A stretch of DNA of 64,000 nt from Thermoanaerobacterium aotearoense. GTDB taxonomy: Bacteria > Bacillota > Thermoanaerobacteria > Thermoanaerobacterales > Thermoanaerobacteraceae. Positions 1 to 64,000 of this stretch are shown here, piece by piece. Both the position numbers and the translations under genes were made by a program. Location of the stretch: NCBI RefSeq assembly GCF_009905255.1, contig NZ_CP047602.1:1364001-1428000 (forward strand), read 5' to 3'. Every line of letters begins with the position of its first letter. Positions within the stretch are counted from its first letter, which is position 1. The notes under the pieces are model-generated. The model saw only the letters and a list, made by a program, of their open reading frames with translations. It had not been told where the DNA came from and did no database searches.

Positions 1-51
1 AAGGTAGAAAGAGATAATCTTATAGGAATATATGATGAAAAATTAGTTTAG
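1..51 (+). CDS. 3' end of an upstream gene (partial, unidentified)
   Basis: An open frame enters from outside the window and stops at TAG 49-51, giving 16 residues that end in GIYDEKLV. Too little remains to name the protein. The frame is supported by the perfect hairpin that begins at its stop codon and looks like its terminator. Confidence 0.5.
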   Translation, partial: KVERDNLIGIYDEKLV

Positions 52-85
52 GCAAGTTTAAAGCTTGCCTAAACTATTGTCTTTT
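46..85 (+). terminator. Rho-independent terminator after the partial upstream gene
   Basis: A perfect 11-bp inverted repeat (46-56 with 64-74, 7-nt loop) is followed by a T-rich stretch ending in CTTTT. It overlaps the upstream stop codon and separates that gene from rluB. Confidence 0.7.
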
Positions 86-150
86 GTATCAAAAAATGTT
101 ATATTATATGCGTTGTGCTGGGTGTATAATAAATGTGAGTGTGAAGTGTC

Positions 151-858
151 ATGGAAAGATTGCAAAAATATTTGGCTGAGTGCGGGATCGCGTCCAGAAG
201 AAAATGCGAGCAATTGATTTTAGATGGAAAAGTTAAAGTCAATGGTGAAACTGTAAGAGAGCTTGGTGTCAAAGTTGACCCCAACAAGGATGTTATTGAA
301 TACAATGGTAAAGTAGTCACTAAAGTCAATAAAAATATATACATCATGCTAAATAAACCTGTAGGATATATTACGACGGTTAAAGATCAATTTGATAGGC
401 CTTCGGTAATAGACTTAGTTAATATTGATGACAGGGTGTATCCAATCGGTCGATTGGACTACGACACTTCAGGACTGCTTTTGCTTACGAATGACGGTGA
501 TTTGGCAAATAAGCTCATGCATCCGAGGCATAATATTAACAAGGTATATATTGCGCAAATAAAAGGTGTGCCAGACAAAATGAAGTTGGATATGTTTAGA
601 AACGGACTTCGCATTGATAATTATAAAACTGCCAAGGCTAAGATAGATATATTAAAAGTCGCAAACGGAAATTCTACCGTAAGAATAGTCATCCATGAGG
701 GACGAAACAGGCAAATCAGAAAGATGTGTGAGTTAATTGGACATCCTGTATTAAAGTTAAAAAGAGTAAAAATAGGCAATTTGGATATTGGAAATTTAAA
801 AACCGGACAATGGCGTTATCTATCTAAAGATGAAGTAGAATATCTAAAAAAATTATAG
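151..858 (+). CDS. rluB: 23S rRNA pseudouridine synthase, RluB family
   Basis: Converts a uridine of 23S rRNA (helix 90 region in the family) to pseudouridine. The 235-residue protein starts with an S4 RNA-binding domain (about residues 2-48, with LAECGIASRRKCEQLI) and continues into the RsuA/RluB catalytic domain. The signature GRLDYDTSGLLLLTNDG begins at residue 100, and Asp103 is the expected nucleophile. Length is normal for RluB. The ATG at 151 has only a weak ribosome-binding site (GTGAG). It is the first gene of a tight run with the GNAT, speE and speB genes. RluB rather than RluE/RsuA is judged from the S4 domain plus gene context; the exact target position is inferred. Confidence 0.93.
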   Translation: MERLQKYLAECGIASRRKCEQLILDGKVKVNGETVRELGVKVDPNKDVIEYNGKVVTKVNKNIYIMLNKPVGYITTVKDQFDRPSVIDLVNIDDRVYPIGRLDYDTSGLLLLTNDGDLANKLMHPRHNINKVYIAQIKGVPDKMKLDMFRNGLRIDNYKTAKAKIDILKVANGNSTVRIVIHEGRNRQIRKMCELIGHPVLKLKRVKIGNLDIGNLKTGQWRYLSKDEVEYLKKL

Positions 859-871
859 GAAGAGATGGTTT

Positions 872-1249
872 ATGTTTAAAATCAAGTTTGCATTAGAAGA
901 AGATTTAAAATATATAAAAGAAATTGCTGATTATTTTAAATTGCCTCTTTTGGTAGATCTAAGCAAATGTATCAATATGATAGCAACAGATGAAAAGCCT
1001 TTTGGCTTTATAACAATAAAAATAGATAATGATATAGCTTATATAATAGGACATGCTGTTTTGCCTGAATATCAGATGAAAGGTTATGGAACAATGCTTT
1101 TAAAGGTTGCATTGAACAACGTATATGACTTTGGAATTAAAAAGGCATGTATAAAAAATTCTATTAGAGATGATTTCTACATTGGAAATCATTTTAAAAA
1201 ATCTGACAATGGTTTATATGTTGACATAGAAGAATTATTTAAAAAATAA
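872..1249 (+). CDS. GNAT-family N-acetyltransferase
   Basis: A 125-residue single-domain protein with the GNAT acetyl-CoA motif A, seen as YQMKGYGTMLL around residues 69-79 (Q-x-x-G-x-G), after a beta-strand run that includes GFITIKID. Such enzymes transfer an acetyl group from acetyl-CoA to an amine; the substrate cannot be read from the sequence. It lies 13 bp after rluB and 17 bp before speE. A polyamine could be a substrate given that neighbour, but this is only a guess from context. The ATG at 872 follows GGAAGAG. Confidence 0.8.
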   Translation: MFKIKFALEEDLKYIKEIADYFKLPLLVDLSKCINMIATDEKPFGFITIKIDNDIAYIIGHAVLPEYQMKGYGTMLLKVALNNVYDFGIKKACIKNSIRDDFYIGNHFKKSDNGLYVDIEELFKK

Positions 1250-1266
1250 TTTAGGAGGAATGAAAA

Positions 1267-2100
1267 ATGGAACTATGGTTTACTGAACATCACAACGATT
1301 CTATAGGTTATTCATTAAAAGTAAATAGAACATTAAATTCTGAAAATACCCAGTATCAAAAGCTAGACGTAATAGAGTCTGAATTTTACGGTAGGGTATT
1401 GATTCTTGATGGAATTTTACAGACGACAGAGAAAGATGAGTTTGTGTATCATGAGATGATAGTGCATGTTCCACTTTTTACTCACAAAAATCCTAAAAGT
1501 GTTTTAATAGTAGGTGGTGGCGATGGTGGTGCCGTAAAAGAAATTTTGAAGCACGATTCAGTGGAAAGAGTTGTTCTCGCAGAGATCGATGATCGTGTTG
1601 TGGAAAATTCGAAAAAATATTTACCTACAATTAGCTGCGGATTATACGATGAAAAAGTAGAGATTATGATTGGTGATGGAATAAAATATGTGAGCGAACA
1701 CAAGAATGAATTTGATGTTGTAATTGTAGATTCAACAGATCCTATAGGCCCTGCGGTAGGGTTATTTACAGAGGATTTTTATAGATCTGTATATGAGTGC
1801 TTAAAGGAAGACGGAATTATAGTAGCACAGACGGAGTCACCTTTTATTTATGGTAGCTTAATAAATAAATTAAGTAAGATGTTTAAAAATATTTACCCAA
1901 TAGTAAAGCCATATATATGTACTATACCGACATATCCTGGGCATTTGTGGACTTTCACAATGGGTTCTAAGAAGTATGATCCAGAAGCTGTAGATGTGAA
2001 TAATATTCCTAATATTGACACAAAATATTATACGCCACAATTACATAAGGCCAGCTTTGTTCTACCGAAATTTGTAAAAGAAATTTTTGAGGAGGCATAG
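1267..2100 (+). CDS. speE: Spermidine synthase (polyamine aminopropyltransferase)
   Basis: Transfers the aminopropyl group of decarboxylated S-adenosylmethionine to putrescine, giving spermidine and methylthioadenosine. The 277-residue protein shows the N-terminal beta domain, then the Rossmann-like nucleotide site GGGDGG at residues 83-88, EFVYHEM at about 58-64, and the catalytic-loop motif VDSTDPIGP near residue 155. Strong Shine-Dalgarno TTAGGAGGA precedes the ATG. speB follows directly, and speD, which makes the aminopropyl donor, is at 13.6 kb. All three steps beyond agmatine are therefore encoded in this window. Length and motifs are typical of bacterial SpeE. Confidence 0.96.
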
Positions 2101-2103
2101 TTT

Positions 2104-2970
2104 TTGATAATAAAAGACAATTTATCTAATGGTGGAAAATTTTTAGGGAGCAGCGATGATTATTATAAATCTGAAATTGTGATTGTAGGTGCTCCTATGG
2201 ATTATACTGTAAGCTTTAAACCTGGAACACGCTTTGGACCGCAAGCAATAAGGATGGCGTCATTAGGATTAGAAGAGTACAGTGTATATTTAGATAGAAG
2301 TTTAAAAGATAAAAAGTATTATGATTATGGTGATTTGATATTACCTTATGGAAATGTAGAAAAATGTTTAAATATAATTGGCGATGCTGCTAAAGATATT
2401 ATAGATGCTGGGAAAAAGCCAATATTTTTGGGTGGCGAGCATTTAATAAGCGCTCCAATTTTAGAAAAAGTTTTTAACAAATACGGAAATGAGTTAGTTG
2501 TGCTTCACTTTGATGCACATACAGATTTGAGAACTGAATTTTTTGGAGAAAGAGATTCCCATGCTACAGTTTTAAGAATCGCCTCTGAATTTATAAACAA
2601 AAAAAATATGTATCATTTCGGTATACGCTCAGGTGTTAAAGAGGAATTTGTATTTGCATTTAAAAATACCAATATGTTCTTATATGATGTTGTAGAACCT
2701 TTAAAATCAATACTCGATAATATAAGATCAAAGCCTATATACATCACATGGGACATAGACGTTTTAGATCCTGCTTTTGCACCTGGAACTGGTACTCCTG
2801 AACCTGGTGGCATAACATCAAAAGAAGCGTTAAGTGCGATACACATGTTAAAAGATCTTAATGTTGTAGGTATGGATCTGGTTGAGGTTTCACCTGATTA
2901 CGATCACTCAGGTATAACGTCGATTTTGGCTGCAAAATTGATAAGAGAGTCTATTCTATCATTCTTATGA
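2104..2970 (+). CDS. speB: Agmatinase (ureohydrolase family)
   Basis: Hydrolyses agmatine to putrescine and urea, which feeds SpeE just upstream. The dimanganese ureohydrolase ligands are visible: His113 in GGEHL, Asp137/His139/Asp141 in HFDAHTD, and Asp217/Asp219 in TWDIDVLDPAFAPG. The protein has 288 residues, normal for the family. The start is a TTG at 2104, three bases after the speE stop; GGAGG at 2090-2094, inside the end of speE, sits about 9 nt upstream, so the two genes look translationally coupled. Agmatinase is preferred over arginase because of the speE linkage. No arginine decarboxylase gene lies in the window. Confidence 0.92.
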   Translation: MIIKDNLSNGGKFLGSSDDYYKSEIVIVGAPMDYTVSFKPGTRFGPQAIRMASLGLEEYSVYLDRSLKDKKYYDYGDLILPYGNVEKCLNIIGDAAKDIIDAGKKPIFLGGEHLISAPILEKVFNKYGNELVVLHFDAHTDLRTEFFGERDSHATVLRIASEFINKKNMYHFGIRSGVKEEFVFAFKNTNMFLYDVVEPLKSILDNIRSKPIYITWDIDVLDPAFAPGTGTPEPGGITSKEALSAIHMLKDLNVVGMDLVEVSPDYDHSGITSILAAKLIRESILSFL

Positions 2971-2984
2971 TAAGTTTCATTAAA

Positions 2985-3021
2985 AATAAGACCAGTTTTT
3001 AATAGTTGGTCTTATTTTTTT
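2985..3021 (+). terminator. Terminator after speB
   Basis: A 10-bp stem (2985-2994 with 3007-3016) is followed directly by a run of T residues. It ends the rluB-speB operon before pycB. Confidence 0.8.
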
Positions 3022-3073
3022 ATAGAAATATTAACTTAACAAGAGTATAATATTGAGTAAAGGAGGAGTTTTA

Positions 3074-4468
3074 ATGTCTAAGATAAAAATAACGGAGACT
3101 GTTTTAAGAGATGCACATCAATCGTTGCTGGCAACCAGAATGACAACCGATGAAATGCTTCCTATAGCAGAAAAATTAGATGAAGTTGGTTTTTTCTCGC
3201 TGGAAGCATGGGGCGGTGCTACATTTGATGCATGTATGAGATTTTTGAATGAAGACCCATGGGAAAGATTAAGACTTTTAAAGAAGGCGATTAAGAAGAC
3301 ACCTCTTCAAATGCTTTTAAGAGGTCAAAATTTACTCGGATATAAACACTATCCCGATGATGTCGTAAATGAATTTATAATAAAATCTGTTGAAAATGGT
3401 ATAGATATAATAAGAATTTTTGATGCGTTAAATGATGTGAGAAATTTAGAAGTGCCAATAAAATCTGCAAAAAGTGCAGGTGCTCATGTACAGGCAGCTA
3501 TTGTATATACAGTTAGTCCTGTACATAATACAGATCATTATTTGAAAGTGGCAAAGTCTCTTCAAGATATGGGTGCGGATTCCATATGCATTAAGGATAT
3601 GTCTGGAATATTATCACCCTATGTTGCATACGATTTGATTAAATCTCTGAAAAGAGCACTTTACACGCCAATTCAACTGCATAGCCATTATACAGCAGGA
3701 CTGGCTTCAATGACTTATTTAAAAGCCATAGAAGCTGGTGTAGACGGGGTTGATACAGCTATTTCTTCGCTTGCCTTAGGAACATCACAACCAGCTACAG
3801 AATCAATCGTGGCTGCATTGAAAGATACAGAATATGATACAGGGCTAGATTTAAAATTGCTTGCTGAGATAGCTCAGCATTTTAATGTAGTCAAACAGAA
3901 TCACAAAAATGACAGCGATATGTCTTTGCTTATGTCTGTTGATGTTAAAGCATTAGAAAGTCAAATACCAGGGGGAATGTTATCAAATTTGGTTTCACAG
4001 CTAAAGCAGCAGAATGCATTAAACAAATATCAAGACGTCTTGAAAGAAGTTCCAAGGGTACGCGAAGATTTGGGATATCCTCCTCTTGTTACTCCAATGA
4101 GCCAGATGGTTGGAACCCAGGCTGTTTTAAATGTTATTACAGGGGAGAGATATAAAATCGTTCCTAAAGAAATTAAAGATTATGTCAAAGGTTTATATGG
4201 GATGCCACCAGCTCCAATTTCAGATTCTATACGAAAGAAAATAATCGGCGATGAAGAAGTAATTTCAAAGAGGCCAGCAGATTTACTAAGTCCTCAATTG
4301 GATGAATTTAAAAATGAGATAAAGGAATTTATAGAGCAAGATGAAGATGTTTTATCATATGCATTATTTCCTCAAGTAGCAAGAAGATTTTTCGAGTATA
4401 GGCAAGCCAAAAAATACAGAATTGATTCAACATTATTAAATATCGAAGAAAGGGTTCATCCGATATAA
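3074..4468 (+). CDS. pycB: Pyruvate/oxaloacetate carboxyltransferase subunit (PycB/OadA type)
   Basis: Carboxyltransferase subunit of a biotin enzyme (pyruvate carboxylase subunit B, oxaloacetate decarboxylase alpha or transcarboxylase 5S). The 464-residue protein has the N-terminal HMGL-like TIM barrel with TVLRDAHQSLLATR at 9-22 (metal ligand Asp13), the lysine segment ICIKDMSG and the metal pair in QLHSHYTAG, then the conserved PYC/OadA domain. It ends near residue 464 without the biotin-carrier domain (no AMKM motif) found in longer OadA proteins, so a separate carrier must exist elsewhere. A TTG at 3053 also opens this frame, but AGGAGG at 3061-3066 points to the ATG at 3074. It is flanked by terminators, hence single-gene. 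Confidence 0.88.
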   Translation: MSKIKITETVLRDAHQSLLATRMTTDEMLPIAEKLDEVGFFSLEAWGGATFDACMRFLNEDPWERLRLLKKAIKKTPLQMLLRGQNLLGYKHYPDDVVNEFIIKSVENGIDIIRIFDALNDVRNLEVPIKSAKSAGAHVQAAIVYTVSPVHNTDHYLKVAKSLQDMGADSICIKDMSGILSPYVAYDLIKSLKRALYTPIQLHSHYTAGLASMTYLKAIEAGVDGVDTAISSLALGTSQPATESIVAALKDTEYDTGLDLKLLAEIAQHFNVVKQNHKNDSDMSLLMSVDVKALESQIPGGMLSNLVSQLKQQNALNKYQDVLKEVPRVREDLGYPPLVTPMSQMVGTQAVLNVITGERYKIVPKEIKDYVKGLYGMPPAPISDSIRKKIIGDEEVISKRPADLLSPQLDEFKNEIKEFIEQDEDVLSYALFPQVARRFFEYRQAKKYRIDSTLLNIEERVHPI

Positions 4469-4477
4469 ACAATTACG

Positions 4478-4506
4478 ACTATAGGCATAAAGCCTATAGT
4501 TTTTTT
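4478..4506 (+). terminator. Terminator after pycB
   Basis: A perfect 9-bp stem (4478-4486 with 4492-4500, loop ATAAA) is followed by six T residues. Confidence 0.9.
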
Positions 4507-4526
4507 ATCTTAAAAATAGTTGTGTA

Positions 4527-4552
4527 ACACAATTTAAAAATAAACATAACAT
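4527..4552 (+). promoter_or_regulatory. Candidate sigma-K promoter for the LysM protein
   Basis: AC at 4527-4528, a 16-nt spacer, then CATAACAT at 4545-4552 match the Bacillus sigma-K pattern AC-N16-CATAnnnT (known consensus). The start codon lies 31 nt downstream. By-eye match in AT-rich DNA, so inference only. It would fit late mother-cell expression of a coat-type protein. Confidence 0.35.
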
Positions 4553-4582
4553 GTAATAGAAAAATGAAAGGGGGTTTTAATA

Positions 4583-4945
4583 ATGTCTGATCCACAATAT
4601 TACCCTGGACATTGTAGAACGACATATATAGTAAGACCTGGAGATTCAATGTGGACCATAGCTAATATGTTTGGCATACCATTAGACTGCTTAATAAGAG
4701 CTAATCCACAGATACCAAACCCAAATCTAATATATCCGGGACAACAAATTTGTATACCAGCATATTGCCCACCAGAGAGGCATTGCAGAGAAATGTATAT
4801 AGTAAGGCCTGGAGATTCAATGTGGACCATAGCTAATATGTATGGTATTCCATTAGATTGCCTAATAAGAGCTAATCCACAGATACCAAATCCAAATTTA
4901 ATATATCCGGGTCAACAAATTTGTATACCACATCATTGCTGGTAA
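4583..4945 (+). CDS. Two-LysM-domain protein, probable spore-coat/cortex protein
   Basis: A 120-residue protein made almost only of two LysM domains (about residues 15-59 and 72-116) that differ in a single residue (Phe/Tyr) over the 45-residue core. Each begins YIVRPGDSMWTIANM. LysM binds N-acetylglucosamine-containing glycans such as peptidoglycan. There is no signal peptide or membrane segment. With the sigma-K-like promoter upstream this suggests a mother-cell protein of the spore coat/cortex boundary (SafA-like role inferred). Cys-rich linkers (CPPERHC) and a CW end could allow cross-linking. Shine-Dalgarno AAAGGGGG is strong, and the gene is monocistronic between terminators. Confidence 0.85.
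   Translation: MSDPQYYPGHCRTTYIVRPGDSMWTIANMFGIPLDCLIRANPQIPNPNLIYPGQQICIPAYCPPERHCREMYIVRPGDSMWTIANMYGIPLDCLIRANPQIPNPNLIYPGQQICIPHHCW
4625..4930 (+). repeat. Tandem 135-nt duplication encoding the two LysM domains
   Basis: Unit 1 is 4625-4759 and unit 2 is 4796-4930, an offset of 171 nt. I count nine differences in 135 positions, of which only one changes an amino acid. That indicates an internal duplication kept under protein-level constraint. Confidence 0.9.
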
Positions 4946-4952
4946 AATATAG

Positions 4953-4991
4953 AAATGTTGAGGTGCCAAAGCATGGTATCTCAACATTTTA
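4953..4991. terminator. Bidirectional terminator between convergent genes
   Basis: A stem of up to 15 bp (4953-4967 with 4975-4989, two G-T pairs, 7-nt loop) lies between the LysM gene and the convergent gene whose stop codon is at 4981-4983. The 3' arm ends in TTT on the + strand and the other strand also ends T-rich, so it can serve both genes. Confidence 0.7.
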
Positions 4992-5619
4992 CATGTACAT
5001 AAATAACGTTTAAAAAATTGCTTTTAAATTTAATTATCTTTACTGGGCCATCATCGATTTTTTCACCACATTTAAGACAGAAGATATTTTTATTTTTAGT
5101 CATTTCTGAGTATGATTCATCAAATTTTAATGACCCATACTTTATAAAGCTTTTCCATCCAGTTTTACACAATTTGCGCCTATTATCGTAATCGGCGTAG
5201 ACCCACTTTAATAATCTGTGAAAATGAAATGGATATTTTGTATAACTAAGAAATCTCTTTGAAAGGCCAAGAGACAATGCATAGTTTTCAAAAGTTTTCT
5301 CTATTTGATCCTGAAGTGGATTCAATATTTTTGTGCTTTTGTAATTATAACCATTAGCTTTTAGATATTCTCTCAAATAGTCAAACATGTAACCTCTGCA
5401 GACATGTATTTCCTCATCTTTGTCTACTTTCATTTGGTTTAAGAAACCAATTGAAATTTCAGCAGCTTTATGTAAATACAATTTTTTGCTAAAGTTATCC
5501 TGCGTATAGTATGTAAGAGGTATTATGTCATAATGGTATTCATTAGTTTCAACTCTCATAACGCCAATACATGTCCCGCCGATTAAACTTCCGCTTCCAG
5601 CGTCATCAATCTGTATCAC
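4981..5619 (-). CDS. Uncharacterised protein with RNase HII-like first motif and C-terminal zinc-binding cysteines
   Basis: A 212-residue protein I cannot assign to a named family. It opens with MIQIDDAGSGSLIGG, which resembles the first active-site strand of RNase HII/HIII (GIDEAGRGPLxG), including two adjacent acidic residues. This is followed by alternating strands and helices compatible with an RNase H-like fold. Near the C-terminus a CxxC pair (FCLKCGE) and a terminal HVKC could form a zinc site. It is transcribed alone and opposite to its neighbours, with a divergent 90-bp spacer to surE. The nuclease idea is inference from one motif; it could equally be a non-catalytic RNase H-fold protein. 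Start ATG 5619 has an AAGGAG-type site. Confidence 0.75.
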   Translation of the reverse strand: MIQIDDAGSGSLIGGTCIGVMRVETNEYHYDIIPLTYYTQDNFSKKLYLHKAAEISIGFLNQMKVDKDEEIHVCRGYMFDYLREYLKANGYNYKSTKILNPLQDQIEKTFENYALSLGLSKRFLSYTKYPFHFHRLLKWVYADYDNRRKLCKTGWKSFIKYGSLKFDESYSEMTKNKNIFCLKCGEKIDDGPVKIIKFKSNFLNVIYVHVKC

Positions 5620-5709
5620 AATATCACTCCTTGCTTATATATTAATTTTATATTAAAATCATATTAATTATTCAGTACATGAATGTAATAATATAGTAGG
5701 AGGATGCGT

Positions 5710-6462
5710 ATGAATGTTTTGCTGACAAACGATGATGGCGTCTTTTCTGATGGCATAAACGAATTGGCTGTTTTTTTAAAAGATTATTACGATGTCGTTG
5801 TCGTTGCACCTGATAGAGAAAGAAGTGCTGTGGGACATGCTATAACGATGCATAAGCCCTTGAGGATTAAGAAAATCAAAGATGATGATAGACTTAAAAT
5901 TTTTTATGCAAATGGAACCCCATCCGACTGTGTGAAACTGGGAATAGATGTAGTTATGGATAAAAAGCCAGATATCATAATTTCTGGTATTAATGATGGT
6001 TTCAATTTGGGTACAGATGTTTTATATTCTGGGACAGTTTCGGCTGCAATGGAAGGTGCTATTAATGGTTATCCTTCGGTTGCAATATCGTTAGAAGCCG
6101 AGTCAAAATTATCAGATAAAGCTATGCTTTATATAAGGAAGCTTATAGATAATGTTGCACGAAATGGACTGCCAAAGAACTGTTTATTAAATGTAAACAT
6201 ACCAAATGTAAGTGACGAATTCAACGGCATAAAAATCACAAAATTAGGTCAACGAAATTATACTGAAAATTTTACAAAAAGAATCGATCCACGTGGCAGG
6301 GATTATTATTGGCTGGCGGGAAAAGTCTTGGAAAATGCCAATGATGAAGATAGTGATATAATCGCTGTTAAAAACGGCTTTATCTCTATAACTCCAATAC
6401 AGCTTGACTTAACTATGTACAGCTTCATTGATAATTTAAAAAATTGGGATATGTCTATTTGA
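5710..6462 (+). CDS. surE: 5'/3'-nucleotidase (stationary-phase survival protein SurE)
   Basis: Metal-dependent phosphatase acting on nucleoside 5'- and 3'-monophosphates. The family signature LLTNDDG (Asp8, Asp9) begins at residue 4, and ANGTPSDCVKLG and SGINDGFNLGTD supply the remaining metal and phosphate loops. The protein has 250 residues, typical for SurE. ATGs occur at 5704 and 5710; AGGAGG at 5698-5703 abuts the first but lies 6 nt from the second, so 5710 (MNVLLTNDDG) is chosen. It stands alone, followed by a 135-bp gap before the RpiR-type regulator. Confidence 0.94.
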   Translation: MNVLLTNDDGVFSDGINELAVFLKDYYDVVVVAPDRERSAVGHAITMHKPLRIKKIKDDDRLKIFYANGTPSDCVKLGIDVVMDKKPDIIISGINDGFNLGTDVLYSGTVSAAMEGAINGYPSVAISLEAESKLSDKAMLYIRKLIDNVARNGLPKNCLLNVNIPNVSDEFNGIKITKLGQRNYTENFTKRIDPRGRDYYWLAGKVLENANDEDSDIIAVKNGFISITPIQLDLTMYSFIDNLKNWDMSI

Positions 6463-6538
6463 ATTTTTTGAAGCAAGAAATTTATCATTAAATTTATTGG
6501 CATTTTTTATTCATCGATTGCAGGATTTTTTGTTTGCG

Positions 6539-6554
6539 TATAGAATATTCTATA
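6539..6554. promoter_or_regulatory. 16-bp perfect palindrome upstream of the RpiR-type regulator
   Basis: TATAGAATATTCTATA is a perfect palindrome 43 bp before the regulator start. RpiR-family proteins bind palindromic operators and often regulate themselves, so this is a candidate operator (inference). AT-rich palindromes also arise by chance. Confidence 0.35.
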
Positions 6555-6597
6555 TGTGATATTAATTTTAAAATCAAGCATAGAAAGGGTATAAATT

Positions 6598-7461
6598 ATG
6601 GATAAAAATGCTGATATAATTAAAAGGATTCAAGATAACTACGCACAATTAAGCAAAAGCCAAAAAATTATAGCAGAATATATAATAAACCATTATGATA
6701 AAGCTGCCTTTATGACTGCAGCAAAATTGGGCAACAGCATAAATATAAGTGAATCTACTGTAGTTAGATTTGCAAATACATTGGGTTATGATGGCTATCC
6801 TGAGCTTCAAAGCGCTTTACAGGAATTAATAAAAAACAAACTTACTACTGTTCAAAGGCTTGAAATGACAGATGAAACAGATGAAGTTTCTATTTTAAAC
6901 AATGTGCTAAAATCTGATATAGAAAATATCAAAGCCACAAAAGAAGAAATAGATAAAAATTCATTTAAAGAAGTGGTTGACAATATTTTTAAGGCAAAGA
7001 AAATATACATAATCGGCTTTAGAAGTTCTACTGCCATAGCTGAATATTTAGGTTTTTACCTAAATTTGATACTTGAAAATGTGATATTAGTAAAACCTGG
7101 CATATCTGACGTTTTTGAGCAAATGCTTAGAGTAAATTCAGAGGATTTGGTAATTGGTATAGGGTTTCCGAGGTATTCAAAGAGGACATTAGAAGTTATG
7201 AAATATGCTAAATCTCAAAATGCAAAAATAGTTGCTATTACAGACAGTCTTATATCACCGCTTACCGAAATCGCCGATGAAATACTTTTGGCCAAAAGCA
7301 ATATGGCATCATTTGTTGATTCATTAGTCGCCCCGTTGAGTCTTATAAATGCACTAATCGTTTCTGTCGGTATCAGAGAGAAAGATAAGATAACAGATAC
7401 ATTTGAAAAATTAGAAAATATTTGGAATGAATACGGAATATATTTGTCGAAAAATATTTAA
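6598..7461 (+). CDS. MurR/RpiR-family transcriptional regulator
   Basis: A 287-residue DNA-binding regulator. Residues 1-77 form the RpiR-type helix-turn-helix domain (KSQKIIAEYIINHYDKAAF, then SINISESTVVRFANTLGYDG), and residues of about 115-260 form a SIS sugar-phosphate-binding domain (KIYIIGFRSSTAIAEYLG, VIGIGFPRYSKRTLEV). Such proteins sense phosphosugars, for example N-acetylmuramate 6-phosphate or ribose 5-phosphate. No sugar-metabolism gene lies nearby, so the ligand is unknown. ATG 6598 follows AAAGGG. A perfect palindrome lies 43 bp upstream. Confidence 0.9.
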   Translation: MDKNADIIKRIQDNYAQLSKSQKIIAEYIINHYDKAAFMTAAKLGNSINISESTVVRFANTLGYDGYPELQSALQELIKNKLTTVQRLEMTDETDEVSILNNVLKSDIENIKATKEEIDKNSFKEVVDNIFKAKKIYIIGFRSSTAIAEYLGFYLNLILENVILVKPGISDVFEQMLRVNSEDLVIGIGFPRYSKRTLEVMKYAKSQNAKIVAITDSLISPLTEIADEILLAKSNMASFVDSLVAPLSLINALIVSVGIREKDKITDTFEKLENIWNEYGIYLSKNI

Positions 7462-7510
7462 TTCTATAAGAGTCTAATAAGGCTTTAATTGATTTGCAGG
7501 AGGTTTATTG

Positions 7511-8134
7511 ATGTCTACTAGATTGTTTATCGTACGGCATGGTGAAACGTTATGGAATAGGCAAAAGAAAATTCAAGGTGCAAGTGATACTGAACTTTCC
7601 GATGAGGGAGTGAAGCAAGCTTATTTGTTGTCTCAAAGATTAAAAAATGAATTTATAGATGTGATTTTTTCCAGTGATTTAGATAGAGCATATAAAACAG
7701 CAACTTTTATTGCAAAAAACTTTAACTTAGATGTCATAAAATTGCCAGAGCTTAGAGAAATATCGTTTGGCGTGTGGGAAGGGCTTACAGTAGACGAGAT
7801 AGAAAAATCCTATAAAGAATTGTATCATACATGGAAAACTAATCCACCAGAAGCCATAATTGAAGGTGCTGAGACGTTAAAAGCTGTGCAAGAGAGGATA
7901 TTGAATGTCACGAATAAAATCGTAGAACAATATAAAAATAAAAATATACTAATCGTGTCGCATGGAACAACAATCAAGGCTTTAATTTTAGGCATGCTAA
8001 ATTTGGATTTAAGCTTTTATCCTAAGATAAGACAAGACAATACAGCATTAAACATAATAGATGTAAAAGATGATGGAAATTGCGTTTTAGTTCTGCTGAA
8101 CGATACATGTCATTTAAGGAGCGATAACAATTGA
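7511..8134 (+). CDS. Histidine phosphatase (phosphoglycerate mutase-like)
   Basis: Member of the histidine phosphatase superfamily, with a phospho-histidine catalytic cycle. The RHGET motif puts the catalytic pair at Arg9-His10, and the second histidine is in IVSHGTTIKALIL. It has 207 residues. The branch covers cofactor-dependent mutase-like enzymes, alpha-ribazole phosphatase (CobC) and broad phosphatases such as PhoE, and the sequence alone does not decide. No cobalamin genes are near. A TTG at 7508 is possible, but GGAGG at 7499-7503 is better spaced for ATG 7511. It overlaps the next gene by 4 nt. Confidence 0.87.
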   Translation: MSTRLFIVRHGETLWNRQKKIQGASDTELSDEGVKQAYLLSQRLKNEFIDVIFSSDLDRAYKTATFIAKNFNLDVIKLPELREISFGVWEGLTVDEIEKSYKELYHTWKTNPPEAIIEGAETLKAVQERILNVTNKIVEQYKNKNILIVSHGTTIKALILGMLNLDLSFYPKIRQDNTALNIIDVKDDGNCVLVLLNDTCHLRSDNN

Positions 8135-9348
8135 AAAAAGTCTTTGTAGTTGGCTGTGGTCCTGCAGGAATGATGGCTGCCATAATGAGTTCTCTAAAAG
8201 GCAATGAAGTTATAATTTTTGAAAAAAACGATAGACCAGGGAAAAAGCTCATGATAACCGGAAAAGGCAGATGTAATATAACAAATTCAGCATCAATAAA
8301 AGAATTTATTGAAAACACGCCAACAAATGGCAAATTTCTTTATAGTGCTTTAAATAGTTTTTCTAATGCTGATTTAATTGATTTTTTCAACAAGAATGGT
8401 TTAATGACTAAAGTTGAAAGAGGGGGAAGGGTATTTCCTGTTTCAGATAAAGCTATTGATGTACTGGATGTCCTTTTAAAGCTTATTAAAGAAAATCATA
8501 TTGAAATTAGATTCAATAGCAAAGTTACTGATATTCTAACTGATGGGTCAAGCGTCAAAGGAATAATTGTCAATGGCAAAAAGGAATTTTGTGATAGTTT
8601 AATATTGGCACCTGGCGGAAAATCTTATCCTTCTACAGGTTCAACAGGGGATGGATATGATATGGCAAAAAAATTGGGCCACAGAATAATAGAACCGCAT
8701 CCAGCATTAGTGCCTCTTGTAACCTTCGAAGATGTCAGTGAAATGATGGGATTAACACTTAAAAACATCAATGCTAAATTGTGTATAGATGGTAAATTAG
8801 TCAGAGAAGAATTTGGCGAAATGTTGTTTACACATTTTGGATTATCAGGTCCTGTAATATTGACATTAAGCAGCTTTTTTAAAAGTGTTGAAAGTGGAGA
8901 TGTTGTAATAAAGCTTGATTTAAAGCCGGCTTTAAGTCACGAGAAGCTGGATGAAAGGCTGCAAAGAGATTTTAAAAAATATTCTAAAAAAGAGTTGAAG
9001 AATTCTTTGAATGATTTGCTTCCGCGTTCATTGATACCTTATGTGATAAAGGTGAGCTCTTTAAATCCTGACAAAAAAGTTTCAGAATTATCAAAAGCGG
9101 AACGAGGCGCTTTAGTAAATGTTATGAAAGATCTTGTGTTTCATATAAAATCTAAGCGATCTATAAATGAGGCCATAATCACTTCTGGAGGGATAAGCAC
9201 TAAAGAAATAAATCCTAAGACAATGGAATCGCGGCTTATTAAAGGACTTTTTTTTGCGGGTGAAATAATTGATGTAGATGCATTGACTGGCGGTTTTAAT
9301 CTTCAAATTTCTTTTTCTACCGGCTATTTAGCAGGAATAAATTCTTGA
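8131..9348 (+). CDS. BaiN/HI0933-like NAD(P)/FAD-dependent flavoprotein
   Basis: A 405-residue flavoprotein of the HI0933/YhiN/BaiN family. The N-terminal dinucleotide motif VVGCGPAGMMAAI is followed by the family motif KLMITGKGRCNITN, and the C-terminus carries ALTGGFNLQISFSTGYLAG, the second FAD contact. Members act as oxidoreductases of poorly known substrate; BaiN of bile-acid bacteria is one case, but no bai genes are here. The start is TTG 8131 within a TTGA overlap with the upstream stop, with AAGGAG at 8117-8122 at good spacing, so the two genes are coupled. Confidence 0.88.
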   Translation: MKKVFVVGCGPAGMMAAIMSSLKGNEVIIFEKNDRPGKKLMITGKGRCNITNSASIKEFIENTPTNGKFLYSALNSFSNADLIDFFNKNGLMTKVERGGRVFPVSDKAIDVLDVLLKLIKENHIEIRFNSKVTDILTDGSSVKGIIVNGKKEFCDSLILAPGGKSYPSTGSTGDGYDMAKKLGHRIIEPHPALVPLVTFEDVSEMMGLTLKNINAKLCIDGKLVREEFGEMLFTHFGLSGPVILTLSSFFKSVESGDVVIKLDLKPALSHEKLDERLQRDFKKYSKKELKNSLNDLLPRSLIPYVIKVSSLNPDKKVSELSKAERGALVNVMKDLVFHIKSKRSINEAIITSGGISTKEINPKTMESRLIKGLFFAGEIIDVDALTGGFNLQISFSTGYLAGINS

Positions 9349-9363
9349 AAATAAACCTTCTTT

Positions 9364-9403
9364 GCATTTTCTTATATATTTTGCATAAAATATATAAGAA
9401 TGC
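9364..9403 (+). repeat. Imperfect inverted repeat before the small membrane-protein gene
   Basis: A 12-bp stem (9371-9382 with 9387-9398, loop GCAT) can be extended by GCATT/AATGC across a 2-nt bulge. It has no T-run and ends a few bases before the AAGGAGG of the next gene. It may be a weak terminator or an RNA structure; very AT-rich. Confidence 0.4.
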
Positions 9404-9418
9404 ATAAGGAGGATTATT

Positions 9419-9883
9419 ATGGGAAAAAGAGTCAAAAAGTCGGCACGTGTATATTATTTAAGCTTCGACAATATAGTCGCCTTTTTTGTCATATTGGGCT
9501 TTTTAACTATGGTAGTGACTCAAGTATTAATGTTAAATGATAACATTAGGGTTTTTTTAAATTCCACAGAAAAAATCGAAGGTATAAACATAAATACATA
9601 TCTATCAAATGATGGAACTTTGGAATTGGAATTAATTAATTTGGATAAGGCACCAAAAGCTTTTATATTAATAAACGGAGATCCAAAGTATAGCTTTAAG
9701 GAGAAAAAATTAAAAATTAACATAAAACAAGGCGATCTTATTGAAATGGATGGAACAAACTACAATCAAACATTGTATGTTAAAGTGATTGATTCAAGCG
9801 ACAATGTAATAGAACCACAGAGGACAGCAGTTATAAAAGTCAACGGCGATATAGAAGTCATTGGTAGAGTAAGATTGAGATGA
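9419..9883 (+). CDS. Small single-pass membrane protein, unknown function
   Basis: A 154-residue protein I do not recognise. A basic N-terminus (GKRVKKSAR) precedes one hydrophobic segment at about residues 18-40 (DNIVAFFVILGFLTMVVTQV), so it is probably anchored with the C-terminal 110 residues outside. That part is beta-rich and polar (KAFILINGDPKYSFKEKK), like a small Ig-like or carbohydrate-type domain, but no family can be named. It has a strong AAGGAGG site and lies 67 bp before the aroH-cmk ribosome-binding site. Confidence 0.7.
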   Translation: MGKRVKKSARVYYLSFDNIVAFFVILGFLTMVVTQVLMLNDNIRVFLNSTEKIEGININTYLSNDGTLELELINLDKAPKAFILINGDPKYSFKEKKLKINIKQGDLIEMDGTNYNQTLYVKVIDSSDNVIEPQRTAVIKVNGDIEVIGRVRLR

Positions 9884-9952
9884 TATTGTTATAACACGAT
9901 TTTTACTATATAATTTATAAAGAAAGAAAAACGGAAAGGAGATTGATGTCTT

Positions 9953-10945
9953 ATAAAAGCCATTAGAGGAGCAATAACAACTGAAAATACTAAAGAAGCT
10001 ATTTTTCGTGATACAATTTCTCTAATTGATGAAATTTTTCGCATCAATAAGATAAAAAGCAGTGATGTCATATCTATCTTCTTTACTGCAACAAAAGACA
10101 TTGATGCTGCTTACCCCGCAGAAGCCTTAAGACATAATGGAATTTCAGATATTCCAATGATGTGTTTCCAAGAAATGAACGTAAAGAAAAGTCTTGAGAA
10201 ATGTATCAGAACCGTAGTGTTCATTAATTGTGAAGATGATAAAGAAGTTAAGCACATATACATGAAAAATGCTAAATTATTGCGGTTGGACTTGTTAAAT
10301 ATTAAAGTTGCAATTGATGGACCGGCTGGTGCAGGGAAAAGTACAGTTGCTAAGGAATTGGCAAAAAAACTTAATTTTACTTACATAGATACAGGAGCTA
10401 TGTATAGAGCTTTGACATATAAAGCGATAATTGAAAATATCAATGTAGAAAATAGAAATAAAATAGTTGAACTGGCTTCTAAGATTGATATTGAGTTAAA
10501 AAATGATAAGGTATTGTTAGATGGAATAGATGTTACAAATGAGATCAGGACACCATCGATTTCTGAGAAAGTATCATATATTTCAATGATACCAGAGGTA
10601 AGGGAAATAATGGTAAAGTTGCAAAAAAGGTTGTCAGATAAGGGCAGCGTTGTGATGGACGGTAGGGATATAGCGACAGTCGTCATGCCAGATGCGCAGT
10701 TTAAATTCTTTTTGACTGCCAGTCCTGAAGTTAGGGCAATGCGTAGATACAACGAACTGACAAGCAAGAAAATACCTGTTAAATATGATGATATATTAAA
10801 TGATATACGAAAAAGAGATAAGAATGATACCGAAAGGGATGTTGCCCCATTAAAAAAAGCTGATGATTCTATTGTGATTGACACTACAAACATGAGTATT
10901 GATGAAGTAGTAAGCAAAATGTACAATATTATAGCCAATGGGTAA
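9953..10945 (+). CDS. Fused chorismate mutase (AroH) - cytidylate kinase (Cmk)
   Basis: One uninterrupted frame encodes two enzymes. Residues 1-115 match monofunctional AroH chorismate mutase (chorismate to prephenate): KAIRGAIT, AAYPAEALR, MMCFQEM, KCIRTVVF, HIYMKNAKLLRLDL, carrying the Arg, Cys, Glu and Tyr positions known for the Bacillus enzyme. Cytidylate kinase (CMP/dCMP phosphorylation) follows at once from about residue 116: P-loop GPAGAGKS at 123-130, DTGAMYRALTYKA, DGRDIATVVMP, and the lid region RDKNDTERDVAPLKKADDS. No stop lies between them. A TGA at 9944 closes the frame upstream and no ATG/GTG/TTG exists before residue 69, so the start must be the near-cognate ATA 9953, or ATG 9946 with a one-base shift in the AAAA run. 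AAAGGAG at 9935-9941 supports either. plsC follows. Confidence 0.85.
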   Translation: MKAIRGAITTENTKEAIFRDTISLIDEIFRINKIKSSDVISIFFTATKDIDAAYPAEALRHNGISDIPMMCFQEMNVKKSLEKCIRTVVFINCEDDKEVKHIYMKNAKLLRLDLLNIKVAIDGPAGAGKSTVAKELAKKLNFTYIDTGAMYRALTYKAIIENINVENRNKIVELASKIDIELKNDKVLLDGIDVTNEIRTPSISEKVSYISMIPEVREIMVKLQKRLSDKGSVVMDGRDIATVVMPDAQFKFFLTASPEVRAMRRYNELTSKKIPVKYDDILNDIRKRDKNDTERDVAPLKKADDSIVIDTTNMSIDEVVSKMYNIIANG

Positions 10946-10957
10946 AGGGGGTATCTC

Positions 10958-11536
10958 ATGTTTTATTATATAGCCAAATACATCGTTCTTTTTATTATAA
11001 ATATAATTTTCAGAATAGAGGTAGATGGCTACGAAAATATTCCTGCTAATGGACCTGTAATTATCTGCCCTAATCATATAAGCTTTTTAGATCCACCGAT
11101 TGTTGGCGCCATTTTTACCAGAAGAATTTTTTTTATGGCAAAGGCTGAGCTTTTCAAAAATCCGTTATTTAGATTTGTATTAAACAAAGGATTAGGCGCT
11201 TTTCCAGTGAAAAGAGGCACATCAGACTTAACTGCTATAAAAATTGCTTTAAACCATTTGAAAAAAGGACATGCCATTGGTATTTTCCCAGAAGGAACCA
11301 GAAGCAAAACTGGCCAATTGCAAAAAGCCGAGCCTGGTGTATCGCTTTTATCAGTAAAAGGGAAAGCACCTGTATTGCCGGTCGGGATAAAGTCGAATTA
11401 TAAACTTTTCTCAAAAGTAACAATAAAGATTGGTAAACCTATTTATTTTGAAGAGTATCAAAATATGCACTTAACATCTCAAGATATGGCGAATATTGGT
11501 GAAAAGATTATGCTGGAAATTTCAAAGTTAATTTAG
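10958..11536 (+). CDS. plsC: 1-acyl-sn-glycerol-3-phosphate acyltransferase
   Basis: Membrane-associated acyltransferase that makes phosphatidic acid from lysophosphatidic acid. The 192-residue protein begins with a hydrophobic segment (residues 3-19). It shows the catalytic HX4D block NHISFLDP (His40, Asp45) and the glycerol-phosphate-binding block FPEGTRSK near residue 112, and PVLPVGI gives the fourth motif. Length fits short bacterial PlsC. It lies 12 bp after the aroH-cmk frame with an AAAGGGGG site and 9 bp before ispH, a common clostridial cluster order (cmk-plsC-ispH-S1). Confidence 0.93.
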   Translation: MFYYIAKYIVLFIINIIFRIEVDGYENIPANGPVIICPNHISFLDPPIVGAIFTRRIFFMAKAELFKNPLFRFVLNKGLGAFPVKRGTSDLTAIKIALNHLKKGHAIGIFPEGTRSKTGQLQKAEPGVSLLSVKGKAPVLPVGIKSNYKLFSKVTIKIGKPIYFEEYQNMHLTSQDMANIGEKIMLEISKLI

Positions 11537-11545
11537 GAGGAAACA

Positions 11546-12397
11546 ATGAAAATATTGATAGCTGACAACGCAGGATTTTGTTTCGGCGTAAAAAGAGCAG
11601 TCAAAATGGCCTATGATCAAGTAAATAATGGCGATGATTTTAAGACTTATGCTTACGGTGAGCTTATTCATAACCCGCAAGTTGTAAAAGACCTTGAAAA
11701 CAAAGGGATTAAGACGATAGAACACATCGATGAATTGGATGAAAATAGCAAGATACTTATTAGAACACATGGTATACCAGAAAAAATATATGAGGAATTA
11801 AAAAAGAAAAAAGTGGAAATCATTGATATGACTTGTCCTTTTGTAAAAAGAGTTCAAAAAATAGTCAATGGATACTATAAAAAAGGATATTCTATTGTTA
11901 TAATAGGTGATAGAAATCATCCGGAAGTTGTAGGTGTAAATGGATGGTGTAATAATTCAGCTTATGTTATCCAATCAATCGATGATGTAAATTCATTGCC
12001 TTTTTTAGATAAAGCCTGTGTTGTTGCACAGACAACCATAACGCAAAAAATGTGGGAAGATATTTTGGCTTTGTTGCGTCTTAAAGCCAAAGAATTAATA
12101 TCATATAATACAATATGCGATGCCACCAACAAAAGGCAATCATCTGCTGAAAAAATATCCAAAGAAGTAGATATGATGATCGTCATAGGTGGAAAAAATA
12201 GCTCTAATACGCAAAAATTAAAAAAAATATGTGAAAAGAATTGTGATAAAACTATACAAATTGAGAATGCTGATGAGATTGATTTGATTATTCTAAAAGA
12301 CGTTGAAACAGTTGGCATTACTGCTGGTGCATCTACGCCAGATTATTTAATACAAGAAGTTGTTGATAAGATTACAAGTGGAAGAAAGGGAGAATAA
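11546..12397 (+). CDS. ispH: 4-hydroxy-3-methylbut-2-enyl diphosphate reductase
   Basis: Last enzyme of the MEP isoprenoid pathway, an iron-sulfur protein making IPP and DMAPP. The three cluster cysteines are visible: Cys12 in AGFCFGVKRA, Cys97 in DMTCPFV and Cys191 in TICDATNKRQ. The active-site THGIPE and VAQTT segments are also present. It has 283 residues, typical length. In many clostridia IspH is fused to an S1 protein; here the two are separate genes 2 bp apart. AGGAGG precedes the ATG. Confidence 0.95.
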   Translation: MKILIADNAGFCFGVKRAVKMAYDQVNNGDDFKTYAYGELIHNPQVVKDLENKGIKTIEHIDELDENSKILIRTHGIPEKIYEELKKKKVEIIDMTCPFVKRVQKIVNGYYKKGYSIVIIGDRNHPEVVGVNGWCNNSAYVIQSIDDVNSLPFLDKACVVAQTTITQKMWEDILALLRLKAKELISYNTICDATNKRQSSAEKISKEVDMMIVIGGKNSSNTQKLKKICEKNCDKTIQIENADEIDLIILKDVETVGITAGASTPDYLIQEVVDKITSGRKGE

Positions 12398-12399
12398 AA

Positions 12400-13497
12400 A
12401 TGGATGATTTTATGAATGAATACACTTTTAATGAAATTCATACTGGTGATATAGTAAAGGGTAAAATCATTAAAATACTTAACGAGGGAATTATAGCAGA
12501 TATAGGATATAAATCTGATGCATTTGTCCCTAAATCGCAATTGTCCCTTAATCCTAACATAAGAATAAACGATGATTTTAATGTAGGAGATGAAATCGAT
12601 CTATATATAATAAAAAGAGAAGATGAGAATGGCGATGTTTTGGCTTCAAAAGTAAAAGCAGATACTGAATTAGCTGAAGAAAGATTAAATACATCATTTA
12701 AAAATGGAGATATATTAAATGGCAAAATAATTGAAGTAGTAAAAGGTGGTGTTATTGCAGAAGTATTAGGAGTTAAGGCATTTATACCAGCATCACAACT
12801 TGATATGCATTATGTAGATGATTTAAATTCATATATAGGAGAAAAAATTGAAGTAAAAATCATTGATTATATTCCAAACAAAAAATTAGTTGCATCGAGG
12901 AGAATTGTTTTGGAAGAAGAAAAAAGCAAAAAGAAAGAAACATTGCTAAAGACCATACGAGAAGGTCAAGTTATCAACGGCGTAGTAAGATCAATTGCAA
13001 AGTTTGGTGTTTTTGTCGATTTAGGTGGTATTGATGGTTTGATTCCATTAAGAGAGATTTCTTGGAGTAAAAATGTGAATATAAATGATGTGTTGCATGT
13101 TGGCGATAGAGTAGATGTTTATGTTGATAAAATAGATCAAGAAAAAATAACGCTGAGTTTGAAAAAGCTTTTTCCGGATCCATGGATGAATATTAATGAG
13201 AAATTTAGGATTGGAGATATTGTATTAGGCATTATAACAAATGTGACTACATTTGGTGCTTTTGTGGAGATTTCCGAAGGGTTAGAAGGATTAGTACACA
13301 AAAATGATTTAATAAAAAATGTCAGAGAATACAAAATAGGGGACCAAATTACAGTTGAAATAATTAGCTTTGACTCAGAAAAGAAAAAGTTAAGTCTCAA
13401 AGAAGTTGAAAAAAACAGTGAATCTTATGATTTAGAAAGAGAAGAATTAAATGTAACAATTAAAGACAGAATACAAAACATAAATAATTATTCATAG
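12400..13497 (+). CDS. S1-domain RNA-binding protein (ribosomal protein S1 homologue)
   Basis: A 365-residue protein of four S1 OB-fold domains (about residues 17-83, 102-165, 183-254 and 270-340). Each has the GxVxxI...G.FV/IP..(Q/E) pattern, such as GVVRSIAKFGVFVDLGG and GIITNVTTFGAFVEISE. It is shorter than the six-domain S1 of proteobacteria, like the Bacillus YpfD group, and probably helps mRNA binding by the ribosome or RNA metabolism. It is the last gene of the cmk-plsC-ispH-S1 cluster; no clear terminator follows, and the speD promoter starts 17 bp later. Confidence 0.9.
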   Translation: MDDFMNEYTFNEIHTGDIVKGKIIKILNEGIIADIGYKSDAFVPKSQLSLNPNIRINDDFNVGDEIDLYIIKREDENGDVLASKVKADTELAEERLNTSFKNGDILNGKIIEVVKGGVIAEVLGVKAFIPASQLDMHYVDDLNSYIGEKIEVKIIDYIPNKKLVASRRIVLEEEKSKKKETLLKTIREGQVINGVVRSIAKFGVFVDLGGIDGLIPLREISWSKNVNINDVLHVGDRVDVYVDKIDQEKITLSLKKLFPDPWMNINEKFRIGDIVLGIITNVTTFGAFVEISEGLEGLVHKNDLIKNVREYKIGDQITVEIISFDSEKKKLSLKEVEKNSESYDLEREELNVTIKDRIQNINNYS

Positions 13498-13514
13498 GTG
13501 TTATGTAAAATACC

Positions 13515-13542
13515 TTGACAAAAGACAAAAATCTGATAAAAT
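13515..13542 (+). promoter_or_regulatory. Promoter of speD
   Basis: TTGACA at 13515-13520, a 16-nt spacer and TAAAAT at 13537-13542, with TG one base before the -10 (extended -10). The speD start is 51 nt downstream. Confidence 0.75.
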
Positions 13543-13592
13543 TTATCTTATTGAATATCTACTTTTAAAATGCGAGGAGGCAAGATAAAAGA

Positions 13593-13967
13593 ATGAATGC
13601 TTTGGGTCGCCACATATTGGCAGAGATTTATGGTTGCGATGAAAATGTTCTTGATGATTGCGAATTAATAGAAGACATAATGGTAAAAGCAGCTATAGAA
13701 GCAGGTGCCGAAGTCCGTGAAGTTGCTTTCCATAAATTTAGCCCCCAGGGCGTTAGTGGAGTCGTTGTTATTTCTGAATCACATATAACAATTCATACTT
13801 GGCCGGAATTAGGGTATGCAGCTGTTGATGTGTTTACGTGTGGAGATAATGTAAATCCGTGGAATGCGTGCAATTATTTAACTAAGATGTTGAAGGCGAA
13901 GAATATGACTGCTACTGAAGTAAAAAGAGGGGTTTTCGAACAACCTGTCAAAGTTGTAAATATGTAA
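13593..13967 (+). CDS. speD: S-adenosylmethionine decarboxylase proenzyme (prokaryotic class 1B)
   Basis: Makes decarboxylated SAM, the aminopropyl donor for SpeE at 1.3-2.1 kb. The 124-residue proenzyme self-cleaves between Glu62 and Ser63 in ISESHITIHTWPE; Ser63 becomes the pyruvoyl cofactor. His68 and Cys83 (in VFTCGD) correspond to the conserved processing and catalytic residues of the short bacterial form. ATG 13593 has AGGAGG at 13575-13580, 12 nt away, a rather long gap. It has its own strong promoter and a terminator, so it is monocistronic. Confidence 0.95.
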   Translation: MNALGRHILAEIYGCDENVLDDCELIEDIMVKAAIEAGAEVREVAFHKFSPQGVSGVVVISESHITIHTWPELGYAAVDVFTCGDNVNPWNACNYLTKMLKAKNMTATEVKRGVFEQPVKVVNM

Positions 13968-14064
13968 TTTGCAAAAAAATTATTTTATGTATATTTGATG
14001 ATTTATGTGTTAATAATATTAATGAACCTCACAAAATACATTGAGACCCCCTTTACATCATTTG

Positions 14065-14090
14065 AGTGGCTAAGTTTAGCCACTTTTTTT
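14065..14090 (+). terminator. Terminator downstream of speD
   Basis: A 9-bp stem (14065-14073 with 14076-14084, in practice with a slightly larger loop) is followed by six or more T residues. It lies about 100 bp after the speD stop. The intervening bases hold nothing else that I can recognise. Confidence 0.85.
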
Positions 14091-14122
14091 ATCATGGTTA
14101 GACACTTGGAGGTGTACTTGAT

Positions 14123-14890
14123 TTGAATTATGACGAATTTTTGCAGAAAATATTTAATTTAACAGGTATAGATTTATCTCTTTATAAAGAAAAACAAATG
14201 AAGAGAAGAGTCGATTCATTTATAGCAAATAACAATTGTAAAAATTACGATGTTTTTTATGAGACATTAACTAAAGATACGAAAATTTATAGAGAGTTTT
14301 TGAAATATATTACGATAAATGTGACAGAGTTTTTTAGAAATTTAGAACAATGGATGATTTTAAAGAATGAAATATTGCCTAAGATTGTAAAAAAGAACAT
14401 GAAGATTTGGAGTGCTGCTTGTTCTACAGGTGAAGAAGCATATAGTCTTGCTATGTTGCTTTCAGATTTTATAGATTTAAGGGAAATTAATATCATCGCT
14501 ACTGATATTGACGACGCAGTTCTTGAGAAAGCAAAAAAGGGTATTTATAATAATAAAAGTGTTGAAAAAATTCCAGAAGAATATATGAAATATTTCACCA
14601 AATTAGATGAAAATAATTTTGTTATTTCTGAAGAGTTGAGAAAAAATATTGTGTTTAAAAAGCACAATTTATTACTTGATAAATATCCTGATGGCGTAGA
14701 TTTGATTGTATGTAGAAATGTATTAATATATTTTAATGATAAAGCTAAAGAAGATATTTATAAAAAATTTTATTCTAGCTTAAGTTCAGATGGAATTCTT
14801 TTTGTAGGAAGCACAGAACAAATCATTTTTCCTTATAAATATAATTTTGCTCCAATAAAAACTTTTTTTTACAGAAAAATTTCTAAATGA
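14123..14890 (+). CDS. cheR: CheR-type chemoreceptor glutamate methyltransferase
   Basis: Transfers methyl groups from SAM to glutamates of chemoreceptors. The 255-residue protein has the N-terminal helical CheR domain (KQMKRRVDSFI) and the catalytic domain with NVTEFFRN, the SAM-binding block SAACSTGEEAYSLAML near residues 94-109, and VDLIVCRNVLIYF. The start is TTG 14123; GGAGG at 14108-14112 is 10 nt upstream. No other chemotaxis gene is near, so CheR is an orphan here that would serve receptors encoded elsewhere. Confidence 0.93.
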   Translation: MNYDEFLQKIFNLTGIDLSLYKEKQMKRRVDSFIANNNCKNYDVFYETLTKDTKIYREFLKYITINVTEFFRNLEQWMILKNEILPKIVKKNMKIWSAACSTGEEAYSLAMLLSDFIDLREINIIATDIDDAVLEKAKKGIYNNKSVEKIPEEYMKYFTKLDENNFVISEELRKNIVFKKHNLLLDKYPDGVDLIVCRNVLIYFNDKAKEDIYKKFYSSLSSDGILFVGSTEQIIFPYKYNFAPIKTFFYRKISK

Positions 14891-14903
14891 AATCGAGTTT
14901 AAA

Positions 14904-14927
14904 TTTGCATTGCTCTTATAGTATAAT
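14904..14927 (+). promoter_or_regulatory. Weak candidate promoter for the miaB-mutS-mutL run
   Basis: A perfect TATAAT at 14922-14927 lies about 86 bp before miaB, but the only -35 at a plausible distance is poor (TTTAAA with an 18-nt spacer). Low-confidence call. Confidence 0.3.
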
Positions 14928-15012
14928 ATTATTTGAATTAGAATAAGCCTTTATAGTAAATGCAATTATAAGCATTTGCCATAGATTTTAGTTTTGCGGA
15001 GGTATGCGTCTG

Positions 15013-16428
15013 ATGAGTGAAAGAAAAGAAATTATAGTCACAGAAGAAGACATAAAAAAACAAAAAGATATAATAAATCAAATGGCTATTTTAAATAAGG
15101 ATAGATATTTAAAATTTCACATAGAAACATATGGATGTCAAATGAATGTCCATGATTCAGAGAAATTGGCTGGCATGTTAACAGAGATGGGATACCAAAA
15201 TACTGATAATTTAGAGGATGCTGATGTCATACTTTTTAATACTTGCTGTGTCAGGCAACATGCAGAAATAAGGATCTTTGGAAGAGTATCTCAGCTTAAA
15301 GAGCTTAAACAGAGAAAACCTAATATTATCTTAGGCATCTGCGGATGTATGATGCAAGAAAAAGAAGTTGTTGAGGCAATCAGAAAGGATTATCCATATA
15401 TTGATATGGTTTTTGGGACACATAATTTGTTTAAATTCCCAGAACTTTTACAAGAAGCGCTAAATTCCGATACGACGATTATAGATGTTTGGGATGATAA
15501 TAGCAATATTATAGAAGATATACCTATAAGGCGTGCAGAAGGTTTAAAGGCGTGGGTAAATATTATATATGGATGCAATAATTTCTGTACGTATTGTATT
15601 GTGCCATATGTCCGTGGCAGAGAAAAAAGCAGAGAACCTAATGACATATTAGATGAGATAAAATCATTAGCCGATGAGGGGTTTAAAGAAATAACTTTGC
15701 TTGGTCAGAATGTAAATTCTTATGGCAATGATTTATCGCAAAAGGTAGATTTTGCCGATCTTTTGTATATGATAAATGACATAAATGGCATAGAGAGAAT
15801 CAGGTTTATGACTTCACATCCAAAAGATATTTCTGATAAATTAATTTTTGCCATGAGGGATTTAGACAAAGTATGCGAACACTTACATCTACCTGTACAG
15901 TCTGGAAGCAATAGAATTCTTGAGAAAATGAATAGAAAATATACGAGAGAAAGGTATTTAGAAATAATAGAGAAACTAAGAGATAATATACCAGATATTG
16001 CAATAACAACTGATATTATAGTAGGATTTCCGGGAGAAACAGATGAAGACTTTCAGGATACATTAGATCTTGTAAAAAAAGTCAAATACGATTCTGCGTA
16101 TACATTTATTTACTCAAAGCGAAAAGGGACAGTAGCAGAAAAGATGCCTGATCAAGTAGATGAAGATATTAAACATAAAAGACTTGAAGAACTGATAGAA
16201 CTGCAAAATTCAATAAGCATAGAAAAAAACAATGAGATGAATGGGAAAATTGTAGAAGTATTAGTTGAAGGAATTAGCAAACGGGATAGTGATAAGCTGA
16301 CTGGGAGAACGAGGACAAATAAGATTGTTCATTTCAAAGGAGAACCTAACCTAATAGGTAAATTTGTCGATGTTAAAATAATTGAAACAAAGGCGTGGAC
16401 CATGCAAGGTGAGTTAATAAGTGAATAA
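15013..16428 (+). CDS. miaB: tRNA-2-methylthio-N6-dimethylallyladenosine synthase
   Basis: Radical-SAM methylthiotransferase that converts i6A37 of tRNA to ms2i6A. Three N-terminal cluster cysteines lie in [16 protein letters not shown] and GICGCMM, the radical-SAM triad is CNNFCTYC, and a TRAM domain is at the C-terminus ([17 protein letters not shown]). The protein has 471 residues. ATGs lie at 15004 and 15013; GGAGG ends one base before the first, so 15013 is the better start. MiaA, which makes the i6A substrate, is encoded at 21.2 kb in the same run. The order miaB - YlbF/YmcA gene - mutS - mutL equals that of Bacillus subtilis without cotE. Confidence 0.95.
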
Positions 16429-16786
16429 ATATAATAAAAATATTATCATGGAAAAAACGGTAGAGTTAGGAAAAAGTTTGGCAGACTCCGACATTATTAA
16501 TGAATTAAGGGATGCAGAGATCGCATTTTTAAATGATAAAAAGGCACAATTGCTTCTTTCAAAGATAAAAGAGCATGAGAAAAAGGGGCATCAGGGAGTT
16601 GAGTTAAAATATCTTAAAGAAGAACTATTTGAATTAGGCAGTTATAAAAGGCTATTAAATGCACAAAAAGCTTCTAAAGAGTTGATGGCCGAGATAAACA
16701 GCATATTAAATTTTTATATAAATGGTGTAGACCATAAATGCGATAAAGATTCTTGTGCGAATTGTCATAGGCATTGCGTAAAATGA
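16421..16786 (+). CDS. YlbF/YmcA-family protein with C-terminal four-cysteine cluster
   Basis: A 121-residue helical protein of the YlbF/YmcA (RicF/RicA) family. In Bacillus these form a complex with RicT that carries iron-sulfur clusters and works with RNase Y in mRNA maturation. The C-terminus has C-x4-C-x2-C-x3-C (within [13 protein letters not shown]), fitting a cluster site. It overlaps the miaB end, starting at GTG 16421 with AAGGTGAG at 16406-16413; ATG 16448 is an alternative. Which Bacillus paralogue it equals is unsure, but its place between miaB and mutS matches YmcA. RNase Y is encoded at 33.9 kb. Confidence 0.82.
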
Positions 16787-16821
16787 GTTTTGACTTATCC
16801 ATAAAATTGGAGGTAGTTTTA

Positions 16822-19395
16822 ATGTCATATACTCCTATGATGGAACAATATTTAAAAATAAAAGAGAAGTACAAAGATTCGATTTTGTTTTTTCGAATTG
16901 GTGATTTTTATGAAATGTTTTTTGATGATGCGGTAATTGCATCTAAAGAATTGGAAATAGTTTTGACAGGCAAAGATTGTGGACAAGAAGAAAGAGCACC
17001 AATGGCTGGAGTGCCGTTCCATGCCGCGGATTTTTATATAGATAAATTAGTCAAAAAAGGATATAAAGTCGCCATTTGCGAACAACTGGAGGATCCTGCC
17101 TATGCCAAAGGATTAGTAGAAAGAGATGTCATACGAGTTTTTACTCCAGGTACTGTAATAAACACAAATTCTTTGGAGGAAAAAAGCAATAATTACCTTT
17201 TGTCTATATTTAAAGAAGGAGACGGCTATGGATTGTCTTTTGTTGATGTGTTGACAGGAGAACTATTTGTAACACAAATTACAAAGTGTAACGACATAAG
17301 AAAAATATACGATGAAATAATGAGATACAGTCCTTCTGAAATAATAGCAAATAGCGATTTTTTTGAATTAAAGAAATTAATTAAAATTTTACATTCAAGT
17401 AAAGTTTTTATAAACAAATATGAAAAAGTATTAAACAATGCAGAAGATGTAATAACAGGCCAATTTCACAGGTCGCTCAAAGATTTAAAATTAGAAAGGA
17501 AAAAATATGCAATTAAATCTTTAGCATCTGTTCTTTTGTACTTAAAAGAAATGCAGAAGGTTGAATTAAGTCAATTAAACAATTTAATTTATTATGAAGA
17601 TAATTCTTTCATGTTACTTGATAATAACACAATAAGAAATTTGGAGATCATATATTCAATAAACAGAGATCATTCTAAAAGTGGAACTTTACTCAGTGTA
17701 TTAGATCAAACTGTTACACCTATGGGAGGAAGATTACTTAAAAGATGGTTAGAAGAACCTTTAATAGATGTAGAAAAAATCAATTATCGATTGGATTCTG
17801 TTTCAGAATTATACAATGATTATAAAGGACGATCGGATATTAGAGATATTTTAAAGGGGATTTATGATTTAGAAAGGCTTTCTAGTAAATTGGTTTATCA
17901 AAATATAAATGCAAAAGATCTTTTGTCTATAAAGATCTCAATTGAAAGGCTTCCTAAGTTAAAACAATTGCTTAATAAGTATAACTCTAATTATTTGAAG
18001 GAAATATTTACTAAGTTAGATACATTACAAGACATACATGATTTAATCGATAAATCAATTAAAGATGATCCATCTTCTAATGTGAAGGAAGGAAATATCA
18101 TAAAGGATGGATTTGATAAAAATATTGATGAATTAAGAAGAGCATCTATAGACGGTAAATCATGGATAGCAAACCTTGAAGCATACGAGAAAGAAAAAAC
18201 CGGCATAAAAACATTAAAAATCGGCTATAACAAAGTATTTGGTTACTATATTGAAGTGTCAAAATCATATATATCGTCTGTTCCAGAAAATTATATTAGA
18301 AAGCAGACACTTGCTAATGCTGAGAGATATATTACTCCAGAACTTAAAGATATAGAAGAAAAAATTCTCGGTGCAGAAACAAAGCTTGTAGAGCTGGAAT
18401 ATGAAATATTTGACAGTATAAGAGAGCAGATAAAAAATGAGATATATCGAATACAGATGACGTCCAGGCATATAGCTATTTTAGATGTACTCGTTTCTCT
18501 GGCGACGGTGGCAGAAACAAATAATTATGTTAAGCCGGTGGTAAATGGCAGTGACAGGATTGTAATAAAAGATGGAAGACACCCAGTAATTGAAACGATT
18601 ATGGATGACTCTTTTATATCAAATGATATCGAAATTGATGGCAAAAAACCTATCATGATTATAACAGGGCCAAATATGGCGGGAAAATCTACTTACATGC
18701 GTCAAGTTGCATTGATTGTCTTAATGGCTCAAATTGGCAGCTTTGTTCCTGCATCTTATGCTGAAATAGGCGTTGTCGATAGGATCTTTACAAGAGTAGG
18801 TGCATCTGATGATTTGTTTTCTGGGCAAAGTACTTTTATGGTGGAAATGAATGAGGTATCATTAATATTAAATTCTGCCACAAAAAACAGTTTAATTATA
18901 CTTGACGAGGTTGGACGTGGCACAAGCACTTATGACGGTATGAGCATAGCATGTGCTATTCTTGAATACATTCATGACAAAATAAAGGCCAAAACGATGT
19001 TTGCAACACATTATCATGAATTGACTAATTTAGAAGATAAGCTAGATGGAATTAAAAATTATAACATCTCTGTTGAAGAGACGGATGATGAAATAATTTT
19101 TTTACGAAAGATAATACCTGGTGCAGCAGATAAAAGCTATGGCATTCAGGTTGCAAAGTTAGCTGGATTGCCAGACGAAGTCGTTCAGAATGCGAAAAAA
19201 ATATTAAATAATTTAGAGAATAGTGACTTAGAAGTGGCCACTACATTTATGCCTACTCAAATTGATATATTCAGCTTAGAGAAAGAGACATTGATAGAAG
19301 AAATAGTAGGTTTAGATATAGAAAATATTACACCTATACAAGCTTTAAATTATTTATACGATTTAAAGAAAAAAGCCGTTTCATTAAGGATGTGA
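16822..19395 (+). CDS. mutS: DNA mismatch repair ATPase MutS
   Basis: Recognises mismatches and small loops in DNA. The 857-residue protein has the mismatch-contact motif FFRIGDFYEMFF near the N-terminus (Phe-x-Glu), connector, lever and clamp domains, then the ATPase domain with Walker A GPNMAGKST at 616-624, IILDEVGRGTSTYDG and FATHYHEL. The frame is open from 16774, but GGAGGT at 16809-16814 fixes the start at ATG 16822. mutL follows with a TGA/ATG junction, so both are co-expressed. Confidence 0.97.
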   Translation: MSYTPMMEQYLKIKEKYKDSILFFRIGDFYEMFFDDAVIASKELEIVLTGKDCGQEERAPMAGVPFHAADFYIDKLVKKGYKVAICEQLEDPAYAKGLVERDVIRVFTPGTVINTNSLEEKSNNYLLSIFKEGDGYGLSFVDVLTGELFVTQITKCNDIRKIYDEIMRYSPSEIIANSDFFELKKLIKILHSSKVFINKYEKVLNNAEDVITGQFHRSLKDLKLERKKYAIKSLASVLLYLKEMQKVELSQLNNLIYYEDNSFMLLDNNTIRNLEIIYSINRDHSKSGTLLSVLDQTVTPMGGRLLKRWLEEPLIDVEKINYRLDSVSELYNDYKGRSDIRDILKGIYDLERLSSKLVYQNINAKDLLSIKISIERLPKLKQLLNKYNSNYLKEIFTKLDTLQDIHDLIDKSIKDDPSSNVKEGNIIKDGFDKNIDELRRASIDGKSWIANLEAYEKEKTGIKTLKIGYNKVFGYYIEVSKSYISSVPENYIRKQTLANAERYITPELKDIEEKILGAETKLVELEYEIFDSIREQIKNEIYRIQMTSRHIAILDVLVSLATVAETNNYVKPVVNGSDRIVIKDGRHPVIETIMDDSFISNDIEIDGKKPIMIITGPNMAGKSTYMRQVALIVLMAQIGSFVPASYAEIGVVDRIFTRVGASDDLFSGQSTFMVEMNEVSLILNSATKNSLIILDEVGRGTSTYDGMSIACAILEYIHDKIKAKTMFATHYHELTNLEDKLDGIKNYNISVEETDDEIIFLRKIIPGAADKSYGIQVAKLAGLPDEVVQNAKKILNNLENSDLEVATTFMPTQIDIFSLEKETLIEEIVGLDIENITPIQALNYLYDLKKKAVSLRM

Positions 19396-19400
19396 TCTCA

Positions 19401-21224
19401 ATGAATAAAATCAACCTTTTAGATGATGAGTTGATAAATAAAATTTCGGCCGGGGAAGTTGTTGAAAGGCCAATGTCTATAGTTAAAGAACTTGTAGAAA
19501 ATTCAATAGATGCAGATAGTAAGAACATTACTATTGAAATAATAGATGGTGGAATACCTTACATAAAGGTTTTAGATGATGGTTGCGGTATGAATGAGAT
19601 TGATGCTGTTTTAGCTTTTGGGCGTCATGCTACGAGCAAGATAAAGTCGACAGATGATCTTTTTAACATAGGAACATTAGGGTTCCGCGGTGAAGCCTTA
19701 GCAAGCATTGCAGCTATATCAAAAGTTTTGTTAAAAACTAAGGAAGAAAATTCTCTGTATGGAACTTTAATTAATGTTGAAGGTGGAAAAATTTTAAAAA
19801 AGGCAAAGTGCGGGTGCGAGAAGGGTTGTAGCGTTGAAGTAAAAGATGTGTTTTACAATACACCAGCAAGGAGAAAGTTTTTAAAGCGACCATCCACAGA
19901 GGCAATGTATATAACAGATATGGTAGCTAAAATTGCCCTTTCAAGGCCAGACATATCATTTAAATACATAAAGGATAAAAGAATGGAATTTATGACGTCC
20001 GGAAATAATTCTGTCAATGAAGTTATTTTAAGGCTTTATGGTGATGAATTGTATTCAAATTTGATAGAGACTGAGTACAATGATGAATATATGAATATAA
20101 AAATATTTTTATGTAAGCCTTCATATACAAGAGGAAATCGCAACATGCAAATTTTATTTGTCAATGGAAGGTTTGTAAAAAATAAGATTTATACAACTGC
20201 TGTTGAAGAAGCATATAAAACATTGATTCCAGTAAATAGATATCCTGTTGTGATCACGTATTTAAATATTGATCCTAAAAATATAGATGTAAATGTTCAT
20301 CCAACAAAATTAGAAGTTAAATTTTCTGACGAAAAGGAAATTTTTGACTCAATATACAAAAGCATAAAAAATGCTTTAAATAGATCAAATCTAATTCCAG
20401 CTATTCGACATGATATGTTTACATATACAGATATTCCAGAAAACAAAGTAGAAGAAAAATCTAATCCAAAACAGCTTAATATAATAGAAGAAGAATCGAC
20501 TAATAAAATAATAGAAGTCTATCCAAATAACAAAAGTTTTATATCCAATGTAAAGGAAAGCAGCGAAAAGGCTTATTTTGACTACAATGATGTCAATGCC
20601 TTAAAGACTGAAAATACGCACATAGAAAATTTTAATACATTGCCTGATGATCATGATGATTATAAAATCGTCGGTGTGATTTTTTCAACTTATATAGTTG
20701 TAGAAAAAAACGATATGATATACTTAGTGGATCAACACGCCGCGCATGAAAGGATATTGTATGAAAAGTTTATGAACATGTATAATAATGTTCAGGGGAA
20801 GCAGACAACTATACCCATTCTGATAAATATCGAACCTGGCGATGATGTTATAATAAATGAAAATATAGAATTATTCAATAAATTAGGTTATAAATTTGAA
20901 AGCTTTGGAAATAATTCAATTATATTAAGAGAAGTGCCAGTTGTATTAGGCCAGCCAGAATCAAGGCAACTATTCATTGACATAATTGATAAATTGAAAA
21001 GAGATGATTTTAATAAAGACATTAATTTAAAAGAGGAAACAATAATAATGATGGCTTGCAAAAAGGCAGTTAAAGCAATGGACAGTTTATCAAAAGAGGA
21101 GATTAGCTCTTTATTTAATGATTTGAAAGTTACTGAAAATCCATATACGTGTCCACATGGACGTCCAGTAATTGTATCGATAAAAAAATATGAATTAGAA
21201 AAAATGTTTAAAAGAATCATGTAG
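19401..21224 (+). CDS. mutL: DNA mismatch repair protein MutL
   Basis: GHKL ATPase that links MutS to strand excision. The N-terminus has the ATP motifs ELVENSIDAD, DDGCGMNEID and GFRGEALASIAA. The C-terminal domain carries the endonuclease motif DQHAAHERILYE plus ACKKAVKA and CPHGRP, so this MutL is predicted to nick DNA itself, as in bacteria lacking MutH. It has 607 residues. A GTG at 19392 also opens the frame, but AAGGA at 19386-19390 is spaced for ATG 19401. miaA follows after 10 bp. Confidence 0.96.
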   Translation: MNKINLLDDELINKISAGEVVERPMSIVKELVENSIDADSKNITIEIIDGGIPYIKVLDDGCGMNEIDAVLAFGRHATSKIKSTDDLFNIGTLGFRGEALASIAAISKVLLKTKEENSLYGTLINVEGGKILKKAKCGCEKGCSVEVKDVFYNTPARRKFLKRPSTEAMYITDMVAKIALSRPDISFKYIKDKRMEFMTSGNNSVNEVILRLYGDELYSNLIETEYNDEYMNIKIFLCKPSYTRGNRNMQILFVNGRFVKNKIYTTAVEEAYKTLIPVNRYPVVITYLNIDPKNIDVNVHPTKLEVKFSDEKEIFDSIYKSIKNALNRSNLIPAIRHDMFTYTDIPENKVEEKSNPKQLNIIEEESTNKIIEVYPNNKSFISNVKESSEKAYFDYNDVNALKTENTHIENFNTLPDDHDDYKIVGVIFSTYIVVEKNDMIYLVDQHAAHERILYEKFMNMYNNVQGKQTTIPILINIEPGDDVIINENIELFNKLGYKFESFGNNSIILREVPVVLGQPESRQLFIDIIDKLKRDDFNKDINLKEETIIMMACKKAVKAMDSLSKEEISSLFNDLKVTENPYTCPHGRPVIVSIKKYELEKMFKRIM

Positions 21225-21234
21225 AGGTGTTTCA

Positions 21235-22185
21235 ATGGCAATACCATTATTAATAATCGTAGGGCCAACTGCTTCAGGAAAGTCAAAATTATCTGTAGAA
21301 ATTGCTAAATTTTATAATGGTGAAATAATATCTGCTGATTCGATGCAGATATATAAATATATGGATATCGGAACTGCCAAAATAACAAATGAAGAAAAAC
21401 AAGGCATACCACATTATATGATAGATATAGTTGAACCAAACGTTAAATTTAGTGTCGCTGAATACGAGAAAATGGCTAAATCGCTGATAGATGATATTTT
21501 TAAGAGAGGAAAGCTGCCAATTGTTGTAGGCGGTACAGGTTTATATGTGAATTCATTGATTTACATAATGAATTTTTCAGAGTATATTGGCAATGATGAT
21601 TTTAGATCTGCCCTAAAAAATATAGCATCTGTTTTAGGCAATGAATATTTATTTGAAAGATTAAAGATGGTTGACCCTAAAACTTATTCTAAACTTCATC
21701 CAAATGATTTAAGAAGAGTCATTAGAGCTTTAGAGGTTTACCAATTTACAGGAATACCAATTTCTGTTTACCAGGAATTAAGCAATAAACGCGTCAATCC
21801 AGACTACAATGCCGTAATGGTAGGCTTAAATTACAGAAATAGAGAAACTTTGTATAAAAAAATTGATGATAGAGTAGATACAATGATAAAAAATAATTTA
21901 ATAGATGAAGTGGTAAATTTGCTAAAAATAGGGTATAATAAGTATGGTACGTCTATGCAGGCTTTAGGGTATAAAGAAATTATAGAATATTTGGAGGGAA
22001 AAGTTTCATTAGAAGAAGCAATTGCTGATCTAAAAATGAAGACAAGGAGGTATGCAAAAAGACAGATAACATGGTTTAAAAGTTATGAAACCATAAATTG
22101 GTTTTATGTTGATGATTATAGTAGCTTTGAAGATCTTGAAAAAAATATTATTTCTTTTTTAGCAGGAAAATTAAAATTTAAGTAG
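21235..22185 (+). CDS. miaA: tRNA dimethylallyltransferase
   Basis: Adds a dimethylallyl group to A37 of tRNAs reading UNN codons; MiaB then methylthiolates it. The 316-residue protein has the P-loop GPTASGKS at residues 10-17, ISADSMQIYKYMDIGTAK, VVGGTGLYVNSL and RRYAKRQITWFK near the C-terminus. Shine-Dalgarno GAGGTG overlaps the mutL stop. It ends 42 bp before hfq, the same order as in Bacillus and Escherichia. Confidence 0.96.
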   Translation: MAIPLLIIVGPTASGKSKLSVEIAKFYNGEIISADSMQIYKYMDIGTAKITNEEKQGIPHYMIDIVEPNVKFSVAEYEKMAKSLIDDIFKRGKLPIVVGGTGLYVNSLIYIMNFSEYIGNDDFRSALKNIASVLGNEYLFERLKMVDPKTYSKLHPNDLRRVIRALEVYQFTGIPISVYQELSNKRVNPDYNAVMVGLNYRNRETLYKKIDDRVDTMIKNNLIDEVVNLLKIGYNKYGTSMQALGYKEIIEYLEGKVSLEEAIADLKMKTRRYAKRQITWFKSYETINWFYVDDYSSFEDLEKNIISFLAGKLKFK

Positions 22186-22227
22186 AATATAAATAATTAT
22201 TAACAACAATAGAAGGGGGATGGCTAT

Positions 22228-22482
22228 ATGAATCAAAAAACAGCTATCAATTTACAGGATATTTTTTTAAATCAGGTAAGAAAAGAACATATTGCTGTAA
22301 CAGTTTATCTGATTAATGGCTTTCAATTAAAAGGCATGGTTAAAGGTTTTGACAATTTTACGGTTGTTTTGGAAACAGATAATAAACAACAGCAGCTTAT
22401 ATACAAACACGCTGTTTCTACAATAACGCCTTTAAAGCCAGTAATTTTTACAACGACTGAGAAGGATGAAAAGCAGCAATAA
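22228..22482 (+). CDS. hfq: RNA chaperone Hfq
   Basis: Hexameric Sm-like protein that binds small RNAs and A-rich mRNA segments. The 84-residue protein has Sm1 ([21 protein letters not shown]) in residues of about 24-44 and Sm2 (IYKHAVSTI) near 63-71, the positions expected for Hfq. AAGGGGG lies upstream of the ATG. It is the last gene of the miaB-hfq run and is closed by a strong hairpin. Confidence 0.95.
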
Positions 22483-22495
22483 TGTAAGAAAACGC

Positions 22496-22528
22496 AAAAA
22501 CAGTATTAGAATAGCTAATACTGTTTTT
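22496..22528 (+). terminator. Terminator after hfq
   Basis: A perfect 14-bp stem (22496-22509 with 22515-22528, loop AATAG) has A5/T5 ends, giving a classic U-tract on the + strand. Confidence 0.9.
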
Positions 22529-22549
22529 AAATATTGGAGGTATATGCTT

Positions 22550-23347
22550 ATGAAAATTGGATTTATAGGAACCGGCAATATGGGGACAGCTTTAATTAAC
22601 GGCTTAATAAATTCTGATTTTGTCACTGCGAATGATATATATGCTTATGATGTTTCATATGACAAACTTTTAAAATTAAAGGATGAATTAAGCATAAACA
22701 TATCTAAAAGCAATGTCGATGTGACAAATGAGTGTGATGTTATTATTCTAGCAGTAAAGCCAAATTTATATGATAGCGTATTGGAAGAAATAAAAAATGA
22801 TGTAGATGAAAATAAAATTATTATTATAATTGCTCCTGGAATTAGTATCGATCACGTGAAGAGTATTTTAAAGAAAGGAAAAATAGTGCGTACGATTCCT
22901 AATACACCGGCTTTGATTGGAGAAGGTATTACAGCTATATCTTATCCTGAAGATATGTCTTCTCGTGATAAAGAAATAGTTGAGAAAATATTCAAATCTT
23001 GCGGGGAGATAGTTGAGATAAAAGAAAATTTAATAGATGCGGCAATGGCAATATCAAGCTGTAGCCCAGCTTACGTGTACATGTTTGTTGAAGCTTTATC
23101 TGACGCAGGTGTATCGTTGGGGTTGCCAAGAGATGTAGCCTACAAATTGTCTTCAAAAGCTGTTTCAGGTTCTGGTAGTATGGTTTTAAAGACGGGTTTT
23201 CATCCTGGCTATTTGAAAGATATGGTTACATCACCGGCTGGAACTACAATACAAGGTGTCAGGACTTTGGAAAAGTACGGATTAAGGAGTGCAGTTTTTG
23301 AAGCTGTAATTTCATCTTTTGAAAAAGTAAAGGGAAACAAACAATGA
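22550..23347 (+). CDS. proC: Pyrroline-5-carboxylate reductase
   Basis: Last step of proline synthesis, NAD(P)H-dependent. The 265-residue protein starts MKIGFIGTGNMG (Rossmann motif at 4-12) and has VRTIPNTPALIGEG, the P5CR signature region GSGSMVLKTGFHPGYLKDMVTSPAGTT, cut here to its core GYLKDMVTSPAGTT, and ALSDAGVSLGL. Two ATGs (22544, 22550) follow GGAGG at 22536-22540; the second has the better spacing and matches family starts. It overlaps rnhA (ATGA). Confidence 0.95.
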   Translation: MKIGFIGTGNMGTALINGLINSDFVTANDIYAYDVSYDKLLKLKDELSINISKSNVDVTNECDVIILAVKPNLYDSVLEEIKNDVDENKIIIIIAPGISIDHVKSILKKGKIVRTIPNTPALIGEGITAISYPEDMSSRDKEIVEKIFKSCGEIVEIKENLIDAAMAISSCSPAYVYMFVEALSDAGVSLGLPRDVAYKLSSKAVSGSGSMVLKTGFHPGYLKDMVTSPAGTTIQGVRTLEKYGLRSAVFEAVISSFEKVKGNKQ

Positions 23348-23805
23348 TGAGTATTCCTGAGGTTATTATATATACTGATGGTGCTTGTAGTGGCAATCCT
23401 GGTCCAGGTGGCTGGGGAGCAATTTTGATTTATAAAGATACAGTAAAAGAAATATCAGGCTACGAAGAAAATACCACTAATAACAGAATGGAATTGACAG
23501 CCGCTATAGAAGCCTTAAAAATGCTAAAAAGGCCTTGCAAGGTAAATTTATATAGCGATAGCAGCTATTTAATAAACGCATTCAATCAAAAATGGATAGA
23601 CAATTGGTTAAAAAAAGGCTGGATTAAGTCTGATAAGACTCCTGTGGAAAACAAAGATCTATGGCTTAAATTATTAGACTTATCATCTATACATCATATT
23701 AAGTGGATCAAAGTTAAAGGCCATGCTGATAATGAATACAATAATAGATGTGATAAATTGGCCACTGATGAAATAAAAAAGCATCAGATTAGCATAGCAA
23801 AATAA
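23344..23805 (+). CDS. rnhA: Ribonuclease HI
   Basis: Cleaves the RNA strand of RNA-DNA hybrids, with two-metal catalysis. The acidic residues are seen in YTDGACSGNPGPGGWG, NNRMELTAAIEAL and YSDSSYLINA, with KGHADNEYNNRCDKLA supplying the histidine and last Asp. It has 153 residues, the normal Escherichia-type length. The start is ATG 23344 (overlapping the proC stop) or 23347. A long perfect inverted repeat follows the gene. Confidence 0.95.
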   Translation: MMSIPEVIIYTDGACSGNPGPGGWGAILIYKDTVKEISGYEENTTNNRMELTAAIEALKMLKRPCKVNLYSDSSYLINAFNQKWIDNWLKKGWIKSDKTPVENKDLWLKLLDLSSIHHIKWIKVKGHADNEYNNRCDKLATDEIKKHQISIAK

Positions 23806-23821
23806 TTTTTTTTAAATCAAA

Positions 23822-23870
23822 ACCCAATTATACGAAATAGTTATTTCGTATAATTGGGTACATATAAAGT
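23822..23870. repeat. 18-bp perfect palindromic hairpin with overlapping dif-like 28-mer
   Basis: 23822-23839 and 23842-23859 are exact inverted repeats around a 2-nt centre. They form a very stable hairpin after rnhA but without a T-run. Partly overlapping it, 23843-23870 reads as 11-bp arm, 6-bp centre, 11-bp arm; by eye the arms match a Firmicute dif consensus (recalled) at about 9/11 and 7/11. A tyrosine recombinase gene starts 27 bp later. It could be a terminator, an operator or a recombinase site. Confidence 0.6.
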
Positions 23871-23896
23871 AAAGTTTATAGAGGTGAATTTTTTGT

Positions 23897-24880
23897 ATGT
23901 TTATCTCAACTAAAGATAATTTAGAATTACCTCCTATTCTCGAAGAATTTTTAAACTATTTCTCTACTATAAAAGCTAGATCACCTAATACTGTTAAAGC
24001 TTATTTATACGATTTAATTTTGTTTTTCAGATTTATAAAGGTTAGAAAAAATCTCTGCTCTGATTCGGATTTTGACAACATCGATATTAGTGATGTTGAT
24101 ATCTCTCTCATTGAGTCGATCGATTTAAATGACCTGTATGCCTTTTTATCCTTTGTCACACATGAGAGATCTAATACTCCTCCAGCCCGTGCTCGCAAAG
24201 TTGCAAGTCTAAGGTCTTTTTATAATTATCTGTACGCAAAAAGAAAAGTAATAACAAAAAATCCTGCTTTGGAATTAGAATCACCTAAGCTGGGCATTAG
24301 ACAACCTGTATATTTAACATTAGATGAAAGCGTAAAATTATTAAACTCTATTGATGGAGAATTTAAAGAAAGGGATTATGCTATAATAACCTTATTCTTA
24401 AATTGTGGGCTTAGACTTTCAGAATTAGCAAATATAAACATTAGCGATATTAAAGATGATAAACTTACAGTTATCGGTAAAGGAAATAAACAGCGGACTG
24501 TTTACCTTAATGATGCGTGTATAAATGCCATAAACGATTATTTAAAAGTTAGACCGCATGACGGCGTTAAGGACAAAAAGGCATTGTTTTTAAGCAAAAG
24601 ATTGCAAAGGATAAGCATTAAGACTATACAATACATTGTCAAAAAACACTTAAAAGACGCTAATCTCGATGGTAAAAAGTATTCTACTCATAAACTTAGA
24701 CATACAGCAGCGACACTTATGTACAGGTATGGAAAAGTTGATATTAGGACATTGCAAAGGTTATTAGGACATTCCAATGTATCAACAACGCAGATATATA
24801 CGCATGTTGACGATAGTCAACTGAGAGATGCTGTAAGCAAGAATCCCCTCTCTGAATTGAATATTGACAACAAGAACTAA
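23897..24880 (+). CDS. Tyrosine recombinase, XerC/XerD family
   Basis: A 327-residue site-specific recombinase. The N-terminal SAM-like core-binding domain (about 10-110, with KARSPNTVKAYLYDL) is followed by the catalytic domain with CGLRLSELAN (Arg), GKGNKQR (Lys), HKLRHTAATLMY (His-x-x-Arg), LLGHSNVSTTQIY (His and nucleophile Tyr). It is slightly longer than typical XerC/XerD (about 300). It lies alone between rnhA and lexA with no phage or integron gene near, so a chromosome-dimer-resolution role is plausible, though whether it is XerC, XerD or a third paralogue is undecided. ATG 23897; GAGGTG at 23881-23886. Confidence 0.88.
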   Translation: MFISTKDNLELPPILEEFLNYFSTIKARSPNTVKAYLYDLILFFRFIKVRKNLCSDSDFDNIDISDVDISLIESIDLNDLYAFLSFVTHERSNTPPARARKVASLRSFYNYLYAKRKVITKNPALELESPKLGIRQPVYLTLDESVKLLNSIDGEFKERDYAIITLFLNCGLRLSELANINISDIKDDKLTVIGKGNKQRTVYLNDACINAINDYLKVRPHDGVKDKKALFLSKRLQRISIKTIQYIVKKHLKDANLDGKKYSTHKLRHTAATLMYRYGKVDIRTLQRLLGHSNVSTTQIYTHVDDSQLRDAVSKNPLSELNIDNKN

Positions 24881-24912
24881 TGTTTGATTTAATTATACCT
24901 TTGTGTTATAAT
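24874..24912 (+). promoter_or_regulatory. lexA promoter with overlapping SOS-box-like operator
   Basis: TTGATT at 24884-24889, 17-nt spacer, TATAAT at 24907-24912 with an extended -10 TG. GAAC-taat-GTTT at 24874-24885 differs by one base from the Bacillus/Clostridium LexA operator GAAC-N4-GTTC and overlaps the -35, as expected for LexA autorepression (inference). Confidence 0.65.
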
Positions 24913-24938
24913 AAAGAAAAGTTTGGAGGGGTCTAATT

Positions 24939-25562
24939 GTGAAAGATGCATCTAAAATAAGCATTAAACAGCAAGAGATAATTGATTTCATAAAGAGTGA
25001 GATTAAACGCAAAGGATACCCACCATCAGTTAGAGAAATTGGGAAAGCTGTGGGTTTGCGTTCTACATCAACAGTCCATGGTCACTTGTCACGCCTTGAG
25101 AAAAAAGGTTATATAAGAAGAGATCCAACAAAACCAAGAGCTATTGAGGTTTTAAGCAATGATGAAAAGTATATAAGCGACGTTGTAAAGCTACCTGTCA
25201 TTGGTAAGGTCACTGCTGGAACTCCCATATTAGCTATTCAAAATATTGAGGAGTATTATTCTGTGCCGAGAGATCTTATTACAGGTTATGAAAGCGAAAG
25301 TTTTATTTTAAAAGTTCGCGGAGAAAGTATGATAAATGCAGGCATATTAGACGGTGATTACATCATAATTAGAAAGCAGTCATATGCAGACAACGGCGAT
25401 ATTGTAGTAGCTTTGATCGAAGATGAGGCAACTGTGAAAAGATTTTATAAGGAAAACAATCATATAAGGCTGCAGCCTGAAAATCCTTCAATGAACCCTA
25501 TAATTGTAGACGATGTGATGATTTTAGGAAAAGTGGTTGGAGTAATAAGAAAGCTCAAATGA
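24939..25562 (+). CDS. lexA: SOS repressor LexA
   Basis: Transcriptional repressor of DNA-damage genes; RecA filaments trigger its self-cleavage. The 207-residue protein has the winged-helix domain ([20 protein letters not shown]), the Ala-Gly cleavage site in GKVTAGTP, Ser of the dyad in RGESMINAG and Lys in DEATVKRFY. The start is GTG 24939 with GGAGGGG upstream. RecA is encoded on the other strand at 43.4 kb. A shared hairpin separates lexA from convergent ynbB. Confidence 0.97.
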
Positions 25563-25583
25563 ATCATCGTTTGAGCTTTCTTA
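25546..25583. terminator. Bidirectional terminator between lexA and ynbB
   Basis: A 14-bp perfect stem (25546-25559 with 25570-25583, 10-nt loop) covers the end of lexA and the gap before the convergent ynbB stop. Both arms end in T-rich sequence on their strand. It marks the switch of coding strand in the window. Confidence 0.75.
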
Positions 25584-25585
25584 AA

Positions 25586-26872
25586 TTAGATTTTGATGAA
25601 TCCTTTCTCTATCATATTGTTTATAGCAATCATAAGGCTAAGCTTTACTTGGTAATACGATAAACCACCCTGTACATAAGCTGTATATGGTTTCCTAATA
25701 GGAGCATCAGCACTTAATTCAATAGATGAACCTTGAATAAACCCACCTGCAGCCATAATGACTTGATCATCGTATCCTGGCATATCCCATGGTTCAGGAA
25801 CCACATGTGAATCGACAGGAGAACCTTTCTGAATGCTCTGAATGAAAGTGATCAACTCTTCTTTTGTTTTAAATCTAATTGCCTGCACAATATCTGTTCT
25901 TAATTCATTGAATTTTGGCAAAACTTCGTAGCCCAACATTTCCATTATTTTAGCCAAAATTATAGCTCCTTTTAGTGCATTGCCAACAACCAAAGGTGAA
26001 AAAAATAATCCTTCTAACGTTAAACGATTTGTATTCAGTGTAGGCCCCACCTTCTTCCCTATTCCAGGTGCAAATAATCTGTATGCCGCTTTTTCAACAA
26101 GCTCTTTCTTTCCTGCAACATAACCACCTGTAGGAGATAGCCCACCTCCAGGATTTTTTATCAGAGAGCCTGCAATCAGATCTGCTCCAACATCTGTTGG
26201 TTCCAAATCCTCTGTAAATTCTCCATAACAATTATCTACAAATACAATTATATCTCTCTTTTTGTCTTTCAATTTTTTAATCACAAATTCAATATCGTTA
26301 ATAGAAAGCGAATACCTAAAGTCATATCCTTTTGATCTTTGTATCATAACCATTTTGGTTTTACTTGTAACTTCGCCTATAAGTTTTTCAACGTCGATTT
26401 TTCCGTTTTTTAAAAGAGGGACTTCTTTGTATATAATTCCTAAATCTGTGAGAGAACCATTGTTGCTATTGCTTCCCTTCCCTATTATATCAATAAGAGT
26501 ATCATATGGTGTTCCACAAGCCGATATTAGCTCATCATTTGGTCTTAATACACCATAAAGACATAGAGATATGGCATGTGTTCCAGAAACTATTTGAGGC
26601 CTTACTAAAGCGTCTTGTGCGTTAAATATGTCAGAATATATTTTTTCTATTGTATCTCTTCCTATGTCGCCATAACCATATCCGGTTGTTCCATTAAAAT
26701 GTATATCGCTTAAATGATTCTTTTGCATTGCATACAATACTTTGTATTGATTTTTTTCTACGATCTTATCAACTTTTTTAAACTCATCTTTGACGTCATT
26801 TTCTGCTTTTTCAAGCAAAAAAATAACATCTTTAGAGATGTTAAACTTTTCTTCAAGTATGTTTCCCGACAT
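25586..26872 (-). CDS. ynbB: PLP-dependent lyase of the methionine gamma-lyase/YnbB (aluminium resistance) family
   Basis: A 428-residue fold-type I PLP enzyme of the YnbB/COG4100 family. The cofactor lysine is expected at Lys181 in QRSKGYDFR, and PTGGYVAGKKELVEKAAYRL and FIQGSSIELSADAP are typical of the family. Biochemical role is poorly known (C-S lyase activity proposed). In Bacillus it sits in spoVK-ynbA-ynbB; here it follows spoVK by 4 bp with ynbA (hflX) missing. The frame extends to 26905, but GAGAGGA at 26881-26887 supports ATG 26872. Confidence 0.87.
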   Translation of the reverse strand: MSGNILEEKFNISKDVIFLLEKAENDVKDEFKKVDKIVEKNQYKVLYAMQKNHLSDIHFNGTTGYGYGDIGRDTIEKIYSDIFNAQDALVRPQIVSGTHAISLCLYGVLRPNDELISACGTPYDTLIDIIGKGSNSNNGSLTDLGIIYKEVPLLKNGKIDVEKLIGEVTSKTKMVMIQRSKGYDFRYSLSINDIEFVIKKLKDKKRDIIVFVDNCYGEFTEDLEPTDVGADLIAGSLIKNPGGGLSPTGGYVAGKKELVEKAAYRLFAPGIGKKVGPTLNTNRLTLEGLFFSPLVVGNALKGAIILAKIMEMLGYEVLPKFNELRTDIVQAIRFKTKEELITFIQSIQKGSPVDSHVVPEPWDMPGYDDQVIMAAGGFIQGSSIELSADAPIRKPYTAYVQGGLSYYQVKLSLMIAINNMIEKGFIKI

Positions 26873-26876
26873 ATTC

Positions 26877-27767
26877 TCAATCCTCTCTAATATCAATAGA
26901 ATCAATTATCATCAAATCATCTTTTGTTATTGTTTTTTTATTTATTATCCTCACAGCTTGTTTTCTTATAGCTCTTTCAATTATGTTTCTAACCAATCTC
27001 GCATTTCCTATTTCTCTTGTAGTATTGTCATTAATTAAAACTTTCATTATTTTTCTTTTTGCGCTGTCTGTTAGTACATATTGCCTATTCTTCGTCATTA
27101 ATTCTGCAATCCGCAACAACTCATCTATAGTGTAGTCAGGAAAATCAATTTGTATAGGAAATCTAGATCTTAAACCTGGGTTGGTGTTTAGAAAATATTC
27201 CATTTCATCTCTATAACCCGCCAAAATCAAGACAAACTGATCTTTGTAATCTTCCATTGCTTTGACTAAAGTATCAATCGCTTCTTTGCCAAAGTCCTTT
27301 TCTCCACCTCTGGCCAATGAATAAGCTTCATCGACAAATAATATTCCACCTAATGCTTTTTTTACATTTTCTTGTACCCTATGAGCCGTATGCCCTATGT
27401 ATTCGCCAACTAAATCGGCTCTTTCTACTTCTACCACGTGCCCTTTGTTAAGGACTCCAATGCCTTTCAGAAGTTTACCCAATATTCTTGCAACGGTTGT
27501 CTTCCCAGTGCCAGGATTTCCCTTAAACACCATATGTAAAACTATTGGATCCGTCACTAATCCTGCATTTTTTCTCTTAATTTGAACCTGCTCTAAAGCA
27601 TATAATTCATTTATTATTTGTTTTACTTTGTTAAGGCCGATTAAAGAGTTTAATTCTTTTAATGCTTCTATCTCAAGGCTTTTATCTCTTTCTATATTTT
27701 TATTGTCATCAGATTTTGCTTTTTTGTCAATCTTATAATTTTCAAAGTTTACAGACCATATACTCAT
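26877..27767 (-). CDS. spoVK: Stage V sporulation protein K (AAA+ ATPase)
   Basis: AAA+ ATPase of the CbbX/SpoVK family needed for spore maturation in Bacillus. The 296-residue protein has a Walker A GNPGTGKT (83-90), Walker B ILFVDEAYSLARGG, sensor LAGYRDEMEYFL and the arginine-finger region NPGLRSRFP. The frame is open to 27788 but homologues begin near MSIWSVN, so ATG 27767 is chosen; the ribosome site is weak (GGGATGTGA) and lies inside an inverted repeat. A sigma-E-like promoter lies just upstream. Confidence 0.9.
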   Translation of the reverse strand: MSIWSVNFENYKIDKKAKSDDNKNIERDKSLEIEALKELNSLIGLNKVKQIINELYALEQVQIKRKNAGLVTDPIVLHMVFKGNPGTGKTTVARILGKLLKGIGVLNKGHVVEVERADLVGEYIGHTAHRVQENVKKALGGILFVDEAYSLARGGEKDFGKEAIDTLVKAMEDYKDQFVLILAGYRDEMEYFLNTNPGLRSRFPIQIDFPDYTIDELLRIAELMTKNRQYVLTDSAKRKIMKVLINDNTTREIGNARLVRNIIERAIRKQAVRIINKKTITKDDLMIIDSIDIRED

Positions 27768-27772
27768 GATAA

Positions 27773-27826
27773 TCACATCCCAATACATTGTTTTCGCTAA
27801 TACTATCTTATGATATTGGGATGTGA
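27773..27826 (-). repeat. 13-bp inverted repeat covering the spoVK ribosome-binding region
   Basis: 27773-27785 and 27814-27826 are exact inverted repeats separated by 28 nt. The downstream arm contains the likely Shine-Dalgarno of spoVK; the upstream arm lies between the -35 and -10 of the sigma-E-like promoter. Only RNA reading through from asnS would contain both arms. Confidence 0.75.
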
Positions 27827-27833
27827 AATGTTC
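27805..27833 (-). promoter_or_regulatory. Candidate sigma-E promoter of spoVK
   Basis: On the - strand GAACATT (27833-27827), 14-nt spacer, CATAAGAT (27812-27805) resemble the Bacillus sigma-E consensus (kmATATT, N14-15, CATAcAnT) with about one mismatch in each box region. Mother-cell expression of spoVK makes this plausible. By-eye call. Confidence 0.45.
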
Positions 27834-27843
27834 ATACTGTTTA

Positions 27844-29139
27844 TTATGGGCGAATTCTGGACAGCGTTCTTGGAAATGGTATGCATTCTCTCACATGTTC
27901 TGTATTAGTTATCCATGCGACTGTTCTCTCTATACCAAGTCCGAACCCGGAATGTGGCACTGTGCCATATTTTCTCAAATCAAGATACCAATTGTACATA
28001 TCAATAGGTAAATTTTCTTCTTTCAGTCTCTTTAACAACAAATCATAATCATGAATACGCTGACTACCTCCAATAATCTCACCATAGCCTTCAGGCGCAA
28101 GCAAATCTGCACATAGCACTACTTCAGGTCTATCTTCTTTCGGCTGCATGTAAAAGGCTTTGCATTCAGCAGGGTATTCAGTTATGAAGACAGGTTTATC
28201 AAATTGATTTGACAAGAATGTCTCGTCTGGTGAACCCAAGTCATTACCCCACTGGATCTCATAACCATTTTTATTCAAAAGTTCAATTGCTTCATCATAT
28301 GTCAAGCGTGGAAAAGGAGTTTTGATTTTTTCCAGCTTACTTAGATCCCTTCCAAGTTCTTTTAATTCCCTTGAACAGTTTTCTAATACAGATTGAACTA
28401 TGTATTCCACCAACTTTTCTTGAACTTCCATATTGCCATAATGATCGACAAAAGCCATTTCAGGTTCAACCATCCAGAACTCATTTAAGTGCCTTCTCGT
28501 TTTTGATTTCTCAGCTCTAAATGTTGGTCCAAAGCTGTACACCTTACCAAATGCCATGGCAGCAGCTTCTTGATACAACTGGCCAGTTTGCGAAAGATAA
28601 GCATTTTCGCCAAAATAATCTATTTGAAAAAGATCCGAAGTTCCCTCGCAAGTAGATGGTGTTATGATTGGTGAGTCAATTCTCACAAAATCATTGTTAT
28701 TTAAAAATTCCTGTATTGCCCTTATTACTTCATGGCGAACAGACAAAATTGCCTGCTGTCTTGGTGTTCTGATCCAAAGGTGTCTATTGTCTAATAAAAA
28801 ATCTATTCCATGTTCTTTTAATGAAATGGGATAATCATTAAAAGCCATTTGTACTAAATCTACATTTTTGATTGTAAGTTCAAAACCGAATGGAGATCTT
28901 TCATCTTTTCTCACAATTCCAGAAACCGATATAGAAGACTCCTGTGTCAGTTTGTCGCAAAGTTCAAAGACATTTTCGTCTACTTCGTTTTTTACAACTA
29001 TGCCCTGAACAAATCCAGATCCATCACGGATTATTAAAAATTTAATTTTCCCGCTGGATCTTTTATTGTATAGCCATCCATTAATTGTAACTTCTTCCCC
29101 CACATGATCTTTCATTTCATTTATTTTTATCAGATTCAT
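27844..29139 (-). CDS. asnS: Asparagine--tRNA ligase
   Basis: Class II aminoacyl-tRNA synthetase charging tRNA-Asn. The 431-residue protein has the N-terminal OB anticodon-binding domain ([20 protein letters not shown]), motif 2 [19 protein letters not shown] and motif 3 [13 protein letters not shown]. AsnRS rather than AspRS is supported by the short size and motif spacing. A GTG at 29157 opens the frame, but GGAGG at 29147-29151 fits ATG 29139. Only about 40 bp separate it from purB, with no T-box leader. Confidence 0.94.
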
Positions 29140-29179
29140 ATTTACGCCTCCTATCACGTAAATTATAACATAATTATTT

Positions 29180-30604
29180 TTATACTTCTATACTGACTTC
29201 TACGTCTTCAATGTGATTTGCATTAAGCAACGGTTTAACCACATTCTCTATGTACTCTACCGTCTGGTTTATAGCTCTTCCAGTAAATTTGATGGGATTT
29301 ATAATATTATCAATCTCTGTGTCTGACAAGGTTATTCTTTCATCTTCTTTTAACAAATCTAATAGCTGATTTTCTCCACCGTTTTTAATAATTTCCTGAG
29401 CCTTTAACGAATTTTCACGTATGACTTCATGCAACTCTTGTCTATCTCCACCTTTTACAACACATTCCATTAGAATTGCTTCAGTAGCCATAAACGGCAG
29501 TTCATTCATTACATGCTTGTTAATTATTTTGGCATTCACTTCTAATCCAGACGCGACATTTAAATATAAATTTAAAATAGCATCAGTTGCAAGAAACATC
29601 TCTGGTATTACGATTCTTCTATTGGCAGAATCATCAAGCGTTCTTTCAAACCATTGTGAAGATGATGTAATTGATGAATTAAGCAGTGACGTAATAACGT
29701 ATCTTGAAAGTGATGCTATCCTTTCACATCTCATAGGATTTCTTTTATATGCCATTGCTGATGAGCCAACTTGTTTTTCTTCAAATGGTTCTTCTATTTC
29801 TTTTAAATGCTGCAACAATCTTATATCATTGCTAAATTTGTGTGCGCTTTGAGCTATTTCACTTAAAACAGAAAGAAGCAAAAAGTCATATTTCCTTGTG
29901 TAAGTTTGACCAGTTACGTCAAATGATTTGTCAAAGCCCATCTTTTCTACTACAAGCTTATCAAGCAGCTTTACTTTTTCTTCATCGCCATTAAACAACT
30001 CCATGAAACTTGCTTGTGTTCCTGTTGTTCCTTTTACACCTCTTAGCTTTATGTTTTTAAGCCTATATTCAAGATCTTCGTAGTCAAATATCAAATCTTG
30101 AATCCATAGAGTAGCTCTTTTTCCGACAGTTGTCAACTGAGCTGGTTGAAAGTGAGTAAAACCCAATGTAGGTACATCTTTATATTTTAAGGCAAAATCT
30201 GAAAGTACCTCAATTAGCTTAAGCAACTTTTTTCTGATTATCTGGAATCCTTTATACATAAGTATAATATCTGTATTATCATCCACAAAAGCAGATGTTG
30301 CTCCTAAATGTATAATCGGCTTTGCTTTTGGGCACTGCAGACCATATGCTCTAATATGTGCCATGACATCATGGCGAAGTTCTTTTTCCAATCTCTTAGC
30401 ATCTTCGTAATTTATATCTTCAACATGTTTTTCCATCTCTTGTATTTGTTCATCGGTAATATTAAGCCCTAATTCTTTTTCGCTTTTTGCTAAAGCGATC
30501 CATAATTTTCTCCAAGTCTTAAATTTCTCATCATCTGAGAATATTTGAGACATTTCTTTGCTTGCATAACGTGTTATCAATGGATTTTCATATAGATTTG
30601 ACAT
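29180..30604 (-). CDS. purB: Adenylosuccinate lyase
   Basis: Fumarate-releasing lyase acting twice in purine synthesis (SAICAR to AICAR, adenylosuccinate to AMP). The 474-residue protein has the fumarase/aspartase-superfamily signature [14 protein letters not shown], the catalytic-histidine region [13 protein letters not shown] and [14 protein letters not shown]. It belongs to the longer PurB type. GGAGG precedes ATG 30604. It lies in a tight run with the aminotransferase upstream and asnS downstream, which hints at coordination of aspartate, asparagine and purine use. Confidence 0.94.
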
Positions 30605-30619
30605 AATTACCTCCGCTTT

Positions 30620-31807
30620 TTAAAAATTTGTTAATAAATTTTCTATTCTATTAAAACCTTCTTCAATATTGCTCATCGATGTTGCATATGAAACTCTAAT
30701 ATAATTATCATTGCCAAATGGAAGACATGGTATTACAGCAACTTTAGCTTTTTCTAAGAGAAAATTAGCGAAATCAATGGAGCCATTTATTTTTGTTCCA
30801 TATATTTCAGTCCCAATAAAATTACTGATATTGATAATTATATAAAATGCGCCATCTGGTGTGATAGCCTTTAAACCATCTATTTTATTTATTCTTTGAA
30901 GCATGTAATCCCGTCTTCTCTTAAATTCAACAACCATAGCTTTGATCGTCTCATCGCCTTGATTTAGTGCTGCAACACTGGCATATTGAGCTATCGTATT
31001 AGGATTTGATGTAGTATGACTTTGGATATTGTTAATTAGTTTAGCGATCTCAGGATTTGATACAGAATATCCAATCCTCCATCCTGTCATTGAATAAGCT
31101 TTTGACATGCCATTTATTATAATTGTCAAATTTTTTATTCCTTCATTAAAAGAAGCAATGCTGACATGTTTTCCACTGTAAATTAATTTTTCATAGATTT
31201 CATCAGAAATTACATAAATATTATATTTTACGGCTAAAGATGCTATATTTTTCAATTCATCTTCATTATAAACTGCCCCAGTAGGATTATTTGGGCTATT
31301 TATAATAATTGCCTTTGTCTTATCGCTTATTGCTTCTTCTAATTGTGCCGCAGTAATTTTAAAATTATTGCTTTCTGCAGTATCAATAAAAACTGGAATA
31401 CCGCCGGCTAACTTAACCATTTCAGGATAGCTAAGCCAATAAGGAGAAGGAATTATGACTTCGTCACCTTGATTTAATATAGCACATAATGTATTAAAGA
31501 TTGCCTGTTTAGCACCATTTGAAACTACTATTTGAGAAACATCATAAGATAAATTATTGTCTCTTTTTAACTTTTGTACTATTGCTTCTTTTAGCTCCAA
31601 AATACCTGAAGTAGGTGTATATTTTGTATAACCTTCTCTTATAGCACTAATTGCTGCTTCTTTTATATAATCAGGTGTATCAAAATCAGGTTCTCCTGCT
31701 CCAAAACCGATCACATTTATTCCTGACTTTTTCATCCTATTTGCTTTGGCGGTAATATCCAATGTCAGTGAAGGACTAATGCTAAGAGCCTTGTCCGATA
31801 ATCTCAT
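30620..31807 (-). CDS. Aspartate aminotransferase, class I PLP-dependent
   Basis: A 395-residue fold-type I aminotransferase. PLP lysine Lys236 in NGMSKAYSMTGWRIGY, substrate-binding GFGAGEPDFDTP near the N-terminus and SPNNPTGAVY are all present, placing it in the AspB/AspC 1-gamma-type aspartate aminotransferases. It interconverts aspartate and 2-oxoglutarate with oxaloacetate and glutamate; prephenate aminotransferase activity occurs in relatives and cannot be excluded. ATG 31807 with AGGTGG upstream. It lies 15 bp before purB. Confidence 0.9.
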   Translation of the reverse strand: MRLSDKALSISPSLTLDITAKANRMKKSGINVIGFGAGEPDFDTPDYIKEAAISAIREGYTKYTPTSGILELKEAIVQKLKRDNNLSYDVSQIVVSNGAKQAIFNTLCAILNQGDEVIIPSPYWLSYPEMVKLAGGIPVFIDTAESNNFKITAAQLEEAISDKTKAIIINSPNNPTGAVYNEDELKNIASLAVKYNIYVISDEIYEKLIYSGKHVSIASFNEGIKNLTIIINGMSKAYSMTGWRIGYSVSNPEIAKLINNIQSHTTSNPNTIAQYASVAALNQGDETIKAMVVEFKRRRDYMLQRINKIDGLKAITPDGAFYIIINISNFIGTEIYGTKINGSIDFANFLLEKAKVAVIPCLPFGNDNYIRVSYATSMSNIEEGFNRIENLLTNF

Positions 31808-31863
31808 ATTTCCACCTCCTACAGTATATCTATTATTTTAACTTATTTTTGATATTATTTCTA

Positions 31864-32679
31864 CTATTTAATACTTTCTTTAAGTTTTAATACATATTCG
31901 TAATCAAGCTTTACTGTACCCAACAGATATTTTCCATCTACATCAATTCCATGAAAATCCGAACCACCAGTTATCAACAAATTGTTTTCTATGGCAAAAT
32001 TTTTAAAAAACTCTATATCATCTTTGTCGTGTTTCGAATGATATACTTCGATGCCTTTTAAACCATTTTCGATAAGATGGCTTATAATTTTTTTATCTTT
32101 AAGAAGACCTGGATGCGCCAATACAGGTATGCCACCAATATCTTTTATCATTTTAATTGATTCAAATGGATGAAGCCTATATCTTTCAACATAAGCTGGT
32201 TGCCCTTCACCAATATATCTGTCAAAAGCTTCTTTTACGCTTTTTGAATAACCTGCCTCAACTATAGCCCTTGCAATATGAGGTCGCCCTATATAAGATT
32301 CTTTGGCGTATTTTAGTACATCATCATAATTTATGTTAACACCAATTTCATTAAGCTTTTGGATTATAAGTTTTGCACGAGAAATTCTGGAATCTCTAAT
32401 TTCTACCAATCTTCTTAAAAAATCTTCATTATTGTGATCGATAAAATATCCAAGTATGTGTACATCTTGTTTTCCATCAAATGAGTTAAGCTCAATTCCA
32501 GGGATTATTTCTACGTCGAAAATTTTTGAGGCATGTATTGCTTCATCAATGCCTTCCAACGTATCATGATCGGTAATAGCAATAATACTTAAACCGGCTT
32601 TTTTTGCCAAGTGTACTACTTCTTTTGGTTTATGTGTTCCATCTGATTTAGTAGTATGTATGTGCAAGTCGCCAAACAT
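31864..32679 (-). CDS. PHP-domain phosphoesterase (RNase AM/YciV-like)
   Basis: A 271-residue PHP-family metal-dependent phosphoesterase. Metal ligands appear as HIH (6-8) in GDLHIHTTKSDGT, DHD (37-39) in ITDHDTLEG, HPGLLKD and GGSDFHG. Relatives are 3',5'-nucleotide bisphosphate phosphatases and 5'-3' RNA exonucleases (RNase AM); the precise substrate is inferred only by family. It starts at ATG 32679 after TAGGAGTGG, downstream of the spoVS terminator and 56 bp before the aminotransferase. Confidence 0.87.
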   Translation of the reverse strand: MFGDLHIHTTKSDGTHKPKEVVHLAKKAGLSIIAITDHDTLEGIDEAIHASKIFDVEIIPGIELNSFDGKQDVHILGYFIDHNNEDFLRRLVEIRDSRISRAKLIIQKLNEIGVNINYDDVLKYAKESYIGRPHIARAIVEAGYSKSVKEAFDRYIGEGQPAYVERYRLHPFESIKMIKDIGGIPVLAHPGLLKDKKIISHLIENGLKGIEVYHSKHDKDDIEFFKNFAIENNLLITGGSDFHGIDVDGKYLLGTVKLDYEYVLKLKESIK

Positions 32680-32704
32680 TTATTTCCACTCCTAATGTTA
32701 AACT

Positions 32705-32731
32705 AAAAACAACCTGTTTTGCAGGTTGTTT
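32705..32731 (-). terminator. Terminator after spoVS
   Basis: A 10-bp stem (32707-32716 with 32722-32731, 5-nt loop) overlaps the spoVS stop. On the - strand the last arm runs into TTTTT. Confidence 0.85.
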
Positions 32732-32990
32732 ATCTTGGTTCTACGATCAACTTAATGGCTGTTCGTTCTTCTCCATCGATTTCAATGTCTGTAAAGGCCG
32801 GTATGCAAATTAAATCGATACCACCAGGTGCAACAAAACCTCTTGCTATAGCTACTGCTTTTATTGCTTGATTTAATGCACCTGCTCCAATTGCTTGTAC
32901 TTCTGCTCCACCGCGTTCCCTGAGTACACCAGCTAGTGCACCTGCTACTGAGTTTGGATTAGACTTTGCTGAGACCTTTAAAACCTCCAT
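32730..32990 (-). CDS. spoVS: Stage V sporulation protein S
   Basis: Small Alba-like protein (86 residues) needed for normal spore coat and septation in Bacillus, with a possible nucleic-acid-binding role. It is very close to known SpoVS: MEVLKVSAKSNPNSVAGALA at the start, GAGALNQAIKAVAIARG and VAPGGIDLICIPAFTDI in the middle. AAGGGGGA lies upstream of the ATG, and a sigma-H-like promoter is 40-66 bp upstream. The order rny-ymdB-spoVS is the same as in Bacillus. Confidence 0.97.
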   Translation of the reverse strand: MEVLKVSAKSNPNSVAGALAGVLRERGGAEVQAIGAGALNQAIKAVAIARGFVAPGGIDLICIPAFTDIEIDGEERTAIKLIVEPR

Positions 32991-33027
32991 CGTATATCCC
33001 CCTTTTAATATATCGAATACATTATCT

Positions 33028-33056
33028 ATATTCTACAAAAAAATTAAAAATCCTTC
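33028..33056 (-). promoter_or_regulatory. Sigma-H-type promoter of spoVS
   Basis: On the - strand GAAGGATTT (33056-33048), 11-nt spacer, GTAGAATAT (33036-33028) match the Bacillus sigma-H consensus RnAGGAwWW / RnnGAATww at every defined position. Bacillus spoVS is a known sigma-H gene, so the match fits the biology. Confidence 0.75.
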
Positions 33057-33067
33057 TAAATTAAAAC

Positions 33068-33847
33068 TTATATATAATTTTTGTTTATTCTGCAAATATC
33101 AATACATTTCCCTGTAGATTCATCTATTTTTATTACCAATCCATTTATTTGAGCTGGGCCTTTTGCAATATCGAATTTAACAGGCAAAGAAGATGTAAAT
33201 TTTTTTATTATCTTATCTTTGTCCATTCCCAAAACAGAATCATACGGACCTGTCATTCCAACATCAGTTATATATCCTGTACCACCTGGCAATATTTTTT
33301 CATCTGCCGTTTGAACATGTGTATGTGTTCCATATACGCACGATACTTTCCCATCTAAGTAATAACCTAAAGCTATTTTTTCTGACGTAGCTTCGGCATG
33401 AAAATCAACAATTATTATGTTCGTATGTTCTTTTAACATTTTTATTTCTTCATCAGCAACAAAAAAAGGATTGTTATTGCATGGCATAAACACTGTACCT
33501 TGCAAATTGATAATTCCGATTTTTATATTGTTTATGTTAAGCAGAGAAGAACCTCTTCCAGGGGTGTTAGGAAGATAATTTGCAGGCCTTACAATTCTTC
33601 TTTCTTCATCGATAAAGTTAAAAATTTCTTTTTGATCCCATACATGGTTACCCATAGTTAAAGCCGATATTCCCATTTCAAAAAGTTCATCGGCAACTTT
33701 TCGCGTTATGCCATTTCCACCTGCAGCATTTTCAGCATTTGCAATGACCAAATTAATATCATTTTCTTCAATTAACTGCCGCAATTTATCCTTTAGTATA
33801 TTTCTTCCGATTCTTCCAACAATATCACCTATTATGAGCGTATTCAT
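33068..33847 (-). CDS. ymdB: YmdB-type metallophosphoesterase (2',3'-cyclic nucleotide phosphodiesterase family)
   Basis: A 259-residue dimetal phosphodiesterase of the TIGR00282/YmdB family. In Bacillus YmdB hydrolyses 2',3'-cAMP and affects biofilm and motility choice. Metal ligands are in GDIVGRIGR, NAENAAGG, MGNHVWD, VDFHAEATSEK and GTHTHVQTAD. Length is normal. GGAGG lies 6 bp before ATG 33847. It sits between rny and spoVS; its link with RNase Y in mRNA turnover is conserved by context. Confidence 0.94.
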   Translation of the reverse strand: MNTLIIGDIVGRIGRNILKDKLRQLIEENDINLVIANAENAAGGNGITRKVADELFEMGISALTMGNHVWDQKEIFNFIDEERRIVRPANYLPNTPGRGSSLLNINNIKIGIINLQGTVFMPCNNNPFFVADEEIKMLKEHTNIIIVDFHAEATSEKIALGYYLDGKVSCVYGTHTHVQTADEKILPGGTGYITDVGMTGPYDSVLGMDKDKIIKKFTSSLPVKFDIAKGPAQINGLVIKIDESTGKCIDICRINKNYI

Positions 33848-33907
33848 ATAAACCTCCGTTCATTTACAACATAATATTATTATACTACTATAATCGATAA
33901 TTATAAA

Positions 33908-33936
33908 TCGAAAAGCGTGCATATGCACGCTTTATT
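33908..33936 (-). terminator. Hairpin terminator between rny and ymdB
   Basis: A perfect 11-bp palindromic stem (33912-33922 with 33923-33933, forming with a small loop) lies just past the rny stop. On the - strand it is followed by TTCGATTT. Some read-through into ymdB is likely. Confidence 0.7.
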
Positions 33937-33942
33937 TCAAAT

Positions 33943-35493
33943 TTATTTAGCATAATCAACTGCAACAGTTTCTCTGACTACTATAACCTTAATTTGACCT
34001 GGATATTCCAGCTCTTCTTCGATTTTTTTAGTAATTTCTCTTGCTAACATGATTGTAGTTTCATCGTTTATGATTTCTGGTTTTACCATTATCCTTATTT
34101 CTCTGCCAGCTTGTATAGCATACGATTTTTCAACACCATCAAATGAATTAGCAATTTCTTCTAATTTATTTAATCTCTTTAAATACGCTTCAAGTGTCTC
34201 ACGTCTTGCTCCAGGTCTTGCTGCAGATATGGCATCTGCTGACTGAACCAAAACTGCTTCCACTGTTTGAGGTTCTACATCATTGTGATGTGCCATTATA
34301 GCATGAATGACTTCGTTTGACTCATGATATCTCTTTGCAAGATCTGCTCCTATCATTACATGCGGACCCTCGACTTCATGGTCTACTGCCTTTCCTATAT
34401 CATGCAACAATCCGGCTCTTTTGGCTATATTTGCATCAGCACCAAGTTCGTATGCCATAAGCCCTGCTAAATGAGCAACTTCTATGGAATGTTTCAAAAC
34501 ATTCTGCCCGTAACTTGTCCTAAACTTTAATCTTCCAAGCAATTTTATTAGTTCAGGGTGAATTCCGTGAACGCCAACTTCAAAAGTTGCTTCTTCCCCA
34601 GCTTTAATAATGACATTATCAACTTCTTTTCTAGCTTTTTCGACCATTTCTTCAATTCTGGCTGGATGTATTCTTCCGTCTTCAATTAATTTTTCTAAAG
34701 CTATACGGGCGATTTCACGCCGTATTGGATCGAATCCTGATATAACTACCGCTTCAGGTGTATCATCAATTATCAAATCAATACCCGTCAACGTCTCTAA
34801 GGTTCTAATATTCCTGCCTTCACGTCCTATGATTCTTCCTTTCATTTCGTCGTTAGGCAATGCTACTACCGAAACAGTTGTTTCGGCCGCATGATCAACA
34901 GCACATCGTTGAATTGAAGTAACAACTATTTCCCTTGCTTTGCTTTCTGCTTCTTCTTTCGCTTTAGCTTCAATCTCCTTTATCATCAAAGCAGCTTCAT
35001 GAGATATTTCGTTTTTAACATCGTTTAATAAAATATTTCTGGCTTCTTCTCTGGTTAATTCAGATATTCTTTCTAATTCCTCAACTTCTTTTTGATGCAT
35101 TATTTTTATTTCTTCTTCCAAATCGCTTATTTCTTTTTGTTTCTTTTCAATCATTGCATCCTTTTGCTCTAACGTTTCAGCTCTTCTGTCAAGAGACTCT
35201 TCTTTTTGGATTAAACGCCTTTCCATTCTCTGAAGTTCGCCTCTACGGTCCCTGACTTCCTTTTCGAGATCAGTTCGTTGTCTATGAATTTCTTCCTTTG
35301 CTTCCAAAAGCAACTCTCTTTTTTTATTTTCACCGTCTTTTTTCGCATTTTCCAAAATAGTTTTTGCTAATTCTTCAGCGCTTTTTATTTTGGATTCTGC
35401 AATAAATTTTCGTATGAAATATCCTACAAAAAGACCAATTGCTATGGCGATTAATGCAATTACTGCTATAAATAGTGGACTAATATTGTTAAT
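33943..35493 (-). CDS. rny: Ribonuclease Y
   Basis: Membrane-anchored endoribonuclease that starts mRNA decay. In order: one membrane segment (residues 6-27, [19 protein letters not shown]), a long coiled coil to about 210, a KH domain with [14 protein letters not shown], and an HD domain with [14 protein letters not shown]. The frame has no ATG, GTG or TTG before the membrane segment; the first usual codon (TTG 35355) would remove it. AAAGGAGGTG at 35501-35510 points to ATT 35493, giving (M)[10 protein letters not shown] and 516 residues, nearly the Bacillus length. AUU initiation is therefore my call. It has its own sigma-A promoter. Confidence 0.9.
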
Positions 35494-35527
35494 ATGCCTA
35501 CACCTCCTTTGTTGATACTCATTTTAT

Positions 35528-35556
35528 ATTTTATTCCTATTTCAAAATTATGTCAA
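35528..35556 (-). promoter_or_regulatory. Sigma-A promoter of rny
   Basis: On the - strand TTGACA (35556-35551), 17-nt spacer, TAAAAT (35533-35528). The proposed ATT start is 35 nt past the -10. A short ATG-led reading frame of 18 codons begins just after it (35522) and overlaps the rny start in another frame. Confidence 0.75.
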
Positions 35557-35589
35557 GTTAGCATCCCTGCTATATTGCTGACTTAGTGC

Positions 35590-38151
35590 TTAAGGGTATA
35601 CTATATGTGACCCATTTTCATCTTTAGTGATTTCTATTGAATACGGAAAACTTTCTTTAAGTTCGTCAATGTGCGTTATTACTAAGACCAGTTCAAATTC
35701 ATCTTTTATCATGTTCAATACGTCAATAATATTTTGACGTCCAAGTACATCTTGAGACCCAAAGCCCTCGTCTATTATTAAGGTTTGTAAATTAACACCT
35801 GCTCTTCTTGATAAAAACTTTGATAAAGCAATTCTCAATGCAAAATTGATCCTAAAGGCTTCTCCGCCACTAAAAAGTTCGTATTTTCTTTTTCCCAATT
35901 CATCAGAAATTTCTATATCGAGTGTTTCTTGTACGGAGCCATTTTTGTTAATTTTTTGAGTCAATAGACTTACATACATCTTTCCATCTGACAATTTAGA
36001 CAAAAAATTGTTGGCAGTATCTTCAAATTCTGGCAATGCATTTTCTATAATTAATGCTTGTATGCCCTTTTTGCTAAAACTTTTCTCCAATATTTCGTAA
36101 TAATGTATTTCAGATAAATAAAAATCCTTTTCTTTATTTAAATCAACAATTTTTTTCTCTAAATTTTCTATTCTATTCAGTTGATCAACAATAGATGTCA
36201 AACTGGCATTTAATTCTAAATATTCATTGTTTATAATATCTATTTTTTGCCTTAATTTTTTTATGTCATTTACCAAATTATCATAACCTATAAACTGTGA
36301 CTTGAAAAACTCCAACATTTCTTTGTCTTTGTTTAGATACTCTGAATAAACTTCTATCGTCTTTTTATGACTTTGATATGTATTCTGATAATCAGATAGA
36401 TTTTGTTTTGAAATACAAAGTCTTTCGTATTTTTTTTCAAAGTCTCTATATAATTCATATTTATTCTTTATATTTTCATAAAGCTCAATTGAAAAGTTTA
36501 AATTCTTTAATTCGGTTTCAACATTGGACAATTTATCTTTTTCAGCAGAAGCAAAAGTTTCATTCATCAAACAATCATTAACATCGTCAATTTTTTTCTT
36601 TAATTCATTTAATAAATTTAATAAGCTTTCCTTTTCAGCAATAGCATTTTTCAGTGAATCGATGTTAGCTATTAACTTCTCCCGTTTATTTTGAAGCATC
36701 AACAGATTTTCGCGTTCTTTTTTTAAAAATCTTATATTGTCTTGCTCTTTTAAAATTTCATCTTTTATTGAATATACTTTATTTGCTATATCATTTATTT
36801 CTTTTTTTATATCATTTAGCAAATTGCTTTTCTTATTTTCATCAAGAGGTGAATTACACAATGGACATTTTGCATCAGTTTGCAGTATTGCTTTATAGTT
36901 TTCTTTAAGTTCCTCTGTCTTTTTATTAAAATTGTCCAGTTGGACTTTGTATTCAGCTATTTTTTGAGTAGCTTTTTGAATTTCTTCATCGTTTAATTTT
37001 ATTTTTTCTTGCAAATTGCCAATTTCCTGTAGGCTTTTTTCCAACTCTCGTAATTTTGAAGCATTATTTTCTATTTCATTGTACTTTAGCAAAGCATCAT
37101 TGTATTTAAATTGCAAATTCCTTAGCTCCAACTGAGTTTCTTTTCTCAATATATTTATATTAGTTTCAATTTGGATTTTTTCTCTTTCAAACTTATTAAA
37201 ATCAGTATATTTTTTTTCAAGCTCTTTAAGCTGTTCTTTTACCAATTTAAATGTATTGTATCCTTCAATGATTGCACTTTCATCCTTCAAAAGATTATTT
37301 ACTTCATTTATTTTATTTTTCATATCCTCCATCATAATTTTGTATTCCGATATTACTTTTTCGTTAAACTTTATTCTTTCGCTATATTCATTGTATTTTA
37401 TTATGTTATCATCCATGTGGCGCTTTTTTTCATCTAATTCGTTTAAATCAATGCTTAACATGTCAATTTCAGATTTTTTTTCATTGCATTTTTTTAAAAG
37501 TTTATCTCTTTTGTCAACTAATTCATTTTTATCTTTTACTTCATTCATATACATTTTCAATTGTTCATCTATAATATTTACTTTTTTCTCGTATTCATTG
37601 CGCTTTATTTTGGCTTTCTCCTGCAATTTATCATATATATCTAAGCCCAGGACCTCAGAAAATATCTCCTTTCTTTTTGTCGAATCAGCCTCAGAAAAAA
37701 AGCCATATTTGTTTTGTGGCATGAAAGATGAAGCGACAAAAGTATCATAATCCAACATAATAGTGCTTTCAATTTTGTCTCTTGTGTCTTCCAATCTTTC
37801 TTGAGTCAATGATTTTAATGTTCCATCATCACCTATTATATGAAACTCAAGGATGGAACTTGAATTTCTTTTTTTCTTTCTTAGAATTCGATATTTTGTA
37901 TTATTTATTTTGAATATGAATTCTACTTCCATCTCATCAGCACCGATTCTTATAAGATCATCACTGCCTCTGCCGGCACCATCTAAACCTCTAGCTCTTC
38001 CCCAAATGCACCATGTTATAGCATCCCAAAGTGATGATTTGCCATTCCCATTTTTGCCTGTAATTGCAGCAATATGAAATCTTGTAAAATCCATTACTTC
38101 GTTTTCAGAATATGACATGAAATTCTTTAACGTAAGCCTTATTGGAACCAT
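35590..38151 (-). CDS. sbcC: DNA repair exonuclease ATPase subunit SbcC (Rad50-like)
   Basis: SMC-like ATPase that works with SbcD to process DNA ends and hairpins. The 853-residue protein has Walker A GKNGNGKSSLWDA near residue 33, a coiled coil through the middle with a Rad50 zinc hook CPLC at Cys429/Cys432, a second coiled coil, and a C-terminal ABC signature LFSGGEAFRINFALR with Walker B TLIIDEGFGSQD. The hook is that of Rad50 proper. ATG 38151 abuts the sbcD stop with no gap. It is the last gene of the recA-sbcC run. Confidence 0.93.
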   Translation of the reverse strand: MVPIRLTLKNFMSYSENEVMDFTRFHIAAITGKNGNGKSSLWDAITWCIWGRARGLDGAGRGSDDLIRIGADEMEVEFIFKINNTKYRILRKKKRNSSSILEFHIIGDDGTLKSLTQERLEDTRDKIESTIMLDYDTFVASSFMPQNKYGFFSEADSTKRKEIFSEVLGLDIYDKLQEKAKIKRNEYEKKVNIIDEQLKMYMNEVKDKNELVDKRDKLLKKCNEKKSEIDMLSIDLNELDEKKRHMDDNIIKYNEYSERIKFNEKVISEYKIMMEDMKNKINEVNNLLKDESAIIEGYNTFKLVKEQLKELEKKYTDFNKFEREKIQIETNINILRKETQLELRNLQFKYNDALLKYNEIENNASKLRELEKSLQEIGNLQEKIKLNDEEIQKATQKIAEYKVQLDNFNKKTEELKENYKAILQTDAKCPLCNSPLDENKKSNLLNDIKKEINDIANKVYSIKDEILKEQDNIRFLKKERENLLMLQNKREKLIANIDSLKNAIAEKESLLNLLNELKKKIDDVNDCLMNETFASAEKDKLSNVETELKNLNFSIELYENIKNKYELYRDFEKKYERLCISKQNLSDYQNTYQSHKKTIEVYSEYLNKDKEMLEFFKSQFIGYDNLVNDIKKLRQKIDIINNEYLELNASLTSIVDQLNRIENLEKKIVDLNKEKDFYLSEIHYYEILEKSFSKKGIQALIIENALPEFEDTANNFLSKLSDGKMYVSLLTQKINKNGSVQETLDIEISDELGKRKYELFSGGEAFRINFALRIALSKFLSRRAGVNLQTLIIDEGFGSQDVLGRQNIIDVLNMIKDEFELVLVITHIDELKESFPYSIEITKDENGSHIVYP

Positions 38152-39372
38152 TTATTTATTCACCTCTTCCATCAGTTCTTTGTATAAGAGGGAAGCCCTT
38201 TTTAGAAGTTCATCTTTATCAACATCTAAATCAACAGATAAAAAATATTTTGATAGAGCATCAATTGGATTAAGCTGTTCATTTATTTCAGGATTTCTTA
38301 AAGCACCTTTGTCAACATCAAATTCTTTTTTTATACCAACAAAATAATAAGAATTTTCATTAAAATATTTGCTTATTTCTCTGTACCTGATATGTTTATC
38401 GATATCCTTTGTGATTTTTAAATTTAGCCTGACAATTGACTCTTTTAAATCGTACTTGCTAACTACTTTTAATATTTCTTCAGTAGGAGAAACATCATCT
38501 TTTATTTCAATATTGATAGTTTTAAACTGTCTGGAGTTCGTCGTGATAAATTTATGTGTAACATTCTGTTCGTCGATAATCACATGGCAAAATCCTTTTT
38601 CATCTCTTTCTTCACCAAAATCTATTTTCTCTATACTGCCACTGTATACGGCAAGTGGCATATCCCACACTACTTGATATTTATGTATATGCCCTAATGC
38701 AACGTATTTGTATTGTGGTCTGGCAATTACGCTTATTGGTACAACAACTTCATCTCCAATCATAATGCTTTTTTCACTGCTGGTAATTGCTCCTGTTACG
38801 GATATATGAGCTGATAAAATCGAAGGTATAGAAGGATCGAGTTTGGCTGTAAGAATATCAATGATAGTATTTATTTTCTCAATCATTTTTTTGTTTATCT
38901 CATTTATACTTAAATTTTTGCTTTCTTCAAGCTTCAAAAGAAAACTTTTAGGAAAATACGGAAGGCACGCAATTTGCAATGGACCATTTTTAGTTTCTAT
39001 GCAAAAAATGTCAGGTTTATTGGCCACATATACGTTTTTTACATCTAATATTTTATATATATCAAAAGCCCTTGCTTTTGAATCAGAATTTGGCTGATCA
39101 TGATTTCCATTGTTTATGACAACTGGAATGTATTGTGAAAGGCGTTTTATTCTTTTTGCCAGCTCTCTTTGCTGAGTAGGGTTGGGTTCCCTGGACTTGT
39201 ACATATCGCCTGAAATAACCGCTACGTCACAATTTTCTATAGAATAATCTACAAACCGATCAAATGCGTTCAAAAAGTCTTCTAATCTTGTATTTAACCC
39301 TGTTTTTTTGTTTATAACGCCGTAATTCTCTATTCCAATGTGAATATCTGCTGTATGCGCAATATTTATCAT
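38152..39372 (-). CDS. sbcD: DNA repair exonuclease SbcD (Mre11-like)
   Basis: Manganese-dependent nuclease partner of SbcC. The 406-residue protein carries the five phosphoesterase motifs: HTADIHIG, SGDMYKSREP, NNGNHDQP, LSAHISVTG and ALGHIHKYQ. The C-terminal part (about 270-406) would bind the SbcC coiled-coil base. GAAGGTG lies upstream of ATG 39372. It is 19 bp after herA and directly abuts sbcC, so nuclease and ATPase are made from one message with HerA-NurA. Confidence 0.94.
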   Translation of the reverse strand: MINIAHTADIHIGIENYGVINKKTGLNTRLEDFLNAFDRFVDYSIENCDVAVISGDMYKSREPNPTQQRELAKRIKRLSQYIPVVINNGNHDQPNSDSKARAFDIYKILDVKNVYVANKPDIFCIETKNGPLQIACLPYFPKSFLLKLEESKNLSINEINKKMIEKINTIIDILTAKLDPSIPSILSAHISVTGAITSSEKSIMIGDEVVVPISVIARPQYKYVALGHIHKYQVVWDMPLAVYSGSIEKIDFGEERDEKGFCHVIIDEQNVTHKFITTNSRQFKTINIEIKDDVSPTEEILKVVSKYDLKESIVRLNLKITKDIDKHIRYREISKYFNENSYYFVGIKKEFDVDKGALRNPEINEQLNPIDALSKYFLSVDLDVDKDELLKRASLLYKELMEEVNK

Positions 39373-39391
39373 TTATTTCACCTTCTTCTAA

Positions 39392-40990
39392 TCAGTCTGG
39401 AAATAGCTCATCGATTTTCTCTTTTTCCATCAATTCTAAAAATGGTTTATCTATAAAATCCGCGTCGTTGTAAGTTGAAATATCTCTGTAAAATTCTTGG
39501 TCGTAATTTCTCGTTTTAATCACAACAGGCATAGGTACAGCATGACCTAAAATTAAAGCCTGTTGCTTCTGGTCAAGGCTTGCTAATACATTTCTCAATT
39601 TCGATGCATTATTTACACCAGATAGAAACGAATTAATGTCGTTATCGTCCTCTAATCGACAAGTAATCTTTGTCCCAATTTGAGACATGACTTCTGAATC
39701 TATTTGGGACGTCCTCTGGTCTACAATCAATAAAGTCACATTGTATTTTCGCATTTCCCTTGCTATTTCTCCCATAGTAGTCTCTTTAGAAATTGAAGGA
39801 TCTAAAAATCTGTGAGCCTCTTCAATTGTTATGATTAAAGGTATGGGACCTTTTCCGTTATTAGCTATGGCTTCCTCAGATTTTTTTACGTACATATCAT
39901 GTATATGTCTTGTTATGATATTTGCCACAAGCATATAACCCAGTGTTGATACATTTCCAAATTCAACAACGACATTTATACCATTCTGCAAGTAATCCAT
40001 TATTTGTTTTATGCAATCATTAGGAACAACTTCCATCAAAAAAGGAAGCTTCGTAAATCTCTCTAACTTTCTTCTTAAAGCTTGAAGAGAGCTGGCATTG
40101 GCACCTATATCTAATGCGTATTCATCAATCTCTGAAGCATCTATATTAAGGAAATTATACAGCCAATTGTTGCCTTCTTTCTTCATTATTTGATATATAC
40201 TTTCAATTGCTGTAGTATTTAGATTCAGCATGGAATTAAGCAATAAAATATCATCTGGGGTTATTTGATTGTAGGCAATGTTTAAAACGCCATCAATAGG
40301 TACCTGTCTCCTCAAGGAAGATTCTCTATCTAAAGTAAATATTGCAACTTTACTTCCAAATAATTGCTTTAACCCTTTTACATATCCGCTATTTTCACTT
40401 TTTGCACCATAGCCGTATTCATTATGAGCATCAAAAATAAGACTGACTGCCAAATTGGATTTTACTAAACCAGACAACAGTAACCGTGTCAAATACGTTT
40501 TTCCAGTTCCAGCACGGCCAAAAATACCTGTGCTTCTCTCTACCAACCTTTTTAAATTAATGCAAATTGGTATATCCATTTCCGGTGGTGTACCAATGTA
40601 AAAATTTTCCTCTGATGGTTCTCCAAAAACGGCATATATATCTTCTTTATCTGCATCCAATGCATAAGAACCGTAAGAAGGTATCGATTTTACCGTTAAA
40701 GGATTTTTGCTTTCATCTATTTGTATCATAGGCGACAATGTGACAACACCGTATACTCCTGTACCTTCTATTATTTTCTCGTCTATTTCGCTATCAAAAT
40801 CTGTTCCACTGATCATTATTTGAGGATTAACAGCTTCATATTTTATATCGGTTACCATGCACAAATATTTGTTTTTTTTACCGGTTACTACTATAAAATT
40901 GCCAACCTTAACATCTTCTATAATGCTGTCGCCTATAAGCTTAACATCTAAACCAGATGAAATAGATCCTCTAAAAATTTTTCCTTTCAT
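39392..40990 (-). CDS. herA: HerA-type DNA translocase/helicase
   Basis: Hexameric FtsK/HerA-superfamily ATPase that drives DNA into the NurA nuclease during end resection. The 532-residue protein starts with a HAS-barrel (about residues 1-90, FIVVTGKKNKYLCMVTDI), then Walker A GIFGRAGTGKTYLTRLL, Walker B ITIEEAHRFLDP, sensor LIVDQRTSQID and the arginine segment GTKITCRLED. It overlaps the upstream HAS-barrel gene by 4 nt and has AAAGGATGTG as ribosome site. Linkage to nurA, sbcD and sbcC argues for repair HerA, not a defence-system HerA. Confidence 0.92.
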   Translation of the reverse strand: MKGKIFRGSISSGLDVKLIGDSIIEDVKVGNFIVVTGKKNKYLCMVTDIKYEAVNPQIMISGTDFDSEIDEKIIEGTGVYGVVTLSPMIQIDESKNPLTVKSIPSYGSYALDADKEDIYAVFGEPSEENFYIGTPPEMDIPICINLKRLVERSTGIFGRAGTGKTYLTRLLLSGLVKSNLAVSLIFDAHNEYGYGAKSENSGYVKGLKQLFGSKVAIFTLDRESSLRRQVPIDGVLNIAYNQITPDDILLLNSMLNLNTTAIESIYQIMKKEGNNWLYNFLNIDASEIDEYALDIGANASSLQALRRKLERFTKLPFLMEVVPNDCIKQIMDYLQNGINVVVEFGNVSTLGYMLVANIITRHIHDMYVKKSEEAIANNGKGPIPLIITIEEAHRFLDPSISKETTMGEIAREMRKYNVTLLIVDQRTSQIDSEVMSQIGTKITCRLEDDNDINSFLSGVNNASKLRNVLASLDQKQQALILGHAVPMPVVIKTRNYDQEFYRDISTYNDADFIDKPFLELMEKEKIDELFPD

Positions 40991-41562
40991 ATGTTACACA
41001 TCCTTTTTATGGTTACATACCTGTCGAAATCATTTTTTAGCAATCTTATCAGCTCTTTGCCAACTTCAATCAAATATGTTTTTTCATTAGAATCGTAAGA
41101 ATATAAATTCCTTATAGCTGCTGCTATTAATTCGTCTTCAATCCCTGTTTTACTATTTAATATATACTTTATATAATTCAAATTTTCCCTTATACAGTTT
41201 AAATCACTTTCATCGCAGAGATATGTAAAAGCATGTATTTTAGCTGGTTTAGGTGGAATTAATCCAATATATCTGTCTTTTTTATATCCAATTATTTGCA
41301 CTTCAAAATACGTGTGCATTAATTCAAAAATTTGTGGTTGCTGCATTTTTAACTCCTCTTCAGACAATCCAAAAGCTACTGGTTTTCTACTTTGGTCATC
41401 GCTCATTGTAGAAACATTATATACAATTCCATATATAGTCATATCGTTTGATGTTGTTTTTACAAAACTTCCAAAGTCAGGACCATCATTTAATTTTATC
41501 GATTGACACAAAAATTTCTGAGTACTGGTCTCTATGACTTCACCTATATGATTCTGATTCAT
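40987..41562 (-). CDS. Small HAS-barrel-type protein encoded between nurA and herA
   Basis: A 191-residue protein. I recognise the pattern of cyanobacterial HAS-barrel proteins also encoded beside HerA/NurA: GEVIETSTQKFLCQSI, FGSFVKTT, IYGIVYNVSTMS, QQPQIFELMHTYFEVQIIGY and LIPPKPAKIH. The remaining 75 residues are helical (ELIAAAIRNLYSYD, GKELIRLLKNDF). It overlaps both neighbours by 4 nt, so it is made at fixed ratio with them. Function is unknown; an adaptor, or a capping ring matching the HAS-barrel face of HerA, is inferred. Not a truncated HerA, since no ATPase motif follows. Confidence 0.75.
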   Translation of the reverse strand: MNQNHIGEVIETSTQKFLCQSIKLNDGPDFGSFVKTTSNDMTIYGIVYNVSTMSDDQSRKPVAFGLSEEELKMQQPQIFELMHTYFEVQIIGYKKDRYIGLIPPKPAKIHAFTYLCDESDLNCIRENLNYIKYILNSKTGIEDELIAAAIRNLYSYDSNEKTYLIEVGKELIRLLKNDFDRYVTIKRMCNI

Positions 41563-42725
41563 AGAATACTACTCCTTTTCCTTTGCGATTTATACGATCG
41601 AGATACTTTCAAACCGCTTCTTACATATAAGTTCGAAAGAATATTATAGAATTGTTCCCTGTCTGCACCAGTAACAACAGCTTGTTCATGCGCTTCTGAC
41701 AGTGATATTGGATACCCATTTCCTTTTTTGGCTTGATCATAACATATAAAATGAACTAAATCTAAATTTTTTCTATCAGTTGCAACCCAGTACGGAATTT
41801 CTATTCGTGCAATTTCATTTCCTGTATTTAAATAAAAAAATGCGATTTTGTGCTGACCGTAGTTTTCTAAAATATGGGATGTGCTTAGGAACAACGGAGA
41901 TCTTTCTCCTTCATCAAGTATTTTCAAAAAAAGATCAGCATCGTTTAACTTGCTTATAGTGCTACAAGGCAATTCCTTATCATTTTTCAAATACAGACAA
42001 TTACTGCAGTTTACTGGGTCTTGTGGGCACAGCGATATGCGCAACATATTTATAAAATCATTGCTTTTAGGAGAACTTATATACCCAACAATAGGTGTAT
42101 TAAACTTTTGTGCATAATCAAAAGTCGCAAGAACACTATCGATTATATTTTGTTCATCAGGTTCCCCCTGTACCATCCATTCTATCAGTGTCCCATCAAT
42201 AAAGGCTATTTTATTTTTGCTTTTTATTTTAGATATACATTCAGAAATTTTTTTATACTCCATTATTGTTCTCTTAAATGTTATATCTTTAGGAGTGACT
42301 AAGGCTTTAACACCTGCATATTCCTTAAATAAATCTTCTTCCTTAAAATACAGATATGGTTCAGATTTTAATTCCGCACTTGAATCTTCACCATAGGTAA
42401 ATATTACATAACCTATATTTATTAAATAGCACAATCTGATTTCATGCCTATCGGGCATAATTTGTGAGCCATCCACTGCAATTACGCTGTAGTCATTTAT
42501 ACTATCACTTACACGCTTTGTGCTATTCAAGCTTTCAAGTGGAATTGCAGTTAACCAAGATGTTTTGCTGAATTTTATCTTTTTTACAAGTTCGTTCTCA
42601 ACGCCTTTGGCTTTATTAAATTCGTTTATTGCATTCTTTAAATCATTTGATATATCGTTAAGCAGGCTTTTTTCACTACTTATTAATGCATTAAGCAAAG
42701 GAATCAACTTAGAACTATTTAGCAA
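41559..42725 (-). CDS. nurA: DNA double-strand-break repair nuclease NurA
   Basis: Nuclease partner of HerA in 5'-end resection. The 388-residue protein has the RNase H-like NurA core: catalytic VIAVDGSQIMPDRHE (Asp in VDGSQ), AFIDGTLIEWMVQGEP, and the C-terminal VVTGADREQFYNIL. Within the domain four cysteines, Cys233-x6-Cys240-x2-Cys243-x10-Cys254, may hold a metal or Fe-S cluster. An ATG at 42743 opens the frame inside recX, but GGAGG at 42735-42739 lies downstream of it and correctly precedes TTG 42725, so TTG is chosen. It overlaps the recX end region and the HAS gene. Confidence 0.9.
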   Translation of the reverse strand: MLNSSKLIPLLNALISSEKSLLNDISNDLKNAINEFNKAKGVENELVKKIKFSKTSWLTAIPLESLNSTKRVSDSINDYSVIAVDGSQIMPDRHEIRLCYLINIGYVIFTYGEDSSAELKSEPYLYFKEEDLFKEYAGVKALVTPKDITFKRTIMEYKKISECISKIKSKNKIAFIDGTLIEWMVQGEPDEQNIIDSVLATFDYAQKFNTPIVGYISSPKSNDFINMLRISLCPQDPVNCSNCLYLKNDKELPCSTISKLNDADLFLKILDEGERSPLFLSTSHILENYGQHKIAFFYLNTGNEIARIEIPYWVATDRKNLDLVHFICYDQAKKGNGYPISLSEAHEQAVVTGADREQFYNILSNLYVRSGLKVSRSYKSQRKRSSIL

Positions 42726-42726
42726 T

Positions 42727-43326
42727 TTAATAAACCTCCTCATCTGAGAGGACTTTGTTTATGTCTTCGATTTTAAATCCCTTTCTGTATAGATAATTTT
42801 TGATTTTTAACTTATCATTTGTGGAAATACTTTTTTTTCTAATTAATTTTTGAATTACTTCAGTTTCATCATCATATAGTTCAGAAAGCTTAAACTCAAT
42901 TAAAGAAGGCTCTATTCCCTTTCTTATAAGTTCATTGTAGATCCTGTATTTACTGAAAAGGCGTTCTTTCTTCTCCTTTACATATACCTCTGCGTAATAC
43001 TCATCATCCAAATAATGCAAATCAATAAGCTTATTTATGACATCACCAATTACAGAATCGCTGTATCCTTTTAAGCGTAACTTCTCCCATAGCTCTTTCT
43101 TTGTTTTCATATTGTAAGATAAAATTCTAATAGCATCGTTATACGCATTTTTAAATGTCAAGTAGTTTACATAATAATTATATTGTTCTTTATCAATTTC
43201 AACGCCATTTTCCAACTTAAATTTTTCCTTTTCTTCGTAAGAAATAGAGAAAGCATATTTATCATCAATATAAACATTGAATCGCATATTGTCATTTTTC
43301 TGTTTTTCTACACTTGTTATCTTCAT
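42727..43326 (-). CDS. recX: RecA regulatory protein RecX
   Basis: Binds RecA filaments and modulates strand exchange. The 199-residue protein consists of repeated three-helix units, recognisable as AIRILSYNMKTKKELWEKL and VINKLIDLHYLDDEYYAEVYV (the family DDxxYA-type motif). It directly follows recA, the usual place, and its stop codon lies at the nurA start, linking RecA control to the resection genes. The ATG at 43326 follows AAAAGGTGA. Confidence 0.92.
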   Translation of the reverse strand: MKITSVEKQKNDNMRFNVYIDDKYAFSISYEEKEKFKLENGVEIDKEQYNYYVNYLTFKNAYNDAIRILSYNMKTKKELWEKLRLKGYSDSVIGDVINKLIDLHYLDDEYYAEVYVKEKKERLFSKYRIYNELIRKGIEPSLIEFKLSELYDDETEVIQKLIRKKSISTNDKLKIKNYLYRKGFKIEDINKVLSDEEVY

Positions 43327-43340
43327 CCAATCACCTTTTA

Positions 43341-43368
43341 TAGAAAAATAACCCTATAAAGGGTTACT
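43341..43368 (-). terminator. Partial terminator/attenuator between recA and recX
   Basis: A 7-bp stem (43349-43355 with 43360-43366, 4-nt loop) is followed on the - strand by TTTTT. It probably lowers expression of recX-nurA-herA-sbcDC relative to recA. Confidence 0.65.
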
Positions 43369-44398
43369 AATCTTGTTCAACTTCATCATCAACGATAGAT
43401 TTTTTTGTTGTCACCAAGAGATTAAAATTTTCTCTGATTTTGTTTTCTATCTCATCAGCAATTGCTTTGTTTTCTTTCAAATACTGTTTCGCATTTTCTC
43501 TACCTTGCCCAAGCCTTATGTCGCCATATGAATACCATGCACCACTTTTATCAATTATGTCGATACTTGCAGCTAAATCTAAAATACTTCCTTCTCTCGA
43601 TATACCTTCTCCATACATAATGTCAAATTCTGCCTGTTTAAAAGGTGGTGCAACCTTATTTTTTACGACTTTTACACGTGTTCTATTCCCTACAATATCA
43701 TTACCTTGTTTTATACCGTCCACTTTTCTTACATCCAGACGAATTGTAGAATAAAATTTTAATGCCCTTCCGCCAGGAGTCGTCTCGGGATTCCCAAACA
43801 TCACACCAACCTTTTCCCGCAACTGATTTATAAATACCGCTACAGATTTTGTTTTGCTTATAACACCAGATAGCTTTCTTAAAGCCTGTGACATAAGTCT
43901 TGCTTGAAGTCCAACATGTGCATCGCCCATATCACCATCTATCTCTGCTTTCGGTACGAGAGCAGCTACAGAGTCAATAACGATCACATCCACAGCACCA
44001 CTTCGCACTAAGGCTTCAACAATTTCAAGAGCTTGTTCACCAGTGTCTGGCTGAGAAACCAACAGATTATCTATGTTGACGCCTACATTTTTAGCATACA
44101 CAGGATCTAAGGCATGTTCGGCATCTATAAAAGCACCTGTTCCTCCTAATTTTTGAGCCTCAGCTAATATATGTAATGCAATTGTTGTCTTACCTGAAGA
44201 CTCTGGACCAAATATTTCTATTATTCTTCCCCTTGGAACTCCCCCAACTCCTAAAGCTATGTCTAAATCTATAGAGCCAGTAGAAATCACATCAATATTA
44301 AGCTTACTATTATCGCCAAGTCTCATTATGGAGCCTTTCCCAAACTGTCTTTCAATTTGGCTTATGGCCATATCAAGGGCTTTTTGCTTTTCTATCAT
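43367..44398 (-). CDS. recA: Recombinase RecA
   Basis: ATP-dependent strand-exchange protein and trigger of LexA cleavage. The 343-residue protein has Walker [10 protein letters not shown], the interface [14 protein letters not shown] and [21 protein letters not shown]. The frame is open to 44440, but GGGAGGAG just before ATG 44398 and the family start [11 protein letters not shown] set the start. Its promoter lies in the end of cinA. I see no GAAC-N4-GTTC operator in that region. Confidence 0.97.
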
Positions 44399-44439
44399 AA
44401 TTTCTCCTCCCGCCAAAATTCGGCAATATTCATAATTCA

Positions 44440-44468
44440 ATTATATATTAGTAACATTCAATAGTCAA
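44440..44468 (-). promoter_or_regulatory. Sigma-A promoter of recA
   Basis: On the - strand TTGACT (44468-44463), 17-nt spacer, TATAAT (44445-44440). The -35 overlaps the last codons of cinA. The RNA leader would be about 35 nt. Confidence 0.8.
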
Positions 44469-45702
44469 TTTTTAGACCGCTTAAATGTCTTCTAAGCATA
44501 TCTAAAGCATTCATAGCAGAATTTAATCGTATTTTATCTCTATTTCCATTTGAAATTATTTTTTTTATGTATACAGTATCTTTATATGCTAAACCTATAT
44601 ATACCAAACCAACAGGTTTAGTGGGCGTACCACCGCTGGGACCGGCTATACCTGTAATAGATAAACCGTAATCTGTTTTTGCAATATCTTTTACATTGAC
44701 AGCCATTTCCCTCGCAGTTTCTTCGCTAACTGCTCCATATTTTTCTATGATGTTTTTAGATACACCTAAAATCTCTTGTTTTGACTCATTGCTGTACGTT
44801 ATAGCTCCAAATTTAAATACTTCAGATGCACCTGGTATACTAGTGATTTTTTCAGATAACAATCCACCAGTACATGATTCAGCAGTAGAAAGTGTAAGAT
44901 TTTTTGTCTTTAATAAGTTTAAAACTACAGATTCCAATGTATCATCATCTACTCCAAAAATGTATTCGCTTAAAAGCCCTCTTATATTTTTTTCATATTC
45001 ATCGATCATGTTTTTTGCTTTTAAAGGATCATCTGATTTTGCAGTTATTCTCAATGTGACAAATCCATTCCCAACAAGCGGAGCAACAGTAGGATTCTGT
45101 GACACAAGCAAATTATTTACCATCTCATCAACTTGTGATTCACTAATGCCAAACATCTTTATAACTTTAGAGACAATTATCTCATCGCTTAAAGGCTTTA
45201 GATAAGAATATACATGGTTTTTAAACATAGGTATTAATTCTGCTGGCGGTCCAGGCAAAACAACTACTACCTTGTTGTTTTTTTCTATAATGAATCCAGG
45301 AGCTGTACCATTGTCATTTGGTAAAATTTTAGCTCCTTCCGGAAATAAAGCCTGCTTGTAATTATTTTGAGTTAAATTTCTTTTTGATCTTTTAAAATAT
45401 GATTGGATTTTAAGCTTTGTATCAATGTCTTCAATAAGCTTTAATGAAAAAAATTCAGCAACAGTTTCCTTTGTTAAATCGTCAATTGTAGGTCCTAAAC
45501 CACCTGTTAAAATTATCAAATCTGAACGTTCTGAGGCAATTTTAAGGCACTCTAAAAGTCTGCTTTTATTGTCTCCTACATTTGTTTGAAAATAGACATC
45601 TATTCCAAGTGTAGTCAGCATCTCAGATATAAATTTTGAATTTGTGTTAGCAATTTGCCCTAAAAGAAGCTCTGTGCCAACAGATATTATCTCACATTTC
45701 AT
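44458..45702 (-). CDS. cinA: CinA-family protein (competence/damage-inducible, NMN deamidase type)
   Basis: Two-domain protein of 414 residues. The N-terminal MoCF-like domain (ISVGTELLLGQIANTNS, ILTGGLGPTIDDLT) has been linked to ADP-ribose pyrophosphatase activity. The C-terminal CinA domain (STAESCTGGLLSEKITSIPG, SITGIAGPSGGTP) is the nicotinamide-nucleotide amidohydrolase that recycles pyridine nucleotides in relatives. The pgsA-cinA-recA order is that of Bacillus. The frame opens at GTG 45711, but GAGAAGG fits ATG 45702 better. Confidence 0.93.
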   Translation of the reverse strand: MKCEIISVGTELLLGQIANTNSKFISEMLTTLGIDVYFQTNVGDNKSRLLECLKIASERSDLIILTGGLGPTIDDLTKETVAEFFSLKLIEDIDTKLKIQSYFKRSKRNLTQNNYKQALFPEGAKILPNDNGTAPGFIIEKNNKVVVVLPGPPAELIPMFKNHVYSYLKPLSDEIIVSKVIKMFGISESQVDEMVNNLLVSQNPTVAPLVGNGFVTLRITAKSDDPLKAKNMIDEYEKNIRGLLSEYIFGVDDDTLESVVLNLLKTKNLTLSTAESCTGGLLSEKITSIPGASEVFKFGAITYSNESKQEILGVSKNIIEKYGAVSEETAREMAVNVKDIAKTDYGLSITGIAGPSGGTPTKPVGLVYIGLAYKDTVYIKKIISNGNRDKIRLNSAMNALDMLRRHLSGLKIDY

Positions 45703-45715
45703 AAAATGCACCTTC

Positions 45716-46252
45716 TCATCCTAAAATTATGTTTCTGCATTTTACCACATAATCAATTCCAGAATAAACTGTAAAAAATAGCGCTAAATAAACAGCTATA
45801 GTCGAAAATGGGAAAAACACGTATTCAAATGGATAATTATTTAGCATCAGCGATATTATAGCTATGATTTGGAACGTCGTCTTATATTTACCAAGATTGC
45901 TGGCCGCGATTACGACACCTTTATCTGCTCCAACAGCTCTTAATCCAGTTATTATAAATTCCCTGCAAAGAATAACTATGACTATCCAACTTTGTATGCG
46001 GTTTAGCTGTATTAAGACGATTAAAGCAGATGAAACCATGATTTTATCTACAAGAGGGTCCATAAACTTGCCTAAATTCGTAATTTGATTGTATTTTCTC
46101 GCAATATACCCATCTAACTTATCAGTTAACGAAGCAACTAAAAATAAAGAAGCTGCAATTATGTTTGAGTATTTAATTCCTGACAACATTACTACTATAA
46201 AAAAAGGAACTAAAATCAATCTCGCAATTGTAATCTTATTTGCTGCGTTCAC
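45716..46252 (-). CDS. pgsA: CDP-diacylglycerol--glycerol-3-phosphate 3-phosphatidyltransferase
   Basis: Integral membrane enzyme making phosphatidylglycerol phosphate, the precursor of phosphatidylglycerol and cardiolipin. The CDP-alcohol phosphotransferase signature DG-x2-AR-x8-G-x3-D-x3-D is visible in [19 protein letters not shown] continuing to PLVDK. Several hydrophobic segments span the 178 residues. The start is GTG 46252, with GGGGGAG upstream inside the rimO end; the genes overlap by 4 nt. Confidence 0.95.
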
Positions 46253-47562
46253 AACAACTCCCCCATTAGATCATAGTCAAAAGCTTTTGTGATTTTAACC
46301 TTGACAAAATCGCCAATGCCTAACTTCCTATACGATTTAAAAAATGTTATTCCATCAATGTCTGGAGCATCAATATAGCTTCTGCCATAATAAAGTCCAT
46401 CCTTTTGCCCTTCTACTACTACTTCAAACTCACTGCCAATTAATCTTTTATTATGTTCAAGCGATATATTTTTTTGCAAAAGCATTAATTCATCGTATCT
46501 TTTTTGTTTAATTTGCTCTGAAACTTGATTTTGCATCTCGTAAGCTTCAGTATCTTCTTCTCTGGAATATGTGAATACACCCAATTTATTAAACCTTTTT
46601 TCTACAATAAATTTTTTTAAATCGTCAAATTCATCCTCTGTCTCTCCCGGAAAACCAACAATAAACGTTGTTCTAATTATCATTCCAGGAATAGACTTAA
46701 GTTTTTCAATTGTATTTTCAATCTTTTTTCTCGTCGTATTTCTTTTCATTCGTTTTAAAACTTCATCATTTGAATGTTGCAGCGGTATATCTATATATTT
46801 TAGCACTTTTTCATTTGTCTTTATCTCATCAATAAGTTCTTCCGTAATACTGTCTGGATATGCATACAATATCCTAATCCACTTTATCCCATCTATATGT
46901 GATAATTTTCTCAATAAAGTTGGCAACATGTATTTATTGTAGATATCAATGCCGTACTTTGTCGTATCTTGAGCAATCAAAATTAACTCTTTAACGCCAT
47001 TTTCAACTAACATCTTTGCTTCATTGAGTAAATCTTCCATTTTGATACTTCTGTAATGTCCTCTCAATTTTGGTATGATGCAGAATGAACACTTATTATT
47101 GCACCCTTCTGAGATTTTCAAATACGCGTAATGTTTTGGCGTGCTTAATATCCTTGGTGAATCTTTATCATCTAATTCATTTGCATGTCCATATTCTAAA
47201 ATACGCTTTCCATTCAATGTGTCTTCAATTACATCTGCAATTTTTAAAAAATCGCCAGTGCCTATCACTGCATCCAATTCAGGAAGACTTTTTAAAAGTT
47301 CATCTTTATAGCGTTCCGATAAGCATCCAGATGCAATTAAAGATTTTAATCTTTTTCTCTTTAATTTGCTCATTTCCAATATATAATCGATGGATTCTCT
47401 TTTTGCACTTTCGATAAATCCACAAGTATTTATAATCAAGACATCAGCATCATTTTCATTATTTACTATATTAAATCCTTTTTCTTTTATTATTCCTAAC
47501 ATTTTTTCTGAATCAACGGTATTTTTCGCACATCCAAGAGATATTATTCCGACATTTACCAT
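46249..47562 (-). CDS. rimO: Ribosomal protein S12 methylthiotransferase RimO
   Basis: Radical-SAM enzyme adding a methylthio group to an aspartate of ribosomal protein S12. The 437-residue protein starts [19 protein letters not shown] (family hallmark CAKN) and has [20 protein letters not shown], the radical-SAM triad CNNKCSFC and a TRAM domain at the end. Paralogue of miaB at 15.0 kb, told apart by the CAKN start. It has its own promoter and heads the rimO-pgsA-cinA run. Confidence 0.95.
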
Positions 47563-47603
47563 TTGAAGCTCCTTCCTTAATTTCTTTTGTTTTTACAAAG
47601 AAA

Positions 47604-47632
47604 AGTATATACCATATAATCCACATTGTAAA
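47604..47632 (-). promoter_or_regulatory. Sigma-A promoter of rimO-pgsA-cinA
   Basis: On the - strand TTTACA (47632-47627), 17-nt spacer, TATACT (47609-47604), 42 nt before the rimO start. Confidence 0.6.
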
Positions 47633-47638
47633 GAAATA

Positions 47639-49813
47639 TTAATCGTTTATTATTCTTTTTATTTCTTCTTCTGATAGCAATATTTGCCTTGGTTTAGAGC
47701 CATCGTAGCCACTTATTATTCCTTTTTGTTCTATCTGATCTATTATTCTTGCAGCTCTTGCATAGCCTATCCTAAGCCTTCTTTGCAGCATAGATATAGA
47801 AGCTTGTCCAGTTTCTACAATCACTTTAATTGCATCGTTCATCAATTCATCTTCTTCTATTTCTTTACTAAGTGTATTTTTTTGTTCAACAATTATTTCT
47901 TCGTATTTTGGTTCATTAGTATTTGACTTTAGAAAATTTACAATTTCTTCAACTTCTTTATCTGAAATAAATGCGCCTTGCACGCGAATTGGCTTAGATT
48001 CACCAATTGGGTAATAAAGCATATCTCCTTTTCCTAACAGTTTTTCAGCACCAGACATGTCTAAAATAGTTCTTGAATCTATTTGTGATGAAACAGCAAA
48101 AGAGATTCTAGATGGTATATTTGCTTTTATGACACCAGTTATAACATCTACAGATGGTCTTTGTGTAGCAATTACTAAATATATGCCTGCAGCTCTCGCC
48201 ATTTGGGCTAATCTACATATGTATTCTTCCACTTCCGCTGGTGAAACCATCATGAGATCCGACAATTCATCTACAATAACAACTATCTTAGGCATTGTAT
48301 CAATACCATGAATTTTATTATACCCCTCAATGTCCCTTACATTGTTTTCTGCAAATGCTTTATACCGTTCTGTCATTTCATTTACCGCCCAATTAAGGAC
48401 GCCAGCAGCTTTTTTAGGATCTGTAACAACTGGTGTTAGCAAATGCGGTATGCCATTGTAAATATTCAATTCAACAACCTTAGGATCTATTAAAATCATT
48501 TTGACTTTATCAGGTGAAGCTTTGTACAACAAACTCACAATTAGAGTATTAATACAAACACTTTTACCTGAACCCGTAGCACCAGCAATCAACAAGTGAG
48601 GCATTTTTGATAAATCAGCTATAACTATGTTCCCAGCAATATCTTTACCTAACCCTATTGTTAAATCGGACTTGCTTTCCCTAAATTTTTTAGTATCTAT
48701 AACTTCTCTAAGTGTTACAACAGATATTTTTTCATTTGGTACTTCAATCCCAATTGCAGATTTTCCTGGAATTGGAGCCTCTATTCTAACGGAAGGCGCT
48801 GCAAGACTTAACGCAATGTCGTCTGTTAAACTAACTATTCTGCTGACTTTGACTCCAGGACTTGGTTGCAATTCAAATCTTGTAATAGCCGGCCCTCTGC
48901 TTACTTGCACTACTTTAGCGTCAATAGCGAAATTTTTAAGCGTTTCTTCTAATTTCTTAGCATTTTCTATAATTAGATTATTGTTGACTTTTTGTTGCGG
49001 TGTACCCTCTTTAAGCAATTCGACAGGAGGACAAATATAATTTTCATAAGTTTTTCCTTTATTTTCTCTTTTTAAGGTTTTGACTTCATCTTCACTGTGA
49101 TCTTTTTTCTCTTCTATTTCCTCTTTTTCTTCTAAGTACGGTTGTATTATCTTTAATTGTTGATCTTCGCTATTTGCAATTTTTTTTCTGGATAATTTTT
49201 TTTCATCTGGCTTTTCTACAATGTCAGGCAGTATATTCTCATCGTTAAACTCTAACGCCTTTTTCTTGTTTTTATATTTTTCTATAAGCTGAAACATCTG
49301 TCTATATACTGATTTTATGCTTTCAATAAGTGATATATCTGTAAGAAGTATGATGCTAATGATTAATGTAGAAACCAGAAACAACCAACTTCCTATAACT
49401 CCTAAAAACTTGACAAGCACAAAGACAGTTATTGCAGAAACAATTCCTCCACCTGACCCATTTAATCCGTGCTTAATGCTATCTAAAACATAATTTTTAA
49501 AATATCCAGTGTTATCATAAAGATATATCTGAACCATATTTATAAAACACAAGAATGTTATTAGTAAACATATGATTCTCTTATAGTCTAAGAAGCTTCT
49601 ATTTCTAAATAAAAGAAACAATGAATACACCAAAATTAGTAGCGATATTGCATACGCACCTACACCAAAAAGACTTTTTAATAAAACTACTAATTCTTTT
49701 CCTACTATGCCTGTCTTGTCAGAATAAAGGCTTATCATAGAAATAATCGAAAAAGTAAGCAAAATTATTCCAACTATTTCGTTGTTGTATTTTTCTTTAG
49801 TCTTTGATTTCAT
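47639..49813 (-). CDS. DNA translocase FtsK/SpoIIIE
   Basis: Septum-located DNA pump that clears chromosomes from the division or sporulation septum. The 724-residue protein has four membrane segments in the first 170 residues, an acidic/charged linker, the RecA-like motor with Walker A AGATGSGKSVCINTL near residue 410 and VVIVDELSDLMM, and the C-terminal winged-helix gamma domain (RLRIGYARAARIIDQIEQKG). The frame opens at GTG 49822; GGGTGA favours ATG 49813. A sigma-H-type promoter lies just upstream, pointing to use at sporulation onset. Confidence 0.95.
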   Translation of the reverse strand: MKSKTKEKYNNEIVGIILLTFSIISMISLYSDKTGIVGKELVVLLKSLFGVGAYAISLLILVYSLFLLFRNRSFLDYKRIICLLITFLCFINMVQIYLYDNTGYFKNYVLDSIKHGLNGSGGGIVSAITVFVLVKFLGVIGSWLFLVSTLIISIILLTDISLIESIKSVYRQMFQLIEKYKNKKKALEFNDENILPDIVEKPDEKKLSRKKIANSEDQQLKIIQPYLEEKEEIEEKKDHSEDEVKTLKRENKGKTYENYICPPVELLKEGTPQQKVNNNLIIENAKKLEETLKNFAIDAKVVQVSRGPAITRFELQPSPGVKVSRIVSLTDDIALSLAAPSVRIEAPIPGKSAIGIEVPNEKISVVTLREVIDTKKFRESKSDLTIGLGKDIAGNIVIADLSKMPHLLIAGATGSGKSVCINTLIVSLLYKASPDKVKMILIDPKVVELNIYNGIPHLLTPVVTDPKKAAGVLNWAVNEMTERYKAFAENNVRDIEGYNKIHGIDTMPKIVVIVDELSDLMMVSPAEVEEYICRLAQMARAAGIYLVIATQRPSVDVITGVIKANIPSRISFAVSSQIDSRTILDMSGAEKLLGKGDMLYYPIGESKPIRVQGAFISDKEVEEIVNFLKSNTNEPKYEEIIVEQKNTLSKEIEEDELMNDAIKVIVETGQASISMLQRRLRIGYARAARIIDQIEQKGIISGYDGSKPRQILLSEEEIKRIIND

Positions 49814-49830
49814 AATTATCACCCAATAAT

Positions 49831-49859
49831 TAATTCTACATTTTATATAAAAATCCTTT
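49831..49859 (-). promoter_or_regulatory. Sigma-H-type promoter of ftsK/spoIIIE
   Basis: On the - strand AAAGGATTT (49859-49851), 11-nt spacer, GTAGAATTA (49839-49831). It fits RnAGGAwWW / RnnGAATww completely and has the same spacing as the spoVS promoter. It lies directly after the ylzJ terminator. Confidence 0.65.
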
Positions 49860-49863
49860 TTAT

Positions 49864-49894
49864 CAAAAAAATAGATGTGTTAAACACATCTATT
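49864..49894 (-). terminator. Terminator after ylzJ
   Basis: A 10-bp stem (49870-49879 with 49885-49894) overlaps the ylzJ stop and is followed on the - strand by TTTTTT. Confidence 0.85.
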
Positions 49895-50117
49895 ATAGCA
49901 CAATTTGATTTTTTTTGAAATCAATTGTAGTTCCGGGTGTATATTTAGTTTTTAGATAATCGTTTGGATTTGTAGAGTACATTCTTATTATTTTATATTT
50001 ATCATCTTCTTTTTCCAAAATGAATGTTTTACCTTCTATATTTGTTTCAATATAATTATCTTTTATTTCATCACACTTTTGAAATACGAGTTCGTAAGGA
50101 ATTATAGTGTATAACAT
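49893..50117 (-). CDS. ylzJ: YlzJ-like small protein
   Basis: A 74-residue protein of the YlzJ family (hallmarks: MLYTIIPYELVF at the start and a PGTTIDF segment near the end). Function is unknown. It is located between tepA and ftsK/spoIIIE exactly as in Bacillus, 4 bp after tepA, so expression is probably shared. No motif for catalysis; not secreted. Confidence 0.85.
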   Translation of the reverse strand: MLYTIIPYELVFQKCDEIKDNYIETNIEGKTFILEKEDDKYKIIRMYSTNPNDYLKTKYTPGTTIDFKKNQIVL

Positions 50118-50121
50118 AAAA

Positions 50122-50820
50122 TCACCTATTTTCTTTCTCTTTAATCAATTGTTGAAGTTTTTCAATTGCTTCCGAAACACCTCCAACTTCATCAATCAAT
50201 CCATAATCAACTGCTTCTTTTCCAACCAAGATGGTCCCAACATCATTCGCTAACTCTCCTATCTTTAACATCAGATTCATAAAAGCATCCCTTTTAATTC
50301 TCGAATTTCTTATTACAAATTCAACTATTCTATCTTGCATTTTATTAAAATAATCAAATGTTTGAGGTACACCTATAACTAAACCTGTCATTCTTATTGG
50401 ATGTATAGTCATTGTTGCGCTAGGAACAATGAAAGAGTAATTTGAAGAAACTGCAAGTGGCACACCTATGCTGTGTCCACCGCCTAATACGATTGAAACT
50501 GTAGGTTTTGACAAACTGGAAATCATCTCAGCGATAGCCAAACCAGCTTCTACATCTCCACCGACTGTATTTAGCAAGATTAAGAGGCCCTTTATCTGAG
50601 GATTTTCTTCAATTGCTACTAATTGCGGTATTATATGTTCGTATTTTGTAGTCTTATTTTGTGGCGGCAATATCATGTGTCCTTCTATTTGTCCTATTAT
50701 TGTCAGACAATGAATACTGCTTTCAAAGTTCGGCAAATTTGTCTGTCCAAAACTCTGTATATTCTGCTGTAATGCCGTACCGGTTTGCACAGGCAAATCT
50801 TCATTTTTCAATATACCCAT
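50122..50820 (-). CDS. tepA: ClpP-like translocation-enhancing protein TepA
   Basis: ClpP/crotonase-fold serine peptidase family, 232 residues. [20 protein letters not shown] gives the oxyanion-side loop, [14 protein letters not shown] the probable nucleophile Ser, and TIHPIRMTG the catalytic His. In Bacillus TepA aids preprotein translocation and spore development. No ATPase partner is encoded nearby. AGGAGAGTG precedes ATG 50820. The dapG-tepA-ylzJ-spoIIIE order is conserved with dapA and rnjB missing. Confidence 0.92.
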
Positions 50821-50845
50821 TTTATCACTCTCCTATAAAATTAGT

Positions 50846-50878
50846 ATAAAAAAATTAGTGCATATTATGCACTAATTA
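50846..50878 (-). terminator. Terminator after dapG
   Basis: An 11-bp perfect stem (50853-50863 with 50867-50877) includes the dapG stop and runs into TTTTTTT on the - strand. Confidence 0.85.
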
Positions 50879-52080
50879 TAGCTTTCAAGCTTAAATTCAT
50901 CGTGTAAAACCTTCACAGCTATATCCGCCTTATCTTGACTTACAAGGCATGAAATAGTATTGTGAGAATCTGCCGTTTGGAAAATTTCAATATTATTATC
51001 AGATAATGCTTTTATTATTCTGGCCATAACGCCTGGAACACCACGTATTCTATTGCCAATTATCGAAACTTTGCTGCAATTTTTCCTTATCGCGTATTTA
51101 ACTTCATTTTCTTTTAACAACGTTTCTAATTTTGATAAATCAGCTTCCGATATGGTGAATATTTTTCTATCAGGAAAGACATTTATAAGGTCAATGCTGA
51201 TTTTGGCTTTTGCAATCTTTCCAAAGATATCTTTGTCATCTCTATTTAATTCAATAATAACTTGAACTCTATTGTTCATATTAGCTATACCTGTAACAAG
51301 GTTATCAGAATCATAAATGTTGTTATAAACATTGTTGTATTGGGTGATAATAGTTCCTGGGCTGTCGCTCATTGTATTTTTTATTACTAAAGGTATATTG
51401 CCTCGCATTGCAATTTCTACAGCTCGAGGATGTATCACTTTTGCACCTTGTTCTGCCAATTGAAAAACCTCATTATAGCTTATTCGCTTCAATATATGAG
51501 CATTTGACACTATTCTAGGATCTGCTGTCATGATTCCATCTACATCTGTATAAATTTCTACGGCATATGCTTTCAATGCTTCACCTAATAATGCAGCAGT
51601 CGTATCACTGCCACCTCTGCCTAAAGTCGTTATATCACCATCAACTGTAATACCTTGAAATCCAGCCACTACAGGAATTATATTTTGATTTAATGCGTCA
51701 AGAAGATATTGTGGTTCTACTCTTATTATTTCTGCATCCCCAAAATTATCATCCGTAATTATTCCCGCTTGTCCTCCAGTAAAAACTTTTGATTTATATC
51801 CTTTGCTCATCAAGACATTTGAAAAAATGACACTTGAAATAATTTCACCACATGACATTAAAATATCAAGTTCTCTTTTAGGAGTATCCTTATATATTGA
51901 TTTGGCAAAATTTATCAAAGTATCAGTTGCATACGGATCTCCACTTCTTCCTATTGCAGATACTACTACCACTGGCATGAATCCTTGTTCAATAGCATCT
52001 ACTACTTTTGATACCGCCATATTTCTTCTCTCAGATGTTGAGACAGATGTGCCACCAAATTTCTGAACAATAATATTCGT
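50872..52080 (-). CDS. dapG: Aspartokinase (DapG type)
   Basis: Phosphorylates aspartate at the entry to lysine, diaminopimelate, threonine and methionine synthesis. Kinase motifs IIVQKFGGTSVS and VTLGRGGSDTTA-type TTLGRGGSDTTAALLG are present, then two ACT domains (GIANMNNRVQVII; VSIIGNRIRGVPGVMARI) for feedback control. About 402 residues. The start is unclear: TTG 52110 and GTG 52089 lack a ribosome site, while AAAGGG at 52089-52094 is 8 nt from ACG 52080, which aligns exactly with the Met of DapG (M-K-I-I-V-Q). I place the start there provisionally. Confidence 0.88.
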   Translation of the reverse strand, partial: TNIIVQKFGGTSVSTSERRNMAVSKVVDAIEQGFMPVVVVSAIGRSGDPYATDTLINFAKSIYKDTPKRELDILMSCGEIISSVIFSNVLMSKGYKSKVFTGGQAGIITDDNFGDAEIIRVEPQYLLDALNQNIIPVVAGFQGITVDGDITTLGRGGSDTTAALLGEALKAYAVEIYTDVDGIMTADPRIVSNAHILKRISYNEVFQLAEQGAKVIHPRAVEIAMRGNIPLVIKNTMSDSPGTIITQYNNVYNNIYDSDNLVTGIANMNNRVQVIIELNRDDKDIFGKIAKAKISIDLINVFPDRKIFTISEADLSKLETLLKENEVKYAIRKNCSKVSIIGNRIRGVPGVMARIIKALSDNNIEIFQTADSHNTISCLVSQDKADIAVKVLHDEFKLESYN

Positions 52081-52146
52081 AATAACCACCCTTTCATATA
52101 CATCATGCAAAATAAAATAAATTTAATATTATTATACTTTATTATG

Positions 52147-52183
52147 CTAATAAAGGAAAGGATAATTTCCTTTCCTTTATTAG
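52147..52183 (-). terminator. Hairpin between ymxH and dapG
   Basis: A perfect 16-bp stem (52147-52162 with 52168-52183, 5-nt loop) lies just after ymxH. It has no long T-run beyond the stem, so it may be a terminator or an RNA-stabilising structure. Confidence 0.6.
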
Positions 52184-52186
52184 AAA

Positions 52187-52444
52187 TCATAAAAATTTTC
52201 TCATTTTATCAAGTTCAACCTCCACGATTATCATATCATTTCCTATCTTTTTTATATATTCCCAAGGAATCTCTATGTAATTAGGCTTGCTTCTAAAAAT
52301 AGATCCTTTTGTTTCATAGACAACAATTGAATTAATCTTTCCAGTATTTTCATCGATTATAAGATCTGAATCTTCAATTAAACCAAGCCTTTTGCCATCA
52401 TTTAAGTTTACAATTTCTTTGTTGCCAAACTCACTTAACCTCAT
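52187..52444 (-). CDS. ymxH: YlmC/YmxH-family sporulation protein
   Basis: An 85-residue PRC-barrel-like protein of the YlmC/YmxH family: MRLSEFGNKEIVNLNDGKRLG, abbreviated MRLSEFGNKEIVNL, then SDLIIDENTGKI and IEIPWEYIKKIG. Function is unknown; the family is tied to sporulation by conservation. Two ATGs (52447, 52444) follow AGGAGG; the second has the better spacing. The order M16 peptidase-dut-ymxH-dapG resembles Bacillus, where mlpA-ymxH precede the dipicolinate synthase genes, which are absent here. Confidence 0.88.
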   Translation of the reverse strand: MRLSEFGNKEIVNLNDGKRLGLIEDSDLIIDENTGKINSIVVYETKGSIFRSKPNYIEIPWEYIKKIGNDMIIVEVELDKMRKFL

Positions 52445-52462
52445 CATATCCTCCTTTCTTAT

Positions 52463-52915
52463 CTATAATCCTGTATGTCCGAAGCCGTTTTCCCCTCTTA
52501 CAGTTTCATCCAATTCATCTACCTCAATGATTTCCGGTATTTCTACTTTATTTATTATCATTTGAGCGATTCTAAGTCCTCTTTTAACTATAAAATCAGA
52601 TTCTCCAAAGTTTATTAATATCAATTTAATTTCTCCCCTATAATCAGAATCTATAGTGCCGGGAGAATTCAACATGGTTATACCGTTATTTAATGCAAGT
52701 CCACTCCGCGGACGAATTTGCGCTTCATAACCCTCAGGTAACTGTATCATAATACCTGTTCCTATCAATTTTATTTCGCCAGGCTTAATAACCACGTCTT
52801 CATTTACTTTCGCATATAAGTCGATACCTGCAGCTCCCTTGCTCATATACTTAGGCAAGGGCAAATCCTTTGCATCATCTGTTTTTTTTATTTTTAAAAT
52901 CAATTTGTCATTCAA
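52463..52915 (-). CDS. dut: Deoxyuridine 5'-triphosphate nucleotidohydrolase
   Basis: Trimeric dUTPase that removes dUTP and provides dUMP for dTMP synthesis. All five motifs are visible in 150 residues: [44 protein letters not shown] and the C-terminal glycine-rich arm [13 protein letters not shown] 52915 overlaps the M16 peptidase stop by 8 nt, so translation is probably coupled. Confidence 0.95.
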
Positions 52916-54155
52916 CTTTCATCCATCCTATCTGTTTTTCGTTTATATTACCGACAACTGAAATCCCCAATTGTTTGGTATTAAATATTTTTTTCGCAAG
53001 ATTGTTAACATCATCAAATGTAATTGAATCAATTTTGTCTACAATATCATTGACAGTATAAACTTTTTTTAAAAAAAGCAGAGATTTGCCTATTGATGAC
53101 ATTCTGCTACTAATGCTATCCATATCCATTAAAATGCTGATTTTTAGCTGCTCTTTAAATTTGCTTACCTCAAATTCCGAAAAGCCATCATTCTTTACTT
53201 TTAAAATTTCCTCTATGATCAGTTCATAAACTGATTTTAAATTTTCAGATGCAGTACTTGCAAAAATGGTAAAAGCACCTGTATCCATATATGTAGAAGG
53301 ATAAGAGTAAATCGAATATACTAATCCCGCTTCTTCACGAATTTTCTGAAACAGTCTGGAGCTCATCCCTCCTCCGAACGCATTGCTAACTATAGATAAA
53401 GTATATATACTGTCAAATGAATAATTTATGCCAGGCATACTGATACATATGTTTACTTGTTCATATTCTTTGCTTTTTAGTGCTATACCTTTATTCCAAT
53501 CAGGTTTGTCTAATGAAATGGCATTATTACAAGAATTTATAAATAAGGTCTTTCTTGATATAATATCAAATATAGAGTCATCAAAATTTCCTGCAATTGA
53601 AATCACAATATTATCTTTGATGTAATTATCTTTATAGAATTTAACAATCATGTCTCTATCAAAAGATTTTACAGTGTCTTCATAGCCAAGAACAGGATAT
53701 GATAATGGATTGCCATTCCAGATGAGATTTGCCAGCATATCATAAGCGACATCCTCTGGAGAATCATTGTTCATGTTTATTTCTTCTAAAACCACATTTT
53801 TTTCTTTCTCGATATCTTCACTTTTAAAAAGTGGGTTAAATACCATATCAAAAAGTACATCAACTGCTTTTTCTATGTATGAATTATGTACTTTAACATA
53901 AAAGCAAGTGCTTTCTTTCCCTGTAAACCCATTTAATTGTCCTCCAATGTTATCAATCTCTTCTGCTATATCCTTTGCACTTCTATTCTTTGTTCCTTTG
54001 AATACCATGTGTTCAATAAAATGTGATATTCCATTATTATCACTTCGTTCATAGCGAGAACCAACTTTAATCCATATTCCTATGTAAACTGAATTAACAT
54101 ATGGCATTTTATAAGCTACTACATTAACATCGTTAATTTTCTTTTGTATGTACAT
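52908..54155 (-). CDS. M16-family zinc peptidase (YmxG/MlpA-like)
   Basis: A 415-residue peptidase resembling the mitochondrial processing peptidase beta subunit. The inverted zinc motif HFIEH (HxxEH) appears in [15 protein letters not shown], with the distal Glu about 76 residues on (EEIN). The second half is the usual inactive repeat ([21 protein letters not shown]). A single-chain form works as a homodimer in relatives. The position between the ylxY-type deacetylase and ymxH equals Bacillus mlpA. Substrate unknown. Confidence 0.92.
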
Positions 54156-54170
54156 TTATTACCTCCTCAT

Positions 54171-54881
54171 CTATTTTAGAACATTCGAAACGTTAGTTAT
54201 TTCATAACCTTTGCTTTCCAATTCTTTGATCATAGTAGGCAGTGCTTCTACAGTACCTTTTGTTGGATGCATCAAAACGATAGCGCCATTATGAGCTTTC
54301 TTTACAACTCTATCTATAATATTGTTAACACCAGGATTGCTCCAGTCTATAGTATCTAAACTCCATAAGATTACTTTATATCCAAGATCTTCAGCAGTTT
54401 TTACCACATCATCATTAAAGTCACCGTATGGTGGAGCAAAAAGATTAGGTTTTTTCCCAGTTATTTTAAAAAGCACATCACCTGCTTTTGAAATATCTTC
54501 AGAATATTTATCTTTGCTCCACTGCGTATACTTAACGTGTGTATACCCATGGCTTGCTATCTCATGACCGTCTTTTGCTATCTGCTTGACTATTTCTGGA
54601 TTCTTTTCTGCCCATTGTCCCTCAAAAAAGAATGTTATCCTTATGTTGTTTGATTTAAATATTTCTAACATTTTTGGAATATATTCATTACCCCACGCTA
54701 CGTTGCAAGCAAAAGCTATCTTTTTACTGTTTGCATCGCCTTTATAAATAGGATCATTTGTTTTAAACGTAGAAATGGAATGATTAATCAACATCCCTAA
54801 CAAAATTATCGCAATAATTAATATTAAAATCAATATTATGGTAGTTTTTTTAGGATATTTTATATAATATATCTTCAACAC
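54171..54881 (-). CDS. ylxY: YlxY-like sporulation polysaccharide deacetylase-family protein
   Basis: Membrane-anchored NodB-fold protein of about 236 residues. Basic start, one membrane segment (about 12-34), then the NodB domain with ITFFFEGQWAEKNPEI, HEIASHGYTH (zinc histidines), APPYGDFND and ILWSLDTIDW. The usual catalytic TFDDG is replaced by FACNVAWG, so the first Asp is missing; activity may be altered or lost. Located between pnp and the M16 gene as in Bacillus. GTG 54881 follows AGGTGG; GTG 54890/54887 and TTG 54878 are alternatives. A possible sigma-E promoter upstream is too weak to list. Confidence 0.87.
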   Translation of the reverse strand: MLKIYYIKYPKKTTIILILILIIAIILLGMLINHSISTFKTNDPIYKGDANSKKIAFACNVAWGNEYIPKMLEIFKSNNIRITFFFEGQWAEKNPEIVKQIAKDGHEIASHGYTHVKYTQWSKDKYSEDISKAGDVLFKITGKKPNLFAPPYGDFNDDVVKTAEDLGYKVILWSLDTIDWSNPGVNNIIDRVVKKAHNGAIVLMHPTKGTVEALPTMIKELESKGYEITNVSNVLK

Positions 54882-54963
54882 TAACACCACCTAATCCATT
54901 TTCTTAATAAATTTTATTAGGCGATGTTATCAGATATTACTTTTTTTATTGAATATTAATAAA

Positions 54964-54993
54964 TAAAAAACATAAACCATAAGCGGTTTATGC
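54964..54993 (-). terminator. Terminator after pnp
   Basis: An 8-bp stem (54971-54978 with 54985-54992) is followed on the - strand by TTTTTT. Confidence 0.85.
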
Positions 54994-54995
54994 AT

Positions 54996-57098
54996 TTACA
55001 CTTCTTTGTCACTTTTAGTTTCTTCTGGCAAAGCATCTTTTCTCGATAAATTAATCCGTCCTTGCTTATCAATCTCTGTCACTTTAACCAAAATTTCATC
55101 GCCAATATTTACCACATCTTCAACTTTATTTACATGTTTTTTATCTAACTTAGATATGTGGACCAACCCTTCTTTACCAGGAGCAATTTCTACAAAAGCG
55201 CCAAATGAAGCCAGTCTTGTCACTTTGCCTAAATAAATTGAACCTACTTCTACATCTTTTGTTATTGCTTCAATGATCATTTTAGCTTTTTCTCCAGCTT
55301 TTAAATCGGTTGATGATATAAATACTCTACCATCGTCTTCTATGTCTATTTTTACACCTGTATCTGCTATTATTTTATTTATTGTCTTACCGCCCGCTCC
55401 GATTATATCTCTTATTTTCTCAGGATCGACGTTTAAGCTTATAATCCTTGGAGCATAAGGAGATAATTCCTTTCTTGGCTCTTTTATAGTTTCTAACATT
55501 TTATTCAATATAAATAACCTACCTTTTCGAGCCTTTTCTAAAGCTAACGAAAGGATATCGCGATCGATGCCAGCTATCTTTATATCCATTTGTATTGCCG
55601 TTATCCCTTTTTCAGTACCTGCAACTTTAAAGTCCATGTCACCAAGAAAATCTTCTATTCCCTGTATATCTGTCAGTATAGATACTGTATCGCCTTCTTT
55701 AATAAGACCCATTGCAACACCAGCAACTGGTGCTTTGATTGGAACACCAGCATCCATTAGAGCTAAAGTGCTTCCGCATACACTTGCTTGTGAAGTTGAA
55801 CCATTTGAGCTTAACACTTCAGAAACCAATCTGATCGTATAAGGAAATTCCTCCTCTGAAGGTATCATAGGCTCTAATGCTCTCTCAGCCAGCGCACCAT
55901 GTCCTATTTCTCTCCTTCCTGGACCTCTTAATGGTCTCGTTTCACCTACGCTAAAAGGAGGGAAATTATAATGATGCATATATCTCTTTGATTCTTCATC
56001 ACCTAAACCATCGAGAATCTGGATATCTCCAAGAGGGCCTAATGTTGCCACTGTCATAACCTGCGTCTGACCACGAGTAAATATAGCTGATCCATGGGTA
56101 CGAGGCAAAACACCAACATCGCATGTTATTGGCCTTATGTCATCTAATCCCCTACCATCTACTCTTATTTTTTCTTCAGTGATCATTTTTCGCATTTGCT
56201 CTTTTGTAATTGTATATAAAACTTCATCAATATCTGCAATATTATCTGGATATTCATCTTTAAAATGATCTAAGACTTCTTCCTCAACTTTGTCTATATT
56301 ATCGTTTCTTTCTTTCTTTTCTTCTGTCCTTAAAGCATTATAAATTTTTTCAGTTGCAAATTCCCTAACCTGTTGTTCTAAGTTAGCATCTATTTCATGT
56401 ACTGTTACTTCAGCTTTTGGAAGCCCTACTTCTTTTACAATGCCTTCTATAAATTCTACTATCTGTTTTATGTATTCATGAGCGTACATTATTGCATCTA
56501 ACATTACTTCCTCTGGAACTTCATTGGCACCAGCCTCAACCATCATTATGGCATCTTTTGTGCCTGAAACAGTCAAGTGCAGATCACTTTTTTCCCTCGC
56601 CTTTAAGTCAGGATTTATTATGAAATTCCCATCTACAAGTGCTACTGATACAGAGCCTGTAGGGCCGTTAAAAGGAATATCAGATATAGACAAAGCAACT
56701 GAAGAACCTATCATAGCCACTATCTCTGGCTGAACATCAGGATCTACAGATAAAACAGTAGCAATAACTTGTACATCATTTCTATAACCATGCGGAAATA
56801 ATGGCCTTATTGGCCTATCTATTAATCTGGATGTCAATATTGCTTTCTCAGTAGGTTTACCTTCTCGTTTAATAAAACCGCCAGGTATTTTGCCTACGGA
56901 ATAAAGCCTTTCTTCATAATCAACACTTAAAGGGAAAAAGTCAACTCCTTCTCTTGGTTCTTTAGAAGCACAAGCAGTAACCAGCACAACTGTATCACCA
57001 TATCTAACAAGAGCACTACCATTAGCCAGCTGTGCAAGTTTCCCGGTTTGAACGATTAATTTTCTCCCTGCAAGGTTAAGTTCAAAAATCTTTTCCAT
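54996..57098 (-). CDS. pnp: Polyribonucleotide nucleotidyltransferase
   Basis: Phosphorolytic 3'-5' exoribonuclease, degradosome partner of RNase Y. The 700-residue protein has two RNase PH domains ([20 protein letters not shown], cut to its core [25 protein letters not shown]), an all-helical linker, a KH domain ([20 protein letters not shown]) and an S1 domain ([18 protein letters not shown]). Length and domain order are canonical. AAGGAGG lies upstream of ATG 57098. It follows rpsO, as in most bacteria, with a terminator between. Confidence 0.97.
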
Positions 57099-57154
57099 AT
57101 TATCCTCCTTTCATCCTTTTAATATATTTTTTCAAATATTTAAGCATTAATACA

Positions 57155-57180
57155 GAAAAAAGAGCGAGGTTACCCGCTCT
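57155..57180 (-). terminator. Terminator between rpsO and pnp
   Basis: A stem of 6-8 bp with GC-rich core (57161-57168 with 57173-57180, one G-T pair) is followed on the - strand by TTTTTT. Confidence 0.85.
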
Positions 57181-57445
57181 ATTTTCTTAAATCTAACTTT
57201 TCAATGATGGCACGGTACCTATCCATATCTTTCTTCATTAGATAATTTAATAATCCTCTTCTCTGACCAACCATCTTAAGCAAGCCGCGTCTTGAATGAT
57301 GATCTTTTTTATGAACTTTTAAATGTTCATTTAAAGAGTTAATCCTCTCAGTAAGTAAAGCGATCTGAACTTCTGGAGAACCTGTGTCTTTTTCGTGAAT
57401 CCTGTTCTGAGCAATTATTTCATTTTTTCTTTCTTTGTTTAACAT
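57179..57445 (-). CDS. rpsO: 30S ribosomal protein S15
   Basis: Primary 16S rRNA-binding protein of the small subunit platform. The 88-residue protein shows [36 protein letters not shown] and [12 protein letters not shown], the standard S15 motifs. The frame is open to 57487, but GGAGGTGA fixes ATG 57445. The ISLre2-type element lies 130 bp upstream and separates it from ribF. The leader can pair with the ribosome-binding site, as expected for S15 autoregulation. Confidence 0.97.
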
Positions 57446-57497
57446 AATTTCACCTCCACTCATAAATTCGCCAATTAGCATTGACATCGCCGGTGAA
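57446..57497 (-). promoter_or_regulatory. Possible S15-responsive leader of rpsO
   Basis: UUCACC (57497-57492) is complementary to GGUGAA (57454-57449), which overlaps the Shine-Dalgarno. S15 represses its own translation in many bacteria by stabilising such structures. Only the 6-bp pairing is seen here; the rest of the fold was not modelled. Confidence 0.3.
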
Positions 57498-57529
57498 CGA
57501 ATATCAAAGCTATGGTAACCACGGATATA

Positions 57530-57558
57530 ATTTTATCACAAAAAATCAATTATGTAAA
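57530..57558 (-). promoter_or_regulatory. Native promoter of rpsO
   Basis: On the - strand TTTACA (57558-57553), 17-nt spacer, TAAAAT (57535-57530) with extended -10 TG. A second possible promoter uses TTGACA from the IS end (57585-57580) and TACATT (57563-57558), 16-nt spacer. Confidence 0.6.
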
Positions 57559-57565
57559 ATGTATT

Positions 57566-57574
57566 TATAAGATT
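57566..57574. repeat. Target-site duplication, left copy
   Basis: TATAAGATT at 57566-57574 is repeated exactly at 59311-59319. The two copies flank the transposase-bearing segment directly, as expected for a 9-bp target duplication. Confidence 0.85.
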
Positions 57575-57618
57575 GTTTGTGTCAAGTAGTCGTTGGCAAA
57601 TTTTTTTCTTCAAATTTT

Positions 57619-57635
57619 ATCCGCATAATGTTTAA
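57619..57635. repeat. Left subterminal inverted repeat of the IS
   Basis: ATCCGCATAATGTTTAA at 57619-57635 pairs with the complement of 59215-59232 with a single 1-nt indel. It lies about 44 bp inside the left end; the partner is about 78 bp inside the right end. Possible transposase-binding site. Confidence 0.6.
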
Positions 57636-57694
57636 CGTATTGTGAATTTTCGTGCAATTGTTTTTGCTCCATTTTTCTTTTTATATTGCACCTT

Positions 57695-59179
57695 TTATAT
57701 GACTTTTAGTTCACTTAAGCATTTGTATCTGAGTATTTCCCTTATCGCTTTTCGACTGTTTGTCATTGCGCAACCTTCAAACGGCATACCGCCTCTTTGT
57801 ATGTGATATGCCTTAGCTTTTTTCTGTTTTTTGTTTACATCAGCTGCTGATAGTTTTATTTCTTCTTTTATCTCTGCTAATTTTTCTTCTGAAATTGTTA
57901 CATTAAAATATGCTTCTACAACACTATTAAGTTTTCCACTTGTCTTTAAGGCTAATATCTTTGCTAAATTATTTGCCCCTTTTTCTGTCCAACTCATTTT
58001 ACCTGCATTCATTCTGTTTGCTAATATATCAAATATATTGTTTTCCATTGTCCCTAAATGTTTGTATTCTATTCCTTCTGGGGCTTCTGGTATTTTTATT
58101 TCTTCTCTCTTTTGGTATGGTGTTATCCCTTCTTTATTGGCTACTAAATAGTTATATAGTTTTTCTAGTTTTTCCTTCTGCTTTTCATCATCTTTTTGCT
58201 CTATTATCAATTTTGTTATGTATTCTAGACTTTCTTCCGCTTTTCCTTCATCTAGCATTTTTATTAATTTGTGAGCATCTTTTTTGTCCTCTACATTCTT
58301 TATTACTGCTTGGCTTTTATGAAATGGATCTAATTGAAAATATACTCCTTCTTCGCCTAAACTTTCTTTAATCCAACTTGCTCCATCTCCATTTATTATC
58401 TTTATTTCTATTTCGTCTACGTTGTATTCTTTTGCTATCGTTGCATCTACTAATTCTTTAAATTCTTTACTGCTTGCAAATCCCGCACATGCTATTTTGT
58501 TATGTGTTATATATTCATCACTTCCTGGGCTTCTTTTTACCCATCCATCATATGCTACTGCTAATTTTATTTCTTTCTTTCCTCTGCTTTTTTTGCCTTT
58601 TGGTCTATCTTTGCCTTGCATTGATAACCATAATCCATCCATTTCTTGAAATAATATTTTTGTTTCTTTTTTTCCATTTAACTTGTTTTCTTTGAATAGT
58701 TTTATATCTCGCTTTTCTAATTCTGCTATTTTTTCTCCAACTTTTTGTATTATATTCCATGCAGTTGTATGGCTAATGCTTTGATTTGTTAATGATTCTA
58801 TATTTTTTGCTGCTTCTCTATATGGCATTTCCGTTACATTTTCTACAACTTTTTCAATAAGATTTGTTGATATATGGCCTATTGTATCCACGTTTAAATA
58901 TTCATCTAAAAGATAAACATATTCTTTTTTTCCTTCACTATTTATATGTTCATAAATTCTTTTATCAAATTCAACAGTACCCATAATTGTCTTTATGTTT
59001 GTGTGCTTTTTACCTTTACATCTATATTCTTTTTTGTCCCTTTTTTCTAGTAGCATATCATCTATTTCCATAAGGATTTGAGCCATTATATTACAAGCTT
59101 TTTCGCATGCTAATCTATAAATTTCTACTTCTAAATCCTTGAAATTTATTTCATTTTCATTTAAACTTATATTTAGCAT
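57695..59179 (-). CDS. ISLre2-family transposase (UPF0236-like)
   Basis: A 494-residue full-length transposase of the ISLre2 group. Recognised by VEIYRLACEKACNIMAQIL, MGTVEFDKRIYEH, VTEMPYREAAKNIESLTNQ, FQEMDGLWLSMQGKDR (acidic catalytic candidate), KLAVAYDGW, GDGASWIKESLG and FQLDPFHKSQA (acidic, with a histidine close by). The middle is lysine/glutamate-rich. GAGGTGAT precedes ATG 59179. The frame has no break, so the element may be active. Confidence 0.92.
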   Translation of the reverse strand: MLNISLNENEINFKDLEVEIYRLACEKACNIMAQILMEIDDMLLEKRDKKEYRCKGKKHTNIKTIMGTVEFDKRIYEHINSEGKKEYVYLLDEYLNVDTIGHISTNLIEKVVENVTEMPYREAAKNIESLTNQSISHTTAWNIIQKVGEKIAELEKRDIKLFKENKLNGKKETKILFQEMDGLWLSMQGKDRPKGKKSRGKKEIKLAVAYDGWVKRSPGSDEYITHNKIACAGFASSKEFKELVDATIAKEYNVDEIEIKIINGDGASWIKESLGEEGVYFQLDPFHKSQAVIKNVEDKKDAHKLIKMLDEGKAEESLEYITKLIIEQKDDEKQKEKLEKLYNYLVANKEGITPYQKREEIKIPEAPEGIEYKHLGTMENNIFDILANRMNAGKMSWTEKGANNLAKILALKTSGKLNSVVEAYFNVTISEEKLAEIKEEIKLSAADVNKKQKKAKAYHIQRGGMPFEGCAMTNSRKAIREILRYKCLSELKVI

Positions 59180-59214
59180 GTAATCACCTCTATAACGCTT
59201 TTTTGTTTTTTCTA

Positions 59215-59232
59215 TTAAACATTATAGCGGAT
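59215..59232. repeat. Right subterminal inverted repeat of the IS
   Basis: Partner of 57619-57635 (see there). It lies 36 bp upstream of the transposase start codon, so it may also affect its expression. Confidence 0.6.
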
Positions 59233-59242
59233 GATTCATGCG

Positions 59243-59273
59243 AAAGGAAGGTATTTTTTGGATACCTTCCTTT
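59243..59273. terminator. Hairpin protecting the IS transposase from outside transcription
   Basis: A perfect 12-bp stem (59243-59254 with 59262-59273, 7-nt loop). It lies between ribF and the transposase start, inside the IS. On the + strand it ends in TTTTTC, so it can act as a terminator for RNA leaving the IS; on the - strand it would impede entering transcription. Such hairpins are common in IS ends. Confidence 0.6.
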
Positions 59274-59305
59274 TTCTATTTTTTACCGCCTACTAAAATT
59301 ATACA

Positions 59306-60223
59306 CTAAGTATAAGATTTTGCTAATACATAATCGTTTCTCATCTGTTCTATAAGTTCTTTTTCGCTGTTGAATTTTATTTCATCTCGAATGCGCTTAA
59401 TAAATTCAACTTCTATAAACAATCCATAAATATTTTCGTTAAAATCTATAATATACGTTTCAACAGATAAATTATTGACATTAAAAGTTGGATTTATTCC
59501 AACATTTGTTATACCAAGAAAGTGTCTCTTGCCTATTTTTACTTTCGTTATATACACACCATTTAACGGTAAGATACAATCGCTGTCTATCCTAATATTA
59601 GCTGTTGGAAATCCTAATTTTCTTCCAATTTTTCTACCACTAACGACATACCCTTCTAAGCTAAAATATCTTCCAAGGCATTTGCTTGCTTCTTCCACAT
59701 TCCCTTCCTGGATCAAAGAACGTATAAAACTGCTACTTATTGGCATATCGTTCAATTTTATAGGTTCAACAATATATACTTCATAGCCATAGATCTTAGA
59801 AAAATTTTTTAAAAGTGAGACATCGCCATTAGCATTGTATCCAAATCTATAATTATCCCCTACAACCGCAATTTTCATATTTAACTTGTCAATTAAAATG
59901 TTCTCAATAAAAGCTTTGGGAGATAACAATGAAAACTCTTTATTAAAATCGTAAATTATAGCATAGTCTAAATTAAATTTAGAAAATTCCTCTATCTTTT
60001 TCCTATTAGTTGTCAATAGCTTTTGATAATCATTTTTGTATATTGTCTTTGTCGTATGTTGTTTAAATGTAAATACAGAGCTCATCATTTTATTTGTTGT
60101 TGACAACTCAACTGATTTTTTAATTAATTCTTGATGTCCAAGATGGATTCCATCAAAGTTTCCAAGAGCGATTACTTTTTTCTCGTTGTGCTTTTCTGTA
60201 TTGTACTCATCTATTATTATCAC
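59306..60223 (-). CDS. ribF: Bifunctional riboflavin kinase/FMN adenylyltransferase
   Basis: Makes FMN and then FAD from riboflavin. The 305-residue protein has the N-terminal adenylyltransferase domain (ALGNFDGIHLGHQELI, then FSLLSPKAFI) and the C-terminal kinase domain (GRKIGRKLGFPTANIRID). GTG 60223 directly follows truB. The final codon is altered: the IS insertion supplies ACT-TAG, so the protein ends KSYT. Joining the flanks with one copy of the duplication would read KSYKYILHN-stop. The tail is outside known catalytic motifs, so function is probably kept. Confidence 0.93.
   Translation of the reverse strand: MIIIDEYNTEKHNEKKVIALGNFDGIHLGHQELIKKSVELSTTNKMMSSVFTFKQHTTKTIYKNDYQKLLTTNRKKIEEFSKFNLDYAIIYDFNKEFSLLSPKAFIENILIDKLNMKIAVVGDNYRFGYNANGDVSLLKNFSKIYGYEVYIVEPIKLNDMPISSSFIRSLIQEGNVEEASKCLGRYFSLEGYVVSGRKIGRKLGFPTANIRIDSDCILPLNGVYITKVKIGKRHFLGITNVGINPTFNVNNLSVETYIIDFNENIYGLFIEVEFIKRIRDEIKFNSEKELIEQMRNDYVLAKSYT
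59311..59319. repeat. Target-site duplication, right copy (inside ribF)
   Basis: TATAAGATT, identical to 57566-57574. On the - strand it covers the last codons of ribF, showing that the element landed inside the 3' end of that gene. Confidence 0.85.
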
Positions 60224-61093
60224 TTAGCCATCAGCTCCAAATAATAATCGTTCGACATAGATTCTATCATCTGCAACTTTGCCAACGCCAACAAATGAAT
60301 GTTCTGGGCTATATAACTTTATAAATTCATTATCTGTATCTATGTATCTATTTTTCACAGGATTGCCGTGCACAATCTTATGGTAATCATCATTGTTAAG
60401 ACAAACATCAGGAAATGTTATAACATCATCCATTTTCATTATTTTATATTTTCCATCTACAATTTCTTCTAATGTAAATGAATTTTCTAAAGTAAATGAT
60501 CCAACGCTTAATCTAATAAGCATTGACATATATCCTGAAATATTCAAATAATCACAAATATCACGAACAAGAGCTCTTACATATGTTCCTTTTGAACATT
60601 TTACGTCAAACATGATTTTGTACGGTGCTTCGTAAGATATCACATTAATGTCATATATAGTCACAAGAGAAGGCTTGATATCAATAGTTTTGCCTTCTCG
60701 TGCATATTGATAAAGTCTTTTTCCATCAACTTTTTTAGCAGAGTAAATAGGTGGAATCTGCAAAATATCGCCTTTAAATGCATTTTCAATTTCTAACATT
60801 TTATATTGTTCCAAAACTTTAACAGGCGTTACACTTGTAATATGCCCAAATTTATCAATGCTGTCTGTAGAGAAACCAAAAGTTATTTCTGCTCTATACA
60901 TCTTCGTCTGCGATACTACATACTGAGCCAATTTCGTCGCTTTGCCTATACATATAGGCAATACACCTGCTGCCCCCGGATCAAGTGTTCCCAAATGACC
61001 TACTTTTTTTATATTAAGATTTTTCCTTAAAAATGATATTATATCATGAGATGTCATACCTGGCGGCTTCAAAACATTTAAAAAACCATCCAT
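60224..61093 (-). CDS. truB: tRNA pseudouridine(55) synthase
   Basis: Forms pseudouridine 55 in the T-loop of tRNAs. The 289-residue protein starts MDGFLNVLKPPGMTSHD and has the catalytic motif VGHLGTLDPGAAGVLP (Asp nucleophile), IPPIYSAKKVDGKRLYQYAR and CSKGTYVRALVRD. A C-terminal PUA-like part is short, as in Firmicutes. TTG 61099 also opens the frame; GAGTGA is better placed for ATG 61093. It sits between nrnA and ribF. Confidence 0.96.
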   Translation of the reverse strand: MDGFLNVLKPPGMTSHDIISFLRKNLNIKKVGHLGTLDPGAAGVLPICIGKATKLAQYVVSQTKMYRAEITFGFSTDSIDKFGHITSVTPVKVLEQYKMLEIENAFKGDILQIPPIYSAKKVDGKRLYQYAREGKTIDIKPSLVTIYDINVISYEAPYKIMFDVKCSKGTYVRALVRDICDYLNISGYMSMLIRLSVGSFTLENSFTLEEIVDGKYKIMKMDDVITFPDVCLNNDDYHKIVHGNPVKNRYIDTDNEFIKLYSPEHSFVGVGKVADDRIYVERLLFGADG

Positions 61094-61099
61094 TTTCAA

Positions 61100-62053
61100 T
61101 CACTCATCTACTTCAGATTTTATTAAATCTAAAATTTTTTCTTTTACATCATTTATACTGCCTTTTACTAAGAATCCTGATGCTCTTACATGACCACCAC
61201 CGCCAAATTCTTTAGCCAGTTTATTTACATCCACATACTTTTTAGAGCGTAAACTTCCTTTTACAAAATCGTCTTTTTCAACCAGCATGATAGCTATTTC
61301 CACACTGTCTATATCTCTACCATAATTTATAATATTCTCTACATCTTCTAATTTTGTATTTGTCTTCAGGAAGTCTTCCTTTGATATCTCCATATATGCA
61401 ACTTTTCCACCAAAATAAAGTTCCATATTGTCTATAACTCTGCCAATTAGCTTAAGCTTCTCATATTTAATATTATGAAAAATAATATTGGATATTTTAT
61501 CCACAGAAGCACCATTGTTTATTAAATCACCAGCAACTTCATGAGTAAATGATGTAGTTGAGCCATACATAAAATGTCCCGTGTCTGTAACAACTCCAAC
61601 ATACAGACATTCTGCAATTTCTTGGTCCAAATCAATACCTAATATTTTTATCAATTGATATACTATCTCAGATGACGAAGCTGCATTTGTGTCTACATAA
61701 TTCATAGTAGCATACAAAGTATTTGAAATATGATGATCTATATTTATTGACTTAGGAACTTTTCTAAGCAATTCTTTTGCCTTTCCCATTCTATCTGAAT
61801 CGGCGCAATCTACAGCTATAAGCAGATCTACTGATATGTCAAATGGTTTTGTGATTTTATCTGTGTATGGCACAAATCTATAAATTTCAGGTATATCATC
61901 GTCAATAAATATAGATACATCTTTTCTCAATTTATTCATGGCTTTGTACAATGCAGTAACACATCCTATTCCATCACCATCAGGTGATACATGTGTTACA
62001 ATAGCTATTTTTTCAGCTTCTCTTATTGAATCCAACATATCATTTAAAATCAT
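61100..62053 (-). CDS. nrnA: Bifunctional oligoribonuclease/pAp phosphatase NrnA
   Basis: DHH/DHHA1 phosphoesterase of 317 residues that degrades nanoRNA and 3'-phosphoadenosine 5'-phosphate. Motifs: [23 protein letters not shown], the DHH triad in [23 protein letters not shown], and the DHHA1 RNA-binding end [12 protein letters not shown]. It overlaps rbfA by 4 nt and is followed by truB, the usual infB-rbfA-nrnA-truB order. ATG 62053. Confidence 0.95.
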
Positions 62054-62409
62054 TTGTCTTCACTCTCTTGACTATCTAAATCTCTTAAAATCTTAGAAAT
62101 ATGGGCACCATATTCTATTGAATTATCAAGTTCGAAAATCAATTCAGGAGTATATCTTAATTTAATTCTTTTTCCTAATTCATGTCTTATAAAACCAGTT
62201 GCACTTTTTAAACCTTCTATAGTATTCTTTTTCTCATCATCATTTCCATAAACGCTGATATAAATTTTTGCATAACGCAAATCTTTTGAAACTTCGATAT
62301 CTGTTATGCTAGTCATGCTACTTATCCTTGGATCCTTTATCTCTTCGAATATCATTTGGCTTACTTCTTTTTTTATTTCTTCTGATAAACGTCCAATTCT
62401 ATACTGCAC
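62050..62409 (-). CDS. rbfA: Ribosome-binding factor A
   Basis: 30S assembly factor with a single KH-like domain, 119 residues. The start [20 protein letters not shown] is followed by [19 protein letters not shown] and [20 protein letters not shown], the family hallmarks. It lies 14 bp after infB and overlaps nrnA. The ATG at 62409 follows AAAGGATG. Confidence 0.95.
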
Positions 62410-62423
62410 ATTAATTCATCCTT

Positions 62424-64000
62424 TCAACGAGGTATTTCCTCCATCTGGTATGCTTCCAGCACATCACCTTCTTTAATGTCATTAAATCTTTCTATGCCGA
62501 TTCCGCATTCAAAACCAGATTGTACTTCTTTTACATCGTCTTTAAATCTCTTCAATGAAGATATTTTTCCTTCAAAAATTACTATGCCATCTCTTACTAA
62601 TCTTATGTTTGCATTTCTGGAAATCTTGCCTTCTACTACATAACATCCAGCTACATTTCCTACATTAGGAACCCTAAATACTGCTCTTACCTCTGCTTTG
62701 CCTAATTCTTTTTCTCTATACTCTGGTTCCAACATACCCTTCATAGCTGCTTTTAAATCATCAATCGCATCGTAAATTATTCTATATAATCTTATATCAA
62801 CTTTCTCTTTTTCGGCCAAAGATTTAGCCTTGCTATCAGGTCTTACATTAAAGCCAATTATTATGGCATTAGATGCAGAAGCAAACATGACATCAGTTTC
62901 AGTAATAGCACCAACTGCTCCATGGATAACTCTAAGTCTTACATCATCATTACTCAATTGCTCAATGGAGCTTTTTAATGCTTCAACAGAACCCTGTACA
63001 TCAGCTTTTAATATTATATTTAGCTCTTTTACATTGCCTTCTTTTATTTGATTAAACAGTTCATCAAGAGATATCTTTTGCTTTTGCATCATTTCTTCTT
63101 CTCTGAACTTTTCCTTGCGCTTTTCTGCAATTGAACGAGCTTTTTTCTCATCATCCAATACAACAAGTATGTCTCCTGCTTTTGGAACGTCAGACAGACC
63201 CAAAACTTCAACAGGTATCGATGGTGATGCTTTTTTAACCTTCCTGCCTTTATCGTCAAACATTGCTCTTACTTTCCCATAAGCTGTCCCAGCAATTATT
63301 ACATCACCTGTTTTTAGTGTTCCCTTTTGTACTAAAACTGTTGCAACAGGACCTCTGTTTTTGTCAAGTTGTGCTTCAATGATTGTACCTCTGGCTGGCC
63401 TATTTGGATTTGCCTTTAATTCTAACATTTCCGCTTCCAGCAATATCATTTCAAGCAAATCATCAAGCCCAATATTTTTTTGCGCTGAAACATTGACACA
63501 TATTGTATTTCCGCCCCAATCCTCTGGCACCAAACCATATTCCACCAATTCTTGCTTAACTCTATCTGGGTTCGCATTAGGTTTATCAATTTTATTTATG
63601 GCTACAATTATCGGAACATTTGCAGCTTTAGCATGGTTTATTGCTTCTATTGTTTGAGGCATAACACCATCATCCGCTGCTACAACTAATACAGCAATAT
63701 CAGTCACACTGGCACCTCTCGCCCTCATAGCCGTAAATGCTTCATGTCCTGGTGTATCCAAAAACACGACTTTTTTGCCATTTATTTCTACAACAGATGC
63801 ACCAATGTGTTGTGTAATTCCTCCAGCTTCACGTTGAGTAACGTTTGTCTTTCTGATTGCATCCAGCAAGGATGTTTTTCCATGATCTACATGACCCATC
63901 ACAGTTATTACAGGTGGTCTAGGCAGAAGATCTTTTTCATCATCTTCTTTGTCTATGATCTCAAGATTATCTTCATTTTCCTCTTTTTTTTCTAATAAAA
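62424..64000 (-). CDS. infB: Translation initiation factor IF-2 (5' part beyond the window)
   Basis: GTPase that brings initiator tRNA to the ribosome. The visible 525 codons cover the acidic linker end, G domain ([37 protein letters not shown]), domain II, domain III and C-terminal domains ([18 protein letters not shown]; fMet-tRNA-binding end with [20 protein letters not shown]). An internal ATG at 63902 lies inside the GTPase motif, and the frame stays open to the window edge, so the gene is partial. Its N-terminal part and any nusA neighbour lie outside. Confidence 0.97.

Follow-up and report, generated by a model that had tools for sequence, protein, structure and literature searches.

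A short inverted repeat ahead of spoVK in Thermoanaerobacterium aotearoense probably forms a cis-acting leader, the predicted function of which is to leave read-through spoVK RNA untranslatable while the RNA made in sporulation stays open. In this model, the fate of the message would be set by the place where transcription began. RNA entering from upstream, out of asnS in this genome and purB in others, would bear both arms of a hairpin, and arm 1, being made first, would seize the Shine-Dalgarno sequence on its emergence, so that spoVK would go untranslated from the long RNA. RNA from the spoVK sporulation promoter would begin in the hairpin loop, without arm 1, and its Shine-Dalgarno sequence would remain open. 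SpoVK would in this way be restricted to the sporulating mother cell without the need for a terminator and, unlike with a terminator, the downstream gene of the Met_gamma_lyase family could still be readable from the long RNA. It is the start of transcription, the read-through, the translational block and the benefit to the cell that we infer here.

Organization of the spoVK junction

The window, by which we mean the whole stretch of DNA analyzed (64 kb), contains the following features around the hairpin.

26877..27767, minus strand: spoVK, 296 aa, ATG start at 27767 (TIGR02881, 424.1 bits against a cutoff of 422.95)
27844..29157, minus strand: asnS, co-directional and upstream of spoVK; open reading frame as listed, ATG start at 29142, stop codon ending at 27844
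25586..26872, minus strand: co-directional Met_gamma_lyase-family gene downstream of spoVK (frame L081:210-1526)
27814..27826, minus strand: hairpin 5′ arm (arm 1), TCACATCCCAATA, anti-Shine-Dalgarno-like, occupying the spacer of the putative sporulation promoter
27773..27785, minus strand: hairpin 3′ arm (arm 2), TATTGGGATGTGA, the exact complement of TCACATCCCAATA, carrying the spoVK Shine-Dalgarno sequence
27786..27813, minus strand: hairpin loop, 28 nt, housing the -10-like box and the predicted transcription start
27827..27833, minus strand: -35-like GAACATT, a sigma-E-type box preceding arm 1
27804..27812, minus strand: -10-like CATAAGATA; CATAAAATA or CATAGAATA in relatives, CATANNNTA in 20/20
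27796..27799, minus strand: predicted transcription start region, about 6-8 nt past the -10
27772..27780, minus strand: Shine-Dalgarno GGATGTGAT, an 8/9 match to GGAGGTGAT, which we take to be the complement of the 16S 3′ end (anti-Shine-Dalgarno)

SpoVK has AAA and AAA_lid_6 domains, and a preprint (PMC10659427) reports it as a mother-cell chaperone that activates MurG in sporulation. Its correct start is the ATG at 27767, while an in-frame ATG at 27788, which heads the listed open reading frame, is absent from L082 and L086-L100; TTATC sits between arm 2 and the codon at 27767. Upstream, asnS encodes asparagine--tRNA ligase (NF003037, 600.8 bits, cutoff 414), and the Met_gamma_lyase gene has a likely ATG start at 26872, its Shine-Dalgarno sequence, AGAGAGGA, being read from the sequence within the end of spoVK.

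The original prediction described exact 13-bp repeats at 27773-27785 and 27814-27826, the first of them including the spoVK Shine-Dalgarno sequence. A repeat search recovered precisely this pair (13 nt, 100% complementary, arms 28 nt apart), and GGATGTGAT at 27772-27780 does overlap the arm as described. The second arm was said to lie between the -35 and -10 elements of a sigma-E-like promoter; it fills the spacer, the 14-nt sigma-E-type spacer being exactly arm 1 plus one base, and the sigma-E label has to be amended, as sigma-K fits alike. GAACATT matches what we take to be the sigma-E -35 consensus, KMATATT, at 6/7 positions, and AC-N17-CATANNNTA agrees with the presumed sigma-K promoter consensus, the AC at 27830-27831 lying 17 nt before CATA and being invariant in the family alignment together with the -10 core. 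The putative promoter thus appears to match both consensus sequences equally, the two being inseparable. A sigma-A reading (TTCACA/TAGTAT at 27827-27800, 9/12) was dropped, TAGTAT being lost in relatives. In PMC517825, B. subtilis spoVK is described as transcribed from one sigma-E and one sigma-K promoter and, in profiling, as almost completely SpoIIID-dependent.

The inverted repeat and its predicted folding

Between 27500 and 28100, the 13-bp spoVK pair is the sole inverted repeat of at least 12 nt listed. Exact repeats of at least 13 bp with loops of 3-60 nt number 8 in the window, where 30 dinucleotide shuffles averaged 0.2; with a loop of at least 20 nt, only the spoVK repeat is found, against a shuffle mean of 0.1 per window, and at about 1 in 10 per window its own sequence is no more than suggestive. 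RNA folding of 27750-27844 gave -24.1 kcal/mol (z -2.98), with 1/200 shuffles equally good. We judge the hairpin to be real because it is conserved in 20/20 genomes of the family, which goes beyond the statistics of the bare repeat. At spoVK no U-run of the kind that marks an intrinsic terminator follows the stem after 27773, and an Rfam scan of the window, covering riboswitch and thermometer models, gave 0 matches at gathering scores. A reading of the element as a dispersed repeat family was rejected: its 17-mer occurs exactly once in the genome, at spoVK itself, with one further site at 2 mismatches and 14 at 3, and the reversed control pattern gave 6 in total.

Bare-RNA predictions for the 20 family genomes, made at 37, 60, and 65°C, set read-through RNA against RNA begun at the predicted start. 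Across these genomes and the range of 37-65°C, the unpaired value of the Shine-Dalgarno sequence was 0-0.03 in simulated read-through RNA and rose to 0.41-0.93 when transcription was taken to begin at the predicted start, which lends good support to the earlier suggestion that read-through RNA would fold and RNA begun at the sigma-E promoter would be open. The window's own spoVK RNA gave the lowest open value of all, 0.41 at 37°C, where its Shine-Dalgarno sequence would be no more than partly open; at 60-65°C it gave 0.53-0.64. Hairpin energies at 60°C are -8.4 to -15.1 kcal/mol in 19/20 genomes and -4.5 kcal/mol in G009 (L092), and a sporulation-type -10-like box lies inside the loop in 20/20. 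The Shine-Dalgarno sequence is therefore predicted by these models to be sequestered in the helix of the longer RNA, as would be expected of a leader silenced by read-through.

Conservation of the helix within the family

Both spoVK and the hairpin were found in 20/20 genomes of the GTDB family, all of which retain at least 12 of the 13 pairs when G.U is counted; the genomes are related, and 20/20 does not equal 20 independent events. In the family alignment (A1; 20 rows, 17 distinct), pairing holds in 99.1% of 221 cells, against 28-48% in a control in which one side was slid. Eight pairs are invariant, three show a one-sided change, one a two-sided change, and one departs. Across the 17 distinct rows the outer pair reads U-A in 8, C-G in 8, and U-G in 1; three inner pairs have one change each, in every case an arm-1 C that faces G turned into U, and the sole lost pair, in 2 rows, is the loop-proximal one. 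A shuffle control reached one two-sided pair in 229/500 cases, so that this count is not unusual, while the percentage paired was reached in 2/500 and the two-sided cells in 0/500. Both arms are nearly invariant in the alignment while the loop, 22-31 nt long among the family genomes, and the sequence ahead of the -35 diverged. Between families it is the pairing of the helix, not its sequence, that is conserved; within the family, the two-sided support comes from one pair. The best named match to the protein is SpoVK of T. saccharolyticum NTOU1, at 99% identity.

Neighboring genes and terminators

The gene upstream of spoVK is asnS in 9/9 Thermoanaerobacterium loci and 0/11 other family loci (tblastn). 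purB (Lyase_1, ADSL_C) takes its place in the Thermoanaerobacter-type loci L090 and L096, in G009 (L092) and in the f3 loci L107 and L108, a chemotaxis receptor gene does so in f2, and hfq in L055 and L018. Because the hairpin persists while the upstream gene changes, the device belongs to spoVK and travels with it. The proposal that asnS supplies the read-through therefore stands as to the identity of the gene, while asnS itself is incidental, purB being upstream in other loci.

The seven f1 and f3 loci looked at here have their upstream gene 68-76 nt away and co-directional with spoVK in 7/7, and no terminator was found between it and spoVK in 7/7, within a scan of 23 loci. Eight other scanned loci do have a terminator (L101, L055, L060, L048, L017, L018, L031, and L022). 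In L055, L060, L048, and L018 an intrinsic-terminator-like stem stands ahead of the hairpin, so that read-through there would be small; in f2, which is without the hairpin, L101 has a terminator-like stem and L102 a stem without a T-run. A co-directional Met_gamma_lyase gene lies downstream of spoVK in 6/7 loci (Pfam), and hflX in the Paenibacillus locus. The gene order, together with the absence of a terminator, would permit a longer RNA from an upstream promoter.

spoVK loci of other lineages

In a cross-lineage test, a locus passed when at most 1% of 300 shuffles gave as strong a stem between the Shine-Dalgarno sequence and the 86 nt upstream, and the flanking genes of the same loci, with 100 shuffles, served as the control. 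L001-L009, duplicate genome copies, were excluded, and start codons were picked by the best Shine-Dalgarno sequence, a fallible choice, with L094, L095, and L100 set by pattern. Genera were sorted into Desulfotomaculum-type and other groups according to their presumed affiliation. All 20/20 family loci pass (control 0/22), as do 2/2 f3 loci (control 0/2) and 7/12 Desulfotomaculum-type loci of named genera (control 0/42). The two genomes of f2 give 0/2 (control 0/2), the Paenibacillaceae 1/27 (control 4/109), and other spoVK loci 4/38 (control 1/121). The spoVK hairpin is common in certain lineages, while elsewhere it is missing or unproven, and as many lineages fail the test it is not required by spoVK as such.

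The f3 loci, which belong to another family of the same order, carry independent versions of the stem, both unlike that of the Thermoanaerobacterium family: 17 pairs in L107 (GCCACTTTTTTGCATAT/ATATGTAAAGAGGTGGC) and 15 in L108 (built on GCCTCTTTGCATAT), with 0/100 shuffles as strong in either case. As in the family, both have the Shine-Dalgarno sequence in the 3′ arm and a CATA box ending arm 1. Judged by eye, other lineages too have -10-like boxes past arm 1. At 13/16 loci, which were chosen by sense pairing, pairing is better on the sense strand than on the antisense strand.

Alternative explanations

It is improbable that the hairpin serves the asnS or purB mRNA as a 3′-end stabilizer, a processing site or a weak terminator. 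Its position directly past the upstream stop codon would suit such a role, and the spoIID-like and pdaB-like stems described below have a T-run and are terminator-like, their 3′ arm doubling as Shine-Dalgarno sequence; the spoVK stem, however, is without a T-run, no terminator was detected at the junction, the hairpin remains with spoVK when the upstream gene differs, and the 3′ arm is the Shine-Dalgarno sequence in f1 and f3 loci alike. The near invariance of both arms within the family, and the SpoIIID dependence of B. subtilis spoVK in the profiling of PMC517825, could instead point to a DNA operator through which SpoIIID or another dimer would control the promoter. We consider this a little less probable again: the spacing of the arms is not fixed, and its range of 22-31 nt would upset helical phasing, the one-sided changes preserve G.U pairs of the sense RNA, the arms of other lineages are unrelated in sequence yet retain complementarity to the Shine-Dalgarno sequence, and the better pairing of the sense strand, in loci selected for it, points the same way.

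The start of spoVK transcription is a prediction, and B. subtilis sigG has, according to PMC5942855, a hairpin over its ribosome-binding site within the native transcript. Were the native spoVK RNA likewise to start before arm 1, the hairpin would be a conditional switch, opened in sporulation by temperature, an RNA-binding protein or a small RNA. This is very improbable, given that the sporulation-type -10 lies in the loop throughout the family, with similar boxes past arm 1 elsewhere by eye; moreover, folding predictions leave the helix intact at 60-65°C, and temperature would therefore not open it, and no Rfam family reached its gathering score in the window. Least credible of all, to the point of being negligible, is a chance repeat retained through common descent. 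Such a repeat with its loop is expected about 0.1 times per window, and many of the pairs (8/13) are invariant, but the arms were kept while the loop and the stretch ahead of the -35 diverged, unrelated stems occur in f3 and Desulfotomaculum-type loci, and 0/22 flanking genes of the family loci show a stem.

Similar leaders across the genome

Gene starts were ranked by stem energy over 1.664 Mb (62%) of the genome, 1307 starts in two samples from this one genome: the window with L130-L169 (sample 1, 673 starts), where the class was first seen, and L263-L302 (sample 2, 634 starts), used as a repeat. The five strongest stems precede the genes for an unknown protein (L140), SpoIIM, SpoVK (third of 1307), a YNCE-like propeller and an M23 peptidase, and ranks 6-10 are PdaB-like, SpoIIP, SpoIID-like, YunB, and SpoIIQ-like, a sporulation family being the best match in 7/10. 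The scores of SpoIIM, SpoVK, SpoIIP, and YunB exceed the respective NCBIfam cutoffs; the SpoIID-like protein clears the SpoIID/LytB domain model and fails the equivalog, and the best matches to PdaB and SpoIIQ are under cutoff, SpoIIQ far under (81.9 vs 250 bits). Flanked by a methylglyoxal-synthase-type gene and an M50 peptidase gene, the M23 gene occupies what we take to be the place of spoIVFA. The gene in L140 (L140:1287-1802, plus strand) encodes a 172-aa protein without a family match, present in 9/20 family genomes, all of them Thermoanaerobacterium.

Sporulation families are the best match for 9/31 annotated top starts, 21 from sample 1 (including spoVK) and 10 from sample 2, against 0/30 random starts (Fisher p 0.0012); sample 2 alone, with 2/10 against 0/10, is a weak repeat. 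Two of the 23 top distinct starts in sample 1, a probable spurious rRNA frame and a lexA-like gene, were left unannotated. The random sets comprised the first 20 of 40 drawn starts in sample 1 and ten in sample 2, where 9/10 were annotated at 1e-5 and the tenth is HydG with a clear match, giving 0 sporulation genes; 6/30 random starts are without an NCBIfam match. Beyond the top ten, the sporulation best matches are a second PdaB/YlxY-like gene and YlbJ, and non-sporulation genes also stand near the top (ParA, oleate hydratase, a radical-SAM gene, transposases, and others). A sigma-E/K-like -10 (CATANN[AT]T at -70 to -20) accompanies 6/16 of the strongest stems against 84/1291 other starts (p 0.0004; p 0.002-0.0035 at three other cut-offs). 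Within the top ten it is found in four, SpoIIM, SpoVK, the propeller gene and YunB, and the remaining six would have to be served by promoters of other types. Having a co-directional gene upstream does not mark the class significantly (16/16 strongest stems vs 1041/1249 overall, p 0.054).

Several further stems were seen in passing. A PdaB/YlxY-like gene downstream of pnp (window 54174-54878, minus strand) has a stem hiding its Shine-Dalgarno sequence that is kept in most scored relatives. The strong Shine-Dalgarno stem of an ISLre2-type transposase (window 57698-59179, minus strand), which has a near-identical start at L163:4495, is probably a case of insertion-sequence fold-back control. A 154-aa open reading frame without a Pfam or NCBIfam match (window 9419-9880, plus strand) has a Shine-Dalgarno stem enclosing CATAAAATA, and is possibly an unnamed sporulation gene. 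The Shine-Dalgarno stems of the spoIID-like gene at L165:17756 and the pdaB-like gene at L155:15845, both on the minus strand, run into a T-run before the start codon and may combine a terminator and a ribosome-site lock in one element.

Conservation and setting of the other leaders

The spoIIP leader stem is found in 19/20 family genomes at -19.7 kcal/mol or better, that of spoIID in 16/18 scored family loci at -15.8 kcal/mol or better, and those of pdaB and its paralogues in 20/22 at -14.1 kcal/mol or better, several paralogues reaching a z of only about -2; the stem of the L140 gene is kept in 8/8 scored. L209, L229, L248, L249, and L262 were omitted from this scoring, and L207 is without a usable start. 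In G003 (L208) the spoIID-like frame is split by an internal stop into two overlapping matches. The spoIIQ stem occurs in 9/9 Thermoanaerobacterium and 1/9 scored Thermoanaerobacter-type genomes and is absent in G009, the Thermoanaerobacter-type genomes having instead, by eye, a terminator-like stem ahead of the promoter. With at most 2 of 200 shuffles as strong as the criterion, yunB has the stem in 20/24 loci of the order (family 18/20, f2 2/2, f3 0/2) and spoIIM in 19/24 (family 19/20, f2 and f3 0/4); a CATAAAAT or CATAAATT box lies at or just past the end of arm 1 in most loci of both.

By Pfam, the upstream genes are an ABC transporter gene before the L140 gene, a HAD hydrolase gene before pdaB and mutS2 before yunB; a methylglyoxal-synthase-type gene precedes the M23 gene and pnp the pdaB-like gene of the window, HU lies 354 nt before spoIID, and the gene before spoIIM is without a Pfam match. 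Since the neighbors upstream of spoIIP and spoIIQ are themselves of sporulation type (gpr and a SpoIID-domain gene, respectively), the purpose of these two stems may be to separate two sporulation programs, not growth from sporulation.

On balance we favor the view that a substantial share of the sporulation regulon in the Thermoanaerobacterales is insulated at the level of translation, not termination, each gene with its own sequence-unrelated stem. The set would cover spoVK, spoIIM, spoIIP, yunB, the spoIID-, spoIIQ-, and pdaB-like genes and, by position, spoIVFA. These genes follow co-directional genes, several of them housekeeping, such as asnS or purB, mutS2, pnp, the methylglyoxal-synthase-type gene and the HAD hydrolase gene, and with the 5′ arm preceding the sporulation start any read-through RNA would be silent. 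Many encode wall enzymes or their partners, possibly harmful in growing cells.

Relation to known systems and significance

In the IS10 and IS200 transposases, read-through RNA conceals the start site (fold-back inhibition). The start at spoVK would likewise be hidden by read-through, and IS200- and ISLre2-type transposases also stand high in our genome scan; unlike the spoVK leader, however, fold-back belongs to mobile elements and protects from activation by neighbors. The long undecoded isoform of yeast NDC80 is reportedly another 5′-extended RNA that is made and yields no protein, and is said to work through upstream reading frames and chromatin, without a hairpin. A closer likeness in a sporulation gene is B. 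subtilis sigG (spoIIIG), for which a read-through hairpin of the same design is proposed in PMC5942855. The gene, the sigma factor and the upstream gene are all different there and the sequence is unrelated; moreover, the read-through of sigG comes from another sporulation operon, whereas that of spoVK would come from a housekeeping gene. The same design is found in phage T4 gene e (also soc, 49, and I-TevI), and is the one predicted at spoVK. According to PMC3014915, the long early RNA of gene e sequesters the start site and lysozyme synthesis from it is 100-fold less, while the late-promoter RNA, without the 5′ strand, is well translated. Gene e is not homologous to spoVK and serves a phage time program, not cell differentiation. 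A partial literature search, in which sigG and T4 surfaced, found no published report of a hairpin for spoVK or of such hairpins as a sporulation class; the leader design is already known, and its apparently wide use in sporulation was not found in print.

If our model is true, the cell silences a developmental gene while RNA polymerase runs across it, which would be relevant to compact genomes, with their leaky terminators and with housekeeping operons lying among the spore genes. Should the class prove real, RNA-seq would overstate the protein output of sporulation genes during growth in these bacteria, and the stems would guide a search for developmental genes, together with their promoters, from sequence alone. 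The question of how spore wall enzymes are kept silent in growing cells would then become testable with reporters.
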